Shown piece by piece: positions 1 through 64,000 of a stretch of DNA of 64,000 nt. Origin of the DNA: Candidatus Koribacter versatilis Ellin345 (lineage in GTDB: Bacteria; Acidobacteriota; Terriglobia; Terriglobales; Acidobacteriaceae); contig NC_008009.1 of the NCBI RefSeq assembly GCF_000014005.1, positions 4,712,001 through 4,776,000 of the forward strand, read 5' to 3'. How positions within the stretch are numbered: the first letter of the stretch is position 1; the number at the start of each line of letters is the position of its first letter. Position numbers and translations under genes: made by a program. The notes below the pieces were generated by a model. It saw nothing but the letters and a program-made list of their open reading frames with translations, was not told where the DNA came from and searched no databases.

Positions 1-2413
1 AGAAGCGAAAGAGTCGCAGTCGAAGAGCGCAGCCTCGTTGCGAGTAATCGCCGACCACTCGCGGGCGGCAACGTTCCTGATCAGTGATGGCGTGATTCCG
101 GCCAACGAAGGCCGCGGCTACGTGCTGCGCAAGATCATTAGGCGCGGGATTCGCCACGGACGTCTGCTCGGACAGAACAAACCGTTCCTGCACGACATGG
201 TCTATGCGGTACGCGACCTGATGCAGGATGCGTATCCGGAGCTGAAAGAGACAGCGGACCGGGTGGCGAAGACGGTACTGGCAGAAGAGACACGGTTTGC
301 GAACACACTGGATATTGGGCTGAAGAAACTGGATGAAGACCTCGCCTCATTGGCAGAGACGACTCGGGAATTGGGCCGGCTTTCGTGGGAAGAGCCAAAG
401 CCCGTCGAATTTGCGCTTAAGGAAGTTGCTCGCCATGTCTTTGTGGTCGCGCAGATGCTCAGTCCGGGTATGACTTTTGACACGCCCGGTCATGGTTTCT
501 TACTAAGAAGAGGTATTTACCGGGCCTGGATGGATTTGAAGGCTGTCGGGCTCGACAGAGTCGTGCGACTTTCCGAGATTGCAGAGGCGCTCTCGGAGGG
601 CGAAACCGGACGTGTTCAAAGTGTTGCTAAGAACCTAGCACACACTAAGCAGATCCTAGACGCAGAGCAGGAACGACTGCAGAGTGCCTCATCTCAACTC
701 GAGTTCGAATTGGACGCTATGGAAGCTGAGAAAAAGCTCGCAGAAAATCCTGAAATGCTCGCTGAGCAAGTGCGAGAGGTATTCGGACCCGCTCTCGAAG
801 AGAAGGTAATCAATGAGCTGCGCGGCAAACTGCAAAGCCGTCCCGTCTACTCAGGCGACAAAGCTTTCAAGCTTTACGACACGTTCGGCTTGCCGCTCGA
901 TTTCATGGTAGATGCCGCACGCGACCAAGGGATCGAATTCGATCAGGCGGGCTTCGACGCGGCGATGGAATCGCAGCGCGAAACGGCACGCGCCTCTTGG
1001 AAGGGGGGATCGAAGTTAAGCGCCAGCCCTATTTATAGAGAACTTGCCGAGGAGCTTGGAACGAAGCCATATCCCGGTCAACTTGCTGGCGGACATCCAA
1101 TGATCACTCCACAGTCGATCTTTGTCGGATACACCAGTACTGAATTCAAGGGAGCCACGGTGCTGGCAATCATTTCGAATGGGGCAAGTGTCGCTCAGCT
1201 AGCTCCGGGAGATGTCGCGGAGATGGTTCTCGATTACACGCCGTTCTATTCGGAATCCGGCGGACAGATTGGCGACACTGGCTGGCTCTACGATTCCACG
1301 GGCAATACGGTTGTCGCGGAAGTCGAGACGGTACAGTCTCCGGTGCAGGGTGTTCGTGCGCACAAGGTGACGGCGCGGCAGAACATCGCCGTCGGCGACA
1401 AGCTGAATGCCGTCGTCAATGCCGACGTCCGGCGCGCGACCATGCGCAATCACACCGGTACGCATCTGCTGCATGCCGCGTTGCGCGAGGTATTGGGCAA
1501 GCACGTGAAGCAGGCGGGATCGCTGGTGGATCCCGCGAAGCTGCGCTTTGATTTCTCGCACTTCACCGGAGTGGCGGATGAAGAACTGCAGGACATTGAA
1601 GACATCGTCAACAAGGAAGTGCTCAAGAACGATCGCGTGGAAGTGATCGAGAACGTGCCGATTGACGTCGCGGTCAACGAGTACAAAGCGATGGCACTCT
1701 TCGGCGAGAAGTACGGGGACCGGGTGCGGGTAATCAAGATCGGCGATTTTTCGACCGAGCTTTGCGGCGGCACCCATACGCTGGCAACCGGTGAGATCGG
1801 CCTGATCAAAGTGCTTCACGAAGGCAGCGTGTCGAGTGGCGTGCGGCGTCTTGAGGCCGTTACCGGCGAAAATTCGGTGCGGCACTTCCGCAAAGATCAC
1901 GAACTCGAAGGCGTGGTTTCGACGATCGTACGTCCGTCGGAAGGCCTCAGCCCGGCGCAGGCGTTGAAGTTCGAGCTTGACCGGCGCGAAGAAGAGATTA
2001 AGAAGCTGCGCAAAGAACTCGAGCAGTCGAGGATGAAGTCGGCTTCGAGTGCGGTGTCGTCGGCAACGGAGAGCGCTCGCGAGGTAAAAGGCATCAAGGT
2101 GTTGGCCACGCGGGCTGACAACATTGACCGCAACCAGATGCGCACGCTAATCGATAACCTGCGAAGCAAGCTTGGTTCCGGTGTGATTGTGTTGGGGTCA
2201 GTGCAGGATGGCAAGGTTGCGCTGATCGTGGGTGTGACCAAGGACCTGACGTCGAAGATCCAGGCCGGCAAGATCATCGCGCAGGTAGCAAAGCACGTTG
2301 GTGGCTCTGGGGGCGGGCGTCCGGACATGGCGGAAGCGGGCGGAAAAGACCCGGCGGCGCTGGACGGTGCCTTAAATGCCACCTATGGCATTGTGGACAG
2401 CTTGCTTTCGTAG
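1..2413 (+). CDS. alaS: Alanyl-tRNA synthetase, 5'-truncated by window edge, with large internal insert
   Basis: Charges tRNA-Ala and edits mischarged Ser/Gly in the cytoplasm. The reading frame is open from base 2, so the N-terminal catalytic part lies outside the window; the first in-frame ATG/GTG is not the true start. Numbering from the Met/Leu-Arg-Val at base 35-38, the editing-domain zinc motif HTGTH is at residues 472-476 and CGGTH at 576-580. The C-terminal DHHA1 domain ends with the Gly-rich [15 protein letters not shown]. Between the conserved [15 protein letters not shown] (about 87-100) and [16 protein letters not shown] (about 273-288) there are about 165 extra residues where the family normally has a short linker. 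The insert is uninterrupted and in frame. Family assignment is certain; the function of the insert is unknown. Confidence 0.97.
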
Positions 2414-2443
2414 TCCAAAACCGTCACAATCCGATGTCATTTT

Positions 2444-2466
2444 GGGAGAAGCCGCTGGTTTCTCCC
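2444..2466 (+). terminator. Weak stem-loop after alaS
   Basis: A 7-bp perfect inverted repeat (gggagaa / ttctccc, 9-nt loop) lies 30 bp after the alaS stop. It has no T-tract on the downstream side, so it may be an attenuating hairpin rather than an intrinsic terminator. Confidence 0.25.
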
Positions 2467-2565
2467 TCTCCGTTTGTCGGCAAGTTGTGTACGCTCTAAG
2501 TTCCTGAAAATCGCACCATTTCAGGAGGCGGCTCTTTGAAGCGTTCATTCCCAAGAGAGTGACCT

Positions 2566-3954
2566 ATGATCAAGCTATCCCCTCGTCGGCGTGTTGCAGT
2601 GCTCGCGACCCTCGTGATTTGCGGGCTCCTGGTTTTTCTAATCGCCTGCAGTGATAATTCGAGCAGCAATAACAACAATCAGCAGCGCAGCACCTTCTCG
2701 GTGGTCATGTTCGCCGGAGACTCGCTGACGGCGGGCTTCCAGAGCGGCTCTCTGTGGCAGAAGACCCAGGTGAACGGCTGGGCGCCACTGGTAGCAAAGC
2801 AGGGCGGCTTCCAGATTATTCAGCCACTCATTGCTGATCCCGGAATTCCTGCGGCGTTGGAACTTGTCAGCCTCGGACCGCCGCCGGTGATCCAACCCAT
2901 GCCGGGTACTTCGAGCGGTCGTATCAATCAGCTCATGTGGCCGACGGACGTCGCGGTGCCGGGACACACTTTGTCTGACCTCATCAACTACGCGCCGGTG
3001 GTGCCTCCGGCGACGAACGAGGACATCATCACTGACGTAGTGCTTGCCTATCCTCCGGGACAGACGCACACGCAATTGCAGCAGGTGGTTGATGCGAACC
3101 CGACGACGGTCTTCGTCTGGATCGGCAACAACGATGCGCTGGTTGCGGACTTCGCCGGCACGCCAGCGGTAATGACCTCGGTGGCGGACTTCACCACGCA
3201 GTTTACGAGCATGATGAACACGCTGAGTTCGAAGACGACTGCGAAGATCCTGGTTGGGAACGTGCCGGACGTGACGTCTGTGCCCTACTTGTTCCCCGCA
3301 CCGGTGGTGGTGGCGCAAGTGCAGGGTATCCTCGCCGGGTATGGGGTAAATCTCGACGCGGTGACGCTTAGCACAATGCTGGGCGTTGGGCCGGGCGACT
3401 TCGTCAACCTCGAACAGGGTGTGCAGACAGAGGTTCCAGCGTTTGTCGCGACTCTATTGGGTGGCGGCTCGCCTTCGCCGTTAAGTGACGGTGCGGTCCT
3501 TTCGGCCACGGAAGTGGCTCAGGTTCAGGCGAACGTGAATTCCTACAACGCTGTTATTGCAGCGCAGGCTGCGTCGGCGGGCGCGACGGTGGTGGATATC
3601 CACGCGGTGTTTGCCGCGACCGGCGATTGCCGCATTCCGGTGCTTCCATGCACGGGCGTGCCGATCAACGGCTACCCTGCATCCAACGCCTTCCTCGGCG
3701 GTCTGTTCAGCCTGGATGGCATCCACCCGACGAACACGGGCTACGCGATCATTGCGAATGCGTTCATTGACACGATGAACGCCAGCTTAGGGACGTCGGT
3801 TGCCGATGTGGATGTGTCAGCAGTGGCTGCGGCCGATCCGCTCTTCCCACCGAATTTCCCGGCTCCTGGCGCGGCGCACGCTACCGCGTTGAAGACCGGC
3901 CAGATTCCGAAGGGAATTCCAAAGGCGAATTACGAGATTTTCCATCGCCGGTAA
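2566..3954 (+). CDS. SGNH/GDSL-family lipoprotein hydrolase
   Basis: Probable exported esterase/lipase of the SGNH superfamily, acting on an unknown ester at the cell envelope. The N-terminus is a lipoprotein signal: basic residues, a hydrophobic stretch (10-26) and lipobox LIAC with Cys28. An Asn/Ser-rich linker follows. Block I is AGDSLTAGF with nucleophile Ser53, a block III-like WIGNND follows, and block V is DGIHPTNTGY carrying the Asp-x-x-His pair. At 462 residues it is longer than simple GDSL enzymes; the middle region is not recognised. A strong terminator follows the stop, so it is probably a single-gene unit. Confidence 0.85.
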   Translation: MIKLSPRRRVAVLATLVICGLLVFLIACSDNSSSNNNNQQRSTFSVVMFAGDSLTAGFQSGSLWQKTQVNGWAPLVAKQGGFQIIQPLIADPGIPAALELVSLGPPPVIQPMPGTSSGRINQLMWPTDVAVPGHTLSDLINYAPVVPPATNEDIITDVVLAYPPGQTHTQLQQVVDANPTTVFVWIGNNDALVADFAGTPAVMTSVADFTTQFTSMMNTLSSKTTAKILVGNVPDVTSVPYLFPAPVVVAQVQGILAGYGVNLDAVTLSTMLGVGPGDFVNLEQGVQTEVPAFVATLLGGGSPSPLSDGAVLSATEVAQVQANVNSYNAVIAAQAASAGATVVDIHAVFAATGDCRIPVLPCTGVPINGYPASNAFLGGLFSLDGIHPTNTGYAIIANAFIDTMNASLGTSVADVDVSAVAAADPLFPPNFPAPGAAHATALKTGQIPKGIPKANYEIFHRR

Positions 3955-3972
3955 GAGAGTCTTCTCAACTAC

Positions 3973-4000
3973 AGGCACGGCTTAACGCCGTGCCTTTTTT
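3973..4000 (+). terminator. Rho-independent terminator of the SGNH lipoprotein gene
   Basis: A 9-bp perfect stem (aggcacggc / gccgtgcct) with a 5-nt loop is followed by six T residues. Its last T is also the first base of the convergent yraN stop codon, so the two genes meet with no spacer. Confidence 0.9.
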
Positions 4001-4431
4001 CATTCACCGGACAAAAGGAACGCACTCTTGAGGATGGTGATTTCCGGCTTAGGACGGTCGAGATAGACGGTGACGATGTCGAAACGCGTAGGCGTGTTCT
4101 CGGCGCATTGGCGCAGGTAGTGACGCGCGACGCGGCGGAGATCATTGCGCTTGGTGTCGTCTACGGCGGCCTCGGCGGTGGCGATGTCGCGGGTAGTGCG
4201 GGTCTTCACTTCGATGAAGCAGAGGATGCCGCCGTTCCAGCCGATGATGTCGAGTTCGCTCTTATGCCAAGGAGTGCGGAAGTTGCGGGCAACGATGGTG
4301 TAGCCGTGTTTGCGCAGGAAGAAGTAGGCGAGTTCTTCGCCGCGGCGGCCAGTCTTGAGGTGTTCGGGCTCGTCCGGCTCGGGAAGAATGGCGTCGAGCA
4401 AACGCACTGCGAGTTGAGTGAACACGCGCAC
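4000..4431 (-). CDS. YraN family protein (UPF0102)
   Basis: Small nuclease-fold protein of the UPF0102/YraN family. Family hallmarks are visible: GRRGEELAYFFLRKHGY near residues 29-45, then the restriction-endonuclease-like ELDIIG and FIEVKTR, which carry the acidic and Lys residues expected of the active-site fold. Length (143 residues) is slightly above the usual 120 because of an N-terminal extension of about 25 residues. It is divergent from the phosphatase gene (36 bp between starts) and convergent with the lipoprotein gene. The exact cellular role of the family is not settled. Confidence 0.9.
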   Translation of the reverse strand: MRVFTQLAVRLLDAILPEPDEPEHLKTGRRGEELAYFFLRKHGYTIVARNFRTPWHKSELDIIGWNGGILCFIEVKTRTTRDIATAEAAVDDTKRNDLRRVARHYLRQCAENTPTRFDIVTVYLDRPKPEITILKSAFLLSGE

Positions 4432-4466
4432 GACGCCAGAGTACCCGACGCGCCCAGCGCAAGGCT

Positions 4467-5681
4467 GTGACGCGTGAACCCATCGAGTGTGCGGTAAGAT
4501 ACCGGGACACGTGGGGAGGATCGGCCATCAAGCTTTTTGCGAAGTGGAATACCGGATCGACGAAGCGGGCATCGTTCTGGCAGAGCCTGACGGGACCGTC
4601 GCGCTTGATCTTCTTCGCGGCGGTGTTTTTTACGTTTTCCTGCCTGGGCTTCCTTAATGTGATGACCACTCCGCTGCGGCAGCCCGCATGGCAGATTGTG
4701 GCGATGGTGCTCGGCAGCGCCATTTTTGCGATCTTCTACGCGTGGGCGGGCGTGCTGCGACGGTGGTGGTGGATGATCGTTGTCGCCCTGTCACAAGTGG
4801 CGTACTTTACGGTGGTCGTTAGATTCGGAGGGCAGCGCGCCTTGCTGCTCGACCCGCATTCCGAGACCCAGGTCCAGCTCTTTTGGATGAGCCTGCTCGG
4901 CAAAATAACGTTGATTGCCGGCTACACCTTCTTCCTCATCTTCTTCGGGCGCGAAGGCGTTCGCTACTTCCAGGCGCATGCGGAAATCAAGCTGGCGCAG
5001 GAGATCCACCAGCGGCTGGTACCGACCATCGAGCGGCAAATCGGACGCTTCTCTCTGTACGGAAACTCGGTGCCAAGCGGCGAGGTGGGCGGCGACCTGG
5101 TGGACCTGGTAGAAGGCGGGAGTTGGACGGCCTACGTTGCCGATGTCTCCGGGCATGGCGTGTCAGCGGGCGTGCTGATGGCAATGTTTAAGACAGCGGT
5201 CAGAACCACCGTGGTTGCCGATAGCCAGTCAAACCTGATGCTCGATGCAGTGCACCGTGCTTTATATCCGTTGAAGACGCCGAACCTGTTCGTCACCGCC
5301 GGCGTGTTGCACTGTGATTCCGCGGGCGCTTTTAGTTTGTCGCTCGCAGGACATCCTCCGCTGCTGCATTACAGAAAATCAACGAGTGACGTTGTAGAGC
5401 ATCCCGCCATGGATCTTCCGCTGGGAATCCTGCCGGAGCAGAGTTTTCAGAGCACGCGCATCACGATGGAGAGCGGCGACCTGCTGGTGTTGCTGACCGA
5501 CGGCTTCACGGAAGTCTTCGACGACAAGAAGAACGAGATGGGTATCGAACCGGTGAAGGCCACCGTGCAATCGAACGCAGCACGCCCTTTACCGGAAGTA
5601 TTCGCCGCGGTGCGCAAGATCGCGCTCGCCTTCGGCAAACAGGAAGACGACCAGACCCTGCTGCTTATCCGAGCTAACTGA
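4467..5681 (+). CDS. Membrane-anchored PP2C/SpoIIE-type serine phosphatase
   Basis: Predicted RsbU/SpoIIE-like phosphatase that would dephosphorylate an anti-anti-sigma (STAS) partner. The N-terminal part has about four hydrophobic segments (roughly 47-66, 74-95, 101-118, 137-160). The catalytic domain starts near 175 with EIHQRLVP, and shows GGD at 208-210, ADVSGHG at 225-231 and a C-terminal LTDGFTE, the metal-binding acidic motifs of the family. The GTG at 4467 is the longest start; a GGAGGA sequence lies about 50 bp inside the frame, so the true start may be later. A STAS-domain gene lies in the window at 14088-14429, but a link is only inference. Confidence 0.88.
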   Translation: MTREPIECAVRYRDTWGGSAIKLFAKWNTGSTKRASFWQSLTGPSRLIFFAAVFFTFSCLGFLNVMTTPLRQPAWQIVAMVLGSAIFAIFYAWAGVLRRWWWMIVVALSQVAYFTVVVRFGGQRALLLDPHSETQVQLFWMSLLGKITLIAGYTFFLIFFGREGVRYFQAHAEIKLAQEIHQRLVPTIERQIGRFSLYGNSVPSGEVGGDLVDLVEGGSWTAYVADVSGHGVSAGVLMAMFKTAVRTTVVADSQSNLMLDAVHRALYPLKTPNLFVTAGVLHCDSAGAFSLSLAGHPPLLHYRKSTSDVVEHPAMDLPLGILPEQSFQSTRITMESGDLLVLLTDGFTEVFDDKKNEMGIEPVKATVQSNAARPLPEVFAAVRKIALAFGKQEDDQTLLLIRAN

Positions 5682-5784
5682 CTGGTAGTGTCTCAGTCTG
5701 AACCTCGGAGTTGAGAAACGGAATGCTGGTGATTGGCCACTCCCGCAGTGCAGCGCAGAAGAATTTGAGTAGGAGACTTGCGGC

Positions 5785-6318
5785 ATGGCGAAACTTGTCT
5801 TCGGAATGAACCAGTCTCTGGATGGCTACGTCGACCACATGAAGTTGGGGCCGCCTATGCCCGAGGCCTTTCGTCACTTCCTCGAACACGTGCGTGGCCT
5901 GACGGGCTGCATATTTGGCCGCAGCCTGTACGAGATCATGCGTTATTGGGACGAGGACCTTCCCGACTGGGACACGGACGATCACGAATTCGCAGCGGCG
6001 TGGCGAAGCAAACCGAAATGGGTCGTGTCGCGCTCGCTCCAGTCAGTTGGCCCCAACGCCACGCTGATCGCGGAGGACTTCAAAGGCGCAATACGCAAGC
6101 TCAAGGCAGAAATGGATGGTGAGATTGACGTTGGCGGGCCAATCCTGGCGCAAAGCCTGACCGAAGCCGGTCTTATCGATGAGTATCGGCTCTACCTCCG
6201 CCCCGTCGTGCTGGGGAGCGGTACGCCATTCTTCGCGGGCCCTCGGCCGCCTCTCCACCTGGTGGCCAGCGATCTCATCGTCGAGGACCTGATTCGGTTG
6301 ACTTACGTTCCTGCGTAA
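5785..6318 (+). CDS. Dihydrofolate reductase-family protein (RibD C-terminal domain)
   Basis: Single-domain member of the DHFR/RibD-C superfamily, related to YyaP/YwjB-type proteins, expected to be an NAD(P)H-dependent reductase of unknown substrate. Features: N-terminal KLVFGMNQSLDGYVD, GCIFGRSLYEIM, KWVVSRSL, the nucleotide-binding-like DVGGPILAQSL near residue 115, and the C-terminal RPVVLGSGTPFF. Length (177) is typical. A TAGGAGA ribosome site precedes the ATG. It appears to be monocistronic. Confidence 0.85.
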   Translation: MAKLVFGMNQSLDGYVDHMKLGPPMPEAFRHFLEHVRGLTGCIFGRSLYEIMRYWDEDLPDWDTDDHEFAAAWRSKPKWVVSRSLQSVGPNATLIAEDFKGAIRKLKAEMDGEIDVGGPILAQSLTEAGLIDEYRLYLRPVVLGSGTPFFAGPRPPLHLVASDLIVEDLIRLTYVPA

Positions 6319-6325
6319 TCGCGCA

Positions 6326-6478
6326 CTAACCGGCACGCTTGAAAAACTGCACCGCGCGTTCGTGCTTCTCAGCAGCGGCACGCGTCGAGAATGTGCCGAG
6401 GTTGCGGCGCTTGCCGGTTTTCGTGTCCTTCTTCTTAGAGTAGAGCCGGAATTTTCCTGACGACATTTTGCGGATCAT
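6326..6478 (-). CDS. Small basic conserved protein (50 residues)
   Basis: Fifty-residue, strongly Lys/Arg-rich protein beginning MIRKMSSGKFRLYSKKK and containing GKRRNLGTFSTRAAAEKHE. I recognise this as a widespread small conserved hypothetical family in several bacterial phyla; no function is assigned. The open frame runs further upstream, but that extension is low-complexity antisense-like sequence crossing a terminator, so the Met at 6478 is preferred. The charge pattern suggests nucleic-acid or ribosome binding, which is inference. Confidence 0.65.
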   Translation of the reverse strand: MIRKMSSGKFRLYSKKKDTKTGKRRNLGTFSTRAAAEKHERAVQFFKRAG

Positions 6479-6519
6479 AAAAACTTGGATGTCAGGTGGG
6501 CGGCCACGCGATGCCGCCA

Positions 6520-6549
6520 AAAAAGAGGCGTGACTTGCGCCACGCCTCG
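6520..6549 (-). terminator. Rho-independent terminator of the aminotransferase gene
   Basis: An 8-bp perfect stem (gaggcgtg / cacgcctc, 8-nt loop) is followed on the minus strand by six T residues, about 50 bp after the aminotransferase stop. Confidence 0.85.
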
Positions 6550-6597
6550 GAGGGTAAAGCATGCGTGCCCCGGGAAGAGCACGCGTTCGAAGAAAAC

Positions 6598-7983
6598 CTA
6601 GGAACCGACCTCTTCGCCCGCCTTCTTGCCCTTTTCGTGCAGGGCCGCGACGTTGAGGATGCACTCTTCGAGAATGTCGAGAGCGATGTCGGCTTCTTCC
6701 TTGGTCACGATCAGTGCCGGTGCGATGCGCAGGGTGTTCGGTCCGGCGCCGAGGTAGAGAATGCCTTTTTCGAAAGCGAGGTCAACAACCGCGTCGCGCA
6801 GTTCGCCCGCAGGACGCTTGGTCTTCTTGTCGCTGACGAACTCGACACCGAGCATCAGGCCATGGCCACGGACGTCGCCCACGAGCGGCATCTTCTCGGG
6901 CCACTTCGAAATGCGGTTCATGATGTGCTTGCCGACGGTCTCGGCGTTCTTCACGCCTTCGCGCTCGAGAACATCGAGCGTAGCGAGTGCCGCAGCAATC
7001 GCGACGGGATTCCCGCCGAACGTGGAAGCGTGCGAACCCGGGACCCAGTCCATGATCTCGGCCTTGGTCAGGCAAACGCTGAGTGGCATACCGCTGGCAA
7101 TGCCCTTGGCGATGGTGATCATGTCAGGCTCAACACCGGTGTGCTCCACCGCCCACCACTTGCCGGTACGACCGCAGCCGGACTGCACTTCGTCGCAAAC
7201 CAGCAGGATGCCGTGCTTGTCGCAAATCTTGCGGAGTTCCTGCATGAACGCCGGAGGCGCAGGCAAATAGCCGCCTTCACCCTGAATGGCTTCGACGAAA
7301 ATCGCGGCGACTTCTTCCGGAGCGATGTCGGTAGTAAAGACCTTCTCCTCGAGGAAGCGCGCGACGGAAACGGCGTATTCGTTCGCGTCAGTGCCTTCTG
7401 GACGGCGGTACAAATTAGGATACGGGATGTGCGTCACACCCGGAACCAGCGGCGAGAAGCGGCGATGCTGCTGCGGCTTCGACGCGGTCAACGACAGGGC
7501 GCCCATGGTACGACCGTGGAAGGCGCCGTAGAAAGCGATGATGTGCTGGCGCTTGGTATGGTAGCGCGCGAGCTTCAGGGCGCATTCGATGGCCTCCGCG
7601 CCCGAGTTGCCGTAATAAACCCGGTGCGGTCCCTTCATCGGGGCGATCTTCGAGAGGCGATCACCGAGGGTGATCATAGACTCGTAATAGAAATCCGTGC
7701 CCGACATGTGAATGAGTTCGCCGGCCTGCTTCTGGATGGCGGCGACGACTTCAGGATGGCAGTGGCCGGTCGAGGTCACGGCGATGCCGGAAGAGAAGTC
7801 GAAGAACTCGTTGCCGTCCACGTCTTCAATCACCACGCCATGGCCGCGCTTGGCGACCAGCGGGTACGAACGGGTGTAGGACGGCGAAATGATGCGGGCA
7901 TCGCCCTCGAGGACGCGCTGGGCGTTGGGACCGGGTAGCTTGGTGCGAATCTTGGGGCCGGCAGTAGTAATTGCGGTGGACAT
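6598..7983 (-). CDS. Class-III PLP aminotransferase (GabT/acetylornithine aminotransferase-like)
   Basis: Pyridoxal-phosphate omega-aminotransferase, 461 residues. Class-III hallmarks: YGNSGAEAIECALKLAR near 124-140, FYGAFHGRTMGALSLT near 151-166, CDEVQSGCGRTGKWWA with Asp264 that contacts the PLP ring nitrogen, and ITIAKGIASGMP with the PLP lysine at 293. Length and the C-terminal LGAGPNTLRIAPALIVT resemble 4-aminobutyrate/lysine aminotransferases more than ArgD, but substrate is not fixed by motifs. The start was set at the ATG at 7983, which has a good AAGGAGAA site 8 bp upstream; the longer frame upstream is unlikely. A possible 38-residue ORF precedes it on the same strand. Confidence 0.9.
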   Translation of the reverse strand: MSTAITTAGPKIRTKLPGPNAQRVLEGDARIISPSYTRSYPLVAKRGHGVVIEDVDGNEFFDFSSGIAVTSTGHCHPEVVAAIQKQAGELIHMSGTDFYYESMITLGDRLSKIAPMKGPHRVYYGNSGAEAIECALKLARYHTKRQHIIAFYGAFHGRTMGALSLTASKPQQHRRFSPLVPGVTHIPYPNLYRRPEGTDANEYAVSVARFLEEKVFTTDIAPEEVAAIFVEAIQGEGGYLPAPPAFMQELRKICDKHGILLVCDEVQSGCGRTGKWWAVEHTGVEPDMITIAKGIASGMPLSVCLTKAEIMDWVPGSHASTFGGNPVAIAAALATLDVLEREGVKNAETVGKHIMNRISKWPEKMPLVGDVRGHGLMLGVEFVSDKKTKRPAGELRDAVVDLAFEKGILYLGAGPNTLRIAPALIVTKEEADIALDILEECILNVAALHEKGKKAGEEVGS

Positions 7984-8097
7984 GGTAGTTCTCCTTCGTT
8001 GCTGGGCGCGGGTAAGCGCGGCGGACCGAGGCCGGGCGTGGAAGCGGGACAGGTTTGTCCGCTGGTGCACGCAAACAGAAGTGATGTAGGTGAGGAG

Positions 8098-8214
8098 TTA
8101 GTCGCCCGAGAAGAGGTTGGGACGGGCTTGCGATGGGGCGAGACGAACGTCAGCGCGGGCTGAAACAGGCCGCGACCAGGCGTTACGCTTCAGGAATTCC
8201 AAATAGCCCATCAT
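8098..8214 (-). CDS. Candidate small ORF (38 residues) upstream of the aminotransferase
   Basis: A short frame starts with two ATG codons (MMGYLEFLKRNAWSRP...) and stops 114 bp before the aminotransferase ATG. A GGAG sequence sits 7 bp upstream of the first ATG. The product is basic with no membrane segment. Evidence is only the ribosome site and the same-strand position; it could be a leader peptide or chance. Confidence 0.35.
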   Translation of the reverse strand: MMGYLEFLKRNAWSRPVSARADVRLAPSQARPNLFSGD

Positions 8215-8296
8215 CGATTTACTCCACAACGATTATAGCCCCGTTTAGTGCCAAAAAGCACCCCTGAAACCGGAGCTTCGCCAGTACCGGAGGTAA

Positions 8297-8698
8297 CTAT
8301 CCGGAGGTCGCCGCGACAGAGGTTGCGCCACCGGAAAGCAGGTATTGCACGGTGTGGACGAGGTCGGCAGGAGGCACATTGATCTGCAAAACCGCGTCTG
8401 CGGCTTCAGTGTGGCGGGCGGAGTCGTCATACATCACCACGAGCCGGACCTGCGGACTTCGGCGCCGGAGTGCGATGCTGATCTTCAGACGGTCCGACGG
8501 ATGGACGAGGTGGCCGAAGATCGCCAGCCGGACGTCATTTTCCGCAGCGGCGGCCAGCGCTTCCTCTACCGATGCGCTTACGACTGGGAATCCCGCACCG
8601 CTCAGAATCGTCTCGCGAACGGAGAGGTGCTTCTGATGAATCCCGATGTTCAGGACTACCGACTTTCGTTTGGATCTCCGGAATGCTCTGCTGCTCAT
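8297..8698 (-). CDS. Degenerate (pseudo-)receiver domain protein
   Basis: About 133 residues with a CheY-like alternating pattern: KSVVLNIGIHQKHLSVRETILSGAG, then VRLAIFGHLV and VRLVVMYDD. At the phosphoacceptor position (after the third beta strand) the sequence reads FGHLVHPSD instead of an Asp-containing loop, and the N-terminal acidic pair is also missing, so phosphorylation is not expected. The start at 8698 is chosen because a GGAGGGG site lies just upstream; the longer frame overlaps the upstream gene. Likely co-transcribed with the 2-TM protein gene before it. A phosphorylation-independent switch is inference. Confidence 0.6.
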   Translation of the reverse strand: MSSRAFRRSKRKSVVLNIGIHQKHLSVRETILSGAGFPVVSASVEEALAAAAENDVRLAIFGHLVHPSDRLKISIALRRRSPQVRLVVMYDDSARHTEAADAVLQINVPPADLVHTVQYLLSGGATSVAATSG

Positions 8699-8742
8699 GG
8701 GCCTGCCCCTCCGATGGAATTTGGTGTCGATCGGAGCGAGAT

Positions 8743-9024
8743 CTAAACGCGGAGCGGAGCGACCCACGCAGCTACCTCGACGGGAGGCGCCTGTGCAAAT
8801 GGAAGCAGTCCATGGATGACTTTGCGGAACGGGAGGTCGTAGAGATCGTTCGAACCCAACAGGACGGAGATCGCGACGACGGCGAAGAAGAAAGCCTCGA
8901 GGTTGAGCGGAGTCGCCGGATCAAGGTCTACCTGGGGCATGACCAAAATCCAGTAGATCGCGAACATCACGATCAGCAGGACCCACCTTTGCCATCCACT
9001 TCGCACCGAAGCATTAAAAGACAA
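8743..9024 (-). CDS. Small two-TM membrane protein, unknown
   Basis: A 93-residue protein with two hydrophobic segments (about 13-30 and 43-60) separated by MPQVDLDPATPLNLE, and a charged/proline-rich C-terminus. It appears to use a TTG start at 9024; no in-frame ATG lies upstream. It sits upstream of the pseudo-receiver gene (45 bp gap) and divergent from cysS. I do not recognise the family. Confidence 0.5.
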   Translation of the reverse strand: MSFNASVRSGWQRWVLLIVMFAIYWILVMPQVDLDPATPLNLEAFFFAVVAISVLLGSNDLYDLPFRKVIHGLLPFAQAPPVEVAAWVAPLRV

Positions 9025-9115
9025 ATCGGGATGCGAGTCAATACGTTCGCGAGTTGCCCGATGGTACTCATCTTCCCTAGAATCAAGGATTCACCACTCG
9101 ATAGGAACCCTCGCA

Positions 9116-10603
9116 ATGGCGCTTGAGCTTTTCAATACCCTGTCCGGCAAGATCGAAACCTTCCAACCGCTGGAAGACAACGAAGTCCGCATGTATGCGT
9201 GCGGGCCTACGGTGTACGACTACGGGCATATTGGCAATTTCCGGACTTTTATCGTGGTGGACACGCTGCGCCGCTTCCTGAAGCAGAGCGGCTACAAGCT
9301 CAAGCACGTGATGAACGTCACGGACGTGGACGACAAGATCATCCGCAACGCCGCGCGCGACGGCAAAACCGTGCAGGAGTACACGGCAAAGTATCGCAAG
9401 GCCTTCCTCGAAGACTGCGAGGCGCTGAACATCGAGCATCCAGAGTTGCTGGTTAACGCCACCGACCACATCGACGAGATGGCGCGATTCATCAAGCGGA
9501 TGGAAGACCTGGATGTCGCGTACAAAACAGAAGACGGATCGTATTATTTCCGCATTGCGAAGTTCCCCGAATACGGCAAGCTCTCGAAGAAAGATTTCGC
9601 CGGCATGAACGACGGCGCGCGCGTGGACGTGGACGAATACGAGAAGGACAACGCCCGCGACTTTGCCCTGTGGAAGGCTCCAAAGCCGGGCGAGGCGAAG
9701 TGGGACACGGTGATTGGGTCGGGACGTCCGGGCTGGCACATTGAGTGCTCGATCATGAGCATGAAGTACTTGGGCGAGTCGTTCGATATCCATCTTGGCG
9801 GCGAAGACCTGGTCTTCCCGCACCATGAGAACGAGATCGCGCAATCCGAGTCAGTAACGCATAAGAAGTTCGCGAATTTCTGGGTGCATTCGCGTTTTCT
9901 GCTCGTCGAGGGCCAGAAGATGTCGAAGTCGCTCGGCAACTTCTTCACGGTGCGCGATCTGATCCTGATGGGACACAAGCCGTCGAGCATTCGGTTCCTG
10001 CTGATGTCGGTTCCCTACCGCAAGCAGTTGAACTTCACGTTCGACGGGCTGAAGCAGGCCGCGATCTCTGTGGACCGTTTGCGGAACTTTAAACGCCGAA
10101 TACAGACAGAACCCTTCGCCGAAGGCACGAACGACAAGATCGGGCTAATGGCGAATGAAACGATCACGAAGATAAAAGCGGCGCTCGACAACGACTTGAA
10201 TACCGCCGAAGCTCTTGCGCCGATCTTCGACCTGGTACGTGACGTGAACGCCGCAGCCGATGCGGGCGAGGTGAAGCGCGGCGATGTGGCGTCGTTGCTG
10301 GAAGCCCTGCAAAAGTTCGACGAGATCTTCGCGGTGCTCAATGACGACGACTCCGGCAAAGTGAAGTTCGCTGTCGACTGGGCGAACCAAGAAGGCAAAG
10401 CCGACAAAATCAGCGCCGAGACCGCCGAGATGGCGAAAGCTGCTGGCCTGAGCGATGAGAAAGTGGAAGCGCTGGTGGCCGAGCATTCGGCGGCGCGGAA
10501 AGCGAAAGATTTCAAACGCTCGGATGCGATTCGCGCCGAGCTGATGGAGAGCGGGATCATCCTGGAGAACACCAAGGATGGCGTGCGGTGGAAGCGGAAG
10601 TAA
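9116..10603 (+). CDS. cysS: Cysteinyl-tRNA synthetase
   Basis: Class-I synthetase charging tRNA-Cys. Zinc/cysteine-site Cys29 is in YACGPTVYDYGHIGNF; the HIGH-type motif is HIGN at 38-41. WHIECS (207-212, Cys211) and HHENE (236-240) supply the other zinc ligands. KMSKS is at 268-272. The C-terminal DALR and CysS-type helical region completes a normal-length protein (495). It is followed by a 250-bp intergenic region holding a candidate structured RNA and a terminator. Confidence 0.98.
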   Translation: MALELFNTLSGKIETFQPLEDNEVRMYACGPTVYDYGHIGNFRTFIVVDTLRRFLKQSGYKLKHVMNVTDVDDKIIRNAARDGKTVQEYTAKYRKAFLEDCEALNIEHPELLVNATDHIDEMARFIKRMEDLDVAYKTEDGSYYFRIAKFPEYGKLSKKDFAGMNDGARVDVDEYEKDNARDFALWKAPKPGEAKWDTVIGSGRPGWHIECSIMSMKYLGESFDIHLGGEDLVFPHHENEIAQSESVTHKKFANFWVHSRFLLVEGQKMSKSLGNFFTVRDLILMGHKPSSIRFLLMSVPYRKQLNFTFDGLKQAAISVDRLRNFKRRIQTEPFAEGTNDKIGLMANETITKIKAALDNDLNTAEALAPIFDLVRDVNAAADAGEVKRGDVASLLEALQKFDEIFAVLNDDDSGKVKFAVDWANQEGKADKISAETAEMAKAAGLSDEKVEALVAEHSAARKAKDFKRSDAIRAELMESGIILENTKDGVRWKRK

Positions 10604-10656
10604 TTCACCGCGTATTCATGATCCGTTCATTTGCATGAAATTGGCCGGCCTTAATC

Positions 10657-10768
10657 TGTGTGCATTAACCCCGAACGTGCGGCGGTGAAGCGAACGCTAC
10701 AACCGCCGCAATCGCGTTCGGTTTATTGCAGTAGGCCCTCCTGGACACACAACCCGCTGACCCCTACG
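10657..10768 (+). ncRNA. Candidate structured RNA downstream of cysS
   Basis: Nested inverted repeats form an extended hairpin: tgtgtg (10657-10662) with cacaca (10746-10751); ccgaacg (10671-10677) with cgttcgg (10715-10721); gcggcggt (10679-10686) with accgccgc (10702-10709). A terminator follows at 10769. The long rod with asymmetric unpaired stretches resembles 6S-type shape, but I see no consensus that identifies a known family. It could also be the cysS 3' UTR. Confidence 0.4.
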
Positions 10769-10791
10769 CCGCCCTCCCTGGGCGGTTTTTT
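10769..10791 (+). terminator. Rho-independent terminator
   Basis: A 6-bp G+C stem (ccgccc / gggcgg, 5-nt loop) is followed by six T residues. It ends the cysS transcript and/or the candidate RNA before it. Confidence 0.85.
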
Positions 10792-10857
10792 GTGACTTAC
10801 ATCTTTTTACGGGGATAAGATGCCAACGGTCTTTAAGCTTGGCAGTCAGATAAAACA

Positions 10858-12033
10858 ATGAGCAACGTCCGCATCCTTCTCTGCCCCTTGGTGGGCTTTT
10901 GCCTGCTTGCCTCCATCGCGACGGCACAGGACAAACCGACGCTACGCACTTCGTCTCCACCGGCAGAAGAGCGCCAGCCAGAAGCACAGCCTGACACCCC
11001 GTCGTTTCACGTTGAGGTAAAGGAAGTCACCCTGCCGGTGACGGTGCGCGACAAGCACGGCAAGATCGTCCAGACGCTCAATAAAGAAGACTTCAGCCTG
11101 GTGCAGGACGGTAAGACGCAGACGATCACCCAGTTCCGTCGCGACACCAAACTGCCGCTGACGCTTGGCCTTTTAGTGGATACGAGCTACAGCGTGCGCG
11201 ACGAGTTGCCGGCCGAAAAAACGGCAAGCGAGAAGTTTCTCGACGATATGCTGGCGCAACCGAAAGACCAGGCGTTCCTTATCCACTTCGACCGCGAAGT
11301 GGAGTTGATGACGGACCTGACCTCGTCGAAAGACAAGCTGCACAGGGGCATTGGCGAGTTGGAGACTTCCGGCCCTCCATCGCAAAGCAGTAGCGATGAC
11401 GGCCAACGCCATCGGCGGGGAGGAACGCAGCTCTACGACGCCATCTACCTGGCGGCATCCGAGATCTTGCAGAAGCAGCAAGGGCGGAAGGCAATCGTCG
11501 TTCTTACTGATGGCGAAGATCGCGGCAGCAAGGAAACTCTGACCGACGCAGTGGAGGCAGCACAGCGCGCGGACGCGATTGTCTATGCGATTTACTTCAA
11601 GGGAGAGCAGGAGCAAAGCCGGTGGGGCAACGGAGATCACGGTAACCGTGGCGGCATGGGTGGCCCGCGGATCGGCTACCCAGGTGGAGGTGGCGGTTAT
11701 CCGGGTGGTGGCGGCGGACGATACCCCGGCGGCGGTGGTGGTCGCGGTGGCGAGCAACGCGAGGCTCGGTTAGATGGGAAGAAGATCCTGACCGAAATCG
11801 CGAGCAAGACCGGCGGACGGATGTTCGAAGCCAGCAAGAAGGAGAACGTCGAAGCAATCTATGCGCAGATCGCCGAAGAACTGCGTAGCCAGTACGTGTT
11901 GGCGTACACGCCGGACCATTCCAGTGCCGATGCCGGCTATCACCGTGTAACCGTTGCGGCGAAGGACAAAGAACTGAAGATCCAAACCCGCGAAGGGTTC
12001 TACATCCCCGAACAAACCACGGCAACGAAGTAG
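10858..12033 (+). CDS. Secreted VWFA-domain protein with Gly-rich insert
   Basis: A 391-residue exported protein of the VWFA-related type abundant in Acidobacteria. A signal peptide ends near AQ at 24. The N-terminal module carries VTLPVTVRDKHGKIVQTL and EDFSLVQDGKTQTI, seen in the family just before the VWA fold. The MIDAS motif is DTSYS near 108-112, and VVLTDGEDRGS supplies a later metal-site region. An insert of PGGGGG-type repeats near residues 260-300 interrupts the domain before LDGKKILTEIASKTGGR. The C-terminus has YVLAYTPDH and ends with EGFYIP. Convergent with the EamA gene, stop codons adjacent. Its ligand is unknown. Confidence 0.85.
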   Translation: MSNVRILLCPLVGFCLLASIATAQDKPTLRTSSPPAEERQPEAQPDTPSFHVEVKEVTLPVTVRDKHGKIVQTLNKEDFSLVQDGKTQTITQFRRDTKLPLTLGLLVDTSYSVRDELPAEKTASEKFLDDMLAQPKDQAFLIHFDREVELMTDLTSSKDKLHRGIGELETSGPPSQSSSDDGQRHRRGGTQLYDAIYLAASEILQKQQGRKAIVVLTDGEDRGSKETLTDAVEAAQRADAIVYAIYFKGEQEQSRWGNGDHGNRGGMGGPRIGYPGGGGGYPGGGGGRYPGGGGGRGGEQREARLDGKKILTEIASKTGGRMFEASKKENVEAIYAQIAEELRSQYVLAYTPDHSSADAGYHRVTVAAKDKELKIQTREGFYIPEQTTATK

Positions 12034-12990
12034 TTAATCGCCAGTGGTTTCCACTTCGACCATCTGAACCGCGGGTGCGGATTTCACCTTCGCAATGGTG
12101 ACCATCGCGACCGCGGCCACAATCACGACCGAACCCGCGACGATGTACCGGTCGATGGTCTCGTGCAGCACCGCCCAGCCGAGAAAGACAGCGACAATCG
12201 GGTTCACGTACGCGTAGGTGGCGACCTTGGGCGTCGGCACGTGCTTTAGCAGCCAGATGTAAGCAGTGAATCCGACCCACGATCCGAAGACGACAAGATA
12301 GAGAATTGCGCCAACGCCGCGGTGGGTCCATCGAATGTTGTGTTGGCGCAGTGCAAGGCTGATGCACAGGTTCACGGTGCCCGCGACAATCATCTCGTAG
12401 GCCGTCGCGGTAATCGGATCCACGGTGAACTTCGATTTCCAGCGGCGCGAAAGCACCGTACCATTCGCCCAACAGAACGATGAACCGAGCAGGCTGACGG
12501 CACCAAGCAACTGCATGCCACCGCGGATTTCGGGATTCATGAGCTTCGGCCAGAAAAGCACGCCCGTGCCCACTACGCCCAGCGCAAGTCCGATGATTCC
12601 CCGCCCCGAAGTCTTGTCTCCCTTGTAGACGAAGCTCTCAAGACAAAAGATCCAGATCGGTGTGATCGCGACGATCAACGATGCGAAGCCCGTTGCTACA
12701 TACTTCTCTGCCCACGTCAAACCTGTATTGCCGCACACCAGCAGCAGGAAGCCAACCATCGCGAGACGACCAAACTCCTCCCAGGAAACGCGAATCTTCT
12801 TTCGCATCAGGGCGCAGGCGCCGAGCATGAGCGTGCCCGCTATCAGGAAGCGCATGGCACAGATGGCGGCGGCGGGGATTTTTTCGTCGTCGGCGATGCC
12901 GATGGCTAGATACGTGGAGCCCCAGAACACATACACCAACCCAAAGGCGAGGATCACTTGCAGGCGATGCCGGCTCTGGACTTCTGTCAT
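12034..12990 (-). CDS. EamA-family (DMT superfamily) transporter
   Basis: Inner-membrane protein of 318 residues with about ten hydrophobic segments in two EamA repeats. The first repeat begins FGLVYVFWGSTYLAIGIA, typical of YedA/RhaT-like exporters; the second ends with YAYVNPIVAVFLGWAVLHE, the conserved DMT motif. Substrate (amino acid, metabolite or drug) cannot be read from the sequence. No partner gene is adjacent on the same strand. Confidence 0.88.
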   Translation of the reverse strand: MTEVQSRHRLQVILAFGLVYVFWGSTYLAIGIADDEKIPAAAICAMRFLIAGTLMLGACALMRKKIRVSWEEFGRLAMVGFLLLVCGNTGLTWAEKYVATGFASLIVAITPIWIFCLESFVYKGDKTSGRGIIGLALGVVGTGVLFWPKLMNPEIRGGMQLLGAVSLLGSSFCWANGTVLSRRWKSKFTVDPITATAYEMIVAGTVNLCISLALRQHNIRWTHRGVGAILYLVVFGSWVGFTAYIWLLKHVPTPKVATYAYVNPIVAVFLGWAVLHETIDRYIVAGSVVIVAAVAMVTIAKVKSAPAVQMVEVETTGD

Positions 12991-13048
12991 GGGGATGGGT
13001 TCAGTGTATCGCGATAGCAGATGCCCCGATGGAGCGGGAGGACTCCGC

Positions 13049-13618
13049 CTATTTAGACGCGGCTGAAGTCACCTGGTGCAAACGGTAGCCTACCAGGTAC
13101 AGATAGTGCAGGGCTGAGAGACAAGTGAGCGCGAAGACCGTCCACAGCAGGTAGTCTTTCCCAACGTAAATCCAGTTACGATCCACAACTTCATTCAGCA
13201 GAACCAGGAAGAGGGCACCGACCTGGGCAACCGTATTGAGCTTCCCGAGAAAGCTGGGACGGAAGTCGCGCAGCGGCGTGGTCACGTAAATCAGCGCACA
13301 GAGCATGAGAATGCAGATGTCGCGGCTGAAGACCACCACCGTAAATCGCCAAGGAATGATCTGCCGAAACGACAATACAAGGAACAGTGACGACAGCAGA
13401 AGCTTGTCGGCGATCGGGTCGAGGTATTCGCCGAGGGTGCTGCGCTGTTTCAGCCAGCGTGCGAGCAGGCCATCGAGGCCATCGCTCAATCCGGCAGCGA
13501 TGAACAGCCCAAGGGCCCATTTGAAGTTGTAATCGAGCACGTTCGTGATCACGAACGGCACGAAGATGAGGCGCGCCAACGTGAGCTGATTGGGAACAGT
13601 CCAGAACCGCCAGATCAC
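13049..13618 (-). CDS. pgsA: CDP-alcohol phosphatidyltransferase (PgsA-like)
   Basis: Membrane enzyme that transfers a phosphatidyl group from CDP-diacylglycerol to an alcohol, most likely glycerol-3-phosphate. The CDP-OH-P signature D-x2-DG-x2-AR-x8-G-x3-D-x3-D is complete in SDGLDGLLARW...LGEYLDPIADK (about 45-72). N-terminal VPNQLTLARL is the usual start of PgsA. About five to six TM segments, 189 residues. Its start overlaps the stop of the upstream gene by 4 bp (ATGA), so the pair is translationally coupled. PgsA versus another CDP-alcohol transferase is inferred from length and N-terminus. Confidence 0.82.
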   Translation of the reverse strand: MIWRFWTVPNQLTLARLIFVPFVITNVLDYNFKWALGLFIAAGLSDGLDGLLARWLKQRSTLGEYLDPIADKLLLSSLFLVLSFRQIIPWRFTVVVFSRDICILMLCALIYVTTPLRDFRPSFLGKLNTVAQVGALFLVLLNEVVDRNWIYVGKDYLLWTVFALTCLSALHYLYLVGYRLHQVTSAASK

Positions 13619-13980
13619 CGGCGGTTATCCCCGACCAGGAAATCGCTCGCGTCGTGGCCACACTTCACCTTGAATCGTTCCACCATAGAAGGCATGTCGC
13701 CGTTGCGCTCGTCCACTTCCATCCGCTCAATGCGGTGCATGGGGAAGAAGACAGCCGACGCGGTGACCGCATCGCCATCGCGTATCTGGCGGACGAAGTC
13801 CTCGAACGATTCGAGGCCGATGCCGCGGACGCTGACGCCAGCCTGTGAGATAGCGATAATCGCGCCCCAGAACTTCTCACGCGGAGCGCTCAAGGTGATG
13901 AGGACCGGCGCGCTGGGAACGAAAACGTCTACAGGGTCGTTCGGCGACGAGGCCCGGGGTGAACCGCTGTCTTTTGCCAT
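13615..13980 (-). CDS. Conserved hypothetical protein coupled to pgsA
   Basis: A 121-residue soluble protein. After a polar N-terminus it shows an alternating beta pattern: VLITLSAPREKFWGAIIAI, GVSVRGIGLESFEDFVRQIR and AVFFPMHRIERMEVDERNGDMPS. This looks like a small beta-rich regulatory or RNA-binding-like fold, but I do not recognise the family. The 4-bp overlap with pgsA implies a shared operon. Confidence 0.65.
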   Translation of the reverse strand: MAKDSGSPRASSPNDPVDVFVPSAPVLITLSAPREKFWGAIIAISQAGVSVRGIGLESFEDFVRQIRDGDAVTASAVFFPMHRIERMEVDERNGDMPSMVERFKVKCGHDASDFLVGDNRR

Positions 13981-14087
13981 GCTGGGATTGTGGCGCGGTT
14001 CGCCCTGCGATGCAAGACTTCCGCATTGAAAGTCTTTGGGGGGTGTCGAAAGGGTAGGTACTGCGCGGAAAGGCTATGAAGTTCGGC

Positions 14088-14429
14088 CTAAGCGGCGAAC
14101 TCCATAGCACGGCTACCATTCAAAACATTGAGTTCGCGGTCGAGTTGGGTCAATTCGAGCAAATCCCGGACAAACGTTACCGGGTTCATCAGCACGAATT
14201 CGTGCCCGCGTTCGCGCGCATACAGGTGGAGCGAGGCCAAAGTACCCAGTCCGGCGCTGTCCACATCGCGAACATGAGTCAGATCGAGCACCACTTTCTT
14301 GTGCTTTTCGATCAGCGCCCGCACCGCCTCGGCCAACGTTTTAGCTTCCTCATGGAAGACGATCCGGCCCTGGCAGTGCAAGATGGCGGTCTGCTCTCCC
14401 GATCGCGGGTCGAGCTGTAACTGCAACAT
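14088..14429 (-). CDS. STAS-domain anti-sigma factor antagonist
   Basis: SpoIIAA/RsbV-type anti-anti-sigma protein of 113 residues. The phosphorylatable serine is Ser58 in DVDSAGLGTL, preceded by KVVLDLTHV. The start was placed at the second Met (14429), directly after GGAGGAATT. It is a plausible substrate for a SpoIIE-type phosphatase such as that at 4467-5681, although the genes are 8 kb apart. No kinase (RsbW-type) gene is seen in the window. Confidence 0.88.
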   Translation of the reverse strand: MLQLQLDPRSGEQTAILHCQGRIVFHEEAKTLAEAVRALIEKHKKVVLDLTHVRDVDSAGLGTLASLHLYARERGHEFVLMNPVTFVRDLLELTQLDRELNVLNGSRAMEFAA

Positions 14430-14506
14430 AATTCCTCCGTCACACATATAGACGAAAATCGATGGCGTTTGGTTCCGTTTGTTTGTGTCTGGACTGTGAA
14501 TCTGCG

Positions 14507-14707
14507 TTAACAGGCTGCGGGATCAAGCACTTCGGAGCGGCTGCTCCAGGGTGTGACGACATCTGCGTGGTGGCGGTGAAAAGCGTAGGGATCCCGCAGG
14601 GCTTCGACGCCGATCAGCTTTTCCAGCAGATTCGAAGGCGAAATTCTGCTGCCGGAGTGCGGCGCTCCGGCGCTGAACGTAGGCGCAGCCAGCGGAAGAA
14701 AGGGCAT
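14507..14707 (-). CDS. Doubtful 66-residue ORF in a 350-bp gap
   Basis: The gap between the STAS gene and the cytochrome gene (14430-14780) holds no clear gene. One minus-strand frame is open from the cytochrome stop region to 14507 and reads protein-like even before its first ATG, with HVIAGGKQWHMPFLPLAAP, then RISPSNLLEKLIGVEALRDP. There is no ribosome site at the ATG. It may be a decayed gene end or chance. Confidence 0.2.
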   Translation of the reverse strand: MPFLPLAAPTFSAGAPHSGSRISPSNLLEKLIGVEALRDPYAFHRHHADVVTPWSSRSEVLDPAAC

Positions 14708-14780
14708 GTGCCATTGTTTTCCGCCGGCAATTACATGACGGTGAACGTCAATTAAAGGGCCCGTGAATCCCGCAGAGTAT

Positions 14781-15197
14781 TCAGTAGGTTAACCAGGCAA
14801 CATCGGATGCAGGATGCTGGCGCTGCAGTTCACGCAAGTAGGTGACAATCTGCCACCGCTGCTGCTCGGGCAGCGAGCTCCAGGAAGGCATACCGTTCCA
14901 CAGGCTGCCATTACGCAACAGCCATTGCAGTTCTCCGTCGCTTGCGCGACGCACCCGGGCGGAGACGAGCGCCGGTTTACCGTGCTGCCCCGCACCTTCC
15001 TTGCCGTGACATTCGGCACAATGTTCCTGGAAGAGTTTTTCACCAGCCCGCACCGCGTCGGGCGAAGTGGCGAACGGGTTGGCGCGGCCGCGGTCCTTGT
15101 CTGGAACATGCGAGAGCCATTTACCGTCGCCGACGTAGGCAAAGCAAAGCAATGAAGTGATCAGTAAGAATGCAGTAAGAAAAATTCGTGAACGCAT
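14781..15197 (-). CDS. Secreted c-type cytochrome (monoheme)
   Basis: A 138-residue exported electron carrier. An N-terminal signal peptide (about 1-20) is followed by one heme-binding motif CAECH in GEKLFQEHCAECHGKEG, and a distal Met ligand candidate in GSLWNGMPSW, as in class-I cytochromes. The start lies 2 bp after the stop of the beta-barrel-like gene, so the two are co-transcribed. Probable periplasmic redox partner of an unidentified enzyme. Confidence 0.85.
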   Translation of the reverse strand: MRSRIFLTAFLLITSLLCFAYVGDGKWLSHVPDKDRGRANPFATSPDAVRAGEKLFQEHCAECHGKEGAGQHGKPALVSARVRRASDGELQWLLRNGSLWNGMPSWSSLPEQQRWQIVTYLRELQRQHPASDVAWLTY

Positions 15198-15199
15198 GA

Positions 15200-16045
15200 T
15201 TAATGGCTCCGGTGGAAGACCTGTCCCAGTTCATAGCTGACGCCGAGGCGCATCATGAAGCCGACACTCTTGTCGTTGAGTCCGAATGTGGGTGAGATCT
15301 TCACGGTGGGACCGTTTGGCACCGCCCATTGCACGATGGGGGCAAAGTACTGCGATGTATCGTGCAGGCCAGCTGAGTAACGGTCTCCCAGACCGCCATA
15401 CATTTCCCCGCCAAGCGCAAAGCGCTCGCGACAGAAGCTGCATGGGCTCGACGAAGCCGTCAGTGCCAGCGGGCGGCTGAGTCCGACGGCGTAACCGAAT
15501 TCCCACGGCTCGTTGGAAAGATTCTTCGTCATGATCAGGTTTTCGGAGAGGTTCCATCCTTTGAAATTGCTGGACAGGATGAGCTTGGTCTCGAGTTCGT
15601 GCTTCCGCTCGCTACGGTCCGTGCGCTCGGTGACGTCATCAATGCCGTCATGGCCTTCGATCTCCAGCAGCGATTTGTCGGCGCTGTTGACGTTTTCGAA
15701 CTCGACGTAGATCACCGGGTTGATCCAGTGTTCACGCATCAAGGGACGGAAACGGTTCTCCCAGCGCCAGCCAGTGAACACGGTAGCTTCATCCACCGTG
15801 GACTGTCCGGAGAGATAGAGCTCGGTCGTCCACCAGGCTTTGGCCCCATATTCGAGTTCGAGCGTGTTGGAGAGGAACCCATTGCCGCCGGCAGGCGTCC
15901 CGCCGATGGTTTTGTTTTCGATCTCGAAGTTTCCGGGTTCCTCGAGTTGATGAGAATAAGTGACGAAGTAAGTCTCTTGCGCGCGCAGGGAGAGCGCAAA
16001 CAGAAGGAGTACACAAAAAGAAAGGGTCGAACGAAGCACGGCCAT
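15200..16045 (-). CDS. Outer-membrane beta-barrel-like protein, unknown
   Basis: About 281 residues with a signal peptide ending near LRAQ, then alternating amphipathic strands rich in Tyr/Trp/Glu (for example TLELEYGAKAWWTTELYLSG, INPVIYVEFENVN, VGFMMRLGVSYELG), typical of outer-membrane barrels. A CSFC pair sits in a predicted loop near SSSPCSFCRERF and could bind a metal or form a disulfide. The ATG at 16045 has AGGA close upstream and is preferred over the GTG at 16057. First gene of an operon with the cytochrome; its promoter region contains the 29-bp palindrome. I do not recognise a named family. Confidence 0.65.
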   Translation of the reverse strand: MAVLRSTLSFCVLLLFALSLRAQETYFVTYSHQLEEPGNFEIENKTIGGTPAGGNGFLSNTLELEYGAKAWWTTELYLSGQSTVDEATVFTGWRWENRFRPLMREHWINPVIYVEFENVNSADKSLLEIEGHDGIDDVTERTDRSERKHELETKLILSSNFKGWNLSENLIMTKNLSNEPWEFGYAVGLSRPLALTASSSPCSFCRERFALGGEMYGGLGDRYSAGLHDTSQYFAPIVQWAVPNGPTVKISPTFGLNDKSVGFMMRLGVSYELGQVFHRSH

Positions 16046-16065
16046 ATTCCTAACCACCGTAGTAA

Positions 16066-16094
16066 TTGAAAATGAAATTCAATTTCATTTTCAA
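16066..16094. promoter_or_regulatory. 29-bp perfect palindrome, Fur-box-like operator
   Basis: Two 14-bp arms (ttgaaaatgaaatt and aatttcattttcaa) flank a single C with no mismatch. Read as hexamers it is GAAAAT GAAATT C AATTTC ATTTTC, close to the GATAAT-repeat form of a Fur box. It lies between the divergent barrel/cytochrome operon and exbD, and starts 21 bp upstream of the barrel ATG, so a repressor bound here could block that promoter. Fur identity is inference. Confidence 0.7.
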
Positions 16095-16253
16095 CTTGGC
16101 CAGAATACGGGAACGCCCCTCGCCCGGCAATCACACATTCGTCCAATGGCTAACCTTCGTACCCCAAATGGGAAATCCGACCCTGAACTGCGCTCGGGAG
16201 CAACTCGCGCAAGCCCGGTGTCTAAGCATGGAAAGCAATTGAGGAGACCAACG

Positions 16254-16688
16254 ATGGCAATGCTTCCAAGCAACTCCAATAGCCCCAAAGCCGAAATGAA
16301 CGTCACGCCGCTCATCGACGTATTGCTCGTCTTGCTGATTATTTACATGGTGATAACGCCGCTGAATTCGCAGGGTTTAAAGGCCTTGATCCCCCAGCCG
16401 ACGCAACCCAATTCCCCTGCCGCGCCGCATGAGAATGACGCCGTCGTGGTGCAGGTGCTTGCCGGGAACGGCGATACTTTGCTGAAAATCAACAATGAAA
16501 GTGTCACTTGGGAAGGGCTGGAACCGCGACTCAAGGCGATCTTCGCGCCTCGTGTCGAACGCGTGGTTTTCGTAAAAGGCGATGCAAGCGTTGAGTTCGA
16601 ACAAGTCGCGCGAGTGGTCAGTCTCGCGCACAGCGCGGGAATCGATCACGTTGGGTTGCTGACGGCGAAGGTTGAGTCGGCGCGCTAG
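16254..16688 (+). CDS. ExbD/TolR-family biopolymer transport protein (lone)
   Basis: A 144-residue inner-membrane protein of the ExbD/TolR family, which with an ExbB/TolQ partner uses proton flow to energise TonB or Tol. Motif EMNVTPLIDVLLVLLIIYMV contains the single TM helix and the essential Asp22. The periplasmic domain has VFVKGDASVEFEQVARVV. The ATG at 16254 is preferred because GAGGAG precedes it; the longer frame lacks a site. No exbB or tonB gene is nearby. It is divergent from the palindrome-controlled operon and its stop overlaps the convergent gene. Confidence 0.88.
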   Translation: MAMLPSNSNSPKAEMNVTPLIDVLLVLLIIYMVITPLNSQGLKALIPQPTQPNSPAAPHENDAVVVQVLAGNGDTLLKINNESVTWEGLEPRLKAIFAPRVERVVFVKGDASVEFEQVARVVSLAHSAGIDHVGLLTAKVESAR

Positions 16689-17578
16689 CGCTTCGGCATC
16701 AACGCGCCGAGCGGCGGATACGATGTTGGCGTGGTGAAGCTGCGCTCGAGCGGTTGCGACTTCAAGTCAATCGCTTTGGCGAGCATTTCGATTGCCTGGC
16801 CTGCATTCGGCGGAATGACAACGGTAGCGGCGAGGAGCCCGCGTCGGACCCAAGCCTGGCCAGTGTTCGGCATTCCGTCGCACCCGATATACGGCAAACT
16901 GAGCCAATTATCGCGGTTGGAATGTTCTTCGAAGGCCTTGCGGGCGCCGAGTGCCATGGAGTCATCCTGCGCGGCGACGAGCCCAATGCCGAGGTCCTTG
17001 GCGATGGCGAGACGGAGCCACGAATTGACCGCCTGCGTTGCGCTCTGCTCGGTCCACTGCGCCTTCATAGCGCGGATCTGGATGTTGGCCGGCTTGGTTT
17101 CCATCATGCCGTTGGTGCGTTGTTGCGCCGCATCGCTTCCCGACGGTCCCTGGATATAAAGCGCGGTGCCACCTTGCGGCAGGAGCGCCGCCATCTGGCG
17201 ACCCTGGATGCGGCCCACATCTTCGTGATTCGTGCTGATCGCGAACGACGGGACCTGGAACGAGCGACGCAGATCGCTGAGATAGTCCACTTCGCGATTG
17301 AGTACGACCCATCCGATGCCAGCCTGGGCTGAGGCCCGCGCAACCTGCGCGAGGGCTGTGCCGACGGGTTCGAAAATGACGGCATCCGGACGATGCTCGA
17401 CAGGCGCCTGAACACATTTCAGGATCTGCTGGCTCTGGTTCGAAGGATCGTTTTGTGCGTCAAGGATCAAGAGTTCGGCGCCGAGCCGGCGAGCAGCTTC
17501 CTGGGCGGCGGTTGCCTGCTCGATCTGGTAGTCATTGTCTCGGGTAGTGAGGGAGAGGACGATGTTGAGCTTCTTCAT
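16685..17578 (-). CDS. Sugar-binding-protein-like protein lacking a signal peptide
   Basis: Periplasmic-binding-protein type I fold (Peripla_BP_4/RbsB-like), 297 residues. It opens directly with MKKLNIVLSLTTRDNDYQIEQ, which is beta strand 1, so there is no signal peptide or lipobox and it should be cytoplasmic. Ligand-site-like motifs: VIFEPVGTAL, WVVLNRE, ALYIQGPSGSDAAQQR, GLVAAQDDSMALGA. It has no DNA-binding domain and no ABC genes beside it. Its stop codon overlaps that of exbD through CTAG. It may be a cytosolic ligand sensor. Confidence 0.75.
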   Translation of the reverse strand: MKKLNIVLSLTTRDNDYQIEQATAAQEAARRLGAELLILDAQNDPSNQSQQILKCVQAPVEHRPDAVIFEPVGTALAQVARASAQAGIGWVVLNREVDYLSDLRRSFQVPSFAISTNHEDVGRIQGRQMAALLPQGGTALYIQGPSGSDAAQQRTNGMMETKPANIQIRAMKAQWTEQSATQAVNSWLRLAIAKDLGIGLVAAQDDSMALGARKAFEEHSNRDNWLSLPYIGCDGMPNTGQAWVRRGLLAATVVIPPNAGQAIEMLAKAIDLKSQPLERSFTTPTSYPPLGALMPKR

Positions 17579-17801
17579 TGCCTTAAGATCTTCGCACCCA
17601 TCCTACCGAGTGCGCCCTCGAAGCGCACCTGTTTTCTCTGCATGCCATTGATTCGCAGTCTCTAAACCGGGACAGCCGGATGTAAAGGAGGGTAAATCCC
17701 CGGCGAAGTCCCATGATTACGGCGTTGCGGATTTACAATCGTCAGCGATTCCTACAGGGACGGTCTGGGGCCGTCTCGCATCCCGATACAGGAGTTCCTC
17801 C

Positions 17802-19487
17802 ATGAAGCAATCCTGGCTGAACGCCCTACTGTGCTGCGCGATTTTGGGCGCAACCGCAGGGGCACAGCAGAAGAATCCTCCGAAACCTCAAGTTGAAAAG
17901 AGTTCGCCCAGCGAAAACATCGCAAACCGACCGGCGAACGCGCCGGAAGAACCGCGCGCTCAGCGCGAAGAACGACGGCAGGAAGACGCTCCGCAACAAC
18001 CACGCGGTGAGGGGCAGAAGCCGTCGATGAAGTGGGACATGACGGAGACAGCTCCGGTGGTGACCCACCACGAAATCAACGTAAACGGCCGGGCTCTGCG
18101 ATACACCGCCACGGTCGGACGGTTGCCGATTAAAGACCTCACTGGCACCACCGAAGCGCTGATGTTCTACGTCGCTTACACGCTCGATGGACAGGATGCG
18201 ACGAAGCGTCCAGTCACGTTTGCGTTTAATGGCGGTCCGGGATCGGCGTCGATTTGGCTGCACATGGGAGCGCTCGGCCCGCGCCGCGTCGCGCTGCAGC
18301 AGGACGGCATGATGCCGCCGTCGCCGTATCACCTCATCGACAACCCCGGCACGCCGCTCGAAAAGACCGACCTGGTATTGATTGACGCCATCGGCACCGG
18401 CTTCAGCCGCCCCGCGGACCTGGAAAAGGGCAAGAAGTTCTGGAGCGTGAAGGGCGACATCGAAGCGTTTGGCGAATTCATTCGCCTCTACATCACGCGG
18501 AATGAACGTTGGGCTTCGCCGCTCTACATCTTCGGCGAAAGCTATGGAACCACGCGCGCAGCGGGAATTTCGGGCTATTTAGTGGATCGCGGCATTGCCT
18601 TCAACGGCATTTGCTTGCTCTCGGAAGTGCTGAACTTCGAGACGTTGGAATTCAGCAAGAGCAACGACCTTGGCTATCAGCTCACGCTGCCGTCGTACAC
18701 CATGATCGCCGGATACCACAAGATGCTCGCCCCGGAGCTTCTCCAGAACATGGAGAAGACGAAGTCTGAGGTGGAGCAGTTTGCGAATGGTGAATACGCG
18801 CAGGCGCTGCAAGCGGGCGACAGTCTCACTGCCGACCAGCGGGCGCACATCGTTGAGCAGCTCGCGAAATACACGGGACTCAAGAAGGACTTCATCGAGC
18901 AGTCGAACATGCGGATCGATGTCCGCGGCTTCACGCATAATTTGCTCATCGACCAAAAGCTGCGCGTCGGACGCCTCGACGGCCGCTATACCGGACCGGA
19001 TCCAAACGGCCTGATGGATACGCCGTTCTACGATCCGACGGGCTCGGCAACCGATCCACCGTTCACCGCGACGTTTAACAACTATCTGCGGAATGACCTG
19101 GGCTACAAAACCGACATGCCTTACTACGTATCGGCACGCGACATGGCGGGCGCAACCGAGCCCGGGCAGCGCGGTGGTGGACCGTTCCAGTGGGAGTGGG
19201 GATCCGCAATTGAAGGCTATCCCGACACTGCGACCGCATTACGTGCAGCGATGGTGAAGGACCCGTACTTGAAGGTGTTGGTGATGGAGGGCGATTACGA
19301 CCTCGCCACGCCGTATTTCGCGGCGAACTACACCATGAATCATCTCGACCTGACGCAGCAGTACCGCAAGAATATTTCGTACGCGCGGTATGCGGCGGGT
19401 CACATGGTTTATCTGCCGATGGATGGGCTTGCGAAGATGAAGAAGGACTACGACTCGTTCCTCGATCAAACCGCGAACCGTCAGTAA
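17802..19487 (+). CDS. Secreted S10-family serine carboxypeptidase
   Basis: Exported peptidase of 561 residues. The signal peptide ends near AGAQ (18-21), followed by a Pro/Glu/Arg-rich disordered linker to about 75. S10 motifs: FNGGPGSAS at 142-150 (oxyanion region), IFGESYGTTRAAG with nucleophile Ser247, VMEGDYDLATP with the catalytic Asp, and AAGHMVY with the catalytic His. It should release C-terminal amino acids from peptides in the periplasm. GGAG lies just before the ATG and a strong terminator follows, so it is a single-gene unit. Confidence 0.93.
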   Translation: MKQSWLNALLCCAILGATAGAQQKNPPKPQVEKSSPSENIANRPANAPEEPRAQREERRQEDAPQQPRGEGQKPSMKWDMTETAPVVTHHEINVNGRALRYTATVGRLPIKDLTGTTEALMFYVAYTLDGQDATKRPVTFAFNGGPGSASIWLHMGALGPRRVALQQDGMMPPSPYHLIDNPGTPLEKTDLVLIDAIGTGFSRPADLEKGKKFWSVKGDIEAFGEFIRLYITRNERWASPLYIFGESYGTTRAAGISGYLVDRGIAFNGICLLSEVLNFETLEFSKSNDLGYQLTLPSYTMIAGYHKMLAPELLQNMEKTKSEVEQFANGEYAQALQAGDSLTADQRAHIVEQLAKYTGLKKDFIEQSNMRIDVRGFTHNLLIDQKLRVGRLDGRYTGPDPNGLMDTPFYDPTGSATDPPFTATFNNYLRNDLGYKTDMPYYVSARDMAGATEPGQRGGGPFQWEWGSAIEGYPDTATALRAAMVKDPYLKVLVMEGDYDLATPYFAANYTMNHLDLTQQYRKNISYARYAAGHMVYLPMDGLAKMKKDYDSFLDQTANRQ

Positions 19488-19503
19488 TCTCTGCGTGAGA
19501 GGG

Positions 19504-19530
19504 TGGCGCGGCTCCGGCCGCGCCATTTTT
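19504..19530 (+). terminator. Rho-independent terminator of the S10 peptidase gene
   Basis: A 9-bp perfect stem (tggcgcggc / gccgcgcca) with a TCCG loop is followed by five T residues, and lies directly before the convergent PilZ gene end. Confidence 0.92.
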
Positions 19531-19531
19531 G

Positions 19532-20544
19532 TTAACCCGCGAATTTCGGTAGGTTTTCGCGGTCTCGGTTCCGCGATTGCCGTTCTTCGATTTCCGAACG
19601 AAGCCCGCGCAATTCACGGCGCAACGAGAGCGCAAGCTCTTCCAGTTCGGTGCGGTCGGAATCTCTCAAGCCTGCCGTGTCTGCCCATGAGAACGTAGCT
19701 TCCACGTACTCCTGAAGCCGCTCGAGTTCCGGATAAGTCGGTGGAACCACGACAGGTGCGTGGATGGCGGCGCTGATTCGAGTCGGCGCAGGTGCAACCG
19801 GCATGATCCGCCCAGAGGCCGCTGCCGTCTTTGCCTGGTGGCTAAACCGCTCGCCGACAAACTCGCGCATGCGATCGGCCTCAACGCTCGACGGAAACTG
19901 GAACTGCAGTCCGATCCCCATTCCAGGGAACGACGTGCGAACCATCGCCGGGATGGTCAGGTTATCGGGCTGAACAAAAACGTGACGTTCAGTTTGCTGC
20001 CGACCTTGATCGGAGAGCGCGACTCCACGTAGCAGCCCCCGTCGCTGACGTCGGTACAACGCGACCACAGGTTCATCTCGGAACCTTCCATGCGTACCTG
20101 CACTCCCATATCGCACTTGTAGCGCGCGGCCGCACGCCGCTCGTTCTTTTCGCCACCGCCGCTACCGCCTCGACGGCGCTTTACGCCCGCTTGTTCATTC
20201 GCGTCGATGACGACCGCTGGTTCCTCAATGGCAAAGATGTTGCGTGCCGGTTCCATGCACTCCAGACCCACTTGTCCCTGGGTGGGCGTGCCTTTCTGGC
20301 CGAACCACTTCACGCGATACTTCGCCTTAGCGATTCCCTTCTGGATGCCAACCACGTCTCCGCTATTCAGCGCCACGTCAACATTGGAGAGGAGTACGCC
20401 ATTGCGCGAGATGTTCAGCGTCGCGACGTTCGCGCCAAAAGGTTTGCCGTTGGCGTCCATACCGTAAATACGCACCGGCACGATCGCAGAGATTCGTGCC
20501 TCTTTGCGGCTGGTCGCTGTCAATTTGTCGTCGGAAAAAACCAA
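19532..20544 (-). pseudogene. Tandem PilZ-domain protein interrupted by a -1-type frameshift
   Basis: Predicted c-di-GMP-responsive protein, about 337 residues if the frame is restored. PilZ 1: RKEAR near 14, then NISRNGVLL. PilZ 2: ERRAAAR, DVSDGGCYVE, and KVGSKLNVTFLF, where this frame ends at 19957 after SPIT. The other frame picks up exactly there as VQPDNLTIPAMVRTSFPGMG and continues as a PilZ end and a helical C-terminal tail (ELEELALSLRRELRGL) to 19532. The break is at a run of five T (19976-19980, minus strand); one more T would join the frames. Mutation, sequence error or recoding are all possible. Confidence 0.8.
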
Positions 20545-20665
20545 GCTATTCGCTGCCTTTGGGCCAGAGAGTTAGGTCTGTCGAATGTTTACTCAGGGCG
20601 ATTGATCAAATTTTAGGGGAGGCAGGCAGGTAGGGGTATGCCACAAACGGCGGTGGATGGTACCC

Positions 20666-20700
20666 AAAAGTCCCGAAACGGGAGACGCTCCGGGACTTTT
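20666..20700. terminator. Bidirectional terminator-like hairpin
   Basis: A 10-bp inverted repeat (aaaagtcccg / cgggactttt, 15-nt loop) lies just after the sugar-binding lipoprotein gene stop. It has T-rich flanks on both strands, so it can end the minus-strand transcript. Confidence 0.7.
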
Positions 20701-20715
20701 TCTAAGAGGAATCGC

Positions 20716-21699
20716 TTATTTTGCGTTCGCAGCTCGCGCTTGCAGATAGAGATCCACGTTTGTCTTGTCAACAACTGAGGTGCCGGTATCGACAAACGCT
20801 GGGAATGGCGAGAACGAGTCGAACGAGTAGTCCTTGGTGAGATCTGGCTTTCCGTGATGTATCTCATCGAGGGCCTTCAGTCCATAAAACGCCATGGTGT
20901 AGGGCTTCTGCGCAATGGTCGCATCCACCACGCCTGACTTAATGAGGTCGAGTGTAGCGGGATCAACGTCCATTGCAATTACCAGCCGGTCGGTTACGTT
21001 TTCGCGTTTCAGCGCAAGCGCGACATCCTTCGCCGACGTCGCCTCCAGGCAGACGAAGGCGTCGATTTTCTGAGCATCTTTGGCGCCAGCATAATGCGCG
21101 GTGCGGTCAAAGGCATTGCCGGAATCACCTTTGATGTTCACGACCTCCACGATCTTGATACCGGGATTGTCAGAGAGAACGTCTTTATAGCCCGCTAACC
21201 GTTCGTCGAGGTTCGGTTGGGGCATGGTGAAGAAGACGACATTGCCCTTCCCGTGAAGCTTCTCGACCAGGCGTTTTGCGCCGAGCGTACCGGCTTGGCG
21301 GTTGTTGGTACCGATGAAGTAAAGGCGCTTGCTCTTCGGGGCATCGGAATCGATGGTGAGGACGGGAATGCCTGCGTTAATAGCCTCGTCAATTGCCGGT
21401 TGCATCAGCGAAGCATCGGCGACGGACACCAGGATGCCGGAAGGTTTCTGTGCCGCAGCATTGCGGAACTCCTGCACCTCCGCTTGGGGATCATAGTTTT
21501 CAGGACCGCGGACGTCCCATTTCACGCCGTATTGCGCAGCGGCTTTGGTCAGGCCCGCCTGCGCGGTCTTCCAATACTCAACCTTCGAATTGACCGTTAC
21601 CAGGATGTACTTCTCGTCGTTGTCATGCTTGGCACAGCCGGCAAGGAGACAGGAGGCTGCGGCAATAAGTGTCAGAGCGATTTTCTTGGGTGCGGACAC
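20716..21699 (-). CDS. Sugar ABC transporter substrate-binding lipoprotein (RbsB-like)
   Basis: Envelope ligand-binding protein of 327 residues, Peripla_BP_4 fold. The GTG at 21699 is chosen because AAGGAGGG lies 5 bp upstream and it gives a compact signal with lipobox LAGC and Cys22. Motifs: ILVTVNSKVEYWKTAQAGL, GILVSVADASLMQPAIDEAI, PVLTIDSDAP, YFIGTNNRQAG, LVIAMDVDPATL. It is close to ribose/xylose-type binding proteins, but no permease or ATPase gene is adjacent. It ends at a hairpin terminator. Confidence 0.85.
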   Translation of the reverse strand: MSAPKKIALTLIAAASCLLAGCAKHDNDEKYILVTVNSKVEYWKTAQAGLTKAAAQYGVKWDVRGPENYDPQAEVQEFRNAAAQKPSGILVSVADASLMQPAIDEAINAGIPVLTIDSDAPKSKRLYFIGTNNRQAGTLGAKRLVEKLHGKGNVVFFTMPQPNLDERLAGYKDVLSDNPGIKIVEVVNIKGDSGNAFDRTAHYAGAKDAQKIDAFVCLEATSAKDVALALKRENVTDRLVIAMDVDPATLDLIKSGVVDATIAQKPYTMAFYGLKALDEIHHGKPDLTKDYSFDSFSPFPAFVDTGTSVVDKTNVDLYLQARAANAK

Positions 21700-21851
21700 G
21701 TGAGCCCTCCTTGGCAGTACGGAAAGAGTCGTCCGAATCTCGCGCCAAATATGGTGCGCGTATGGTCGCAAAGAGTCAAATGCGGCACGCGGAAATTCCG
21801 GACAAGCGTATCCGCGTCATTGCCCTAAAGTGGCGTTTAGAATAGGCCGCG

Positions 21852-22199
21852 ATGAAGAAGCGGCCGATTTCAATCACCATCGTGAGCTGGGTTTACATCG
21901 CGGCAGGATGCGCCGGCCTGATCTATCACGCTCCCGAATGGAAGACGCCAAGCGCCGAGCACTGGCAAATCGTATGGGTTTCAGCGGTGCGACTGCTGGC
22001 AGTCGTGGCGGGGATCGCCATGCTACGCGGCCAGAATTGGTCGCGATGGCTGACGATCGCATGGATGGCCATCCACGTCGTGATCAGCTTATTCAATTCG
22101 TGGGAGCAGGCAGCGATGCACGCGGTTCTGCTCACGGTCGTCATATGGATATTGGTCCGGCAGCCCGCGAGAGATTACTTCTCCAAAACGCCAGCGTAG
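21852..22199 (+). CDS. Small integral membrane protein, unknown
   Basis: A 115-residue protein with about four hydrophobic segments: ISITIVSWVYIAAGCAGL, VSAVRLLAVVAGIAML, LTIAWMAIHVVISLF and HAVLLTVVIWILV. The arrangement resembles small DoxX-like or DUF-type four-helix membrane proteins, but no diagnostic motif is seen. It converges with the small coupled gene at 22200. Confidence 0.65.
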   Translation: MKKRPISITIVSWVYIAAGCAGLIYHAPEWKTPSAEHWQIVWVSAVRLLAVVAGIAMLRGQNWSRWLTIAWMAIHVVISLFNSWEQAAMHAVLLTVVIWILVRQPARDYFSKTPA

Positions 22200-22358
22200 C
22201 TACATTTGCTTCAATAGCAGTACACCCAACATCACCATCCCAACGAACACCAGCGCGCAGATTCCGAAGAAAACGATCGCAACTCCCCGCGCTCGCTCCG
22301 GCTTTGGCGGAGTGATGCCGATGGTCACGAAGATTCCGCGCAGCAACGAATAGATCAC
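22200..22358 (-). CDS. 52-residue single-TM peptide translationally coupled to mscS
   Basis: Starts at GTG overlapping the mscS stop by 4 bp (GTGA). The product begins VIYSLLRGIFVTIG, then a basic stretch ITPPKPERARG, and a C-terminal TM helix VAIVFFGICALVFVGMVMLG ending LLLKQM. Coupling plus a clean membrane helix strongly suggest a real gene, perhaps an accessory subunit or modulator of the channel. The family is not recognised. Confidence 0.7.
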   Translation of the reverse strand: MIYSLLRGIFVTIGITPPKPERARGVAIVFFGICALVFVGMVMLGVLLLKQM

Positions 22359-24106
22359 GGTTTCGTCACCTCAGCGTGACCGTGGAACAACTCCACGATG
22401 GCGTGGTTGAGTTTTGTTCTCAGTTCATAACGGACGTTGGCGCGAGTGATGTAGCGGATTACGATGCTCACGCCGGAACCGGTGGAGCGGATATCGATTG
22501 CAGGCGCCGCTGAAAATGCCTTTAGGCCGCCAGCGCCGCGAGTGGCGCGTTCCCACTCCTGTTGCGCCATGGCCACGTCAGGAGCGGTTGCTTCCGAGAC
22601 GATGTTGCGAACATCTTCCGAGACCCGGTACGGGTCTTTATCCGCAGGCACCAGCAATTGCATCTCGTCCCACAGCCACTGGCCGGTGGTGGAGAAGTTG
22701 AAGTAATGGCCTTCGATGGCGAAGCTGTTCACGAAGGCGACTTTTCGTCCCGTCGGATGGCCCGGATCGCTCCAGTTGCCGGTTTCAAGAATGACGGTGC
22801 GAAGAATACCGATCTCCACAACTTCGCCGCCGATGCCGTTAATCTCCACCCAATCGCCGACGCGAATACCGTTGCGCCCCATCAGCACGAACCATCCGAA
22901 GAAGGCGACGATAAAGTCCTTCATCACTACAGTCAGCCCGGCGCCGGCGAGGGCAATCACGGTCGAAAGCTGGCTCGGTGGCCCGAAGATCACAAGCAGT
23001 ATCAGCAGCGCTCCGCCCACTTGCAGGGTGAAGCGCAGCGCCATCTGCATGGTGCCGGCCTTGCGACGGTCTGACTCGTGATAGAAGTGCGTCACCAGCC
23101 CTTCGGCAAAGACGACAGCCAACACAATCAGCAGGATCCAAATCAGCGAAAGTACCAGCGCATGCGTCGCGCGCTGCCGGTAACTCAGAATCAGGCCGCC
23201 CCAGTCGCCGAACTCCTGCGCGAGCTTTTGTTCGGCCTCGATACGCTTGTTGTAGTCGGCGAGCATCTGGCGCTCGATTGCCTGCCGTTTCAACGTGGCC
23301 AGAGCTTCCGTGTGGGAACCAAGAGAGGTTGGTGCTTGTGAAATCTGCTGCTGAAGCTGATCGTGTTTGCGAGTGAGGTCCTGGACCCGTCCGAGAGCAC
23401 GGTCCTGGGCCTCCCGAAGCTTCGTCAGGCGGTCCTGTAGGCTCCGCCAACTCGAAACTTGACCGATAAGGTTCCCCGGCACGGAGAAGGAAGCGTTCTT
23501 CGCTGCGTCGGGTACGCCCGCATTGTCCTGTTGCACGGCTTGGTACTCGTCGCGCATTTGTTGAATACGGGTCTGGCGATCGCCGCCGGCACGTAGCAGC
23601 GCCTGCTTGGCTTCGTCGAGTTCATCCTCCGTGACCGCTTGCTGGGCTTTTGCGGTTTCGACCTGCTCGGCGATTTCGTCCTGGTCGGCGCCATTGTCGG
23701 GCTTCGCCAGCATGTCGCTGAAGCCCTTTACGATCTCCTTGTCGGTCGCGAGCTGGGCGTCGAGCTTGGTAATGCGGGCGTCGATCTTCTTGACTTCGGG
23801 GCTCTCCGGTGGCGGATTAAGGTCGGCATCGCGCAGCGCCATCGAGAACGCCAGGTCAACAGAACGGTCCGCGAGGCGTATCGATTCCGTGGCGTAATCC
23901 ACTTCGTCTGAGGTGGTCGCGGTACGTGCGCAGACGCGGGCCGCCTGCAATGGGCTCTGGTCCACAATCTGGGGCTGATCAGGGACGCGACCCGGCTTCT
24001 TCGGCGCCAGGGCGTCGGTCGGGGAGGTCTGGAAGTAGCCAACGACCGCCGCAAGAATCAGCAGCAGCAGGAAAACTAGGGCGATATTTCTTGCCGATTT
24101 CAGCAT
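22355..24106 (-). CDS. MscS-family mechanosensitive ion channel with large periplasmic coiled-coil domain
   Basis: A 583-residue inner-membrane protein. One N-terminal TM (8-25) is followed by about 290 residues of Gln/Ala/Glu/Asp-rich helix predicted to form a coiled coil. Further TMs begin near ALVLSLIWILLIVLAVVFAE. The pore-lining helix region is LSTVIALAGAGLTVVMKDFIVAFFGWFVL, then the MscS beta domain RVGDWVEINGIGGEVVEIG. C-terminal cytoplasmic part is present. It is coupled to the 52-residue peptide gene downstream. The long periplasmic part resembles MscK/YbdG-type enlargements and may sense envelope state. Confidence 0.9.
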   Translation of the reverse strand: MLKSARNIALVFLLLLILAAVVGYFQTSPTDALAPKKPGRVPDQPQIVDQSPLQAARVCARTATTSDEVDYATESIRLADRSVDLAFSMALRDADLNPPPESPEVKKIDARITKLDAQLATDKEIVKGFSDMLAKPDNGADQDEIAEQVETAKAQQAVTEDELDEAKQALLRAGGDRQTRIQQMRDEYQAVQQDNAGVPDAAKNASFSVPGNLIGQVSSWRSLQDRLTKLREAQDRALGRVQDLTRKHDQLQQQISQAPTSLGSHTEALATLKRQAIERQMLADYNKRIEAEQKLAQEFGDWGGLILSYRQRATHALVLSLIWILLIVLAVVFAEGLVTHFYHESDRRKAGTMQMALRFTLQVGGALLILLVIFGPPSQLSTVIALAGAGLTVVMKDFIVAFFGWFVLMGRNGIRVGDWVEINGIGGEVVEIGILRTVILETGNWSDPGHPTGRKVAFVNSFAIEGHYFNFSTTGQWLWDEMQLLVPADKDPYRVSEDVRNIVSEATAPDVAMAQQEWERATRGAGGLKAFSAAPAIDIRSTGSGVSIVIRYITRANVRYELRTKLNHAIVELFHGHAEVTKP

Positions 24107-24307
24107 GAGAATTGGACGACGATTGGCGTGGTAACAATATATGCTGGGTTGCTAAAGTAATAAATGTAACGCGAGCGAGTTCCAGACAAGCGAAACCGGC
24201 TTTCCCCTGTACCGGGTTATAGCACTTCCGTTCGGAGGGGTGAAACGTTAGTAACTTCTCGCCGATAAAACCATCGGTTATTCTCGACGCACGCACTCCG
24301 GAGATCT

Positions 24308-25060
24308 ATGAAGTCGTCCGATTTGGTCACAATTATCGTCGTGATCGCGCTGGTGGCGGGCGGTTGGTATCTTGTGACCAACCACAAAGCTGCCGCCGAA
24401 GCGGGCTATTATGAGCCGCGTCCGGACTACTTCGACAACGATCCCACTTCGATGCCGGCCGATTGGACCGGATGGGACGCGAAGGTGGATGTTTTCATAC
24501 ATCACAACACCAACCGCCCGGCCTGCGAGGCACTCGAGTACGGCTGGATCGCCTGGCGCGACCATACGCCGGTCGTAGCTCGCAATGCGCAGTCTGGCTC
24601 AAAGCGCATCCTGATCCGCACCGACCACCTCGATAATCCCAACGACTTCAACCGGGTTCCGCCGGTCCAGCTTCCCTACGATCGCGGCGTGAATATCGAC
24701 GTTTCCACCCGGCTGCAGCGCAGCCAATATCTGGTCAATTGGGCGCACAAGTACGGCTTCCGGTTCTCGCCGAATACTCCCACGATGTGGCGCGATTATT
24801 ACCGTCAATTGAAAGAGAATCCGGGAGCGGTGGTGATCGTTCCGGCCGCCGGACACACCATGAAAGAGTGCCGAACCGCGCAGGAAGAAGCCGACTGCAA
24901 CCGTGCCCCCAGCAGCATGCGCTGCGAGGACGATCGCTACGGCCAGACCGGCCCCTTCCTCTATCCGGAATGGGCTGTCGACGAGCCGATTACCTCCGTG
25001 ATCGCCTTCATCAAATCCAAGAAACACGCCGCCACAGCAAAGATCGAACAGTCCGAATAA
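24308..25060 (+). CDS. Membrane-anchored protein of unknown function
   Basis: A 250-residue protein with an N-terminal signal anchor (VTIIVVIALVAGGWYLV, 7-23) and a soluble extracytoplasmic domain. The domain is Tyr/Trp/Asp-rich and has four Cys (near ACEAL, ECRTA, DCNRA and RCEDD) that could form disulfides. Conserved-looking motifs are HHNTNRPACEALEYGWIAW and AAGHTMKECRTA. A GGAG site lies before the ATG. I do not recognise a family. It is followed by another small membrane protein gene. Confidence 0.65.
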   Translation: MKSSDLVTIIVVIALVAGGWYLVTNHKAAAEAGYYEPRPDYFDNDPTSMPADWTGWDAKVDVFIHHNTNRPACEALEYGWIAWRDHTPVVARNAQSGSKRILIRTDHLDNPNDFNRVPPVQLPYDRGVNIDVSTRLQRSQYLVNWAHKYGFRFSPNTPTMWRDYYRQLKENPGAVVIVPAAGHTMKECRTAQEEADCNRAPSSMRCEDDRYGQTGPFLYPEWAVDEPITSVIAFIKSKKHAATAKIEQSE

Positions 25061-25116
25061 TCTCCGCAGGCTCGTAGTCTGTCATTCAACCTGCTGCCGC
25101 TGATTCTCACAAATAG

Positions 25117-25353
25117 ATGGAAAACGATACGCCTCAATGGCTCGCCAAGCTAGCGAAGTCGCGAACGGTCAAGGTGCTATTGGCTGGATTGTGCCTGCTG
25201 CTGATCGGCATTCAGGTGTATGGGATCGTCCAAAAGAAACGCGCGCACTTGCCCATCTTTTTCGACACGACATATGAGAATGTCTTGGCCGCGGCCCTCG
25301 TAATCGTGATGCTTGTCGCGATCTTTGTCACCGGCAAGGCCAGATCACGCTAG
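25117..25353 (+). CDS. Small two-TM membrane protein, unknown
   Basis: A 78-residue protein with TM segments VKVLLAGLCLLLIGIQVYGIV (19-39) and VLAAALVIVMLVAIFVTG (57-74), joined by a basic loop KKRAHLPIFFDTTYE. It lies 56 bp after the unknown anchored protein gene on the same strand. There is no clear ribosome site before the ATG. Confidence 0.55.
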   Translation: MENDTPQWLAKLAKSRTVKVLLAGLCLLLIGIQVYGIVQKKRAHLPIFFDTTYENVLAAALVIVMLVAIFVTGKARSR

Positions 25354-25384
25354 AACAACAGTCGTGCGCGCGACTACGCCCTAT

Positions 25385-26515
25385 TCATTTCCTTCCCTGA
25401 GTCCGTTCCAGCACAAAGCGGTCCAGCGCCAGCAGCAATTCTTCACGGTTGGAATACGGTCCAGGCTGATAGCCCTTAGATGAGATGCCTGCCTGTGCCA
25501 GGTCGGAGAGTTCCCAGTCCTGCTTGTTGGTGATGTCCCAGAATTCAATCGCATCGTTGGGGTTGAAACCCGGCTTGGCAATCTCATCCGGGTGGAAATG
25601 CCATTCGCAGACGATCTCCGTCTGGTCCGCGGCCTTCGGCCACATGGTGAAGGTCAGCATGTAATCCGGATGCAGGTTCAAAAAGAAGTTCGGCAGCAGG
25701 CAGTAGTAATAGACATGCCGCTCGTCAGCGCTGCTCAAACCCGGCAGCGCACAGCGGATGGAATTGCCATCCATCGTTAAGCTCTTGACGCCATCGCGGA
25801 GGTCCATGCGTCCGCCCAGGTAGGTAGGTTGCGGCGGTTCGTTATCGCCACTCATGTAATGCGACTGCTTCTGCAACAGCGGATGAACAATCGGGCAGTG
25901 CAGGCATTCCGAGTAGTTCTGGATGACCAGCTTCCAATTGGCCTTCAGGTGATAGACGCGCCGCTCCACCATCTGCAATTCTTCCATCCGCCACGGACGA
26001 AACTTCTGGTCGAGCCCGGCCAGGTGCTCCGAGAACGGTATCGGATGCGCCGAGAGATTGATGAAGATATGCCCATCCCAAACCTCCGCAGCCACGTGGT
26101 TGAGCGGATAATCGGCCTCGCAGAAGCCCTCAACTTTTTCCATGTGTGGGGCGCGCAGCAGCCCGCCATCCAGCTTGTAAGTCCAGGCATGGTAGCCGCA
26201 CTGGATGCTCCCGCTGAAGCTGCCTGACTCCTGTTTACACAGCTGGGTACCACGATGCCGGCAGACGTTGTGGAAGGCGCGAATGCCGCCCTGTTCGTCG
26301 CGCACAATGATCACGCTGGCATTGGCCACGCGGCGCGTGAAGTAGTCGCCGGCATTCGGAATCTGGTTGGTGCGTCCGGCGCACAACCACATGTCGAAGT
26401 GAATGGCCTCCATCTCGCGCTGAAAATGTGCCGGATCGGTGTAATACTGCTGCGGCAGCGTCATCGCTTCCGAAGCGTCAAGCGCCGGTCTGATGTTGGT
26501 ATATGCCGTGGACAT
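25385..26515 (-). CDS. Rieske non-heme iron oxygenase, alpha subunit
   Basis: Aromatic-ring-hydroxylating-type oxygenase of 376 residues. The Rieske [2Fe-2S] ligands are CRH (85-87) and CGYH (106-109). The mononuclear iron motif is NYSECLHCPIVHP with His206 and His211, and Asn200/Glu203 in the usual places; a C-terminal Asp in the ligand set is likely near DIEFWD-type sequence at the end. No beta subunit, ferredoxin or reductase is adjacent. Substrate unknown; homologues include choline/carnitine and phenylpropionate-type enzymes. Confidence 0.88.
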   Translation of the reverse strand: MSTAYTNIRPALDASEAMTLPQQYYTDPAHFQREMEAIHFDMWLCAGRTNQIPNAGDYFTRRVANASVIIVRDEQGGIRAFHNVCRHRGTQLCKQESGSFSGSIQCGYHAWTYKLDGGLLRAPHMEKVEGFCEADYPLNHVAAEVWDGHIFINLSAHPIPFSEHLAGLDQKFRPWRMEELQMVERRVYHLKANWKLVIQNYSECLHCPIVHPLLQKQSHYMSGDNEPPQPTYLGGRMDLRDGVKSLTMDGNSIRCALPGLSSADERHVYYYCLLPNFFLNLHPDYMLTFTMWPKAADQTEIVCEWHFHPDEIAKPGFNPNDAIEFWDITNKQDWELSDLAQAGISSKGYQPGPYSNREELLLALDRFVLERTQGRK

Positions 26516-26610
26516 GGAAGCCCTCTAACGTGTCAGGATTGCCCATAATTCTAGAGCAACATTCGGCCAGAGTCTTGTTTCCCGAACAAAACCGCACCAA
26601 GGGGATTCCG

Positions 26611-26997
26611 ATGAATGACAAGACATTAACCATCAGCTCTCTGCTCGCCATCCTGTTCTTCTCATTTCACTGGGCCTACGACATCGTTTTCAAGATGGCG
26701 CCGGGCGATCTATCGGCCCTGTTCGGCATTCTTATTTTGGTCGTATGGCTGTATGGAACGCTGGTCGTCGGCGATCGCAGATCGGGCTGCATCATCATGC
26801 TGCTCGGAGGACTCTCAGGACTCTTTGCGCTCGTGCTCCACCTGCGTGGGGCGGGGCTCGTCGGCCCCAGAGTCGCCAACTCCAGCGGAGTCTTCCTCTG
26901 GGTTTGGACACTCCTCGCACTCGGTGGAACCTCAGCTTTCTCGACGATCCTCGCGGCCAGGGCGCTGTGGAAGGGCGCGCGAGCAGCGCGGCCCTAA
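26611..26997 (+). CDS. Small integral membrane protein, unknown
   Basis: A 128-residue protein with about four TM segments (SSLLAILFFSFHWAYDIV, LFGILILVVWLYGTLVV, CIIMLLGGLSGLFALVLHL, FLWVWTLLALGGTSAF). The start at 26611 is chosen because AAGGGGA precedes it; the frame is open further upstream without a signal. A REP-like element follows 16 bp after the stop. Confidence 0.6.
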   Translation: MNDKTLTISSLLAILFFSFHWAYDIVFKMAPGDLSALFGILILVVWLYGTLVVGDRRSGCIIMLLGGLSGLFALVLHLRGAGLVGPRVANSSGVFLWVWTLLALGGTSAFSTILAARALWKGARAARP

Positions 26998-27013
26998 GAG
27001 CACACACGTACCT

Positions 27014-27070
27014 CTGTCATGGTGAGCGAAGAATCCGCATACCGATGCGGATTCGCAGTCGAACCATCCC
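27014..27070 (+). repeat. REP-like intergenic palindromic element, copy 1
   Basis: Begins ctgtcatggtgagcgaag and ends gcagtcgaaccatccc. The centre is a perfect 10-bp hairpin (gaatccgcat / atgcggattc, 4-nt loop). Five related copies occur elsewhere in the window. Confidence 0.8.
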
Positions 27071-27107
27071 TATCGCCACAGCAACGGTAGAATCGGGGAC
27101 GAAAACT

Positions 27108-27377
27108 ATGCCCTCAACGCGTCAGTTCGTAACTGCCACCGCATGTGGAGTTCTAACGACATTTGTCCTCATGCTCGCGTCCACGATCAAGAGCGCGAGC
27201 TCAGTTGCTGAAGTCCTGCTCACGCCGGGAGCACGTGCAGCAGTATCGGTGTACGGTGGCCTCCACGGTGGCGAACCGATCGCCCTCCTAATCATTGCGA
27301 ACGCATTTTTTTATGGATTCATTGCGCTTGCAGCCCTAGTCGTGCGATCCCATCTGTCATCCTACAAAACCGAGTAG
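27108..27377 (+). CDS. Small membrane protein, unknown
   Basis: An 89-residue protein with two hydrophobic segments: TACGVLTTFVLMLASTI near 11-27 and IALLIIANAFFYGFIALAALVV near 58-79. GTCAGTTCG-type flanks show no ribosome site stronger than GGGGAC before the ATG. Preceded by a REP-like element. No family recognised. Confidence 0.5.
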   Translation: MPSTRQFVTATACGVLTTFVLMLASTIKSASSVAEVLLTPGARAAVSVYGGLHGGEPIALLIIANAFFYGFIALAALVVRSHLSSYKTE

Positions 27378-27524
27378 GTTTTGTTTTCATGTTTCCCAAG
27401 CGAGACCCGGGGCACCCAAGCGGTCTCGTGAAGGAAAATGGAAAGAGAAATTGTGATGCAAGCAGAGCCGTGACATCCGCCAAATCTCAAGCCAAACGTG
27501 ATAGCGTTCTGATTAAGAGGACGT

Positions 27525-29330
27525 ATGTCCCACCGATGTCTCGTTTGGTTTAGTTCCCTCCTCGTCATTCCTTTCGCTTATTCCCAAACTGCTGCGCCCA
27601 ATGCGAGCCCTGCGCCCACGTTCGAATCCAAAGTGCGTGCCGTGCTGGTGGACGTGGTCGTAATTGGCGGGAAGGGGGAGCCAGTTCTCGGCTTGCACAA
27701 GCAGGACTTTCGGGTGACGGAAGACGGCAAGCCGCAGACCATTTCCTCGTTCGAGGAGCATACGGGCGTACCGCCGACTGAGGTCAAACTGCCCCCGATG
27801 CCGCCCGGGGTGTTTACAAACTTTCCTGCGCTGCTGAAGGCCGATACGGTGAATGTGCTGCTCGTGGACGCGCTGAACACGCAGACGCAAGACCAGTCCT
27901 TCAGTCGTTCGCAGATGATCAAGTACTTGAAGACGATTCCGCCGGGCGCACACATCGCGATTTTTACGTTGACGTCGCAACTGCGGATGCTTCAGGAATT
28001 CACGACCGATTCTTCGGTATTGTTGGCGGCGCTGAATGACCCTGCGGTCGCTGGTCCCCATCAGTCGCCGTTACTCCAGTCCCAAGTGGAAAAGGACGCT
28101 TACGAGCGGCTGGGAGCAATGGTCGCCCTCGCACCGAGCGCACCGATGCAGAACTTGGCCAAGGAGGCGGTCAACCCGGCGCTCGCAGTGAAGCAGATGC
28201 TGGAGGAAACCGTTGTGCGGATCACCGAGTCGCGGGTCCAGATCACGCTGCGAGCAATGCAGCAACTGGGCCGCTATCTCGGGAGCTTTCCGGGCCGCAA
28301 AAATGTGATCTGGATCTCCGGCTCGTTTCCCATCAACTTTATGGCGGATCCCAGTTTGCCGGATCCGAACGCCGTGGTACGGGGATTTCAAGGCGAAATT
28401 CAAAGGACGGCTGACCTTCTTACCGCGGCGCAGGTGGCAGTTTATCCGGTCGGGGCGGCAGGCCTGAGAGTGGACGCGCTCTACCAAGCCAACGCAAAAG
28501 AGATTGGGTTTTACAGCACGGGCGGGTTCGTTCAGGACCAGGTGCAAGGGCTGCATGCGGGAATTGACGAGCGGGCTGGCAACGATCTGACGATGGAGGA
28601 GATGGCCAAGGACACCGGAGGTCAGGCTTTCTACAACAGCAACGGGATTAACGATGTTCTGACCCGTATTACGAACAACGGTATGCGCTACTACGAGATC
28701 AGCTATACGTCGACCAACACGAAGGTGGACGGGAGTTACCGGCATATCTCCGTGGAGCTGCTCAAAGGAAAGCACAAGCTCTCTTATCGTCGCGGATACT
28801 ACGCGCTGGATGCTGCGGCCGTTCGGCAATCGGAACTTGAGGCCGCACCCGATCCTTTGCTGCCCCTGGTGGGATTCGCCGTGCCTGATGTTGCGCAGAT
28901 CCTCTATAAGCTGCGCGTGTTGCCGTCGAGCCCGCAACCGGCAGTTGATGCTACCCCTGCGGGGAGCAACCGCGACTTGAAAGGGCCAGTGACACGCTAC
29001 GACGTTGACTTTGCCGTCGCGCCGGATGACCTCAAGTACGACATTGGTCCGGACGGTACTCGGCACGGCGACGTCGAAGTGAAACTTGTCGCATATGATT
29101 CCAGCGGGAAGCCCGTGAACATGGTGAGTGGGAGGAAGGCGATGTCCCTGGATCCGCAAACGTACGCTACTTTGCAGAAGGTGGGGCTTCAGATCCACGA
29201 ACAGATCGATGTTCCGAGCAAGGGCGATTTTCACCTTCGCACAGGCATTTACGATTTGAAGTCGAGCAACGCCGGAACCCTCGGAATCAAAATGAAAGAT
29301 GTGGCCGCGTCGCAGCAAGCGACGAAGTAG
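27525..29330 (+). CDS. Secreted VWFA-related protein (601 residues)
   Basis: Second acidobacterial VWFA-type protein in the window. The signal peptide ends near AYSQ (20). The N-terminal module has RAVLVDVVVIGGKGEPVLGL and QDFRVTEDGKPQTISSFEEH, as in the protein at 10858. The VWA fold follows (VNVLLVDALNTQ, GAHIAIFTL, GRKNVIWISGSFP, VAVYPVGAAG), with MIDAS residues that look degenerate (DALNTQ rather than DxSxS). The C-terminal part after YYEISYTSTN, YRRGYYA is a beta-rich domain found in long members. Extracytoplasmic role unknown. No terminator follows. Confidence 0.82.
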   Translation: MSHRCLVWFSSLLVIPFAYSQTAAPNASPAPTFESKVRAVLVDVVVIGGKGEPVLGLHKQDFRVTEDGKPQTISSFEEHTGVPPTEVKLPPMPPGVFTNFPALLKADTVNVLLVDALNTQTQDQSFSRSQMIKYLKTIPPGAHIAIFTLTSQLRMLQEFTTDSSVLLAALNDPAVAGPHQSPLLQSQVEKDAYERLGAMVALAPSAPMQNLAKEAVNPALAVKQMLEETVVRITESRVQITLRAMQQLGRYLGSFPGRKNVIWISGSFPINFMADPSLPDPNAVVRGFQGEIQRTADLLTAAQVAVYPVGAAGLRVDALYQANAKEIGFYSTGGFVQDQVQGLHAGIDERAGNDLTMEEMAKDTGGQAFYNSNGINDVLTRITNNGMRYYEISYTSTNTKVDGSYRHISVELLKGKHKLSYRRGYYALDAAAVRQSELEAAPDPLLPLVGFAVPDVAQILYKLRVLPSSPQPAVDATPAGSNRDLKGPVTRYDVDFAVAPDDLKYDIGPDGTRHGDVEVKLVAYDSSGKPVNMVSGRKAMSLDPQTYATLQKVGLQIHEQIDVPSKGDFHLRTGIYDLKSSNAGTLGIKMKDVAASQQATK

Positions 29331-29576
29331 ACGTTGGTTGCACGCAGCATCTGGAACACTTAATTCGAGGACAGACCGCACGTTCACCATATTTTGAGTT
29401 CAACTCCTAAGCCTCACCCCATGTGTCGCGTCACTTACCGTTGCCGGTGACCCATCTCACGCGCACCCGTGTTCCCGGTCACAGATTTCGTGACACCACC
29501 CCGCTACCATGCCTAACTGGGGCATTCCCAATCACAGTTCTGTTCTTTGACAATTCACCCTTTCATCGGACAATGC

Positions 29577-29630
29577 CTGCCGTGGTGATCGAAGAATCCG
29601 CAGACGAAACGGATTCGTAGTGGAGCCACC
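29577..29630 (+). repeat. REP-like element, divergent copy 2
   Basis: Shares the order ggtgatcgaag, aatccg hairpin arm, cggattcgtagtggagcc with copy 1 but with several substitutions. The inner hairpin is gaatccg / cggattc. It lies in the 650-bp gap before the FecR-domain gene. Confidence 0.55.
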
Positions 29631-29650
29631 GTGTCTCTCAGATTTGGCCA

Positions 29651-29748
29651 AGTAACTCTTTTGTTTTTAATATTTTGCCTGTAACCCCTTTGGATAGAAT
29701 ATTTTGCGAGCTATGCAATCGCTAACCCTCATGTTTTGAAGATTTTGC
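29651..29748 (+). repeat. Three degenerate direct repeats, gTAACyCyTTTG...GAATATTTTGC type
   Basis: Units at 29651-29678, 29681-29707 and 29721-29748 share a 5' TAAC(C/T)C motif, a central T-rich part and a 3' (A)TATTTTGC or GATTTTGC end. The gap 29331-29983 otherwise has no gene; after the units comes a G/C-skewed stretch (gggggaggggtacactcacc, 29760 on) that may fold. The array lies about 240 bp upstream of the FecR gene ATG and could be a multi-site regulator-binding region. Confidence 0.6.
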
Positions 29749-29983
29749 ATTTTTTCATGGGGGAGGGGTACACTCACCCCCCAAACCTGCTTGGCCGGCT
29801 CCTTCCCCTCGTCTGAGTGGGCGCAACTAAAGGATTGACGCGGGGTTTACATCTCTGGCTATGGAAATCATAATTTCCAGGGAAAACAGAGACGACATTG
29901 AGCTGTACACACAGGGTTCGTCCGGCAGTACGCCGCGGAACGCTGTGCGCGAAGCAAGGCGGTCTCTCAGGGGAGGACAGGCC

Positions 29984-32356
29984 ATGAGGTTCATGAGGGG
30001 GGCATTTCTGAACGCAGTCCTGGCGACAGCAGTCACCGCCGGGTTCGCGTTCGCGCAGGACGCGCCACCGCCGCCGGATTCTCAGTATCCGGCGACGAGC
30101 AATTCTGCACAGAATGATTCCGGACAGTACGCCACACCGGATTCCAACACCATTCCGCAGTATTCCGCGCCGTCACCAAAGTATTCGTCACCTTCGGCAG
30201 ATCAGCCCGAGGAAGGCGGATATCCGCAATCGGCACAGTCGCAAAATGCGCCTCCGCCACCGGCAGACGCGCAGCAGGCGAATGCGAACGGTGAGGACAA
30301 CGACGACTCGCAGGACCCATCGCGCCGCGTAGCGCGTATGCAGTTCATGGACGGGCAAGTTTCCATCCAGCCCGGCGGCGTGAACGACTGGGTTGCGGGA
30401 ACGCTGAACCGCCCGATGACCACCGGCGATAACGTTTGGACCGACCAGAATTCGAAAGCCGAATTGAACGTCGGTACCGGCACGTTCCGCATGGGCGCGG
30501 AAACCAGCGTCACGCTGGCGAATGTTGCCGATAAGACCACGCAGTTGCAGGTGCACCAGGGCACGCTGAATTTGCGCGTGCGTCACCTGTACGACGGCGA
30601 AACCTACGAGATCGACACGCCGAACATGGCGTTCACCGTGCAGAAGCCCGGCGATTACCGCTTTGACGTGGACCCGAACGGCGACACTTCGTTCGTCACG
30701 GTTTGGAAGGGCGAAGGCAACGCCACCGGCGACGGACCATCCGTAGCGGTGCGTCAGGGTGAAAAGGCGAAGTTCTCGAATGGAACTTCGATGGCGTACA
30801 CGGTGGATCGCGCGCCCGGACAAGATGAGTTCGACGAGTGGGCGGTCGCACGCGATCGCCACGACGAGAATTCCACGTCGGCGAAATATGTATCGCCTGA
30901 CGTGATTGGTTCGAGCGATCTCGACGACTACGGCACCTGGAAGAAGGACGACCAGTACGGAAACGTCTGGATCCCGAACGACCAGAATGACAACTGGCAA
31001 CCCTATAGCGACGGCAATTGGGCCTATCAGCAGCCATACGGCTGGACGTGGATCGGCGCCGAGCCTTGGGGCTTTGCTCCGTATCACTATGGCCGTTGGG
31101 TGCAGGGCGGCTGGGGCTGGGGCTGGACGCCCGGACCGTACGCTTACTGGGGCGCGCCGTATTACGCTCCCGCACTCGTCGGCTGGTATGGCGGTGGTTT
31201 CGGTATCGGCATAGGCTTCGGCGGCGGCTGGGGTTGGTGCCCGCTGGGGTGGGGTGAGGCCTATCATCCTTGGTACCACCACGGACATTCGTACTTCAAT
31301 CACGTGAATGTGACGAATACGCACATCACCAACATCAACAACATTCACAACAACTACGGCAACCATGGCCAGCCGGCGAATTATCGCCACGGCTTGGTGG
31401 TCGCGAATGGTAAGGCTGTCACGAGCGGCATGAACATTCGCAATAACCGGATGAATGTGACCGCGCAGCAGCGGACCGCAATGTTGCAGCACCCGGTCAA
31501 CAATCGCAGCCTCGGAAACGAGCTGCGTCCGACGGCACAGAGCCGCATCGGCGGCCAGACCCGCGCGTCCGTTGCACCTCCGGCGCGTACTGCGAACCGA
31601 CCGACGTACTCGCACCTTGCGCCGCCGGCACGTGGGCAGAATGGCAATGCGGTGAATGTACGCGCCAACGGCGGCATTAACACGACACGCCCGAGCGCCG
31701 GCTTGAACAACGGCCGCAACGGTGTAGTCGCGAACAACGGCCATGCACCTGCGCCGATGACGCGCAACGTACCGCATCCGCCGAGCGCTACTCCAGGCTC
31801 GTCCAACAACAGCCACTACGTTCCGCGTCCGCCGGCAAGTTCTGGCCGGCAGATGCAGAACGCACCGGCAGCGACCACGAATTCGCGTCCGGGAGGCACC
31901 TACGCAAGGCCGGGACAGAGCTACTCTGCTCCGCCGAGCCAGTCACACTCGAGCCAGTCACACAATGTGCCGCGGATGAACGGCCCGGCGCAGCAGTCGT
32001 CGCGCAGCTACGCGGCGCCTCCGAGCCGCAGCTATAACAGCCCGAACTACGGGCGCAGCTACAGCCCAAGTCCCAGCTACGGGCGTTCGTACAGCCCGAG
32101 CCAGGGCTACGGCCGTGCGCCGAGCTACAGCGCACCGCACAACGGTGCACCCAGTGCCCAGCAGCATTACAGTGCACCGCATTACAGTGCGCCAAGCGCG
32201 CCCCACTACAGCTCACCGAGCTACGGTGGTGGCCACGCTTCGGCACCGTCGTACCACGGTGGCGGCAGCTACGGGGGTGGTGGTGGTCACGCCAGCAGCG
32301 GTGGCGGCGGTCACAGCAGCGGTGGTGGTGGCGGCTCGCACGGTGGACATCACTAA
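29984..32356 (+). CDS. Secreted FecR-domain / DUF6600-like protein with low-complexity tail
   Basis: Exported protein of 790 residues. The start at 29984 has GGGGAGGA upstream and gives a clean signal peptide (MRFMRGAFLNAVLATAV...AQ). A disordered Pro/Gln/Ser segment leads to a FecR-like domain (FMDGQVSIQPGG, LNVGTGTFRMGAETSVTLANV, YEIDTPNMAFTVQKPGDYRF). Next is a Trp/Gly/Tyr-rich part (YGWTWIGAEPWGFAPYHYGRW, GGFGIGIGFGGGWGW) typical of DUF6600. The last 300 residues are Ser/Tyr/Pro/Gly/His-rich with near-repeats of SYGRSYSPS and HYSAPS. Likely an envelope or surface protein. A terminator follows. Confidence 0.82.
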   Translation: MRFMRGAFLNAVLATAVTAGFAFAQDAPPPPDSQYPATSNSAQNDSGQYATPDSNTIPQYSAPSPKYSSPSADQPEEGGYPQSAQSQNAPPPPADAQQANANGEDNDDSQDPSRRVARMQFMDGQVSIQPGGVNDWVAGTLNRPMTTGDNVWTDQNSKAELNVGTGTFRMGAETSVTLANVADKTTQLQVHQGTLNLRVRHLYDGETYEIDTPNMAFTVQKPGDYRFDVDPNGDTSFVTVWKGEGNATGDGPSVAVRQGEKAKFSNGTSMAYTVDRAPGQDEFDEWAVARDRHDENSTSAKYVSPDVIGSSDLDDYGTWKKDDQYGNVWIPNDQNDNWQPYSDGNWAYQQPYGWTWIGAEPWGFAPYHYGRWVQGGWGWGWTPGPYAYWGAPYYAPALVGWYGGGFGIGIGFGGGWGWCPLGWGEAYHPWYHHGHSYFNHVNVTNTHITNINNIHNNYGNHGQPANYRHGLVVANGKAVTSGMNIRNNRMNVTAQQRTAMLQHPVNNRSLGNELRPTAQSRIGGQTRASVAPPARTANRPTYSHLAPPARGQNGNAVNVRANGGINTTRPSAGLNNGRNGVVANNGHAPAPMTRNVPHPPSATPGSSNNSHYVPRPPASSGRQMQNAPAATTNSRPGGTYARPGQSYSAPPSQSHSSQSHNVPRMNGPAQQSSRSYAAPPSRSYNSPNYGRSYSPSPSYGRSYSPSQGYGRAPSYSAPHNGAPSAQQHYSAPHYSAPSAPHYSSPSYGGGHASAPSYHGGGSYGGGGGHASSGGGGHSSGGGGGSHGGHH

Positions 32357-32376
32357 ATTCAACGCGTCAGCAACGG

Positions 32377-32404
32377 AACGCCGCTCTTAGGAGCGGCGTT
32401 TTTT
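32377..32404 (+). terminator. Rho-independent terminator of the FecR-domain gene
   Basis: A 10-bp perfect stem (aacgccgctc / gagcggcgtt) with a TTAG loop is followed by T residues to 32404. Confidence 0.92.
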
Positions 32405-32506
32405 ATGTCCGAAGAAGCCTGCTTCTCGTTGAAAATTCCGTGAAATTCCCGCTGAAACCGTTCATCGCCATTTCATTCATCTGTTGTTCTCAGAGAAGAT
32501 GAAGGT

Positions 32507-33838
32507 ATGGTTTCCTTCCCGCCAGGCTTCCAGTGGGGTGTCTCGACATCGGCGCACCAATTCGAGGGCGGCAACGTGCACAATCAGTGGCACGAGTGGG
32601 AAGCGCGCGGTCGCATCCGCTCCGGAGACAAGTGCGGCTTCGCCTGCAACTGGTGGCACGAAGCAGAAGAAGATCTGGATCGGGCACACGACCTCGGATT
32701 GAACGTGATGCGCCTTTCGCTGGAATGGAGCCGCCTGGAACCTAAGCCGGGCAAGTGGGACAAAGCCGCTGCCCGTCGATACCGCGAGATCTTCAAGGCG
32801 GTCCGCTCGCGCGGAATGCGGATCTTCACTTCCCTGCACCACTTCACGCATCCGCTCTGGTTCGAGTACAAGGGCGCGTTCACCTCGAAGGAAGGGCCAA
32901 AGCTCTTTAACTACTTCGCCGAAAGAGTGATAACCGAATTCGGCGACCTCTGCACGGATTGGGTGACCTTCAATGAGCCGAACGTCTATGCGGCCTTCGG
33001 CTACATGTTCGGAGAGTTTCCTCCCGGCCGAATCAACGACCTCCAAGCTGGCATGGCCGCACTGATCGGCGCGCATCGCGCGCATGCGCTCGCTTACGAC
33101 ACGATCCACCGGCTGCAATCCGACGCAGGGGTTGGGATCGCAGTGAATTACGTGGTGTTCCGCGCCGCGACCGCTTCCCTATCGGACCGCATGCTGGCGC
33201 GGGTTTACGATGCTGCCTTCAACCGGTCGACACTGTCTTTCCTGAAGACCGGTTCGATGCCGGGAACGATGTCGGTGCTCGCAGGGCGCGTACCGGAGGC
33301 CGTAGGGAAGATCGATTTCATCGGATTGAATATCTACAACCGGCTGCATGTGCGCTGGCCAAAAGCGCAGGACAAGGCAGGCGGAATCTTTGTTCCTCCC
33401 GACGTTCCGCAGGGTGACCACGGCGTGGAACTGCCTTACGGCGAAGCCTTCCCCGACGGTGTCATTCCCGCGGTGGAAGTCTACTCGGAGCTGAAGAAGC
33501 CGATCTACATCCTGGAAAACGGAGTGCCCGACCGCACCGATCGGATTCGGCCGTGGGTGATCGTGAAGACGCTGCAGAACATCAGCGACCTGATCCAGCG
33601 GGGCTACGACATTCGCGGCTACTTCCACTGGAGCCTGGTGGACAACTTCGAGTGGAACGAAGGATGGAAGCTGCGTTTCGGATTGTTCGAAGTGGATCCG
33701 CGCACGCAGAAACGCTCACCCCGCCTGAGTGCGCGTTTGTATCGCGACATCGTGACACAGAACGCGATCAGCGATGCAACCCTCGAGCACTTTGGCAAAC
33801 TACCCGCCACGAAGAACGGAAGCAGCGTCGCGCCTTAG
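32507..33838 (+). CDS. Glycoside hydrolase family 1 (beta-glucosidase-like)
   Basis: Retaining glycosidase of 443 residues with no signal peptide, so probably cytoplasmic. FQWGVSTSAHQFEGG (8-22) is the GH1 opening. The acid/base is Glu157 in TFNEPN and the nucleophile Glu337 in YILENG. Aglycone and subsite features include FHWSLVDNFEWNEGW. Length is close to the usual 440-480. Substrate probably a beta-glucoside or beta-galactoside. Convergent with the glycosyltransferase gene. Confidence 0.93.
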   Translation: MVSFPPGFQWGVSTSAHQFEGGNVHNQWHEWEARGRIRSGDKCGFACNWWHEAEEDLDRAHDLGLNVMRLSLEWSRLEPKPGKWDKAAARRYREIFKAVRSRGMRIFTSLHHFTHPLWFEYKGAFTSKEGPKLFNYFAERVITEFGDLCTDWVTFNEPNVYAAFGYMFGEFPPGRINDLQAGMAALIGAHRAHALAYDTIHRLQSDAGVGIAVNYVVFRAATASLSDRMLARVYDAAFNRSTLSFLKTGSMPGTMSVLAGRVPEAVGKIDFIGLNIYNRLHVRWPKAQDKAGGIFVPPDVPQGDHGVELPYGEAFPDGVIPAVEVYSELKKPIYILENGVPDRTDRIRPWVIVKTLQNISDLIQRGYDIRGYFHWSLVDNFEWNEGWKLRFGLFEVDPRTQKRSPRLSARLYRDIVTQNAISDATLEHFGKLPATKNGSSVAP

Positions 33839-33839
33839 C

Positions 33840-34562
33840 TTAGGCTTCCTTCCAGTACTGATGATCGCGGAGGAAGTAGCTTTCATTCCAGCTGTTCAGC
33901 GCCGTTTTCAGGAACATGCGCACGATCTTGAGATGGCCCATTTTCTGAAAGCGACGGTTCGTTGTTGAAACCGATCCGCGCACGATACCGAAGCGGCGCG
34001 GAGAAACCTGTTTGGTCAGCAGGTAATCTTCCGCGTACAGGGCCTTCTCATTGAACCCTCCAAGCTCGTTGAACTTTGCGCGCTCGAAGAGCATGAACAT
34101 TCCGGTGGCGAAGGGCTTCGTCCACGAGGCGAAATATTGCACGAGGTTGTTGCCGATATACAGCGCATGGTCGCTCAACCGGCCGTTCGAGCACCAGATA
34201 TTGGTCGTGAGGCAATGCAGGTTTCGGCGCCGCATCGTTTCCGTCGCACGACGAAGCAGCGTCGGATCTTCGAGCTCAATGTCGGCGTCAATAAACAACG
34301 CATAGCGGGTCGTGGCAAGTTTTGCCCCTGCATTTCGACCGACCGAAGGCAGGCCGCCGGCAATTACTTCGACATTTAGATAAGCGTCGAATGATCGAGC
34401 AATTTCGGGAGTTCCGTCAGTTGAGCTGGCGTCAGCAACGAATACTTTGGTACGCGCCAACTGCGGATAATCCTGCCTGCTCAAAGAGGTCAAGAGACCC
34501 GGCAGGTTCCGGCTCTCGTTCTTCGCTGGGATAACAATGGTAAGCTCCGCCGTCGTATTCAC
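33840..34562 (-). CDS. Family 2 glycosyltransferase
   Basis: GT-A fold transferase of about 240 residues. The start is a GTG at 34562 with AAGGAG 8 bp upstream, inside the end of the upstream gene; the resulting N-terminus TTAELTIVIPAKNESRNLPGL is exactly the GT2 beginning. VFVADASSTDGT, GRNAGAKLATTRYALFIDADIE (DxD-like) and GGFNEKALYAEDYLL (ED) are the nucleotide-sugar and metal motifs. No TM segment is evident; perhaps a hydrophobic patch near FATGMFMLF. Coupled to the LpxH-like gene by a 131-bp overlap, which suggests shared glycan or lipid-A-type work. Confidence 0.88.
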   Translation of the reverse strand: MNTTAELTIVIPAKNESRNLPGLLTSLSRQDYPQLARTKVFVADASSTDGTPEIARSFDAYLNVEVIAGGLPSVGRNAGAKLATTRYALFIDADIELEDPTLLRRATETMRRRNLHCLTTNIWCSNGRLSDHALYIGNNLVQYFASWTKPFATGMFMLFERAKFNELGGFNEKALYAEDYLLTKQVSPRRFGIVRGSVSTTNRRFQKMGHLKIVRMFLKTALNSWNESYFLRDHQYWKEA

Positions 34563-35241
34563 GGATGGTGACTCCTTCCTCGCCGATAGTGATGTAGCTG
34601 GGCCGCGCGTCAATCCAGCATCCGGTGTTGAAGTACTCCACGCCGTCGCGCTCGATCTGGGCGGTAGCGTGGGTGTGTCCGCAGAAGATGCGGTCAATGT
34701 GGCCGGATTTCGCGTACGCCAAGGCGCCGGCAGCGACCTTCGATTCCAGCCGCAGCCATCGTGTGTTGATGCGATCAAGATAGCGAGAGAACGTCTTCTT
34801 CCGATGATCGAGCTTCTGGATTTGCGCGAAAAGAAGCTCTCCAACCCGGCTTATGAATGCATTATTGGCGACGAAGCGGTCGAACTGGTGTCCGTGAATT
34901 GCGAGATGGCGTTTGCCCTGAAATTCCCAAACGTAGCGCTGATAAACCGGGATGCCGACCAGGTGCGACATGACTTTGGAGAGACCCTGGTCGTGATTTC
35001 CCTCTACCCAAACCACTTCGATCCGCCGCTTCCGGTTCGAGAGCTTGCGGATTTGGGAGAGGAATTTCCAGTGGTCGCCATTGAGGCGCGCAAAGTTCAG
35101 GTCGGAAAAGATGTCGCCGAGAAGAATGAGCCTGCGATACGAACAGGAATCAAGAACTGCGAGGGCTTCTCGGGCGCGGCTGATGTCCGAACCGAGATGC
35201 ACATCCGACAGGAGCAACGTGTCGCACGCTGGTGCCTGCAT
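34432..35241 (-). CDS. Metallophosphoesterase, UDP-2,3-diacylglucosamine diphosphatase (LpxH)-like
   Basis: Calcineurin-like phosphoesterase of 269 residues. The dimetal motifs are all present: LSDVHLG near 12-17, LLGDIFSD near 40-47, EGNHDQG near 79-85, HGHQFD near 115-120, and CGHTHATAQI near 187-196. The helical insert with RYLDRINTRW matches LpxH/YbbF-type proteins. It would hydrolyse UDP-2,3-diacylglucosamine or a related pyrophosphate. Its last 131 bp are shared with the glycosyltransferase start. Confidence 0.85.
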   Translation of the reverse strand: MQAPACDTLLLSDVHLGSDISRAREALAVLDSCSYRRLILLGDIFSDLNFARLNGDHWKFLSQIRKLSNRKRRIEVVWVEGNHDQGLSKVMSHLVGIPVYQRYVWEFQGKRHLAIHGHQFDRFVANNAFISRVGELLFAQIQKLDHRKKTFSRYLDRINTRWLRLESKVAAGALAYAKSGHIDRIFCGHTHATAQIERDGVEYFNTGCWIDARPSYITIGEEGVTIREYDGGAYHCYPSEEREPEPAGSLDLFEQAGLSAVGAYQSIRC

Positions 35242-35358
35242 ACTTAGATAGTTGCCGAATTGTATTAACGAGGATTCACAGGCTAGTGAAAAGCATGTTG
35301 CATTCCGACTTAGAACTCAGAAAGTCAACAGCGGCAGCCTGTCACACGGTTGTAACAC

Positions 35359-36165
35359 TCAGCGAGTTGGAGAGATGACAATGAGCAGCATACCGTCGCC
35401 CTTTTGCAATTTTATCTTTCCCTTGGCGGTGGCAAGCGTGAATTGACCCGAGCCGTTGAGGAGCCCGCGATCCACCATCTTGCGATGAATATAACCGTAC
35501 ATGCCGCAAGCGTCGGACGAGAATGCCCACAGCGCCTGCTCGGTGTCGTTGCGATCATAAGGTGTATCGCAGCCCCGATCCGGGTTCGGAAGAACCTTCA
35601 CGAGCACGCCCTCTCCCACTGGCTTGCCGACGGGATCGTTGCCGTGAGTCACGGGGCCACCGCCGCGGTATGAGACATCGCCGCCGATAAGGATGAGGGT
35701 TGCAGTGCTATATGGGGTGGAGCGGTCGAGCCCGGACGGTGGAATGAACACCTGTGAAACCGCCATGTAGGAAGCGTGAGCGCGAAATCCGCTCAGTATC
35801 GGCTGCTTTGTACCGTGGTCGTCGAGGCTATCGAAGCGCAAGGTGATCTGTTTACCATCTGGCGATGCCTGCACCACCGTCCCAGAGACGGTTGCTCCTT
35901 CACGGATTTTGGCGCCGGCGGGGAGAGGAACGTCCTGCATCAGGCGACCACTGATCGCAGCGCCAGGGTGGGTATGGTCTGCCTTCGTCGTTTGGTTCAG
36001 GCTGATCGGCAGCACGTTTCCGGGCGGGATTGTCGTCTGTCCAATTGCCGGGGTCCACGTAGCTAAGATCAGCACGCACGACGCACAAATTGCAGGACGC
36101 TGAAGAAACTTCGAGAACTTCAGCAGCAGAATCCGCGAATTGGCGATAAATCCGTTCCCACTCAT
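35359..36165 (-). CDS. Secreted hypothetical protein
   Basis: About 268 residues with a signal peptide ending near WTPAIGQ. It has beta-rich segments with ISGRLMQDVPLPAGAKIREGATVSG and VVQASPDGKQITLRFDSL, which resemble small beta-barrel/OB-like modules repeated in some acidobacterial exported proteins. The Gly/Pro-rich middle (YRGGGPVTHGNDPVGKPVG) precedes a Cys-containing region DACGMYGYIHRKMVD. The ATG at 36165 is chosen since it starts a good signal peptide; longer frames are possible. Function unknown. Confidence 0.65.
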   Translation of the reverse strand: MSGNGFIANSRILLLKFSKFLQRPAICASCVLILATWTPAIGQTTIPPGNVLPISLNQTTKADHTHPGAAISGRLMQDVPLPAGAKIREGATVSGTVVQASPDGKQITLRFDSLDDHGTKQPILSGFRAHASYMAVSQVFIPPSGLDRSTPYSTATLILIGGDVSYRGGGPVTHGNDPVGKPVGEGVLVKVLPNPDRGCDTPYDRNDTEQALWAFSSDACGMYGYIHRKMVDRGLLNGSGQFTLATAKGKIKLQKGDGMLLIVISPTR

Positions 36166-36290
36166 AGTGGAATGATATGAGATCACTGCATGCTTGCGGA
36201 TGAAAGATCGCGAACGTTGATACGGGCGGACTGCCATCCGGTTTGCCGAGAACGGCAGCAGGCATTAAACTAATAAGGAACCTACCTCGT

Positions 36291-36368
36291 AGGCCCGTAG
36301 CTCAGTCTGGTTAGAGCGCTTCCTTGACACGGAAGAGGTCGATGGTTCGAGTCCATTCGGGCCTACCA
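36291..36368 (+). tRNA. tRNA-Val (anticodon GAC)
   Basis: Complete cloverleaf: acceptor aggcccg / cgggcct, D arm gctc...gagc, anticodon stem cttcc / ggaag with loop ttgacac (GAC at 36326-36328), T arm gatgg-ttcgagt-ccatt with one G-T pair. CCA is encoded at 36366-36368. Confidence 0.95.
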
Positions 36369-36497
36369 TTTCACTCTTGAATCGCCCCTCAGCAAATTCC
36401 TTTCTTGTGCCTCGCTCACTCGCATAAGTGACAGACATCACACGGGTTTGTGCCATCCCGCTCCTAAACTTTTACTAGGCCAAATTTTTATATCAGT

Positions 36498-36552
36498 CAT
36501 GGGCATATGGAGCCCCGAAGTGCGCGGCTAAGCCGCCTCCGCTTTGCCCGTG
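36498..36552. other. Three-helix hairpin upstream of the MBG-repeat gene
   Basis: Nested arms catgggca / tgcccgtg (one T-G), ggag / ctcc and gcggc / gccgc form a rod with internal loops about 44 bp before the ATG at 36596. No known riboswitch core is visible. The rest of the gap 36369-36595 shows nothing definite. It may be a leader structure or a hairpin on either strand. Confidence 0.35.
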
Positions 36553-36595
36553 GGCCGGCGACTTGAAATGGTCGTCCTCCCCCGTTTGGAGCCAT

Positions 36596-39500
36596 ATGTT
36601 CGCGCAATCGTTCTCTGTCCGTTTTTCCTCGTCTCGCCTAGCTCTCCGTTTGTCAGGTCTCCTCTGCAGCTGTTTTCTTTCTGCCTCTGTTTGGGCGGCC
36701 AAAACGCCGACCACGACCACGCTCGGTATTGCGCCGGGCACATCGGTGTCCGAGCGCACGATCTTGACGTTCAGCGCGACGGTCACAGCAGGCGGAAGCC
36801 CTGTCTCTTCGGGGCAAGTTAAATTCTGCGACATGGAGAACGCAACCTTCTGCGAGGAGGGCTCTCTTCTCGCGAAGGTTTGGGTAACAAGAACGGGCAC
36901 CGCGACACTGCGAATACCCCTCGCCTACGGGAGCCATAAGATCCAAGCGGTGTTCCAGGGAACGAGCACCTACGGTGTGAGTGCATCCAGCGCCCAACGG
37001 GTTGATGTCGCTTCCGGCGCCGTATCCACCGCGACGCGAATCATTTCGTCGCAATCGTACGGATATGGCGGTTTGTATCAAGCGCAAGTGGCGGTGACCG
37101 GAGCGCCGATTCCGCCAATGTCCGGCTCGCTGTCCATGCTCGACACAACCAACGCCAACTACAACCTGGTGTCGATTTCATTCACGGACTCAACGATTGG
37201 ATTCACGCCACTGGCGTCGGTGGGAGGCACGGCGATCGGACAACCGCAATTCACCGCGGTTGGCGACTTCAATGGCGATGGCAAGCTGGATTTCGTGGTT
37301 GTAAGTAATCTCGCGAACAAAGCGCAAGTTTTCCTTGGCGACGGTCTCGGTTCTTTCACTCAAGGCGCCACACTGGCAGCGGACTCTCCGAACGCAGTCA
37401 TAGCCGCTGATCTGAACGGTGACGGGAAGCTCGACATCGCAATCCTCAACCTCGAGACGATTGCGATTTATCTTGGGAACGGTGATGGCACATTCAGGTT
37501 GAAGTCGTCGCCCTCAACGGGTGATTGGGGCTATGGATTCACGATTGGTGATTTCAACGACGACGGCATTCCGGATTTCGCGGTTACCGAGAACTATCTC
37601 AATGTCGTGCAACTCCTGCTCGGCAACGGCGACGGCACGTTCCGTCTCGGCGCGAGTTTCCCAAGTGGCAACAATCCGGAGGACATCGTCACTGCCGACT
37701 TCAACCACGATGGCGCGATGGACCTGGCGTTCGTCAACCAAATGGATTACACGGCGTCGGTCTTGCTTGGCGATGGCACCGGCAATTTCACGCTCGGCTC
37801 GACGATCAGTTTGTCCGACAGTCCATATACCCTCGTCGTCGGCGATTTCAACAATGATGGAATCCCCGACCTTGGCATAAGCGCACTCGTACAGGGCGCT
37901 TCGATCTTCCTGGGTGCCGGCGACGGAAGCTTCACGCAAGTCTCGACGGTTTCGTGTGGATCTTCTGCGAACGGATACGGAATGGCAGTGGCGGACTTCA
38001 ACGCCGACGGGAAAACGGACCTCGTGGTTGGAGGAACGCTGTTTCTCGGAGACGGCACCGGCAACTTCAGCGTGTTTCACTACGTTGGCGGCAACGGGTC
38101 AGCGGTTTCAATTGGAGACTTCAACGGTGACGGCGGTCCAGATCTGATCACGCCGGTGTACTCGTCGAATTCGCCATACAGCGGAAACGTGTATCTCTCC
38201 CTCGAGCAAGGGAGCGTTTCTCTGCTCGTCGCACCGATTCGGGTGCTTGGCGCTGGAACTCATAACGTGATGGCCAGCTACAGCGGCGATGCGCTGAACG
38301 CAGCGAGCCACTCCTCCATCGTGGCGATGACAGGCGCTCAAATCAATACGACGCTGTTGTTGAATGCCTTCCCTGAAAAATCGGCGAATCTCGGCGATAC
38401 GGTACAGTTTTTGGCGACACTGTCTCCACAAACGGTCGGCGCTTATTTACCGACCGGCATTGTGACCTTTAGCGACGGGGCGACGGTTCTCGGTACATCT
38501 CCCTTGGTTCAGGGTCTGGCGACACTTAGCACTACTACCTTGACGACGGGATCGCATTCCATCAAGGCCGCGTTCGCCGGAAACTCGAACTTTAAAGCTT
38601 CCACTTCGCCGATAATGGTGGTGACCGTAGCCGGCACGATTACGCCCGTCATAACCTGGGCAACGCCCGTTCCGATTACGTACGGAACTCCTCTTAGTGC
38701 GACCCAATTGAACGCCTCGACTACGGTGCCGGGGACGTTTGTCTATACGCCAGCCGCGGGAACGGTTCTGGCGTCGGGAGCGCAAACGCTTTCGGTGACG
38801 TTCAACCCGACCGATACCACCACCTATAACCCGGCAAGCGCGACGGTGCAGTTGACGGTGAACAAGGCGACGATCACGGTAACCGCGAACAATGCCACTC
38901 GGCCCTATGGCGGCGCGAATCCGTCGTTTACTGCTAGCTATGCGGGATTCGTGAACGGAGACACTGTTTCCGTGTTGATCGGAGCACCCAGTCTGGCCAG
39001 CAGCGCGACAGCGACAAGTCCGGTGGGAAGCTACGTCATTACGGCGTCGCTGGGCACGCTTGCAGCTACGAACTATTCATTCACCTTCGTCAATGGCAGC
39101 CTTTCAGTCACGCAGCGGGCACTAACAATCACCGCAAACAATCAGAGCAAAACCTACGGCCAGACGCTGACGCTGGGAACCACGGCATTCACCTCCTCGG
39201 AACTTCAGAACGGAGAAACGATTGGAGGCGTAACCCTTACGAGCGCAGGCGCCGCGACTGGCGCTTCGGTGGCGGGCTCTCCCTATTCGATTACCCCGAG
39301 CGCTGCGACCGGCGGCACGTTCACCACGAGCAACTACAGCATTACTTACGTAAACGCTTCATTGACGGTCAACAAAGCGACTCCCACGGTGAGCATCTGG
39401 CCGGCGGCGGGAGCTATCACTTACGGCCAGAGCCTGGCTTCCTCCGTGTTGTCCGGTGGAACCGCCTCAGTGGGCGGGACGTTCGGCTTCACAACACCCG

Positions 39501-40423
39501 GCTACATTCCGCCAGTCGCCGGAACCAACGCGCAAAGCGTGACATTCACGCCGGCGGATGCTGTGGATTACAACCTCGTGAGCGCGACAGTAAACGTGCT
39601 GGTGAATAAAGCGCCGCTCACGGTGAGCGCCACCGCAACCAAATACTACGGCGATGCGAATCCGACCCTCACGCCGACATATACCGCATTTGTGAACGGG
39701 GACACATCCGCAGCACTCTCTGGTTCGCCAAACCTCGCGACGACCGTCACGCAGACCACAACGCCGGGCACCTACACGATTACTGTAACCGTCGGCACCT
39801 TGAGTTCTACCAATTATTCGTTCACCTACGTGAATGGAAGCTTCACAGTTGCGAAAGCCCCACTCGCGATTACCGCGAACGACCGTACGAAAACCGCCGG
39901 TACAACCTTGACGATGGGTACGACGTTGTTCACCGCGACGGGATTGAAACTCGGTCAAACGGTTGGTGCAGTCACGCTCACGAGTACCGGATCTGGGGCT
40001 TCCGCTACGGTTGCTGGTTCACCATACGCAATCGTGCCCAGTAATGCACGCACCGGAACTTTCAACATCAACAATTATGCTGTGAACTATGTGAACGGAT
40101 CACTTGCGGTCACGCAGGCGACAAGCACTACCACGCTCACGTCCGACACACCGGATCCGTCACGGGCTGGATCTCCGTTTACAGTGGGATTCAGCGTCAC
40201 ACCAGCGACGCTCGTTCCGACGGGAACGGTAACGATCGTGATGGACGATCCCGCCGCAACAACTTGCACCGGGACGCTGAACGCAACTGGTACTGGTACA
40301 TGCGTGATGACACCGCCAGTGGGCACTCCAAACCTCGTCTATACGATGACCGGCACTTACTCTGGAGACAGCAATTACCTGCCGTCCGCACCATCGGCGG
40401 GCAGAACTCATCACGTCAACTAG
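36596..40423 (+). CDS. Large exported FG-GAP/VCBS and MBG-repeat protein
   Basis: About 1275 residues. Signal peptide from MFAQSFSVRF to SVWA. First an Ig-like domain (TTTTLGIAPGTSVSERTIL), then FG-GAP/VCBS repeats with Ca-binding-like DFNGDGKLD, DLNGDGKLD, DFNDDGIPD, DFNHDGAMD, DFNNDGIPD and DFNADGKTD. Next another Ig-like domain (GIVTFSDGATVLG) and then MBG/YDG-type repeats with YGxxxxxTAS and GTLAATNYSFTFVNGSLSV (four or more copies). A final Ig-like domain closes it (TGTVTIVMDD). Likely secreted or surface-bound; ligand unknown. Start chosen at 36596 (GGAG close upstream). Confidence 0.85.
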   Translation: MFAQSFSVRFSSSRLALRLSGLLCSCFLSASVWAAKTPTTTTLGIAPGTSVSERTILTFSATVTAGGSPVSSGQVKFCDMENATFCEEGSLLAKVWVTRTGTATLRIPLAYGSHKIQAVFQGTSTYGVSASSAQRVDVASGAVSTATRIISSQSYGYGGLYQAQVAVTGAPIPPMSGSLSMLDTTNANYNLVSISFTDSTIGFTPLASVGGTAIGQPQFTAVGDFNGDGKLDFVVVSNLANKAQVFLGDGLGSFTQGATLAADSPNAVIAADLNGDGKLDIAILNLETIAIYLGNGDGTFRLKSSPSTGDWGYGFTIGDFNDDGIPDFAVTENYLNVVQLLLGNGDGTFRLGASFPSGNNPEDIVTADFNHDGAMDLAFVNQMDYTASVLLGDGTGNFTLGSTISLSDSPYTLVVGDFNNDGIPDLGISALVQGASIFLGAGDGSFTQVSTVSCGSSANGYGMAVADFNADGKTDLVVGGTLFLGDGTGNFSVFHYVGGNGSAVSIGDFNGDGGPDLITPVYSSNSPYSGNVYLSLEQGSVSLLVAPIRVLGAGTHNVMASYSGDALNAASHSSIVAMTGAQINTTLLLNAFPEKSANLGDTVQFLATLSPQTVGAYLPTGIVTFSDGATVLGTSPLVQGLATLSTTTLTTGSHSIKAAFAGNSNFKASTSPIMVVTVAGTITPVITWATPVPITYGTPLSATQLNASTTVPGTFVYTPAAGTVLASGAQTLSVTFNPTDTTTYNPASATVQLTVNKATITVTANNATRPYGGANPSFTASYAGFVNGDTVSVLIGAPSLASSATATSPVGSYVITASLGTLAATNYSFTFVNGSLSVTQRALTITANNQSKTYGQTLTLGTTAFTSSELQNGETIGGVTLTSAGAATGASVAGSPYSITPSAATGGTFTTSNYSITYVNASLTVNKATPTVSIWPAAGAITYGQSLASSVLSGGTASVGGTFGFTTPGYIPPVAGTNAQSVTFTPADAVDYNLVSATVNVLVNKAPLTVSATATKYYGDANPTLTPTYTAFVNGDTSAALSGSPNLATTVTQTTTPGTYTITVTVGTLSSTNYSFTYVNGSFTVAKAPLAITANDRTKTAGTTLTMGTTLFTATGLKLGQTVGAVTLTSTGSGASATVAGSPYAIVPSNARTGTFNINNYAVNYVNGSLAVTQATSTTTLTSDTPDPSRAGSPFTVGFSVTPATLVPTGTVTIVMDDPAATTCTGTLNATGTGTCVMTPPVGTPNLVYTMTGTYSGDSNYLPSAPSAGRTHHVN

Positions 40424-40525
40424 CGACCAGCCATGACAGCTTCGAACCGGAGCACCATGGCTGGATCCGCTCGCACCGAAGTGCCGACTGCCGTAAACTA
40501 GTCCTTTAAACTCAGGAGATCGGGG

Positions 40526-40894
40526 ATGCACTTGTCTTTCCGAAGCTGGGCGATGAGGTTGCTTGTTTTAGTCCTGCTGGTTTGGACTGCTGAATTCGCT
40601 TGGGCCCACGCGGTTCTCGTGGAATCGAGTCCCGCGGCAAACGCGGCAGTGAAGGGGCCCGATATCGCTTTTAACCTTCGATTTAATGTTCGCATTGATG
40701 GCGACCGCTCGCGCTTGTGGCTTCTCTCTCCCGACGGCAACACGGCCCCGCTACCCATCGAAAAGCAGCCCAGCCCGGACCGACTGCAAGCACATGCGAG
40801 TGGATTGAAGGCTGGCACTTATAAGTTGCAGTGGCATGTGCTGGCTTCCGACGGCCATATGAGCAAGGGCGAGATCCCCTTTACCGTGAATTGA
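40526..40894 (+). CDS. CopC-domain periplasmic copper-binding protein
   Basis: A 122-residue exported beta-sandwich. The signal peptide ends AWA, so the mature protein starts HAVLVESSP with His28 as its N-terminal residue. This His, with Asp109 and His111 in ASDGHMSKGEIPF, forms the Cu(II) site known for CopC. AGGAGA precedes the ATG. The next gene, copD-like, starts 6 bp after the stop, so they form an operon that moves or stores copper. Confidence 0.9.
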   Translation: MHLSFRSWAMRLLVLVLLVWTAEFAWAHAVLVESSPAANAAVKGPDIAFNLRFNVRIDGDRSRLWLLSPDGNTAPLPIEKQPSPDRLQAHASGLKAGTYKLQWHVLASDGHMSKGEIPFTVN

Positions 40895-40900
40895 ACAGCG

Positions 40901-42541
40901 ATGATTCTGAAGTTAGTTGACCTCTTCGCGTTTTTCTCGGTTTTGCTCCGCGCCGGGACACTGGTCTTCCAGTCCGTGCTCATCGGTGGCGTGATGTTTC
41001 TGCTCGCCGTCGCACGCAGCTCTCCCGAAATCAATACTGACAGCGTGGCCAGAGTACGGACAGCGACCTGGCGACTGTTGCGGATCAGCGCTATCGGACT
41101 TGCGATTGTTCAACTGACTTATCTGTACGTGGATTCATCCGTACTGATGGCGACAGCCGAGATTGGCTTCGCGGGCGTGGTTGGGGCGAACTTCTTCATC
41201 TCCGGCGCCATCGTTCTCACAGCGTCAGTGATTGCGGCTTTCGCAGCAAGCGAGCGCAATCGGTTCGCACCGTGGCTGCTACCGCTGCTCGCAATCACGA
41301 TCATGGGCGCCTCGGTAATGACGAACCACGCCGCCTCGCGGATGGAAGGGCGACCGCTGCTGATCGCGCTTTCGTCATTGCACGAATTGGTGACTGGATT
41401 TTGGATCGGCGGGCTGCCCTTCCTCATTCTCGGCTTGGTTCGCGCCCGCGACACCGCAACCCAATGGCAGTTGACCAAGAATTTCTCACGCTTGGCACTG
41501 TTGAGTGTCGCCCTACTGCTGCTCAGCGGCGGGTTCATGAGCATCATCTACATCGGCTCATGGAGAGCAGTTGTCGGCGCTGCCTATGGAGTGATGGTGC
41601 TGGCCAAGGCCACCATGCTGGGCGTTCTTCTTCTGTTGGGAGGAGTGAATTACCTTCTGCTGCGAGATGCAACACCGGAACAGGGACTGCCTCGATTGCG
41701 ACGCCTGATTGAGGCGGAGGTTGGAATCGGCATCACGGTCATCCTGACTGCGGCCTCTCTTACTTCACAGCCCCCTGCGGTAGATCAGCCAAACGAGACC
41801 GTAAGCTTCCATCAAATTTACCAACGCCTCAAACCGACAGTGCCACGCTTTAAATACCAGTACATATCAGGACTCCCAAGTGTCGGCATCAACGCGAGTG
41901 CGAAAGGTGCGGTCATCGAGAACCGGCCCCAGATTTACAACGTGGACGGCGTGCCACGCACGGTCCATGCGATCAATGATGCCATCGAGTCCGAGTCAAA
42001 CCATCACTGGATGGGGCTGGTCGTGCTCGCCATGGGATTGCTGGCTCTGTTCGCTCGCACCGGCAAGGCACAGTGGGCGGAATATTGGCCTTTGCTGCTG
42101 ATAGGGATTTCGATCTTCATTTTTGTGCAGGCCGACACTGAATGTTGGCCGGTGGGATCGAAAGGGGTCGGAGCGTGTTGGGTCGATCCAGAGGTCTTCC
42201 AGCACCGCATCGCAGCTATCGTCTGCGCCGCATTCGCCATTTTCGAGTTGCGCGTGCGGCGGCAACACCGCGAGAACTCGAAGCTTGCACTCGTGTTTCC
42301 GCTTATGTGCGCTTTAGGAGGCGCCGTACTCCTAACCCACTCGCACGCCATCACGAATGTGAAGGAAAACCTTCTCGTCGAATTGAGCCACGTGCCGCTC
42401 GGCATCTGCGCCGCGTTCGCCGGATGGGCCCGCTGGCTTGAACTCAGGCTACCGGCGGAAGATCGCAAAATTCCCTCTTGGATTTGGCCTGCGTGCTTCG
42501 TTCTCATCGGACTCGGACTGCTTAATTACCGCGAGATGTGA
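40901..42541 (+). CDS. CopD-family copper-transport membrane protein
   Basis: Inner-membrane protein of 546 residues with about 12 hydrophobic segments. The first half is CopD-like (FQSVLIGGVMFLLAV, ASVMTNHAASRMEG, ALSSLHELVTGFWIGGLPFLILGL), with conserved His of the HASR-like and HEL motifs. The second half adds extra TM helices with IFVQADTECWPVGSKGVGACW. It accepts copper from CopC and moves it across the membrane, by family knowledge. The extended C-terminal half is unlike the shortest CopD proteins. Confidence 0.85.
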   Translation: MILKLVDLFAFFSVLLRAGTLVFQSVLIGGVMFLLAVARSSPEINTDSVARVRTATWRLLRISAIGLAIVQLTYLYVDSSVLMATAEIGFAGVVGANFFISGAIVLTASVIAAFAASERNRFAPWLLPLLAITIMGASVMTNHAASRMEGRPLLIALSSLHELVTGFWIGGLPFLILGLVRARDTATQWQLTKNFSRLALLSVALLLLSGGFMSIIYIGSWRAVVGAAYGVMVLAKATMLGVLLLLGGVNYLLLRDATPEQGLPRLRRLIEAEVGIGITVILTAASLTSQPPAVDQPNETVSFHQIYQRLKPTVPRFKYQYISGLPSVGINASAKGAVIENRPQIYNVDGVPRTVHAINDAIESESNHHWMGLVVLAMGLLALFARTGKAQWAEYWPLLLIGISIFIFVQADTECWPVGSKGVGACWVDPEVFQHRIAAIVCAAFAIFELRVRRQHRENSKLALVFPLMCALGGAVLLTHSHAITNVKENLLVELSHVPLGICAAFAGWARWLELRLPAEDRKIPSWIWPACFVLIGLGLLNYREM

Positions 42542-42578
42542 GGCGGAGACCCTGTGGTCCGCCTCACTGTATTTCCGC

Positions 42579-43616
42579 CTAGCTCTTCGGAACGATAAAC
42601 GTATTCACGCGCAGTCCGATTGGCAATTCGTCTCCGCCATCGAGTTCGATCATGGTCTCGAGGATCTTCATGTCTACCCGCTCGGTGGGCTCATCGGTGC
42701 GAACGTTCTTGCGTCCGAGCTCCTGGCCAATGCGCACGATGTGCCCCCGGAAGCGTTTATCGCCATACGCATCGGCGGTCACATACGCTTTCTGCCCGAC
42801 CGTAAGCTTGCTGACATCGGCCTCGTCCACATCAACGCGGACGCGCAGCCGTTCTGTTGCTCCAATCGTCACGATGGGATCCGGGACCGTCGAACCGTTA
42901 GAAACGCTTTCACCGAGACGATGATGTTTACGCAGCACCGTGCCTTCGATGGGAGAGCGAACGAACGTCTTCGCCAACATCGCTTGCGCCTGCTCCAGCC
43001 GTGCTCGCGCCGCAAGCAAGTTGGCCGTCGCGATGTCGCGATCTTCTTCGCGAGCGGTTTCGTCTACCAGCTTGTGGTGCTCGGAGACTTCCTGGAATTT
43101 CGCTTTGGCGACGTCGTATTCCTTCGCATACTGCTCGGCTTCTTCGCGCGAGATGACTCCCGCTTCATAGAGCTTCTGGCGACGCAGCATTTCGCTTTCG
43201 GAGTTGTTCATCACCGCGCGCGCCTGCTCGACGGTGGAGAGCGCCTCACGCCGCTCTTCGCGCCGAGCGCCGTTCACCACTTTGCGAAGCTGCGCTTCCG
43301 TCTCGTGCACCTCGGCCTGCGCGGACGCAACCTGCGCGTGATAGTCCGCGTTCTCCAATTCAGCAAGGAGTTGGCCTTGCTTCACGCGATCGCCTTCTTC
43401 CACGTAGACCGATTTGAGCTTTCCGCTCAACTCGGCTCCGAGCTTAATGTCTTCTGACTCGGGCTCGACGCGGCCGGCGCCGGCAACGATCCAATCCGCG
43501 GTGTTCTTCTGAACCACGCTCTCGCGGGCTTGGCGCGCCGAGTGGCCCCAAATGACGGTAGCGGTGGACGCGGTAACGAGGATTGCAGCGCCGATCGTAA
43601 ATATTCTCTTTTTCAT
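42579..43616 (-). CDS. HlyD/DevB-type membrane-fusion adaptor
   Basis: Periplasmic adaptor of 345 residues linking an inner-membrane ABC transporter to an outer-membrane channel. One N-terminal TM (5-22), biotinyl-lipoyl motif LKSVYVEEGDRVKQGQLLAELENADY, a long alpha hairpin (VASAQAEVHETEAQLR..., LLAARARLEQAQAMLAKTFVRSPIEGTV), and a beta-barrel end with RVRVDVDEADVSKLTVGQKAYVTADAYG. Start set at the ATG 43616 after AGGAGGT. Last gene of a TetR-permease-ATPase-adaptor operon. Confidence 0.9.
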   Translation of the reverse strand: MKKRIFTIGAAILVTASTATVIWGHSARQARESVVQKNTADWIVAGAGRVEPESEDIKLGAELSGKLKSVYVEEGDRVKQGQLLAELENADYHAQVASAQAEVHETEAQLRKVVNGARREERREALSTVEQARAVMNNSESEMLRRQKLYEAGVISREEAEQYAKEYDVAKAKFQEVSEHHKLVDETAREEDRDIATANLLAARARLEQAQAMLAKTFVRSPIEGTVLRKHHRLGESVSNGSTVPDPIVTIGATERLRVRVDVDEADVSKLTVGQKAYVTADAYGDKRFRGHIVRIGQELGRKNVRTDEPTERVDMKILETMIELDGGDELPIGLRVNTFIVPKS

Positions 43617-43697
43617 GGCGACCTCCTGCTGTCGCAGTTCGGAAAATGAAGGGCCCATAACGCGGCCTGCCCACGCACCAACAGTTAGTAGCAGCGT

Positions 43698-44477
43698 TTA
43701 AAGCGAATAGCCCTGCGAGAGCACATCACCGACGCTGGGTTGCGGCCCGGCGATCAAGGGCATCCACAGCACCTTCGAGTCTTGCTTCTCCTGCTTCGAA
43801 TCGTCAGGAACGATGCGCCCATCTTCCATGTGCACAATCCGATCCGCAAATTCGAGAACACGGTGATCGTGCGTCACGACGACCACGGCGCGGCCATGTT
43901 CGTGCGCCAGGGTGGAGAGAATCGTCATCACGTTGCGGCCGGAGTGCGAATCCAATGCGGCTGTCGGTTCGTCGGCAAGAATCAATCCGGGCGATCCAGC
44001 CAAAGCGCGCGCCACTGCAACACGTTGCTTCTGTCCTCCACTCAGGTCCGCGGGAAACGAATCGTACTTATGTTCCATCTCGACCTGCGCCAACAAGCGC
44101 TTCGCTTCCGTTTTCGCCGCCGAACCACGCACACCCTTCAGGTCGAGCGAGAGTTCTACGTTCTCGCCGACCGTAAGAGTCGGAAAGAGATTGAACCCCT
44201 GAAAAATGAAGCCGATGTTTTGCAATCTCATAGCCGGCAGATCTTTTTCCGTCAGCTTTGAGACTTCGGTACCTGCGATCCGGATGCTGCCTGACGTTGC
44301 GCGCAAAATGCAGCCCATGATGGAGAGCAGCGTTGTCTTGCCGCTTCCGGAGGGGCCCATCATCAGCACGAACTCACCGGGATACACATCCATGTCGATG
44401 CCGTGAAGCACGGGAACTTGCTGCGTTCCCTCTTCGAAGACCTTCGTCACGCCACGCACTGAAACTACCGGCTGCAT
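43698..44477 (-). CDS. ABC transporter ATPase (DevA/LolD/MacB-like)
   Basis: Cytoplasmic ATPase of 259 residues. Walker A GPSGSGKTT (41-49), Q-loop IFQGFNLFPTLTVGENVEL, signature LSGGQ (145-149), Walker B LILADE (165-170), and switch His in VVVTHDHRV. The C-terminal tail after VHMEDGRIV is extended by about 35 residues. It lies 9 bp after the permease stop and is followed by the adaptor, so it powers a type VII (MacB/Dev) mechanism. Confidence 0.93.
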   Translation of the reverse strand: MQPVVSVRGVTKVFEEGTQQVPVLHGIDMDVYPGEFVLMMGPSGSGKTTLLSIMGCILRATSGSIRIAGTEVSKLTEKDLPAMRLQNIGFIFQGFNLFPTLTVGENVELSLDLKGVRGSAAKTEAKRLLAQVEMEHKYDSFPADLSGGQKQRVAVARALAGSPGLILADEPTAALDSHSGRNVMTILSTLAHEHGRAVVVVTHDHRVLEFADRIVHMEDGRIVPDDSKQEKQDSKVLWMPLIAGPQPSVGDVLSQGYSL

Positions 44478-44486
44478 ACTGAACTC

Positions 44487-45614
44487 CTATCCTTTGAAAA
44501 CCATCGCGGGATCAATCGAGGTAACTTTACTGATCGATACCATGGCCGCGACCACGCACATCAAAACGGTCAGGAAGAAGATGCCGACTGCCATCTGCCA
44601 CGGCAACATGATGGCTGCCCCGCCGCTCGCACTCGCGCGAACAATGAAGACGCTCACCACCATCGCGAGCAGGTACCCGACGACCGCACTAATGCCCGCC
44701 TGCGTGATGATCACGCGATAGATGTAGCTGTTCGCTGCGCCCATCGCCTTGAGCGTGCCGTATTCGCGGATGTGGTCCATCGTCGTCGCGTATATGGTCT
44801 GCGCAACCACTACGACTCCCACCACCAGACCGAGCACTGCCGCGATCAGCACCGCAACTCCCGCGCCCGTGGTAAACATCCAGTAGATGCGCGTCATACT
44901 GCTGAATTTCGCGGTCGGCAGCACATCTACGTCGCGCACTCGGCTTTCGAGTTCGTGCCGCAACTGCTCGACACTCACTCCGGGCTTCGTCTTTACCAGG
45001 ATGAAGTTGGTCTGGTCCTCCGGCAAATTTGTGTAGCCCTGCGCGTTCTTGAAATCGGTGAAGACATACGGGCTGGTCGTGAACGAACGAATTCCGCGCG
45101 TGAATCCAACCACTCGCGCACGGCGCCCGCTGATCTCGCAGACCTGGCCGATGTGCGTCACGCCCAGCTTCTTCATGTACAGCTCGTCGAGAATGATGGC
45201 ATCGGGCGTCCGCAGGTCATCCACGCTGCCGGCCACGAGGTTCCACGGGCCGCCCAGACTTGGTGCGTGCGTGTCGAATCCGATGATCTGCACCGATTCC
45301 TCGGCGCCATCCGGGGTCCTCCACTGTGTCCAGTGCGCTATGTACTTCTCTGCCGACGCCACACCCGGCGTCGCCAGCACCTGGTACAACTTGCGCTCGG
45401 AATATGCGCGTCCCTGCTCGATGTACGGTGTGTTCTTCGACACGACCCAGAGATCGGCACGCGAACGATCGATGATGCTCGATGTCGTGACCGTAAATCC
45501 GACGAAGAGCCCCAGTTCCACGACGATCAGCACCACTGCAAACACGATGCCCGTGAGCGTTACGGTGAGTCGAACTTTATCGTGCAGCAGGTTTCGTTGC
45601 GCTAGCGGCGGCAT
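44487..45614 (-). CDS. ABC transporter permease (FtsX/DevC-like)
   Basis: A 375-residue permease with four TM segments: one near residues 18-42 (LTVTLTGIVFAVVLIVVELG), a large periplasmic domain, then three at the C-terminus (GAGVAVLIAAVLGLVVGVVVVAQTIY, ISAVVGYLLAMVVSVFIV, VGIFFLTVLMCVVAAMVS). This FtsX/MacB topology fits DevC of DevBCA exporters. MDHIREYGTLKAMGAAN is the coupling-helix motif. It starts 4 bp after the tetR stop. Confidence 0.9.
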   Translation of the reverse strand: MPPLAQRNLLHDKVRLTVTLTGIVFAVVLIVVELGLFVGFTVTTSSIIDRSRADLWVVSKNTPYIEQGRAYSERKLYQVLATPGVASAEKYIAHWTQWRTPDGAEESVQIIGFDTHAPSLGGPWNLVAGSVDDLRTPDAIILDELYMKKLGVTHIGQVCEISGRRARVVGFTRGIRSFTTSPYVFTDFKNAQGYTNLPEDQTNFILVKTKPGVSVEQLRHELESRVRDVDVLPTAKFSSMTRIYWMFTTGAGVAVLIAAVLGLVVGVVVVAQTIYATTMDHIREYGTLKAMGAANSYIYRVIITQAGISAVVGYLLAMVVSVFIVRASASGGAAIMLPWQMAVGIFFLTVLMCVVAAMVSISKVTSIDPAMVFKG

Positions 45615-45618
45615 CGCA

Positions 45619-46242
45619 TTACCCCTTCTTCAACAACCCGGACAACAACCCTTCAACTACAAGTTCGGTACGTTTCTTCAGTGATCGCCACGGCACCCAG
45701 GGATCGTCGCACTTTGCGATTTGCAGCGAGACCACGCCGTGCACCCCAGCCCAGACCGTCTGCGAAATCAAATCGGCATCAGTGAGATCAGAACGAAACG
45801 CGCCTGCGGCCACTGCTTCCTTTACGGTTTCGCGTAGAAACGCATACGCGTCTTCCTCTGGATTGCCCCTGCCTTCCATGTCGTCCGGGACCGGCGGATG
45901 TGCGGTCATAAACATCATTCGGTAGTGGTTCGGGTTCTTCGTCCCAAAGTCGGCGTAGGCATAACCGATGCGGCGCAAGCGCTCGACCGGGTCTTTGATT
46001 TCAGCCAGCTTGAGGAATTGCGCCGCGAGACGTCGGAAATCGGAGTGACAGAGTTCGAGGAAAAGTTGCTCTTTGTCGGGGAAATGGACGTAGATCGCGG
46101 TCGGCGAATATTCGATCTTCTGCGCGACCTTGCGCATGGAAACCCCTTCGTACCCCTCTTCAATAAACAGCTCGCGCGCAGCGTCCATGATTTTTTCCCG
46201 AGTTTCGAGCCGTTCGCGTTCGCGCCGTTCCTGGATTCCCAT
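45619..46242 (-). CDS. TetR/AcrR-family repressor of the exporter operon
   Basis: A 207-residue regulator. The N-terminal HTH is ARELFIEEGYEGVSMRKVAQKIEYSPTAIYVHF-type, ending with the family FPDKEQLF. The ligand domain follows with DFGTKNPNHYRMMF. Start set at the ATG 46242 with AGGA upstream. It is the first gene of the exporter operon, and a tandem 14-bp operator lies 17 bp upstream of its start, so autorepression is expected. Confidence 0.92.
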   Translation of the reverse strand: MGIQERRERERLETREKIMDAARELFIEEGYEGVSMRKVAQKIEYSPTAIYVHFPDKEQLFLELCHSDFRRLAAQFLKLAEIKDPVERLRRIGYAYADFGTKNPNHYRMMFMTAHPPVPDDMEGRGNPEEDAYAFLRETVKEAVAAGAFRSDLTDADLISQTVWAGVHGVVSLQIAKCDDPWVPWRSLKKRTELVVEGLLSGLLKKG

Positions 46243-46258
46243 ACCCACGTCCTATTGG

Positions 46259-46286
46259 TTAACGGTGTTAACTTAACAGTGTTAAC
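46259..46286. promoter_or_regulatory. Tandem TetR operator
   Basis: Two abutting 14-bp units, ttaacggtgttaac and ttaacagtgttaac, differ at one base. Each is near-palindromic (ttaaca-g-tgttaa). They lie between tetR (start 46242) and the unknown gene at 46455, so two repressor dimers could bind side by side. Confidence 0.8.
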
Positions 46287-46454
46287 CTACGACTCGACGT
46301 TACGATTGTCAAGCCGATTTGTCCCTGATTGGGACGAATGGCTTTCGGCGCGGTCCGGACAGCAGGCACAGAGATGATTGGCCCGGTGGCTTGTATTTGG
46401 TCGGTCGGGGATCTCGCGTTACACTGTCGCCCACCGCCAAAACGCACAAAAACC

Positions 46455-48167
46455 ATGGGACACTCGCTCGCAGCGCAAGTCGCGCGCCTTGAACAATGCC
46501 GCCACCAATACGGCCCTGAATCCGCTGCTTACGTTGAGAAGATCCTCGACGCCTTCACCAACGCGCACTTTCGAGAGCCAGAAACGCTCATCCGTTTTCA
46601 TGATGCCCTGCTTTTCCTGCGCGCGTTTCCGCAAAGTGCGACGGTGGTCAAGCGGACAGAATCGCTGCTCGCTTCCATCAGCCAGCAGGTATTGCGGCTT
46701 CGCGAATCCGGCGCCGAGATGGATGTATTCGAACCCGAGGCTGTCTCCGGCATTGCAGGCACCTCGATCGAAGAGAGCTTTACCTACGAAGTCGCGCGCT
46801 GGTTGTGGCAGCACTACCCGGCGCAACTCCATGCCGACTGGGACGAAGAAGAACAACGCTCGCGCCTCGGGGCAACACTGCCGCGGTTTGTCCCGCTACT
46901 CGAAGACGATGCGCTGGTCGAGGCTGACACGCCGATCCTCTCCTGGCTCAGCGCTGCTGCCGGCGGCGAAGCGCATGACTTCGATTGGCTGATGCGGCAA
47001 TTCGAATCGCTTCCCCTCACCTTCGCTCAGAAATCTGAGCTATACGACAGTCTCGGCCTGTTCGTTCGGTGGGATCTTGAGGATACTCCGGCAACCCGGA
47101 CGTTCGGCCGCTTCCCGGCATCTGAAATTTTCTGCCACGACGCCGCGCTTATTCGTCGTAATGAAGTCTCTCTCTCGAAAGAATTCTCTGCGCCTCCGCT
47201 GCCGATGAAAAAGCTCGCGGCAAAGGAAGGCCTCAGAGTCCTCGATTTGGTCCGCGCGGCGCTCACGGTTCGCGGGCGCGAACTCTACGGCACCACCCGC
47301 GCCGATGCGAATTCCGTTTACCAATGTGACGTGGGTCGCGGAGTGACGATCTATCTCTGGGGACTGCCGCCTGATCGTCGTCTTCCGCTTCGCGCGTATC
47401 ACTGCGGGCTGACCGTCAAGAACGGTTTGCCGATTAATTACATTGAAGGCATCTCGCTGTTCGAGTGGATGGAAGTCGGCTTCAACACTTTCTACGCCTA
47501 TCGTGACGGCGAAACCGCGTGGATCTATGCGAAGGCGCTCAAACTTTTGCATCAGCTCGCCGGAGTCAGTTGCTTCTCGGTTTATCCCTATCAGCTTGGC
47601 AAGGACAACGAGGAAGCGCTGCAATCCGGGGCGTTCTGGTTCTACCGTAAGCTCGGTTTCCGTCCGGGACGTCCAGATTTGCTGGCGTTGACGCTTGAAG
47701 AGGAGAAGAAGATCATCGCTCGGCCCGGCTACCGGGTGCCGGTCCGAACTCTTAGCAAACTCGCGGAACACCATGTCTTCTACGACCTTGATTCCGCCGC
47801 GGTTGGGCGATGGGACACTTTTTCAACGCGCTCAATCGGGCTCGCGGTCCAGCAACACATGGCCGCCAAATTCCATGGCGACGTTAAGCAGATGCGAGCG
47901 GCCATCTCGGCCGATATGGCGACGACTTTGGGGGCTACTCTCCACGACTGGAACCCGCAGGAACTTGCTGCGTTCGAGAATATCAGTCTTGTACTTGCCT
48001 TGGTTCCCGATATCAGCCAGTGGAGTGTCGCGGAAAAACAACTCGCTCTCGAGGCTATTCGTGCAAAGGCAGCACCGGAGGAGTCGCGATATCTCCGCGT
48101 GCTCCAGAACCATGCCCGCCTGCGTGATGCGTTTCTTCAGCTAAGTTCCGAGCACGTGAAGGCGTAG
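46455..48167 (+). CDS. Unknown 570-residue protein, partly GNAT-like
   Basis: Soluble protein without signal peptide or TM segments. The N-terminal 250 residues are helical (MGHSLAAQVARLEQCRHQYG..., LRVLDLVRAALTVRGREL). The middle part with LPINYIEGISLFEWMEVGFN and SGAFWFYRKLGFRPG resembles the end of a GNAT acyltransferase, where an (F/Y)YRKLGF motif is typical. The C-terminal 120 residues are helical again. I do not recognise the full family. It is divergent from tetR, with the tandem operator and a gap of about 170 bp between. The start at 46455 is the best of several; the frame is open back to 46329. Confidence 0.7.
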   Translation: MGHSLAAQVARLEQCRHQYGPESAAYVEKILDAFTNAHFREPETLIRFHDALLFLRAFPQSATVVKRTESLLASISQQVLRLRESGAEMDVFEPEAVSGIAGTSIEESFTYEVARWLWQHYPAQLHADWDEEEQRSRLGATLPRFVPLLEDDALVEADTPILSWLSAAAGGEAHDFDWLMRQFESLPLTFAQKSELYDSLGLFVRWDLEDTPATRTFGRFPASEIFCHDAALIRRNEVSLSKEFSAPPLPMKKLAAKEGLRVLDLVRAALTVRGRELYGTTRADANSVYQCDVGRGVTIYLWGLPPDRRLPLRAYHCGLTVKNGLPINYIEGISLFEWMEVGFNTFYAYRDGETAWIYAKALKLLHQLAGVSCFSVYPYQLGKDNEEALQSGAFWFYRKLGFRPGRPDLLALTLEEEKKIIARPGYRVPVRTLSKLAEHHVFYDLDSAAVGRWDTFSTRSIGLAVQQHMAAKFHGDVKQMRAAISADMATTLGATLHDWNPQELAAFENISLVLALVPDISQWSVAEKQLALEAIRAKAAPEESRYLRVLQNHARLRDAFLQLSSEHVKA

Positions 48168-48173
48168 AACAGC

Positions 48174-49307
48174 TTATGTGGCTGGGACCTGCGCGCTGAG
48201 TGCTTTCGCGTCCTTCTCTCGGATCTCTTCAAGCATGATCTGCAACAGCACGGTGATCACCGACAACAGAATCGGGCCCGCGAAAAGGCCGATCAATCCG
48301 AACGCCTGCACCCCGCCGAGCAACGCGAACAGTATCAGCAACGGGTGGGCTTGCACGCGGCCTTGAATCACCATCGGACGAATCACGTTGTCAATCGAGC
48401 TGACGACGAATGCACCCCAGGCAAGCAGGAAAATGCCTTTCCCAACGTGACCGGTGATCATCAGGTATCCCGCAGCTGGGACCCACACGAGTCCGGTTCC
48501 GACGATCGGGATCAATGAGCACATAGCGGCAACCAGCCCGAGCAAAATCGAGGACGAGACAGAGCAAAATGCCAGGCCCAACGCCGTCAAAAATCCTTGT
48601 GCCGCACCGACGGCAGCCATGCCATAGACGTTGGCTACGATTGAGTTGCTGATCCCGTTCAGAATTCGTTGTAACTGCTCTTTCGTTATAGGCAGCACGC
48701 GATCCATTCCTTCGATCACACGTTCGCCGTCGCGAAACAAGAAGAACACGGTAATCAGTGCGATGAACGAATTCGCGAGCAAGCTGAACAAGTTCGCCAG
48801 AAGCGCTCCGCTCTGACTCATCATGCGACCTGCCCATACGTTCAACTTGTCTTCGATTCGCTGTTTCAGTTCGCTGGGGGGAATGCGAAGGTAACGTCCC
48901 AGCGTAGCGAGCGGTTTTGCGGAAACTCGTTCGATGGTCGGCGCCACTCCGCCGTGTGCGGTCGTCGTTTCACTCACCCGGTGGCCCACGTCCATCGCCT
49001 GGCGTGTGGCGGTTACGACTAGAAACGACGCTGGAATCGCCAGCAGGGTGATAAAGACGATGATCGTAAGGAACGATGCCGTTCCGGGCCGCTTCGTTCT
49101 CTTCAACAATCTCTGGTAAAGCGGATTGAATACCACGGCAATCACGATCGCAAATGCGACCGGCTTGATGAATGGAAAGACTATTGGCCACGCGATCGCG
49201 AGGGCTACGACCAGGACAACCGCCAGGAAGATGAGAGTCGTCCTTTTTGTGTGCACTGGGCCTCTCGTTACCTTCCCCCGGAAAGTGGTACTGCGCGGAA
49301 AGAGCAT
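48174..49307 (-). CDS. AI-2E family (UPF0118) transporter
   Basis: A 377-residue membrane protein with about eight TM segments. Family motifs: TLIFLAVVLVVALAIAWPIVFPFIKP at the start, FFLFRDGERV near 195, and C-terminal GKGIFLLAWGAFVVSSIDNVIRPMVIQGR and PLLILFALLGGVQAFGLIGLFAGPIL. The substrate is uncertain for most members; AI-2 export or ion/proton antiport are described. Convergent with the unknown gene at 46455, 6 bp apart. The start may be shifted by some codons. Confidence 0.9.
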   Translation of the reverse strand: MLFPRSTTFRGKVTRGPVHTKRTTLIFLAVVLVVALAIAWPIVFPFIKPVAFAIVIAVVFNPLYQRLLKRTKRPGTASFLTIIVFITLLAIPASFLVVTATRQAMDVGHRVSETTTAHGGVAPTIERVSAKPLATLGRYLRIPPSELKQRIEDKLNVWAGRMMSQSGALLANLFSLLANSFIALITVFFLFRDGERVIEGMDRVLPITKEQLQRILNGISNSIVANVYGMAAVGAAQGFLTALGLAFCSVSSSILLGLVAAMCSLIPIVGTGLVWVPAAGYLMITGHVGKGIFLLAWGAFVVSSIDNVIRPMVIQGRVQAHPLLILFALLGGVQAFGLIGLFAGPILLSVITVLLQIMLEEIREKDAKALSAQVPAT

Positions 49308-49565
49308 CGTATGGGAGCGATATTCGCCCAGATACTGTCAGAATTTGTAGTCCGGGACACCTAGGGAAGCGCGACTCCGTTAGACCCAGCTACGCCGACC
49401 CCACCATTCCGGTTGATACCAAGGTGTTGCCGATACCATCGTCCGATTGTGCGGCCCTTTTTGTTCTGGCTCAATGAGCGTGAATCGAAGCACGCAAACC
49501 ACCGACTGCTCATCCCGTCTTCGATTGACCTTTTAAACAGAAGAGCCAAAAAGGAGAACGATCCT

Positions 49566-50438
49566 GTGACAACTGCGAACGCTCTTACAAAAGTTGCCCC
49601 GATCAACGCAACCGCAAATTCTGCGCAGCTTCGAATTACCCGACGTTCCGCTGCCTATTGGCGGGTCACGATCGATAATCCGCCGATCAACGTCATGGGA
49701 CCGCAAATGGTGCGCGACTTTCAGGACGTCATCAACGCGATTGAAGCTGACGAACAAGTTAGGGTCGTGGTCTTCGACAGCGCGGTGGACGACTACTTCC
49801 TGAACCACTCCGATTTCCAAGCCAAGATTGAAGACCTGACTTCAATGCCGGCGGGGCCCACCGGATTACCGCCGTGGCCTGACTTTCTCGTGCGTTTGAC
49901 CCGTGCGCCAGTCGCATCTATCGCCCTCATCCGCGGCCGCGCGACGGGCAATGGCAGCGAGATCACTCTCGCCTGCGACATGAGTTTTGCGAGTCGCGAA
50001 AAGGCGATCCTCTCGCAGTGGGAAGTGGGTGTTGGCATGGTCGCCGGAGGCGGTCCCATGGCCAGGCTGCCCCAACTCATCGGCCGAAACCGTGCCCTCG
50101 AAGTTCTTTTGAGTTCAGAAGACGTCCGAGGAGAACAGGCCGAGGCCTATGGCTACGTCAACCGCGCGCTTCCCGACGCCGAATTGGACGCCTATGTAGA
50201 AGCGCTCGCGACGCGCATCTCCAAATTCGACAAATGGGCGATTGCCAACACCAAGCGCCTGGTGAACACCAGCTTGCCTCCCGACGTCGAAATTGGCGCC
50301 GGGTGGGATGCGTGCATCGCTTCGCTCGGCCGACCCGCGGCCCAGAACGGAATCAAAGCGCTCATGGCGCGCGGTTTCCACAGGCCCGGCGATGCGGAAA
50401 ATCGGCTCGGATACTACCTCGGACAACTCGCGGGCTAG
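49566..50438 (+). CDS. Enoyl-CoA hydratase/isomerase-family protein
   Basis: Crotonase-fold protein of 290 residues. The GTG at 49566 follows AAAAAGGAG and is chosen over the much longer open frame. Core motifs: WRVTIDNPPINVMGPQMVRDF, DEQVRVVVFDS, the oxyanion-type VASIALIRGRATGNGSEITLACD, and a second part IGRNRALEVLLSSEDVRGEQAEAYGYVNR. It lacks the usual catalytic Glu pair in clear form, so hydratase activity is uncertain. The gap before it (49308-49565) shows no gene. Followed by a GlcG-like gene after 65 bp. Confidence 0.82.
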   Translation: MTTANALTKVAPINATANSAQLRITRRSAAYWRVTIDNPPINVMGPQMVRDFQDVINAIEADEQVRVVVFDSAVDDYFLNHSDFQAKIEDLTSMPAGPTGLPPWPDFLVRLTRAPVASIALIRGRATGNGSEITLACDMSFASREKAILSQWEVGVGMVAGGGPMARLPQLIGRNRALEVLLSSEDVRGEQAEAYGYVNRALPDAELDAYVEALATRISKFDKWAIANTKRLVNTSLPPDVEIGAGWDACIASLGRPAAQNGIKALMARGFHRPGDAENRLGYYLGQLAG

Positions 50439-50503
50439 CTGGCCGCAGATGGGTAACGCGTATCTCGGATGCGCCTCAAACGACGTTTTTTGGGAGGACT
50501 TGT

Positions 50504-51001
50504 ATGGCTAGCAATGAATCGGCAACCGTTATGGAAGCACAACCCTCGACGAATCCGCTCGATGCTATCCCCGACCAAATCCCCTTCGATATTCCGTACG
50601 GCAGCCCGATATCGCTTGACCGAGCGCTGGCAGTGATTAACGCTGCCGTCGCAGAAGCGAAGAAGCGGAATTGGAAAATGAATATCGCCGTAGTCGATTC
50701 CGGCGGAAATCTCGTCGCGTTTCAACGCATGGATGGAGCGATGCTGGCTTCAATTCAAATTGCCGAACACAAAGCACGAGCCGGTGCGACTTTCCGCCGT
50801 GAAACAAAGGTGTTTGAGGACGGCATCCAGTTGATGCACCTCAACTACCTGCTCGCATTTGACGGAGTGATTGCGTCTCGCGGCGGCATTCCACTGGTCG
50901 AGCATGGTGCGATCATCGGCGCCATCGGCAGTTCCGGCGGCACGGATTCCCAGGATGAAGTTGTCAGCAAAGCAGGAGCGGCGGTAATCAACCGAACCTA
51001 G
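50504..51001 (+). CDS. GlcG/HbpS-family heme-binding-like protein
   Basis: A 165-residue protein of the GlcG (DUF336) family. After a polar N-terminus of 35 residues come LDRALAVINAAVAEAKKRNWKM and NIAVVDSGGNLVAFQRMDGA, then SIQIAEHKARAG, and the Gly-rich end GIPLVEHGAIIGAIGSSGGTDSQDEVVSKAG, all typical. Some members bind heme or are associated with glycolate or diol metabolism. TGGGAGGA precedes the ATG. Likely co-transcribed with the enoyl-CoA hydratase-like gene. Confidence 0.88.
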   Translation: MASNESATVMEAQPSTNPLDAIPDQIPFDIPYGSPISLDRALAVINAAVAEAKKRNWKMNIAVVDSGGNLVAFQRMDGAMLASIQIAEHKARAGATFRRETKVFEDGIQLMHLNYLLAFDGVIASRGGIPLVEHGAIIGAIGSSGGTDSQDEVVSKAGAAVINRT

Positions 51002-51123
51002 TCGAAGAGAAATGCGATCGCAGCCTTGGCGTTGTTCTGACGGGCAACGCCGTCTTCACTTTGGGATGAAAGAATCAAAAGCGGTGGGAAGCCACAGATC
51101 CGAGGAAGATGCTTTGGAATCTA

Positions 51124-51200
51124 TGGCGGGGACGACGGGACTCGAACCCGCGACCTCTGCCGTGACAGGGCAGCGTTCTAACCAACTGAACTACGTCCCC
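51124..51200 (-). tRNA. tRNA-Asp (anticodon GTC)
   Basis: Minus-strand cloverleaf: acceptor ggggacg / cgtcccc with discriminator G, D arm gttc...gaac, anticodon stem ctgcc / ggcag with loop ctgtcac, T arm cgggt-ttcgagt type. CCA is encoded (tgg at 51124-51126). Confidence 0.95.
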
Positions 51201-51225
51201 GCTTCTTGAAAATCCGTAGAAAGGA

Positions 51226-51302
51226 TGGTGGGCAGTGCAGGGCTCGAACCTGCGACCTCCTGCTTGTAAGGCAGGCGCTCTAACCAACTGAGCTAACCGC
51301 CC
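51226..51302 (-). tRNA. tRNA-Val (anticodon TAC)
   Basis: Minus-strand cloverleaf: acceptor gggcggt / actgccc with one G-T pair, D arm gctc...gagc, anticodon stem cctgc / gcagg with loop cttacaa, T arm gcagg-ttcgagc-cctgc. CCA is encoded. It is 25 bp upstream of tRNA-Asp, so the two may form one transcript. The window also holds tRNA-Val (GAC) at 36291. Confidence 0.95.
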
Positions 51303-51406
51303 CCTCGCATCGCGAAACGCGGTAGCAAATCACGAGGGGAAACCGAAGCGGAATTCCTACTTAACGAGTATATGGGACGACGAAAAGAATCGTCAAACGC
51401 CCGCAT

Positions 51407-51433
51407 AAAAAGGGCCGCGACCGAAGTCGCGGC
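51407..51433 (-). terminator. Rho-independent terminator, minus strand
   Basis: An 8-bp perfect stem (gccgcgac / gtcgcggc on the + strand, CGAA loop) is followed on the minus strand by CC then five T residues. It would end a transcript of the small ORF at 51464-51655. Confidence 0.8.
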
Positions 51434-51463
51434 AAATAACTACAGAGGCTGAGCTCTGTTGGA

Positions 51464-51655
51464 TTAGCGCACTGAATTCCGGGTTGTCGTACCCATTCCG
51501 CGCGGTCCCACCACAATTGTCCCGAGCGCCCGACCGCGGTGCAATCGGATCTTCTCCATGACTTTTCTGCCTGCACTCGAGCCTGCTATGCTCGCGACGA
51601 GCAATAGCGCCCACAGTACGAAAAGCCACGTCGAACGCTCGTTTCTGTCTCCCAA
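51464..51655 (-). CDS. Candidate small membrane protein (63 residues)
   Basis: Begins at a TTG (in-frame TGA just upstream) and has one TM segment STWLFVLWALLLVASIAGSSAG, then a basic tail GRKVMEKIRLHRGRAL. A terminator follows 30 bp after the stop, which supports transcription. No ribosome site is visible before the TTG, so the start is doubtful. The rest of the gap 51303-51906 shows no gene. Confidence 0.35.
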   Translation of the reverse strand: MGDRNERSTWLFVLWALLLVASIAGSSAGRKVMEKIRLHRGRALGTIVVGPRGMGTTTRNSVR

Positions 51656-51906
51656 GATGAATCAGAGGTTAGCCCCACTCGCTCGCCAGCAGAATCAGCC
51701 CGGCACCTTAAGTGCCTTAGGTTTCTTGCAATAGACAGCCTCCGTTCCGCCGTAGTACTGTCCAGACCGCAAATTACGCCGGTGTGCCGCGCCAATCCGC
51801 GAAATTTTGCCAATTGGGCATCTTTTCTGGTTCGTTTCGAAACAAACATACTGCGTATTGGCCCTGCGGTAACCGTTCCAAACGTTTTGCGAGAGGTTCG
51901 CAATTT

Positions 51907-52284
51907 ATGAAACAAATTCTCTTTGTCGATGACCACGAAGTGCTCGCCCGCTTGAGCTGCGAGATCCTCGAAATGCAGGGTTACAAGGCGGTTAGCGCTT
52001 ACAACGCCGAAGACGCTCTTCGCAAGTTCGATGACCAAACCTTCGACCTCATCGTCACCGACATGCGCATGGAAGGCATGAGCGGCCTCGAACTCGCCAA
52101 GCGGGTTCACCAGAAGAACCCCGAGGTTCCGGTCATCATCGTCACCGGCTATGGCCCGATTGACGGAGGCAATGACGTTAAGGCGTGCCTTCAGAAGGAA
52201 GAGCTTTTCCCGGCTCTGCTCGAAAAGATCAAGCTGTACCTTCAGGATTCCGAAGAACTGGCGCCCGCACAACGCGCATCCTAG
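51907..52284 (+). CDS. Stand-alone CheY-like response regulator
   Basis: A 125-residue single receiver domain. Acidic pair in FVDDHE (8-9), phosphoacceptor Asp52 in IVTDMRMEGMSG, Thr in IIVTGYG; the position of the conserved Lys is less clear (VKACLQKEELF). No output domain, and no kinase beside it on this strand. The start at 51907 is preferred over the longer frame because the domain begins KQILFVDD. A terminator follows. Confidence 0.88.
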   Translation: MKQILFVDDHEVLARLSCEILEMQGYKAVSAYNAEDALRKFDDQTFDLIVTDMRMEGMSGLELAKRVHQKNPEVPVIIVTGYGPIDGGNDVKACLQKEELFPALLEKIKLYLQDSEELAPAQRAS

Positions 52285-52304
52285 ATCTCTCCGCTGCAAA
52301 CCAT

Positions 52305-52327
52305 AGGCCGCCTTCGGGCGGCCTTTT
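52305..52327 (+). terminator. Rho-independent terminator of the receiver gene
   Basis: An 8-bp perfect stem (aggccgcc / ggcggcct) with a TTCG tetraloop is followed by T residues. Confidence 0.9.
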
Positions 52328-52354
52328 GTGTTCACCAATCATTTATCCTGAGGC

Positions 52355-53278
52355 GTGCTTCGCCTCATCGTGAACGCGGACGACCTCGGCCTCACCAACG
52401 GCGTGAACCGCGCGATCCTCCAGGCCCATCGCGATGGCATTGTCACCTCCGCCACACTCATGGCCAACGCTCCTGCCTTTGATGAAGCCGTAGCTGCGGT
52501 CCTGACGTCACCGGCCTACCAGGCAAAACAACTCGGCATCGGATGCCACGTTGTTCTGATTGACGGTGTACCGCTCTCGCCGTCCGAGCAGATTCGGACC
52601 CTCCTCGGCGGCCGCTCTCCCGCGCCCCACTTCCGCAAGAAGCTCTGGAAGTTTGCGCTCGCTGCCGTCGCTGGACGCATTTCTACCGACGAGGTGGAAC
52701 TCGAAGCGACCGCGCAAATTCGAAAGCTCCAAAAAGCGGGCATCGAACTGAGCCACGTCGACTGCCACAAGCACACCCACATGTTTCCTCGAGTACTCGA
52801 AGGTGTTCTCCGCGCTGCCCAGGCAACCGGTGTGAAGGCCATCCGCAATCCGTTCGAGCCGGCATTTGCGCGCAACATTCCATCGGCGGACCGCACGCGC
52901 GCTCGTGAAACAGCAATCCTGGAACGTCTCTGGGGGAAAAACTTCGGTTCCGCGGTCGCCAAACATGGACTCTCCACGACCGATGGTTCACTGGGTGTTA
53001 CCGCTACCGGAACGCTCACCACCGAGCAGTTTTCAAACATCATTCGCAATCTTCCGGAAAGTGGCACGTACGAATTCGTTTGTCACCCCGGTTTCTATGA
53101 CGCCGATCTCGCATCCGCCGGCACTCGCCTTTTGGAGTCTCGCCAGGTCGAACTCGACCTCTTGTGCTCCTCATCAGCGCGCGATCAGCTACGTTCATCC
53201 CAAGTAAACCTTGTAAATTTCCGTGATGTCGTCTCCGCCACTGAATCGAATCCCGCAGTCGTCCATCCAATGCCATGA
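52355..53278 (+). CDS. ChbG/HpnK (YdjC)-family carbohydrate deacetylase
   Basis: Predicted zinc-dependent deacetylase of 307 residues, acting on acetylated amino sugars. NADDLGLTNGVNRAIL at the N-terminus holds the catalytic/metal Asp pair, HVVLIDG follows near 65, and HVDCHKHTHMFPRVLEGVL near 130-147 provides metal His. The C-terminal ETYEFVCHPGFYD-like segment completes the family. Start GTG at 52355. Its stop overlaps the bshA start by 4 bp (ATGA), so translation is coupled. Confidence 0.88.
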   Translation: MLRLIVNADDLGLTNGVNRAILQAHRDGIVTSATLMANAPAFDEAVAAVLTSPAYQAKQLGIGCHVVLIDGVPLSPSEQIRTLLGGRSPAPHFRKKLWKFALAAVAGRISTDEVELEATAQIRKLQKAGIELSHVDCHKHTHMFPRVLEGVLRAAQATGVKAIRNPFEPAFARNIPSADRTRARETAILERLWGKNFGSAVAKHGLSTTDGSLGVTATGTLTTEQFSNIIRNLPESGTYEFVCHPGFYDADLASAGTRLLESRQVELDLLCSSSARDQLRSSQVNLVNFRDVVSATESNPAVVHPMP

Positions 53279-54438
53279 CAAACAAGAAGCCCATGAAAAT
53301 CGGCATCACGTGTTATCCCACCTACGGCGGCAGCGGCGTGGTGGCCACTGAACTCGGCATCGAACTCGCGCAGCGCGGGCATCAGGTGCATTTCATTTCC
53401 TATTCGCAGCCTATCCGCCTGACTGAACCGCACCCCAACATCCATTTTCACGAAGTCGAAGTCTCGCGCTATCCACTCTTTGAGTACCCTCCGTACGACC
53501 TCGCCCTCGCCACGCGCATGGCCGAGGTCGCCGAGATCTACAACCTCGATCTGCTGCATGTTCACTACGCCATTCCGCACTCAGTCAGCGCACTGCTCGC
53601 CCGCGAGATGACCGCATTCGGACCCGGCCGCAAACGCCATCTGCCATTCGTCACCACCCTTCATGGCACGGACATCACGCTCGTCGGCCTCGATCCTTCG
53701 TATCTGCCGATCACGCGTTTTTCCATCGAGAAGAGCGATGGCGTCACCTCGATCTCGAACTACCTGCGCGAGAAGACGCTCCAGGCATTCGGCATCAAAA
53801 ACGAAATTCGCGTCATTCCCAACTTCGTGAACTGCGATATCTATCATCGCGACGGCAAAACGCAACACTATCGCAAAGAGTGGGCCCCGAACGGCGAACG
53901 CGTGGTCGTGCACCTCTCGAACTTCCGTCCGGTAAAGCGCGTCCCTGATGTCATTGAGATCTTCGAGCGTATCCAACAGAGAGTTCCTGCGAAGCTCGTC
54001 ATGATCGGCGACGGTCCAGATCGTTCGCGCGCCGAATGGATGGTCGTCGAAAAGAAGCTGCAGGACCGCGTTCTCTTCCTCGGCAAACAAGACGACGTCC
54101 ACGAGAAACTGCCCGCGGCCGATCTCATGCTAATGCCTAGCACGCTCGAGTCTTTCGGACTCGCCGCGCTCGAAGCCATGGCTTGCGAGGTGGTTCCTGT
54201 CGCGACGAAAGCTGGAGGCGTTCCCGAAGTCATTGACCACGGCGTGGACGGCTACCTCGCCGATGTCGGCGACATTGACACCATGGCCATGTACTCCATC
54301 GACATCCTGAGCGACGACGAAAAACTCCACGAGATGGCGAAAATGGCGCGTTTCAAAGCACAATCCACCTATTGCGCTTCGAAGATTATTCCGATGTACG
54401 AAGATTTTTATCGTGAGGTGCTGGAGCGTGCTTCGTAG
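53275..54438 (+). CDS. bshA: N-acetyl-alpha-D-glucosaminyl L-malate synthase
   Basis: GT4 glycosyltransferase that makes GlcNAc-malate, step 1 of bacillithiol synthesis. The N-terminal GITCYPTYGGSGVVATELG is diagnostic for BshA. Other marks: HVHYAIPHSVSALLAR, TTLHGTDITLVGLD, and the C-terminal donor-site TLESFGLAALEAMACEVVPVATKAGG. Length (387) is normal. The upstream partner is a ChbG-type deacetylase and not the usual BshB (LmbE/PIG-L) family; no bshB or bshC is in the window. Its 3' end overlaps the convergent kinase gene by 31 bp. Confidence 0.94.
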   Translation: MTNKKPMKIGITCYPTYGGSGVVATELGIELAQRGHQVHFISYSQPIRLTEPHPNIHFHEVEVSRYPLFEYPPYDLALATRMAEVAEIYNLDLLHVHYAIPHSVSALLAREMTAFGPGRKRHLPFVTTLHGTDITLVGLDPSYLPITRFSIEKSDGVTSISNYLREKTLQAFGIKNEIRVIPNFVNCDIYHRDGKTQHYRKEWAPNGERVVVHLSNFRPVKRVPDVIEIFERIQQRVPAKLVMIGDGPDRSRAEWMVVEKKLQDRVLFLGKQDDVHEKLPAADLMLMPSTLESFGLAALEAMACEVVPVATKAGGVPEVIDHGVDGYLADVGDIDTMAMYSIDILSDDEKLHEMAKMARFKAQSTYCASKIIPMYEDFYREVLERAS

Positions 54439-55748
54439 ATCGCACCGGCCACGGATCCGCCCATATCTTCCGGTTGCGGGATCGGCAGGGTGAGCCGCAC
54501 CAGTGTCCCTTTGCCAGGAGTGCTGTCGGTCTCGATGACTGCCGAGTCACCGTAAAGCACATTCAGTCGCTCCGTGACGTTAGCCATGCCGATTCCGGTA
54601 CCAGAGCTTGGCGCGCCGTCGGTAAATCCGACGCCGTCATCCTCCACTTCGATCACCACGCGGTTGTCGGCGACGCGACTGCGCAGGTAGATGCTCCCGC
54701 CTTCGATCCGTGGTGCAACCCCATGTTTGATGGCATTCTCCACCAACGGCTGCAACATCATACTCGGCACCATGACGTCGAGCGACGCGGGCTCAAGCTC
54801 TTTCTGTACTCGTAACTTGTCGGTGCCAAAACGCACCACTTCGATGTCGAGGTAGTCGTCGATGAAGTCGACTTCTTCGCGCAACGGCACAAACGCATCC
54901 GTGGTACGCATCAGGCGACGCAAAATGTTCGCCAGTTTCACGATCATCTCGCGCGCTTTGTCGGGATTGAATCGCACCAGCGACGAGACTGAATTCAACG
55001 TATTGAACAAGAAATGCGGATTGATCTGGCTCTGCAGTGCTTCCAGGCGGATCTGCAGCAGCAGGCGCTCCTGCTCTTCCAGCTTGTTCTCAATGCGTGC
55101 ATTGTTCAGCACCTTCAGCGCAATCGCCACGCACATTACGGTTCCCGCATATACCGCCAGTTGTACCGCCCAGTAGGGATCGTAGAGCGCAAACATTCGG
55201 TTCGGCAGGACGCGATACAACTGCATGCGCCCGAACGTGAGCACCATGATCAGGATGAAAAACGAGGTCTGCCAATCAATCAAAGACTTCGCAATACTGC
55301 GTCGTATCCATCGATAAATGCTCAGATCAAAGAGCGGCGAGAATGACCAGATCACTTCGCGATCCTGCGCCGCCTGCCGCAACACGCCCGCAAGAATTCC
55401 GGCCAGGCAGTTGAACGGCAGAGTCAGCCACTCTCCGTAGAAGATCGCAGGGATCGACACTGCCACGCCACCAACGCCACCCGCGATCCTCCCGCCGATT
55501 ACGCCCAGCACGATCGCGAATTCGAAGCTCATATCCGCTGCGAGGAAATTCTTCACCCAGTGACGAGTCAGCACACCGAGCGCAATCGGAATGCTCACGA
55601 TTAAGACCAGCTCGAACTTTTCCTTCAGCGTGCGCTCTTCGCGAAACAACAACTGCCGGAACCGCCGCGCGCGCACCAGGACGCTGCTCACGGCCGCAGC
55701 AGCGCCGAGCCGTATGAGCAACGAAATCAGGATGAGCTTCTGATCCAT
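54408..55748 (-). CDS. LytS/YpdA-type membrane histidine kinase
   Basis: A 446-residue sensor kinase. The N-terminal half has six or so TM segments (LytS-like 5TM region, with FAIVLGVIGGRIAGGVGGVAV). The HisKA-type His is His245 in QSQINPHFLFNTLNSVSSL. The HATPase part shows LVENAIKHGVAP (N box), EDDGVGFTDG (G1) and GTGIGMANVTERL. No LytTR response regulator gene is next to it. It starts 2 bp after the alaX stop and is last in that operon. Confidence 0.92.
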   Translation of the reverse strand: MDQKLILISLLIRLGAAAAVSSVLVRARRFRQLLFREERTLKEKFELVLIVSIPIALGVLTRHWVKNFLAADMSFEFAIVLGVIGGRIAGGVGGVAVSIPAIFYGEWLTLPFNCLAGILAGVLRQAAQDREVIWSFSPLFDLSIYRWIRRSIAKSLIDWQTSFFILIMVLTFGRMQLYRVLPNRMFALYDPYWAVQLAVYAGTVMCVAIALKVLNNARIENKLEEQERLLLQIRLEALQSQINPHFLFNTLNSVSSLVRFNPDKAREMIVKLANILRRLMRTTDAFVPLREEVDFIDDYLDIEVVRFGTDKLRVQKELEPASLDVMVPSMMLQPLVENAIKHGVAPRIEGGSIYLRSRVADNRVVIEVEDDGVGFTDGAPSSGTGIGMANVTERLNVLYGDSAVIETDSTPGKGTLVRLTLPIPQPEDMGGSVAGAIYEARSSTSR

Positions 55749-55750
55749 GG

Positions 55751-56962
55751 TTACGCGATTCTGCCTGCGATCTTCTCCAGTACCGCCTCTATCTTAGACG
55801 CGTCCGTAGCTCCGCCCTGCGCCATATCTTTGTTCCCGCCACCGCGCCCGCCAAGTTCCACCAGCGCCTCTTTCATCAGCCCACCCATGTCATTCGGGAG
55901 CCCGGAAGTCTGGGCGAATATAACGGCGGGCTGCGTGCCCCCGCACCCAAGCAATGCCACCACGCTTCCCTGTCGGGTCAGGCGCTGCGCCAGAAGCTTG
56001 ATGAACGTCATATCCCGGTCCGTGTAAAACTGCCTCACGACCTTCTTGTCACCGAGCTGCGCCAGCATCACGTCCGCCGTGAGCGACGCGACTTCTTCCA
56101 GCAGTTTGTGCTCGCGCTTCGTTCCTGCCTTGTTTTCTTCAATCAGCTTCCGCACCTGCACCGGCACATCGTAGATGTGGCTTGAGAACAAAGTCGCTGC
56201 GTCTGTGAGCGTTTCGAAATCCCTGCGCGCCGTGTTCACCGCGCGTCCGCCGCAGACAAACTCCACCCGAAACCCCTGCTTCTCCTTCGCGATCTTCCGG
56301 ATCAGGAGTCCCCCGATCTGTCCCGTCGCACGCACATGGGTTCCACCGCATGCATTCAGATCGAAATCTTTGATATCAATCAGCCGCAGCTTCTCGCGCT
56401 CCGCCGGTGGAATCTTCCGCACCCCCATCGCACGCGCCTCATCCACCGTCGCGTACTTGATCTCCACCGGACGGTCCTCGGCGATCACCTCATTGGCCAC
56501 GGCCTCGGCTTTCTTCACTTGTTCCGGCGCCAGGGCCTTGGTATCGAGATCGATGGTGCAACTCTCCGCGCCCATATGGAACGACACCGTCTTCATCTCA
56601 AACAACGACTCGAACGCCGACGACAACACGTGCTGCCCCGTGTGCTGTTGCATGTGGTCGCGACGCCGCTCCACGTCAATGAACCCGCGGACCCGCCCGT
56701 CTTTCAGCGTCTCTACATCCGACGTGTCCACGTAATGCTGAATGACGCCTTCTTCCGTCTCGCCGACTTCACTCACGCGCAACTTCCGCGCGTCCTTCTC
56801 CAACTCCATCCAGCCGGTATCAAAAATCTGCCCACCGCTCGTTGGATAAAACGCCGTCCGGTCGAGCACGACGATCGCGCGCCCGTCCTCCACACGCGCG
56901 TCCAGCACCGCCGCCGTAAAGTTCAGCAAGAAACTATTGTTGTAATAAAGCCGTTCCGTCAT
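55751..56962 (-). CDS. Trans-editing alanyl-tRNA hydrolase (AlaX-type, long)
   Basis: About 403 residues, homologous to the editing and C-terminal (DHHA1) parts of alanyl-tRNA synthetase but lacking its catalytic and tRNA-binding N-terminus. FYPTSGGQIFDTGWM opens the domain. HTGQH near 106-110 and CGGTH near 208-212 bind zinc for hydrolysis of mischarged Ser- or Gly-tRNA-Ala. A Gly-rich LGGRGGGNKDMAQGG ends it. The ATG at 56962 is the best start. Operon partner of the LytS-type kinase. Confidence 0.9.
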   Translation of the reverse strand: MTERLYYNNSFLLNFTAAVLDARVEDGRAIVVLDRTAFYPTSGGQIFDTGWMELEKDARKLRVSEVGETEEGVIQHYVDTSDVETLKDGRVRGFIDVERRRDHMQQHTGQHVLSSAFESLFEMKTVSFHMGAESCTIDLDTKALAPEQVKKAEAVANEVIAEDRPVEIKYATVDEARAMGVRKIPPAEREKLRLIDIKDFDLNACGGTHVRATGQIGGLLIRKIAKEKQGFRVEFVCGGRAVNTARRDFETLTDAATLFSSHIYDVPVQVRKLIEENKAGTKREHKLLEEVASLTADVMLAQLGDKKVVRQFYTDRDMTFIKLLAQRLTRQGSVVALLGCGGTQPAVIFAQTSGLPNDMGGLMKEALVELGGRGGGNKDMAQGGATDASKIEAVLEKIAGRIA

Positions 56963-56984
56963 AACCACCAATGAGATTTAAATT

Positions 56985-57030
56985 CTGTCATCCTGAGCGA
57001 AGCGACCAAAGCTCGCGCAGTCGAAGGACT
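56985..57030 (+). repeat. REP-like element, copy 3
   Basis: ctgtcatcctgagcgaagcg, then a short variable core, then gcagtcgaaggactttta. It lies in the 88-bp gap between thrC and alaX. Confidence 0.75.
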
Positions 57031-57050
57031 TTTATCGCTACCATGCGCTC

Positions 57051-58241
57051 TCAATAAGGCTGAATAATGCCGCCCAGCGCCCTCGATTTCGGCTGCTCCT
57101 TCTTCCTAAAATACTTCTCAAACACATCGATATACTTCAATCCGCTACCGGTGTTGAACAACACCACCTTCTCTTCCGGGCGCAGATATCCGCTCTCGAT
57201 CAGCTTCCAATAAGCCGCCAATGCCGCCGCTCCCTCCGGAGCCGCAAACACGCCTTCCTCACGCGCCCACGATGAGAACGCCGCCATGATCTCGTCGTCT
57301 GTCACGGCCACCGCAGTTCCGCCACTCGCTTTCATCGCGTGCAAGATCTCGCGATCCGCATACGGCTTCGGCACTCTCAGCCCGGCAGCCGAGGTGTGCG
57401 CATCCTTCCACATCTCCATCGTTTCGCGATGCTCTTCCCACGCCTTCACTACCGGTGCGCAGCCTGTGGCCTGCGCACATATCATCTTCGGACGCTTGCT
57501 GCCAATCCACCCCAACTGCTCCATCTCTTCGAAGGCCTTCCACATCCCAAGCAGACCCACGCCACCGCCCGTCGGATAGATGATCGCGTCCGGCAACTCC
57601 CACCCGAGTTGCTCCGCCACCTCGTACCCCATAGTCTTCTTGCCTTCGACACGGAACGGTTCTTTCAGCGTCGAGATATCGAACCATCCCTCCGCCTGCT
57701 TGCGCTCCGCGACCATCTTCGCGCAGTCGCTGATGAGTCCATCGACGTAGGTAACGTGCGCGCCGTAGCTCTCGCACTCAATGCGGTTCGCCATCGGCAC
57801 GTCTTTCGGCATGAAGATGTGCGCCTCGATCTTCGCCGCCGCGCAATACGCTGCCAGCGCGCTAGCCGCGTTTCCTGCCGATGGGATCGCAATCTTCTTC
57901 ACGCCGTAAAAGCGGGCCATGGTCACGCCCATCCCAAGGCCGCGTGCTTTGAACGAGCCGGTGGGATTCAAACCTTCATCTTTTATGAACACATTCGCGT
58001 GCTTGCGGCTGGGAAGCATTGGCGTAAAACCTTCGCCGAGCGTGACCGGCTCAACGTCCGGAAGAACGGAGGAATAGCGCCACATCGTCGCCGGCCCGAG
58101 CTTCACAGCTTCGCGATCGGGTCGCCCGAACTCATAACGCACCCAGAGCGGCCCCGCACACTTCGGACAAACATTTAGCAGTGTTGCCGGCGCGAGTTTC
58201 TCCCCGCACCGTGCGCACTCAAAATGCGAAATCTTCGCCAT
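57051..58241 (-). CDS. thrC: Threonine synthase
   Basis: PLP enzyme converting O-phosphohomoserine to threonine. An N-terminal zinc ribbon has Cys9/Cys12/Cys25/Cys28 in FECARCGE...VCPKCAG. The PLP lysine is Lys98 in LNPTGSFKARG, followed by SAGNAASALAAY and the phosphate loop PTGGGVGLLGMW. Length 396. It is directly downstream (11 bp) of the TPR gene. The zinc-ribbon type is the archaeal/bacterial class-II-like form. Confidence 0.94.
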   Translation of the reverse strand: MAKISHFECARCGEKLAPATLLNVCPKCAGPLWVRYEFGRPDREAVKLGPATMWRYSSVLPDVEPVTLGEGFTPMLPSRKHANVFIKDEGLNPTGSFKARGLGMGVTMARFYGVKKIAIPSAGNAASALAAYCAAAKIEAHIFMPKDVPMANRIECESYGAHVTYVDGLISDCAKMVAERKQAEGWFDISTLKEPFRVEGKKTMGYEVAEQLGWELPDAIIYPTGGGVGLLGMWKAFEEMEQLGWIGSKRPKMICAQATGCAPVVKAWEEHRETMEMWKDAHTSAAGLRVPKPYADREILHAMKASGGTAVAVTDDEIMAAFSSWAREEGVFAAPEGAAALAAYWKLIESGYLRPEEKVVLFNTGSGLKYIDVFEKYFRKKEQPKSRALGGIIQPY

Positions 58242-58252
58242 GGACAGTTATC

Positions 58253-58987
58253 TTACGCGGCAGGCAGGGTCTTGCGCAGCGCTTCCGTTCGTCGAAACCA
58301 CGGGCGCTCGCGACGTTTCTGAAATCCGGGCATATTGTGTCGCTTTGCGAGGATTCCATCCAGCAACTTCTTTGCCCCCGCATTTCTGCCCTGCGAAGCC
58401 AGGAACTCCGCGTAGTGATACTGCGTCTCGGTCAGCGTTGAAGTCTGCGTCGCAGCTTCAAACATCTGCGTTGCACGCTCGTTCTGGCCGGTCTTCCAGT
58501 ACGCGTACGCGAGCAACCCCGGCGCGCGCTGGAAGTCATATTTCGGATCTTCGCGCACTACGCGCTCCAGATCGGCTACCGCCGCGTCGAACTGCCCGAG
58601 TTCGGTCTCCGCCACCGCCCGGCGATAGAAGGGATCAATCGAATCCGTCCGCGCGGAGATCGCGTGATCATAAGCGTCCTTCGCCTTCGCCCATTTCTCT
58701 TCGTCGAGATAAATCTGGCCCAGCTCTTCGTAGTTCCCCGCCGACGGGTTATCCACCACCGCCGCTTCGAGCTCTTTCCTTCGCGAACCGCGCTGCACAA
58801 ATCGGAACGCTCCCGGATCGGTCAACTCCGGCAACGCCTCCACCGCGAGATAGATCAATGCCCCCAGTGGTCCAAGAAACAGAATGACCCAGATCCAAAA
58901 GAAGTCCGGCCGCTTGCGCACAAAGTGCACCAGCGCCGCGATCACCAGAATCCCGCCGATACTGAACAGCCCGCCAAACCCAAACAT
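58253..58987 (-). CDS. TPR protein with N-terminal PLDc_N-like membrane domain
   Basis: About 244 residues: two N-terminal TM segments (FGGLFSIGGILVIAALVHFV and FFWIWVILFLGPLGALIYLAVEAL, resembling the PLDc_N module), then TPR repeats with NYEELGQIYLDEEKWAKAKDAYDHAI, DPFYRRAVAETELGQFDAAVADLERVV and GLLAYAYWKTGQNERATQMFEAA. Start put at 58987, since the ATG at 59017 lies inside a REP-like element. Likely scaffold in the inner membrane; function unknown. Confidence 0.75.
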   Translation of the reverse strand: MFGFGGLFSIGGILVIAALVHFVRKRPDFFWIWVILFLGPLGALIYLAVEALPELTDPGAFRFVQRGSRRKELEAAVVDNPSAGNYEELGQIYLDEEKWAKAKDAYDHAISARTDSIDPFYRRAVAETELGQFDAAVADLERVVREDPKYDFQRAPGLLAYAYWKTGQNERATQMFEAATQTSTLTETQYHYAEFLASQGRNAGAKKLLDGILAKRHNMPGFQKRRERPWFRRTEALRKTLPAA

Positions 58988-59010
58988 CAATCCAATAGTA
59001 CCAACCCGCT

Positions 59011-59050
59011 CTGTCATGGTGAGCGAAGCGGCGAAGCCGCGCAGTCGAAC
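59011..59050 (+). repeat. REP-like element, copy 4
   Basis: ctgtcatggtgagcgaagcg with hairpin core gcggcgaagccgc and end gcagtcgaac. It abuts the TPR gene start and is 15 bp from copy 5. Confidence 0.75.
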
Positions 59051-59065
59051 TGCCTGATGTTTTCC

Positions 59066-59113
59066 CTGTCATCCTGAGCGAAGCGGCCGCAGGCCGCGAA
59101 GTCGAAGGACCCC
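59066..59113 (+). repeat. REP-like element, copy 5
   Basis: ctgtcatcctgagcgaagcg with core gcggccgcaggccgc and end gaagtcgaaggaccc. The CC variant next to the GG variant (copy 4) in the same gap shows two subtypes side by side. Confidence 0.75.
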
Positions 59114-59156
59114 TGTCGCCTCCGAAATGCCCATTCCACGCTGCTAAAATAATCAG

Positions 59157-60011
59157 GTGTCCCGCATCCGCCTCATCTCCATCGACATAGATGGCACCCT
59201 GCTGAACTCGCAAAACGAGCTTTCGGCCGCGAACCTCTCTGCCCTGCACCGCGCTCACGACGAAGGCATCCAAATCGTCCTCGGCACCGGACGCCGCCAC
59301 GCCTTCGCCCTGCCCATCGCCGAAGCCCTCGGCTTCGACCTCTGGATGATCAGCTCCAACGGTGCCGTAACCCGCTCTACCCGCGACGAGCACTTCTTCA
59401 TGGACCTGCTCCCCGCGAAGGTGGCTCGCGACCTCTGCATCTACATGGGCGACGAATTCCGGGCCAACACCGTCATCACCTTCGAGCGCCCGGGCAAAGG
59501 CGCGCTCATTGTCGAGCGCACCGACGAGCTCACCGAATCCATCCAGCGCTGGATCGAAAAAAACTCACAATTCATTGAGTTCATCGTCCCAATAGAGACA
59601 GGAATTGTGACCGACCCGATCCAAGCCATGTTTTGCGGCACCATTGCCAAGATGGAACTCGCGCAGGCGAAGCTTCTCGCGTGGCCCGGCCGCGACCAGG
59701 TCACGGTGCTCAAAACCCAGTACGACCACCGCAACCTCTGCATCGTCGACATCCTCAACCGCGATTGCTCCAAGGGCCATGCTTTGCAACGCTTTGCCGA
59801 CTCTCGCGGTATTTCCCGGGACGAAATCGTCGCCATCGGCGACAACTTTAACGACATTGAAATGTTGCAAGTTGCCGGACATCCGTTCATCATGGGCAAC
59901 GCCTCGAATGAACTGAAGCAGAACGGCTGGCCCGTCACTCTCACCAACGATGAGAGCGGTGTCGCCGCCGTAATCGACCAGGTACTCGCGGAAGCAACGA
60001 CGAATGCGTAA
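59157..60011 (+). CDS. HAD-superfamily Cof-like phosphatase
   Basis: A 284-residue class-IIB HAD hydrolase. Motif I SIDIDGTLLN has nucleophile Asp10 and Asp12. Motif II is ILGTGRR-type GTGR near 43, motif III Lys is in the middle, motif IV IGDNFNDIEML. The cap domain lies between. It probably dephosphorylates a sugar phosphate or flavin-type substrate. Start GTG at 59157. The stop overlaps the next gene by 8 bp, so they are coupled. Confidence 0.9.
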   Translation: MSRIRLISIDIDGTLLNSQNELSAANLSALHRAHDEGIQIVLGTGRRHAFALPIAEALGFDLWMISSNGAVTRSTRDEHFFMDLLPAKVARDLCIYMGDEFRANTVITFERPGKGALIVERTDELTESIQRWIEKNSQFIEFIVPIETGIVTDPIQAMFCGTIAKMELAQAKLLAWPGRDQVTVLKTQYDHRNLCIVDILNRDCSKGHALQRFADSRGISRDEIVAIGDNFNDIEMLQVAGHPFIMGNASNELKQNGWPVTLTNDESGVAAVIDQVLAEATTNA

Positions 60012-60705
60012 GTGGCTTGCAGCAGCAACGATGTTTTTCGGCGCGACGGCCTTCGCCTCCGCTGCCGAACTCGCCGTGCTGCAAAACGGATTCACCATCC
60101 GCCACGAACGCCACGAAGTGGTAGGCGAAACCACGCGCCTCTACACCGGCGCGAACGCCGAAGACTTCATCGAAGTCCCCACCGCCCAAATCGCTTCTTA
60201 CGCACCCGACGATACTCCCGCAGTCGCCGGGCCAGAAGCTCCGAAGGTCATCGATCTCCACGCCGTCATCAAAGATGCCGGCATCCGTCACGGCCTCGAT
60301 CCTGACTTTATCGCCAGCGTCGTGCACGCTGAGAGCGGCTACAACGTGAAGGCCGTCTCGCCCAAAGGCGCGCAAGGCCTCATGCAGTTGATGCCCAAAA
60401 CCGCCGCCGGTCTCGGCGTGAGAGACAGCTTCGATCCCGAAGCCAACATCGAAGCCGGCACCAAATATCTCCGCGCGTTGCTCGACCAGTACAACGGCGA
60501 CGTCATCAAAGCTCTCGCCGCTTACAACGCTGGCGTGCAGCGAGTCGCGCAATACCACGGCCTGCCGCCCTTCCACGAGACGCAAGCCTATGTCCGCCGC
60601 ATCGTCGTGGAATACAACCGCAAGAAAGCCGAACAGCGCAAAGTGGCCGCCAAAACCCAAGCCCTCGCGAAGAAACCCGCCGTCGCCACCGCCTCATCCC
60701 AGTAG
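60004..60705 (+). CDS. Lytic transglycosylase (SLT domain)
   Basis: Exported peptidoglycan-cleaving enzyme of 233 residues. Signal peptide to about ASA (20). A beta-rich N-terminal part (VLQNGFTIRHERHEVVGETTRLYTG) precedes the SLT domain with catalytic Glu110 in VVHAESGYNVKAVSPKG, followed by GLMQLMP, DPEANIEAGTKYL and AAYNAG. The C-terminus is Lys/Ala-rich. Overlaps the HAD gene by 8 bp. Confidence 0.92.
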   Translation: MRKWLAAATMFFGATAFASAAELAVLQNGFTIRHERHEVVGETTRLYTGANAEDFIEVPTAQIASYAPDDTPAVAGPEAPKVIDLHAVIKDAGIRHGLDPDFIASVVHAESGYNVKAVSPKGAQGLMQLMPKTAAGLGVRDSFDPEANIEAGTKYLRALLDQYNGDVIKALAAYNAGVQRVAQYHGLPPFHETQAYVRRIVVEYNRKKAEQRKVAAKTQALAKKPAVATASSQ

Positions 60706-60707
60706 CC

Positions 60708-60757
60708 CTGTCATGGTGAGCGAAGCAGCGCGCAGCACTGCGTAGTCGAACCATCCC
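60708..60757 (+). repeat. REP-like element, copy 6
   Basis: ctgtcatggtgagcgaagca with core gcgcgcagcactgcg and end tagtcgaaccatccc. It starts 2 bp after the transglycosylase stop. Confidence 0.75.
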
Positions 60758-60807
60758 TAACCTCACGAAACACTCGAACTCCTGATACCCTAATTATTCG
60801 CTCTCTA

Positions 60808-61800
60808 ATGAAGAACAAACGCGCCATCATCTCCATCCTCGTCGTCGTTGTTGTCATCGGCCTCATCCTCATTCAAGTCAAAGCCTGGCGTAATTTCGAC
60901 TGGGGCACGTTCCTCAAGTACACCGAATCGGTCAACATCCTCGGCGTAATCACCGCCATCGTCGTTATCTACTTCAACTACTTCCTTCGCGCCACGCGCT
61001 GGCGCGTCTTTCTGCGCTCGCGCCAGGCCGTCCGCGCCATGGATCTCGTCCCCTCGCAGATCATCGGCTTCACCGGCCTTGCTCTTCTCGGACGCCCCGG
61101 CGAATTTATCCGTCCTTATCTCATCGCGCGCAAAGTCAATCTAAGCTTCGCATCGCAACTCGTGGTCTGGACCGCCGAGCGCCTCTGCGACGTGATCTCC
61201 GTCGCCACCATCCTCGCGCTCACGCTCATCATTCGTCCCGACTTCCGCCACTTCTTCGTCCTTCCCCACATTCGGACCAAGGCTCTTCTCGCCATCGCCG
61301 CTTTCTTCCTGCTGATCGCCGCCGTACTCATCTTCAGCCACGGCCTGCGCCGCAAGATCCAGCGCCTGATCGGCGACCTCAGCCGCTCCGTTGCGCATGA
61401 CTTCATCTCGTTCGTCGAGATCATCGGCACGTCGCTAGTGATGTGGGTCCTGATCGCCAGTTCGTATTACTTCACGCTGCACGCCTACCCTGCGCTCCAC
61501 GACAAAATTCACATCACCGACGTCCCACTCATCATGGGTGCCAGCACGCTCGGCTCCGTAATCCAGCTCCCCGGCGTCGGTGGAGGCTCACAGCTCGCAG
61601 TCATCGGCATCCTCTCGTCGCCCATTTTCGGACTCGGCCACGAACTCGCCGTCAGCGCCGGCATCATGCTCTGGCTGGTGACTTTCTTCTCCGTAACCCC
61701 GACGGGCCTCTTCCTCGCTCACCGCGAAAAGCTCTCGTTCACGCGCCTCTCCAGTGAAAGCCAAGCCGAAGAAGAAGCCGCCGAAAAAGCTGAAGCGTAA
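60808..61800 (+). CDS. UPF0104-family membrane protein (LPG synthase TM-like flippase domain)
   Basis: Inner-membrane protein of 330 residues with about eight TM segments and no catalytic domain, so it matches stand-alone UPF0104/AglD-type proteins. Motifs: YFNYFLRATRWRVFLRS, GFTGLALLGRPGEFIRPYLIARK, WTAERLCDVISVATILA and the Pro/Gly motif QLPGVGGGSQLAVIG. Probably lipid transport or lipid-related, by analogy. Confidence 0.86.
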   Translation: MKNKRAIISILVVVVVIGLILIQVKAWRNFDWGTFLKYTESVNILGVITAIVVIYFNYFLRATRWRVFLRSRQAVRAMDLVPSQIIGFTGLALLGRPGEFIRPYLIARKVNLSFASQLVVWTAERLCDVISVATILALTLIIRPDFRHFFVLPHIRTKALLAIAAFFLLIAAVLIFSHGLRRKIQRLIGDLSRSVAHDFISFVEIIGTSLVMWVLIASSYYFTLHAYPALHDKIHITDVPLIMGASTLGSVIQLPGVGGGSQLAVIGILSSPIFGLGHELAVSAGIMLWLVTFFSVTPTGLFLAHREKLSFTRLSSESQAEEEAAEKAEA

Positions 61801-61864
61801 GTAAGCCGTTCCGCCTCATGCTAGGAAATAGAAAATTACCGCGCGCAGGAGTACCGTTCCAATC

Positions 61865-63024
61865 GTGATAAAGAAGCTCACGTGGATATCGGCCATTCTT
61901 GTTCTATTGCTTGGTTCTGGCATTCTTGCGGCGACACAGCTCGTTGAAACCCGCTACAACAAAGTCCGCACTCCACCTCCATATTCCGTGAAATCCGAAC
62001 TTCACCAGAGCCTCTTCATCGCGGACCTTCACGCCGATTCGCTTCTCTGGGGCAGAGACCTTTTGAAGCGCTCAACCATTGGTCACGTGGATCTACCGCG
62101 ATTGCAGGAGGCCAATGTCTCGCTGCAGGTCTTCACTGTCGTCACCACAGCTCCACGCAGGCTCAACGTCAACCAGAACAGTTCGGAAACAGTTCGGACA
62201 CTGACCTCGTCCGGACGCTGGCCATCGCCGAGCACTGGCCGACAGACACTTGGAACAGCCCCAAACAACGCGCGCTGTACCAGGCAACTCGCCTCCACAA
62301 ATTCGAAGCGAAATCGGATGGCTCTCTCGTAATCGTCCGCTCGGGTTCAGACTTGCAACGATTCATGTCCAAAAGGAAGCCCCACAGCGTTGCCGTACTC
62401 CTAGGTGCGGAAGGCGCTCAGCCTCTGGAGGGAAAGCTTGCGAATCTCGACGACCTTTATGCTGTCGGCTTTCGTATGATGTCACCCACCCACTTCACCG
62501 ACACCGAAGTCGGGGGCTCCGCATCAGGACAAGGAAAAGCAGGTCTTACCGAGCTCGGACGCCAATGGGTGCGCGCTATGGAATCGAAGAACATGCTCAT
62601 AGATCTCGCGCACGCCTCGCCGGAAACCGTACGCGACGTCACCACAATCGCCACACGTCCTGTCGTTGTTTCTCACACCGGGGTGAAAGGGACTTGCAAC
62701 AACAATCGCAATTTGTCCGACGAGGAACTCCGCGCGGTTGCCAAGACGGGTGGGCTGATCGGCATCGGCTTTTGGGAAACCGCTGTCTGCGGCCGCGATG
62801 CCGCCGCGATCGTTCGTGCCATTCGTTATGCTGTCAGCGTCGTTGGCGCAGACCACGTCGCCTTAGGTTCTGACTTCGACGGTTCGACCACGATGCCCTT
62901 CGATGCCACGGGGCTCCCCATGATCACGGAAGGTCTCAAAAGCGCCGGACTTTCCGAACACGACATCCGCCTCATCATGGGTGAGAACGTCGCTAACCTG
63001 CTCTCGCATACACTCCCAGAGTAG
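61865..63024 (+). pseudogene. M19 (renal) dipeptidase gene broken by an 11-bp tandem duplication
   Basis: Metal-dependent peptidase. Frame 1 gives an N-terminal TM and FIADLHADSLLWGRDLL (HxD metal motif). It breaks after LNVNQNSSE where aacagttcgga is present twice in tandem (62177-62187 and 62188-62198). Frame 2 continues exactly as TDLVRTLAIAEHWPTDTW and then MMSPTHFTD, VVVSHTGVKGTCNNN and LGSDFDGSTTMP (M19 metal and substrate motifs) to 63024. Removal of one copy gives 382 residues with no break. Start GTG at 61865. So it is an almost intact gene with a recent-looking inactivation. Confidence 0.9.
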
Positions 63025-63095
63025 GCGGCTCCAACCCTCATCCCCTGCTACAATATCGAGTTACGTCAATCCTCAAGAAAGCTCCCTAAACACCC

Positions 63096-63587
63096 ATGCG
63101 CTGCCCATTTTGCGCCCATCCCGAAGACAAGGTGGTGGACTCGCGCGAGAGCAAAGAAGGCGAATCCATTCGCCGACGCCGCGAGTGCCTGAAGTGCGAA
63201 AAGCGCTTCACCACCTACGAGCGCATTGACGAAATCCCCTACATGGTCGTCAAAAAAGACGGCCGCCGCGAGCGCTTCGACCGCCAAAAAGTTCTCAATG
63301 GCCTGATGCGCGCCTGCGAAAAGCGTCCCGTCTCCATCGGCAAGCTCGAAGCCATCGTCAACGAAGCCGAAACCTTCGTCATCGATTCCCCCGAACGCGA
63401 ACGCCGCACCAGCGAAATCGGCCAACTCATCATGGAGCACCTCAAGAAGTACGACAAAGTGGCCTACGTGCGCTTCGCTTCCGTCTATCTCGATTTCAAA
63501 GATGTCCGCGAGTTCCTCTCCGAACTCCAGGACCTGCTGAACCACAAAGATCCAGCGGCCGTCGCGACGGTCAAGCCCATCAAGTAA
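63096..63587 (+). CDS. nrdR: Transcriptional repressor NrdR
   Basis: Regulator of ribonucleotide reductase genes, 163 residues. Zinc ribbon: Cys3, Cys6, Cys31, Cys34 in MRCPFC...ECLKC. The ATP-cone domain follows (PYMVVKKDGRRERFDRQKVLNGLMRAC). EHLKKYDKVAYVRFASVYLDFKDVREF is the family C-terminus. No nrd gene is in the window. Confidence 0.96.
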   Translation: MRCPFCAHPEDKVVDSRESKEGESIRRRRECLKCEKRFTTYERIDEIPYMVVKKDGRRERFDRQKVLNGLMRACEKRPVSIGKLEAIVNEAETFVIDSPERERRTSEIGQLIMEHLKKYDKVAYVRFASVYLDFKDVREFLSELQDLLNHKDPAAVATVKPIK

Positions 63588-63612
63588 CCGCACTCATAAG
63601 GAATTCGATTTC

Positions 63613-64000
63613 ATGACCTACAAGATCACACTCATTCCCGGCGACGGCATCGGCCCTGAAGTCACCTCCGCTGCCGTGCGCGTCCTCGAAGCCACCGGAC
63701 TCAAGTTCGAGTGGGAAAGCTTCGCCGCCGGCGCCGAGGCCTACGAAAAATACAAGGAATACATCCCGAAAGAACTGAACGAATCCATCGAGCGCACCAG
63801 GATCGGCCTCAAGGGTCCAGTCACCACTCCGATCGGTGGCGGATTCTCCAGCATCAACGTTGAACTGCGCAAGCGCTTCGAGCTCTACGCGAACGTCCGG
63901 CCAATCCGCAATCTTCCAGGCGTGCACACTCGTTATCCCGGCGTCGATCTCGTCGTGGTGCGCGAGAACACCGAAGGCCTCTACTCCGGCATCGAGCACG
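63613..64000 (+). CDS. Isocitrate/isopropylmalate dehydrogenase, 3'-truncated by window edge
   Basis: The first 129 codons of an NAD(P)-dependent decarboxylating dehydrogenase. ITLIPGDGIGPEVTSAAVRVL opens the fold, and GPVTTPIGGGFSSINVELRKRFELYANVRP and VVRENTEGLYSG carry the substrate-site residues. TPIGGG followed by NVELRK and the NTEGLYSG motif look more like NAD-type isocitrate dehydrogenase than LeuB. AAGGAA lies before the ATG; it is 25 bp after nrdR. Confidence 0.9.
   Translation, partial: MTYKITLIPGDGIGPEVTSAAVRVLEATGLKFEWESFAAGAEAYEKYKEYIPKELNESIERTRIGLKGPVTTPIGGGFSSINVELRKRFELYANVRPIRNLPGVHTRYPGVDLVVVRENTEGLYSGIEH

Follow-up and report, generated by a model that had tools for sequence, protein, structure and literature searches.

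A perfect palindrome separates two divergent sets of genes in the genome of Candidatus Koribacter versatilis Ellin345. On one side are genes for a predicted outer-membrane barrel and a cytochrome c, and on the other side is a gene for an ExbD-like protein. This arrangement raises the question of what the palindrome is, which of the flanking genes it would control and what these genes do. The window analyzed here is the 64,000-nucleotide stretch at positions 4,712,001 to 4,776,000 of contig NC_008009.1, and the features of the locus are given below in window coordinates.

14781..15197, minus strand: secreted monoheme cytochrome c (heme motif CAECH, Met103); Pfam Cytochrome_CBB3, 6.5e-16
15200..16045, minus strand: outer-membrane beta-barrel; 12 strands predicted by AlphaFold2, mean pLDDT 84
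16066..16094, no strand assigned: predicted Fur-type operator, perfect palindrome, core GAAAAT GAAATT C AATTTC ATTTTC
16102..16107, minus strand: possible -10 element TATTCT, 17 bp from a possible -35 element TTGCCG at 16125-16130
16254..16688, plus strand: ExbD/TolR-like protein, a neighbour judged to be outside the system; Pfam ExbD, 3.4e-20

The palindrome and the barrel-cytochrome operon

The palindrome at 16066-16094, TTGAAAATGAAATTCAATTTCATTTTCAA, is 29 bp long with a 14+1+14 architecture. No other perfect palindrome of the window with a spacer of 0 or 1 is as long, the runner-up having arms of 9 bp, and arms in 100 windows simulated with a first-order Markov model reached at most 11 bp against the 14 observed, which places it far above chance. 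The barrel gene begins 20 bp away from it, and the likely start of ExbD is at a distance of 159 bp. The Fur consensus is GATAATGATAATCATTATC, and 14 of its 19 positions fit the palindrome, the hexamers of which differ in being GAAAAT and GAAATT. With up to 3 mismatches allowed, the 29-mer occurs once in the 5,650,368-bp genome. A degenerate search of the same genome found a Fur-type box at 2251740 in front of an FTR1 gene with 1 mismatch in 21, a weaker one at 3595842 in front of FeoB (5/21 mismatches) and another at 393155, ahead of a gene that was called barrel-like by eye and for which no family was found. A near-match box was also seen at 3633721, where the neighbours, as judged by eye, are not iron genes. 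The hexamer-repeat palindrome is found near the FTR1, FeoB and barrel-cytochrome promoters, a feature shared with Fur boxes, and is a predicted Fur-type operator of the ordinary kind, upstream of a two-gene operon. The earlier note had described a perfect 29-bp palindrome with the pattern of a Fur box, between genes for a barrel with a CxxC, a monoheme cytochrome c and ExbD. The palindrome and the box type are borne out and the gene calls were correct, with the starts of the barrel and ExbD revised. The barrel more likely begins at ATG 16045 and ExbD probably at ATG 16254, which has GAGGAG in front of it and replaces 16146.

The promoter of the window operon can be placed with less certainty. 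The -35/-10 pair named above has 8 of 12 matches, which 11% of shuffles equal and which is therefore weak, and a stricter sigma-70 scan of the window barrel promoter gave no match. A subset of box sites, 24 at the barrel and 20 at FTR1, was scanned for a -35/-10 pair spaced by 16-18 bp just upstream of the box; such a pair scored above 95% of shuffles at 18 of the 20 FTR1 sites but at only 6 of the 24 barrel sites. If the predicted promoters are correct, the box would sit at the transcription start and just beyond it, a usual position for repression.

The barrel has no family in Pfam or NCBIfam, and its sequence profile retrieved no solved relative, only matches at chance level. Pfam PF13557 (COG4313 / Phenol_MetA_deg) was matched by 1 of 29 barrel members, weakly (E 0.008). 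No relative was found in 72,556 plasmid records. The predicted model resembles FapF most (Z 21.1 over 210 residues, rmsd 2.4), followed by the COG4313 channel (Z 19.6) and KdgM (Z 19.2). The 12-strand fold is common to all of these, but sequence identity to them is at most 14%, and the window barrel differs in its lack of a Pfam family, in its iron-type operator and in its paired cytochrome. FapF exports a polypeptide, so the fold is no proof of ion passage. A TonB-dependent receptor was rejected for this gene, as 12 strands are predicted and no Pfam match was obtained, whereas such receptors have a plug and a 22-strand domain. The two cysteines of the CxxC motif, C202 and C205, are kept in at least 90% of 29 sequences. 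In the model they sit in the turn that joins strands 8 and 9; with strands counted from a periplasmic N-terminus, this turn would face the periplasm.

The cytochrome gene follows the barrel stop after 2 bp on the same (minus) strand, and the two form a two-gene operon. The cytochrome resembles c domains of the cbb3/CcoP type. M103 is present in 72 of 78 aligned relatives; these were picked by the CxxCH motif, so counts of the heme motif among them are true by construction. Conservation of the pair was followed in 80 loci, the best 80 of 201 relatives, which by title are one of Chthoniobacterales and otherwise acidobacterial. All 80 of these have a cytochrome match downstream of the barrel, within 1.5 kb in 79, and a di-heme cytochrome then follows in 5. 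Beyond barrel and cytochrome, the widest other cluster of neighbours was present in 12 of 40 loci. Of 250 genomes from the window's class, a set which partly overlaps with the 80 loci, 72 also gave barrel matches. Among these genomes 61 have close matches, the window's own included, and 11 have only matches of about 30% identity or fragments. Outer-membrane barrels working with c-type cytochromes are likewise known in the Cyc2 and MtrAB porin-cytochromes. Cyc2 joins both parts in a single chain and MtrA carries several hemes, while here barrel and cytochrome are two chains with one heme; a Cyc2-type porin-cytochrome was rejected because the two ORFs are separate.

Operator types before the barrel and FTR1 genes

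The 300 bp upstream of the barrel were scanned in 81 loci (the window and the best 80 of 201 relatives) and compared with 2457 control windows. Three kinds of boxes were recognized. The Fur-type box was found in 13 of the 81 loci and in none of the 2457 controls, TTGCAA-N5-TTGCAA in 31 loci and 3 controls, and a third, Rrf2/IscR-like box, GACTNANTNAGTC, in 21 loci and 4 controls. This enrichment is partly by construction, because the patterns were chosen from 40 upstream regions, many of them from the same genomes. The recurrence of the palindrome type beside the same genes held in part: among the best 80 of 201 relatives 12 have a Fur-type box, including 11 of the 12 closest, and the other 68 lack it. 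The replacement of the Fur-type box by TTGCAA-N5-TTGCAA or a GAC-N7-GTC (Rrf2-type) box in other lineages is a difference from an ordinary Fur regulon, and one of these two boxes is present in 42 of the 68. None of the three boxes was found upstream of the barrel in 26 of the best 80 loci or in 20 of the 60 genomes compared below, nor at 16 of the 47 FTR1 promoters.

The FTR1 promoters offer a comparison which is independent of how the barrel box patterns were chosen. It covered 60 of the 72 barrel-positive genomes, after the 11 with weak or fragment matches and G072, where the barrel is split over contigs, were dropped. FTR1 fragments (G136, G019, G074) and second matches (G044, G058, G000) were also dropped, so that 47 FTR1 promoters remained, and 46 genomes in which a barrel and an FTR1 promoter could be compared. 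The box types of the two promoters match in 25 of the 46 genomes against a mean of 12.1 in shuffles, and none of 10,000 shuffles reached 25. Among genomes with a box at both promoters 25 of 28 agree, the exceptions being G119, G178 and G199. When each genus is represented by a single genome, 8.5 of 19 match against 2.9 in shuffles (a fraction of 0.0002 reach this value), and it is by this sampling only, hence partly, that relatedness is corrected. Control windows downstream of FTR1 hold boxes of the three types in 1, 1 and 0 of 235 cases. Six genomes, from six genera, combine a Fur-type box at the barrel with an FTR1 promoter that entered the comparison, and all six have a Fur-type box at FTR1 as well; a seventh genome with such a barrel box, G019, has the FTR1 fragment mentioned above and was left out. 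Individual genomes show the same pattern. G143, G233 and G047 carry Fur-type boxes before both the barrel operon and FTR1, G233 carries one also before a homologue of the barrel-like gene, and G008 carries them before the barrel, FTR1 (5/21 mismatches) and FeoB. In G143 a further box, C10, has no clear iron gene alongside. Shared regulation of the barrel-cytochrome operon and FTR1 is well supported by these promoter sequences.

The presence of the two genes is also associated. FTR1 was found in 50 of 61 barrel-bearing genomes and in 29 of 60 barrel-less ones (Fisher 1.2e-4, a value which relatedness may inflate), the former count including G074, which is below the family cut-off, and some fragments, and the latter being a sample of 60 from 178. 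In well-completed genomes the counts were 40 of 48 and 22 of 47. Neither gene needs the other, since 11 of the 61 barrel-bearing genomes, some of which are incomplete drafts, show no FTR1 and 29 of the 60 barrel-less genomes have it. In the loci read, FTR1 was never found inside the barrel operon.

Candidate readers of the three boxes

The genome of the window has two Fur-family genes. One of them, at 3995009 on the minus strand, matches Pfam FUR at 5.5e-32, and the best PDB matches of its product are named ferric uptake regulation protein (6.2e-29). It is the natural candidate for the reader of the window box.

Among the best 80 of 201 loci in relatives, 16 have a Fur-family gene (Pfam FUR) no more than 0.9 kb upstream of the barrel, one of them as a partial match. 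None of these 16 loci has a Fur-type or a GACT box. The adjacent gene was rejected as a proven reader of the TTGCAA box, which at up to 1 mismatch is present in 7 of the 16 loci with the gene and in 24 of the 64 without it among the same best 80.

For the third box, the closest precedent is RisR, an Rrf2 regulator of the group IS6, which includes Acidobacteria; its core is given as GAC-N7-GTC (PMC9973013), and this core palindrome fits the third box type. RisR is reported to control isc and suf (PMC9973013), whereas the boxes described here stand before the barrel-cytochrome operon, FTR1 and the Rrf2 gene of g23. Five g23 genomes each have an Rrf2 gene, coding for three spaced cysteines, that is preceded by its own GACT-N5-AGTC box with 0-1 mismatches, and an IscS-like gene follows the Rrf2 gene in all three g23 loci read. 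Among the 19 Rrf2 loci read, 14 lack such a box at 0-1 mismatches, including all of those in G091, G236, G191, G197 and G103, and the barrel promoters of G091, G236, G191 and G197 carry a GAC-N7-GTC-type box. An Rrf2 protein as the putative reader of the third box is supported in g23 and is assumed elsewhere.

A candidate outer-membrane arm of iron uptake

Control shared with FTR1, under whichever regulator, points to iron acquisition. The reading which we favour as the probable one is that a Fur-type operator governs this operon and that the operon, repressed by iron, supplies FTR1-type iron uptake with its outer-membrane and electron-transfer parts. It is built on what can be read from the sequence, namely the operator, its repeats before FTR1 and, in weaker form, FeoB, the conservation of the gene pair and the matching of operator types. 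From these we infer that Fur binds the site, that the operon responds to iron and that its products serve transport and electron flow. Under ample iron, Fur would block the barrel-cytochrome operon. Under scarcity, the operon would be expressed along with the FTR1-type inner-membrane permease having the same operator. As a channel independent of TonB, the barrel would let iron, probably Fe2+, across the outer membrane. In the periplasm, the cytochrome c would pass electrons to or from iron or the FtrD/DUF2318 domain of the FTR1 fusion, and would replace the copper proteins or thioredoxins of related systems. The electrons may serve either oxidation for FTR1 or reduction of Fe3+, between which sequence cannot tell.

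The FTR1 gene is fused to FtrD/DUF2318 and is followed by two FtsX permeases and an ATPase (L059), and this ATPase carries an iron-dependent-repressor domain. Among the ORFs of this operon stretch, neither P19 nor a thioredoxin was recognized by eye. Campylobacter jejuni has an FTR1-P19-DUF2318-FtsX-FtsX-ATPase system (1649-1656) with a Fur box in front, and in the model iron is reduced by thioredoxins and the outer-membrane step is assigned to an unidentified receptor (PMC6083913). FTR1, DUF2318/FtrD, the two FtsX permeases and the ATPase of that system are all present here, but P19 and thioredoxins, which it has, were not recognized in the stretch read and the repressor domain on the ATPase is an additional difference (PMC6083913). 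Where that model has an unidentified receptor, the barrel-cytochrome operon here shares the control of FTR1. As the C. jejuni-like FTR1 system is reported to have no known outer-membrane component (PMC6083913), the operon is a testable candidate for it. FtrABCD is likewise an FTR1-family permease with FtrD, predicted to use the energy of Fe2+ oxidation; the cupredoxin FtrB is the studied redox part there, while here the candidate is a c-type cytochrome (PMC11966278). The gaps in these comparable systems, along with the failure to recognize P19 or a thioredoxin, are the reasons for proposing that the barrel may pass iron and the cytochrome may move electrons. In literature searches for this operon or for an acidobacterial Fur regulon, none of the listed titles and abstract openings describes it, and no cytochrome c-FTR1 fusion was found in the literature. 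Such fusions exist as a product name in databases, which was not used as support.

The operon might instead belong to the iron regulon without importing iron, remodelling respiration or envelope redox when Fe-S enzymes fail. Control by an Fe-S sensor of the Rrf2 type, suggested by boxes in 21 of 81 loci (the 80 relatives being the best 80 of 201), would be explained too, and the cbb3/CcoP-like character of the cytochrome and the di-heme cytochrome following in 5 of the best 80 loci fit this explanation. Boxes of the same type at FTR1, and of the Fur type at FeoB, speak against it, and a conserved outer-membrane barrel would be unexpected in a purely respiratory module; we regard it as unlikely.

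A further alternative is that the box is read by another Fur-family sensor, for zinc, manganese, nickel or peroxide, and that the operon handles that metal. Boxes of the Fur family are alike, the genome has two Fur-family genes, and TTGCAA-N5-TTGCAA resembles the nickel (Nur) and manganese (Mur) boxes. The same boxes nevertheless precede FTR1 and FeoB, iron transporters by family, and the product of the gene at 3995009 finds its nearest solved chains among those with the name ferric uptake regulation protein (6.2e-29), which makes this alternative decidedly improbable.

The earlier note took ExbD, barrel and cytochrome as a single, co-controlled and energized system. Among the results gathered here, none pointed to a function in heme or copper handling. 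No ExbD was found near the barrel in any of the best 80 of 201 relatives (within flanks of at most 6 kb, less where contigs end earlier, E <= 1e-4) or in 59 further barrel loci of the operator comparison. In the closest relative (L078, 70% identity), where the neighbouring binding-protein and peptidase genes are kept, only an ExbD-like C-terminal remnant is left (AGIDSVGLLSVKVDSG against AGIDHVGLLTAKVESA), and the Fur box, the barrel and the cytochrome beside it are all intact. No ExbB lies beside the window ExbD, which is flanked by a periplasmic-binding-protein-like gene and the barrel. With none found near the barrel in the best 80 relatives and only a remnant beside the otherwise intact locus of L078, ExbD looks like a dispensable neighbour outside the barrel-cytochrome system. 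Divergent genes with a single palindrome between them would suit one energized system, but the absence of ExbD near the barrel in relatives, the remnant, the 159 bp between the box and the likely ExbD start and a 12-strand barrel without TonB-receptor families make it very improbable, and the claim of co-control is not supported.

The favoured reading of the operon as part of iron uptake can be extended, with more reserve, to the group. Acidobacteria may possess an unnamed, TonB-independent outer-membrane arm for FTR1 iron uptake, made of a cytochrome c and a 12-strand barrel whose CxxC faces the periplasm, in which the targets were kept and the regulator was exchanged at least twice among Fur, a reader of TTGCAA-N5-TTGCAA and an Rrf2 Fe-S sensor. 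This bears on how iron crosses the outer membrane to FTR1-type permeases, for which the operon is a concrete candidate for the missing outer half, with a cytochrome paired where copper proteins or thioredoxins have been proposed for other systems. The operon also seems to offer a natural example of a single iron regulon governed by three types of regulators within one bacterial class.

Genes flanking the barrel and cytochrome

16685-17578 of the window, minus strand: periplasmic-binding protein (Pfam Peripla_BP_4)

The stop of this gene overlaps the stop of ExbD by 4 bp, and an obvious signal peptide was absent from its product when judged by eye. In the closest relative (L078), the space separating the barrel from the gene of the binding protein retains a remnant of an ExbD-like C-terminus. 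On the other side, a di-heme protein of roughly 570 aa with two CxxCH motifs was found 3' of the cytochrome in five relatives (L096, L104, L106, L116 and L143) and was also present in L074 and L075. Its N-terminus is lipobox-like, it scored under the family cut-offs of Pfam, and it showed weak similarity to a di-heme enzyme in PDB. Relative L144, on a contig titled Chthoniobacterales, carries a barrel with 55% identity, separated from the cytochrome match by 2.5 kb; this may reflect either transfer or wrong binning.

Boxes at other genes

G000:C1 393155 (window's own genome): Fur-type box of a second barrel-like protein, L058:4336-5145, minus strand
G233:C10 937259 (L165): Fur-boxed look-alike of this protein
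G208:C35 6296 and 6367 (L159): two TTGCAA-N5-TTGCAA boxes in tandem, upstream of a gene that by eye is TonB-receptor-like

Searches of Pfam and NCBIfam with the window genome's copy of the second barrel-like protein found no family.

ATPase of the FTR1 operon

G000:C1 about 2246868-2248094 (L059:869-2095), minus strand: ABC ATPase

In the window's genome, PF02742, the metal-binding and dimerisation domain of iron-dependent repressors, is fused to this ATPase (6.2e-26), which may be an iron-sensing transporter ATPase.
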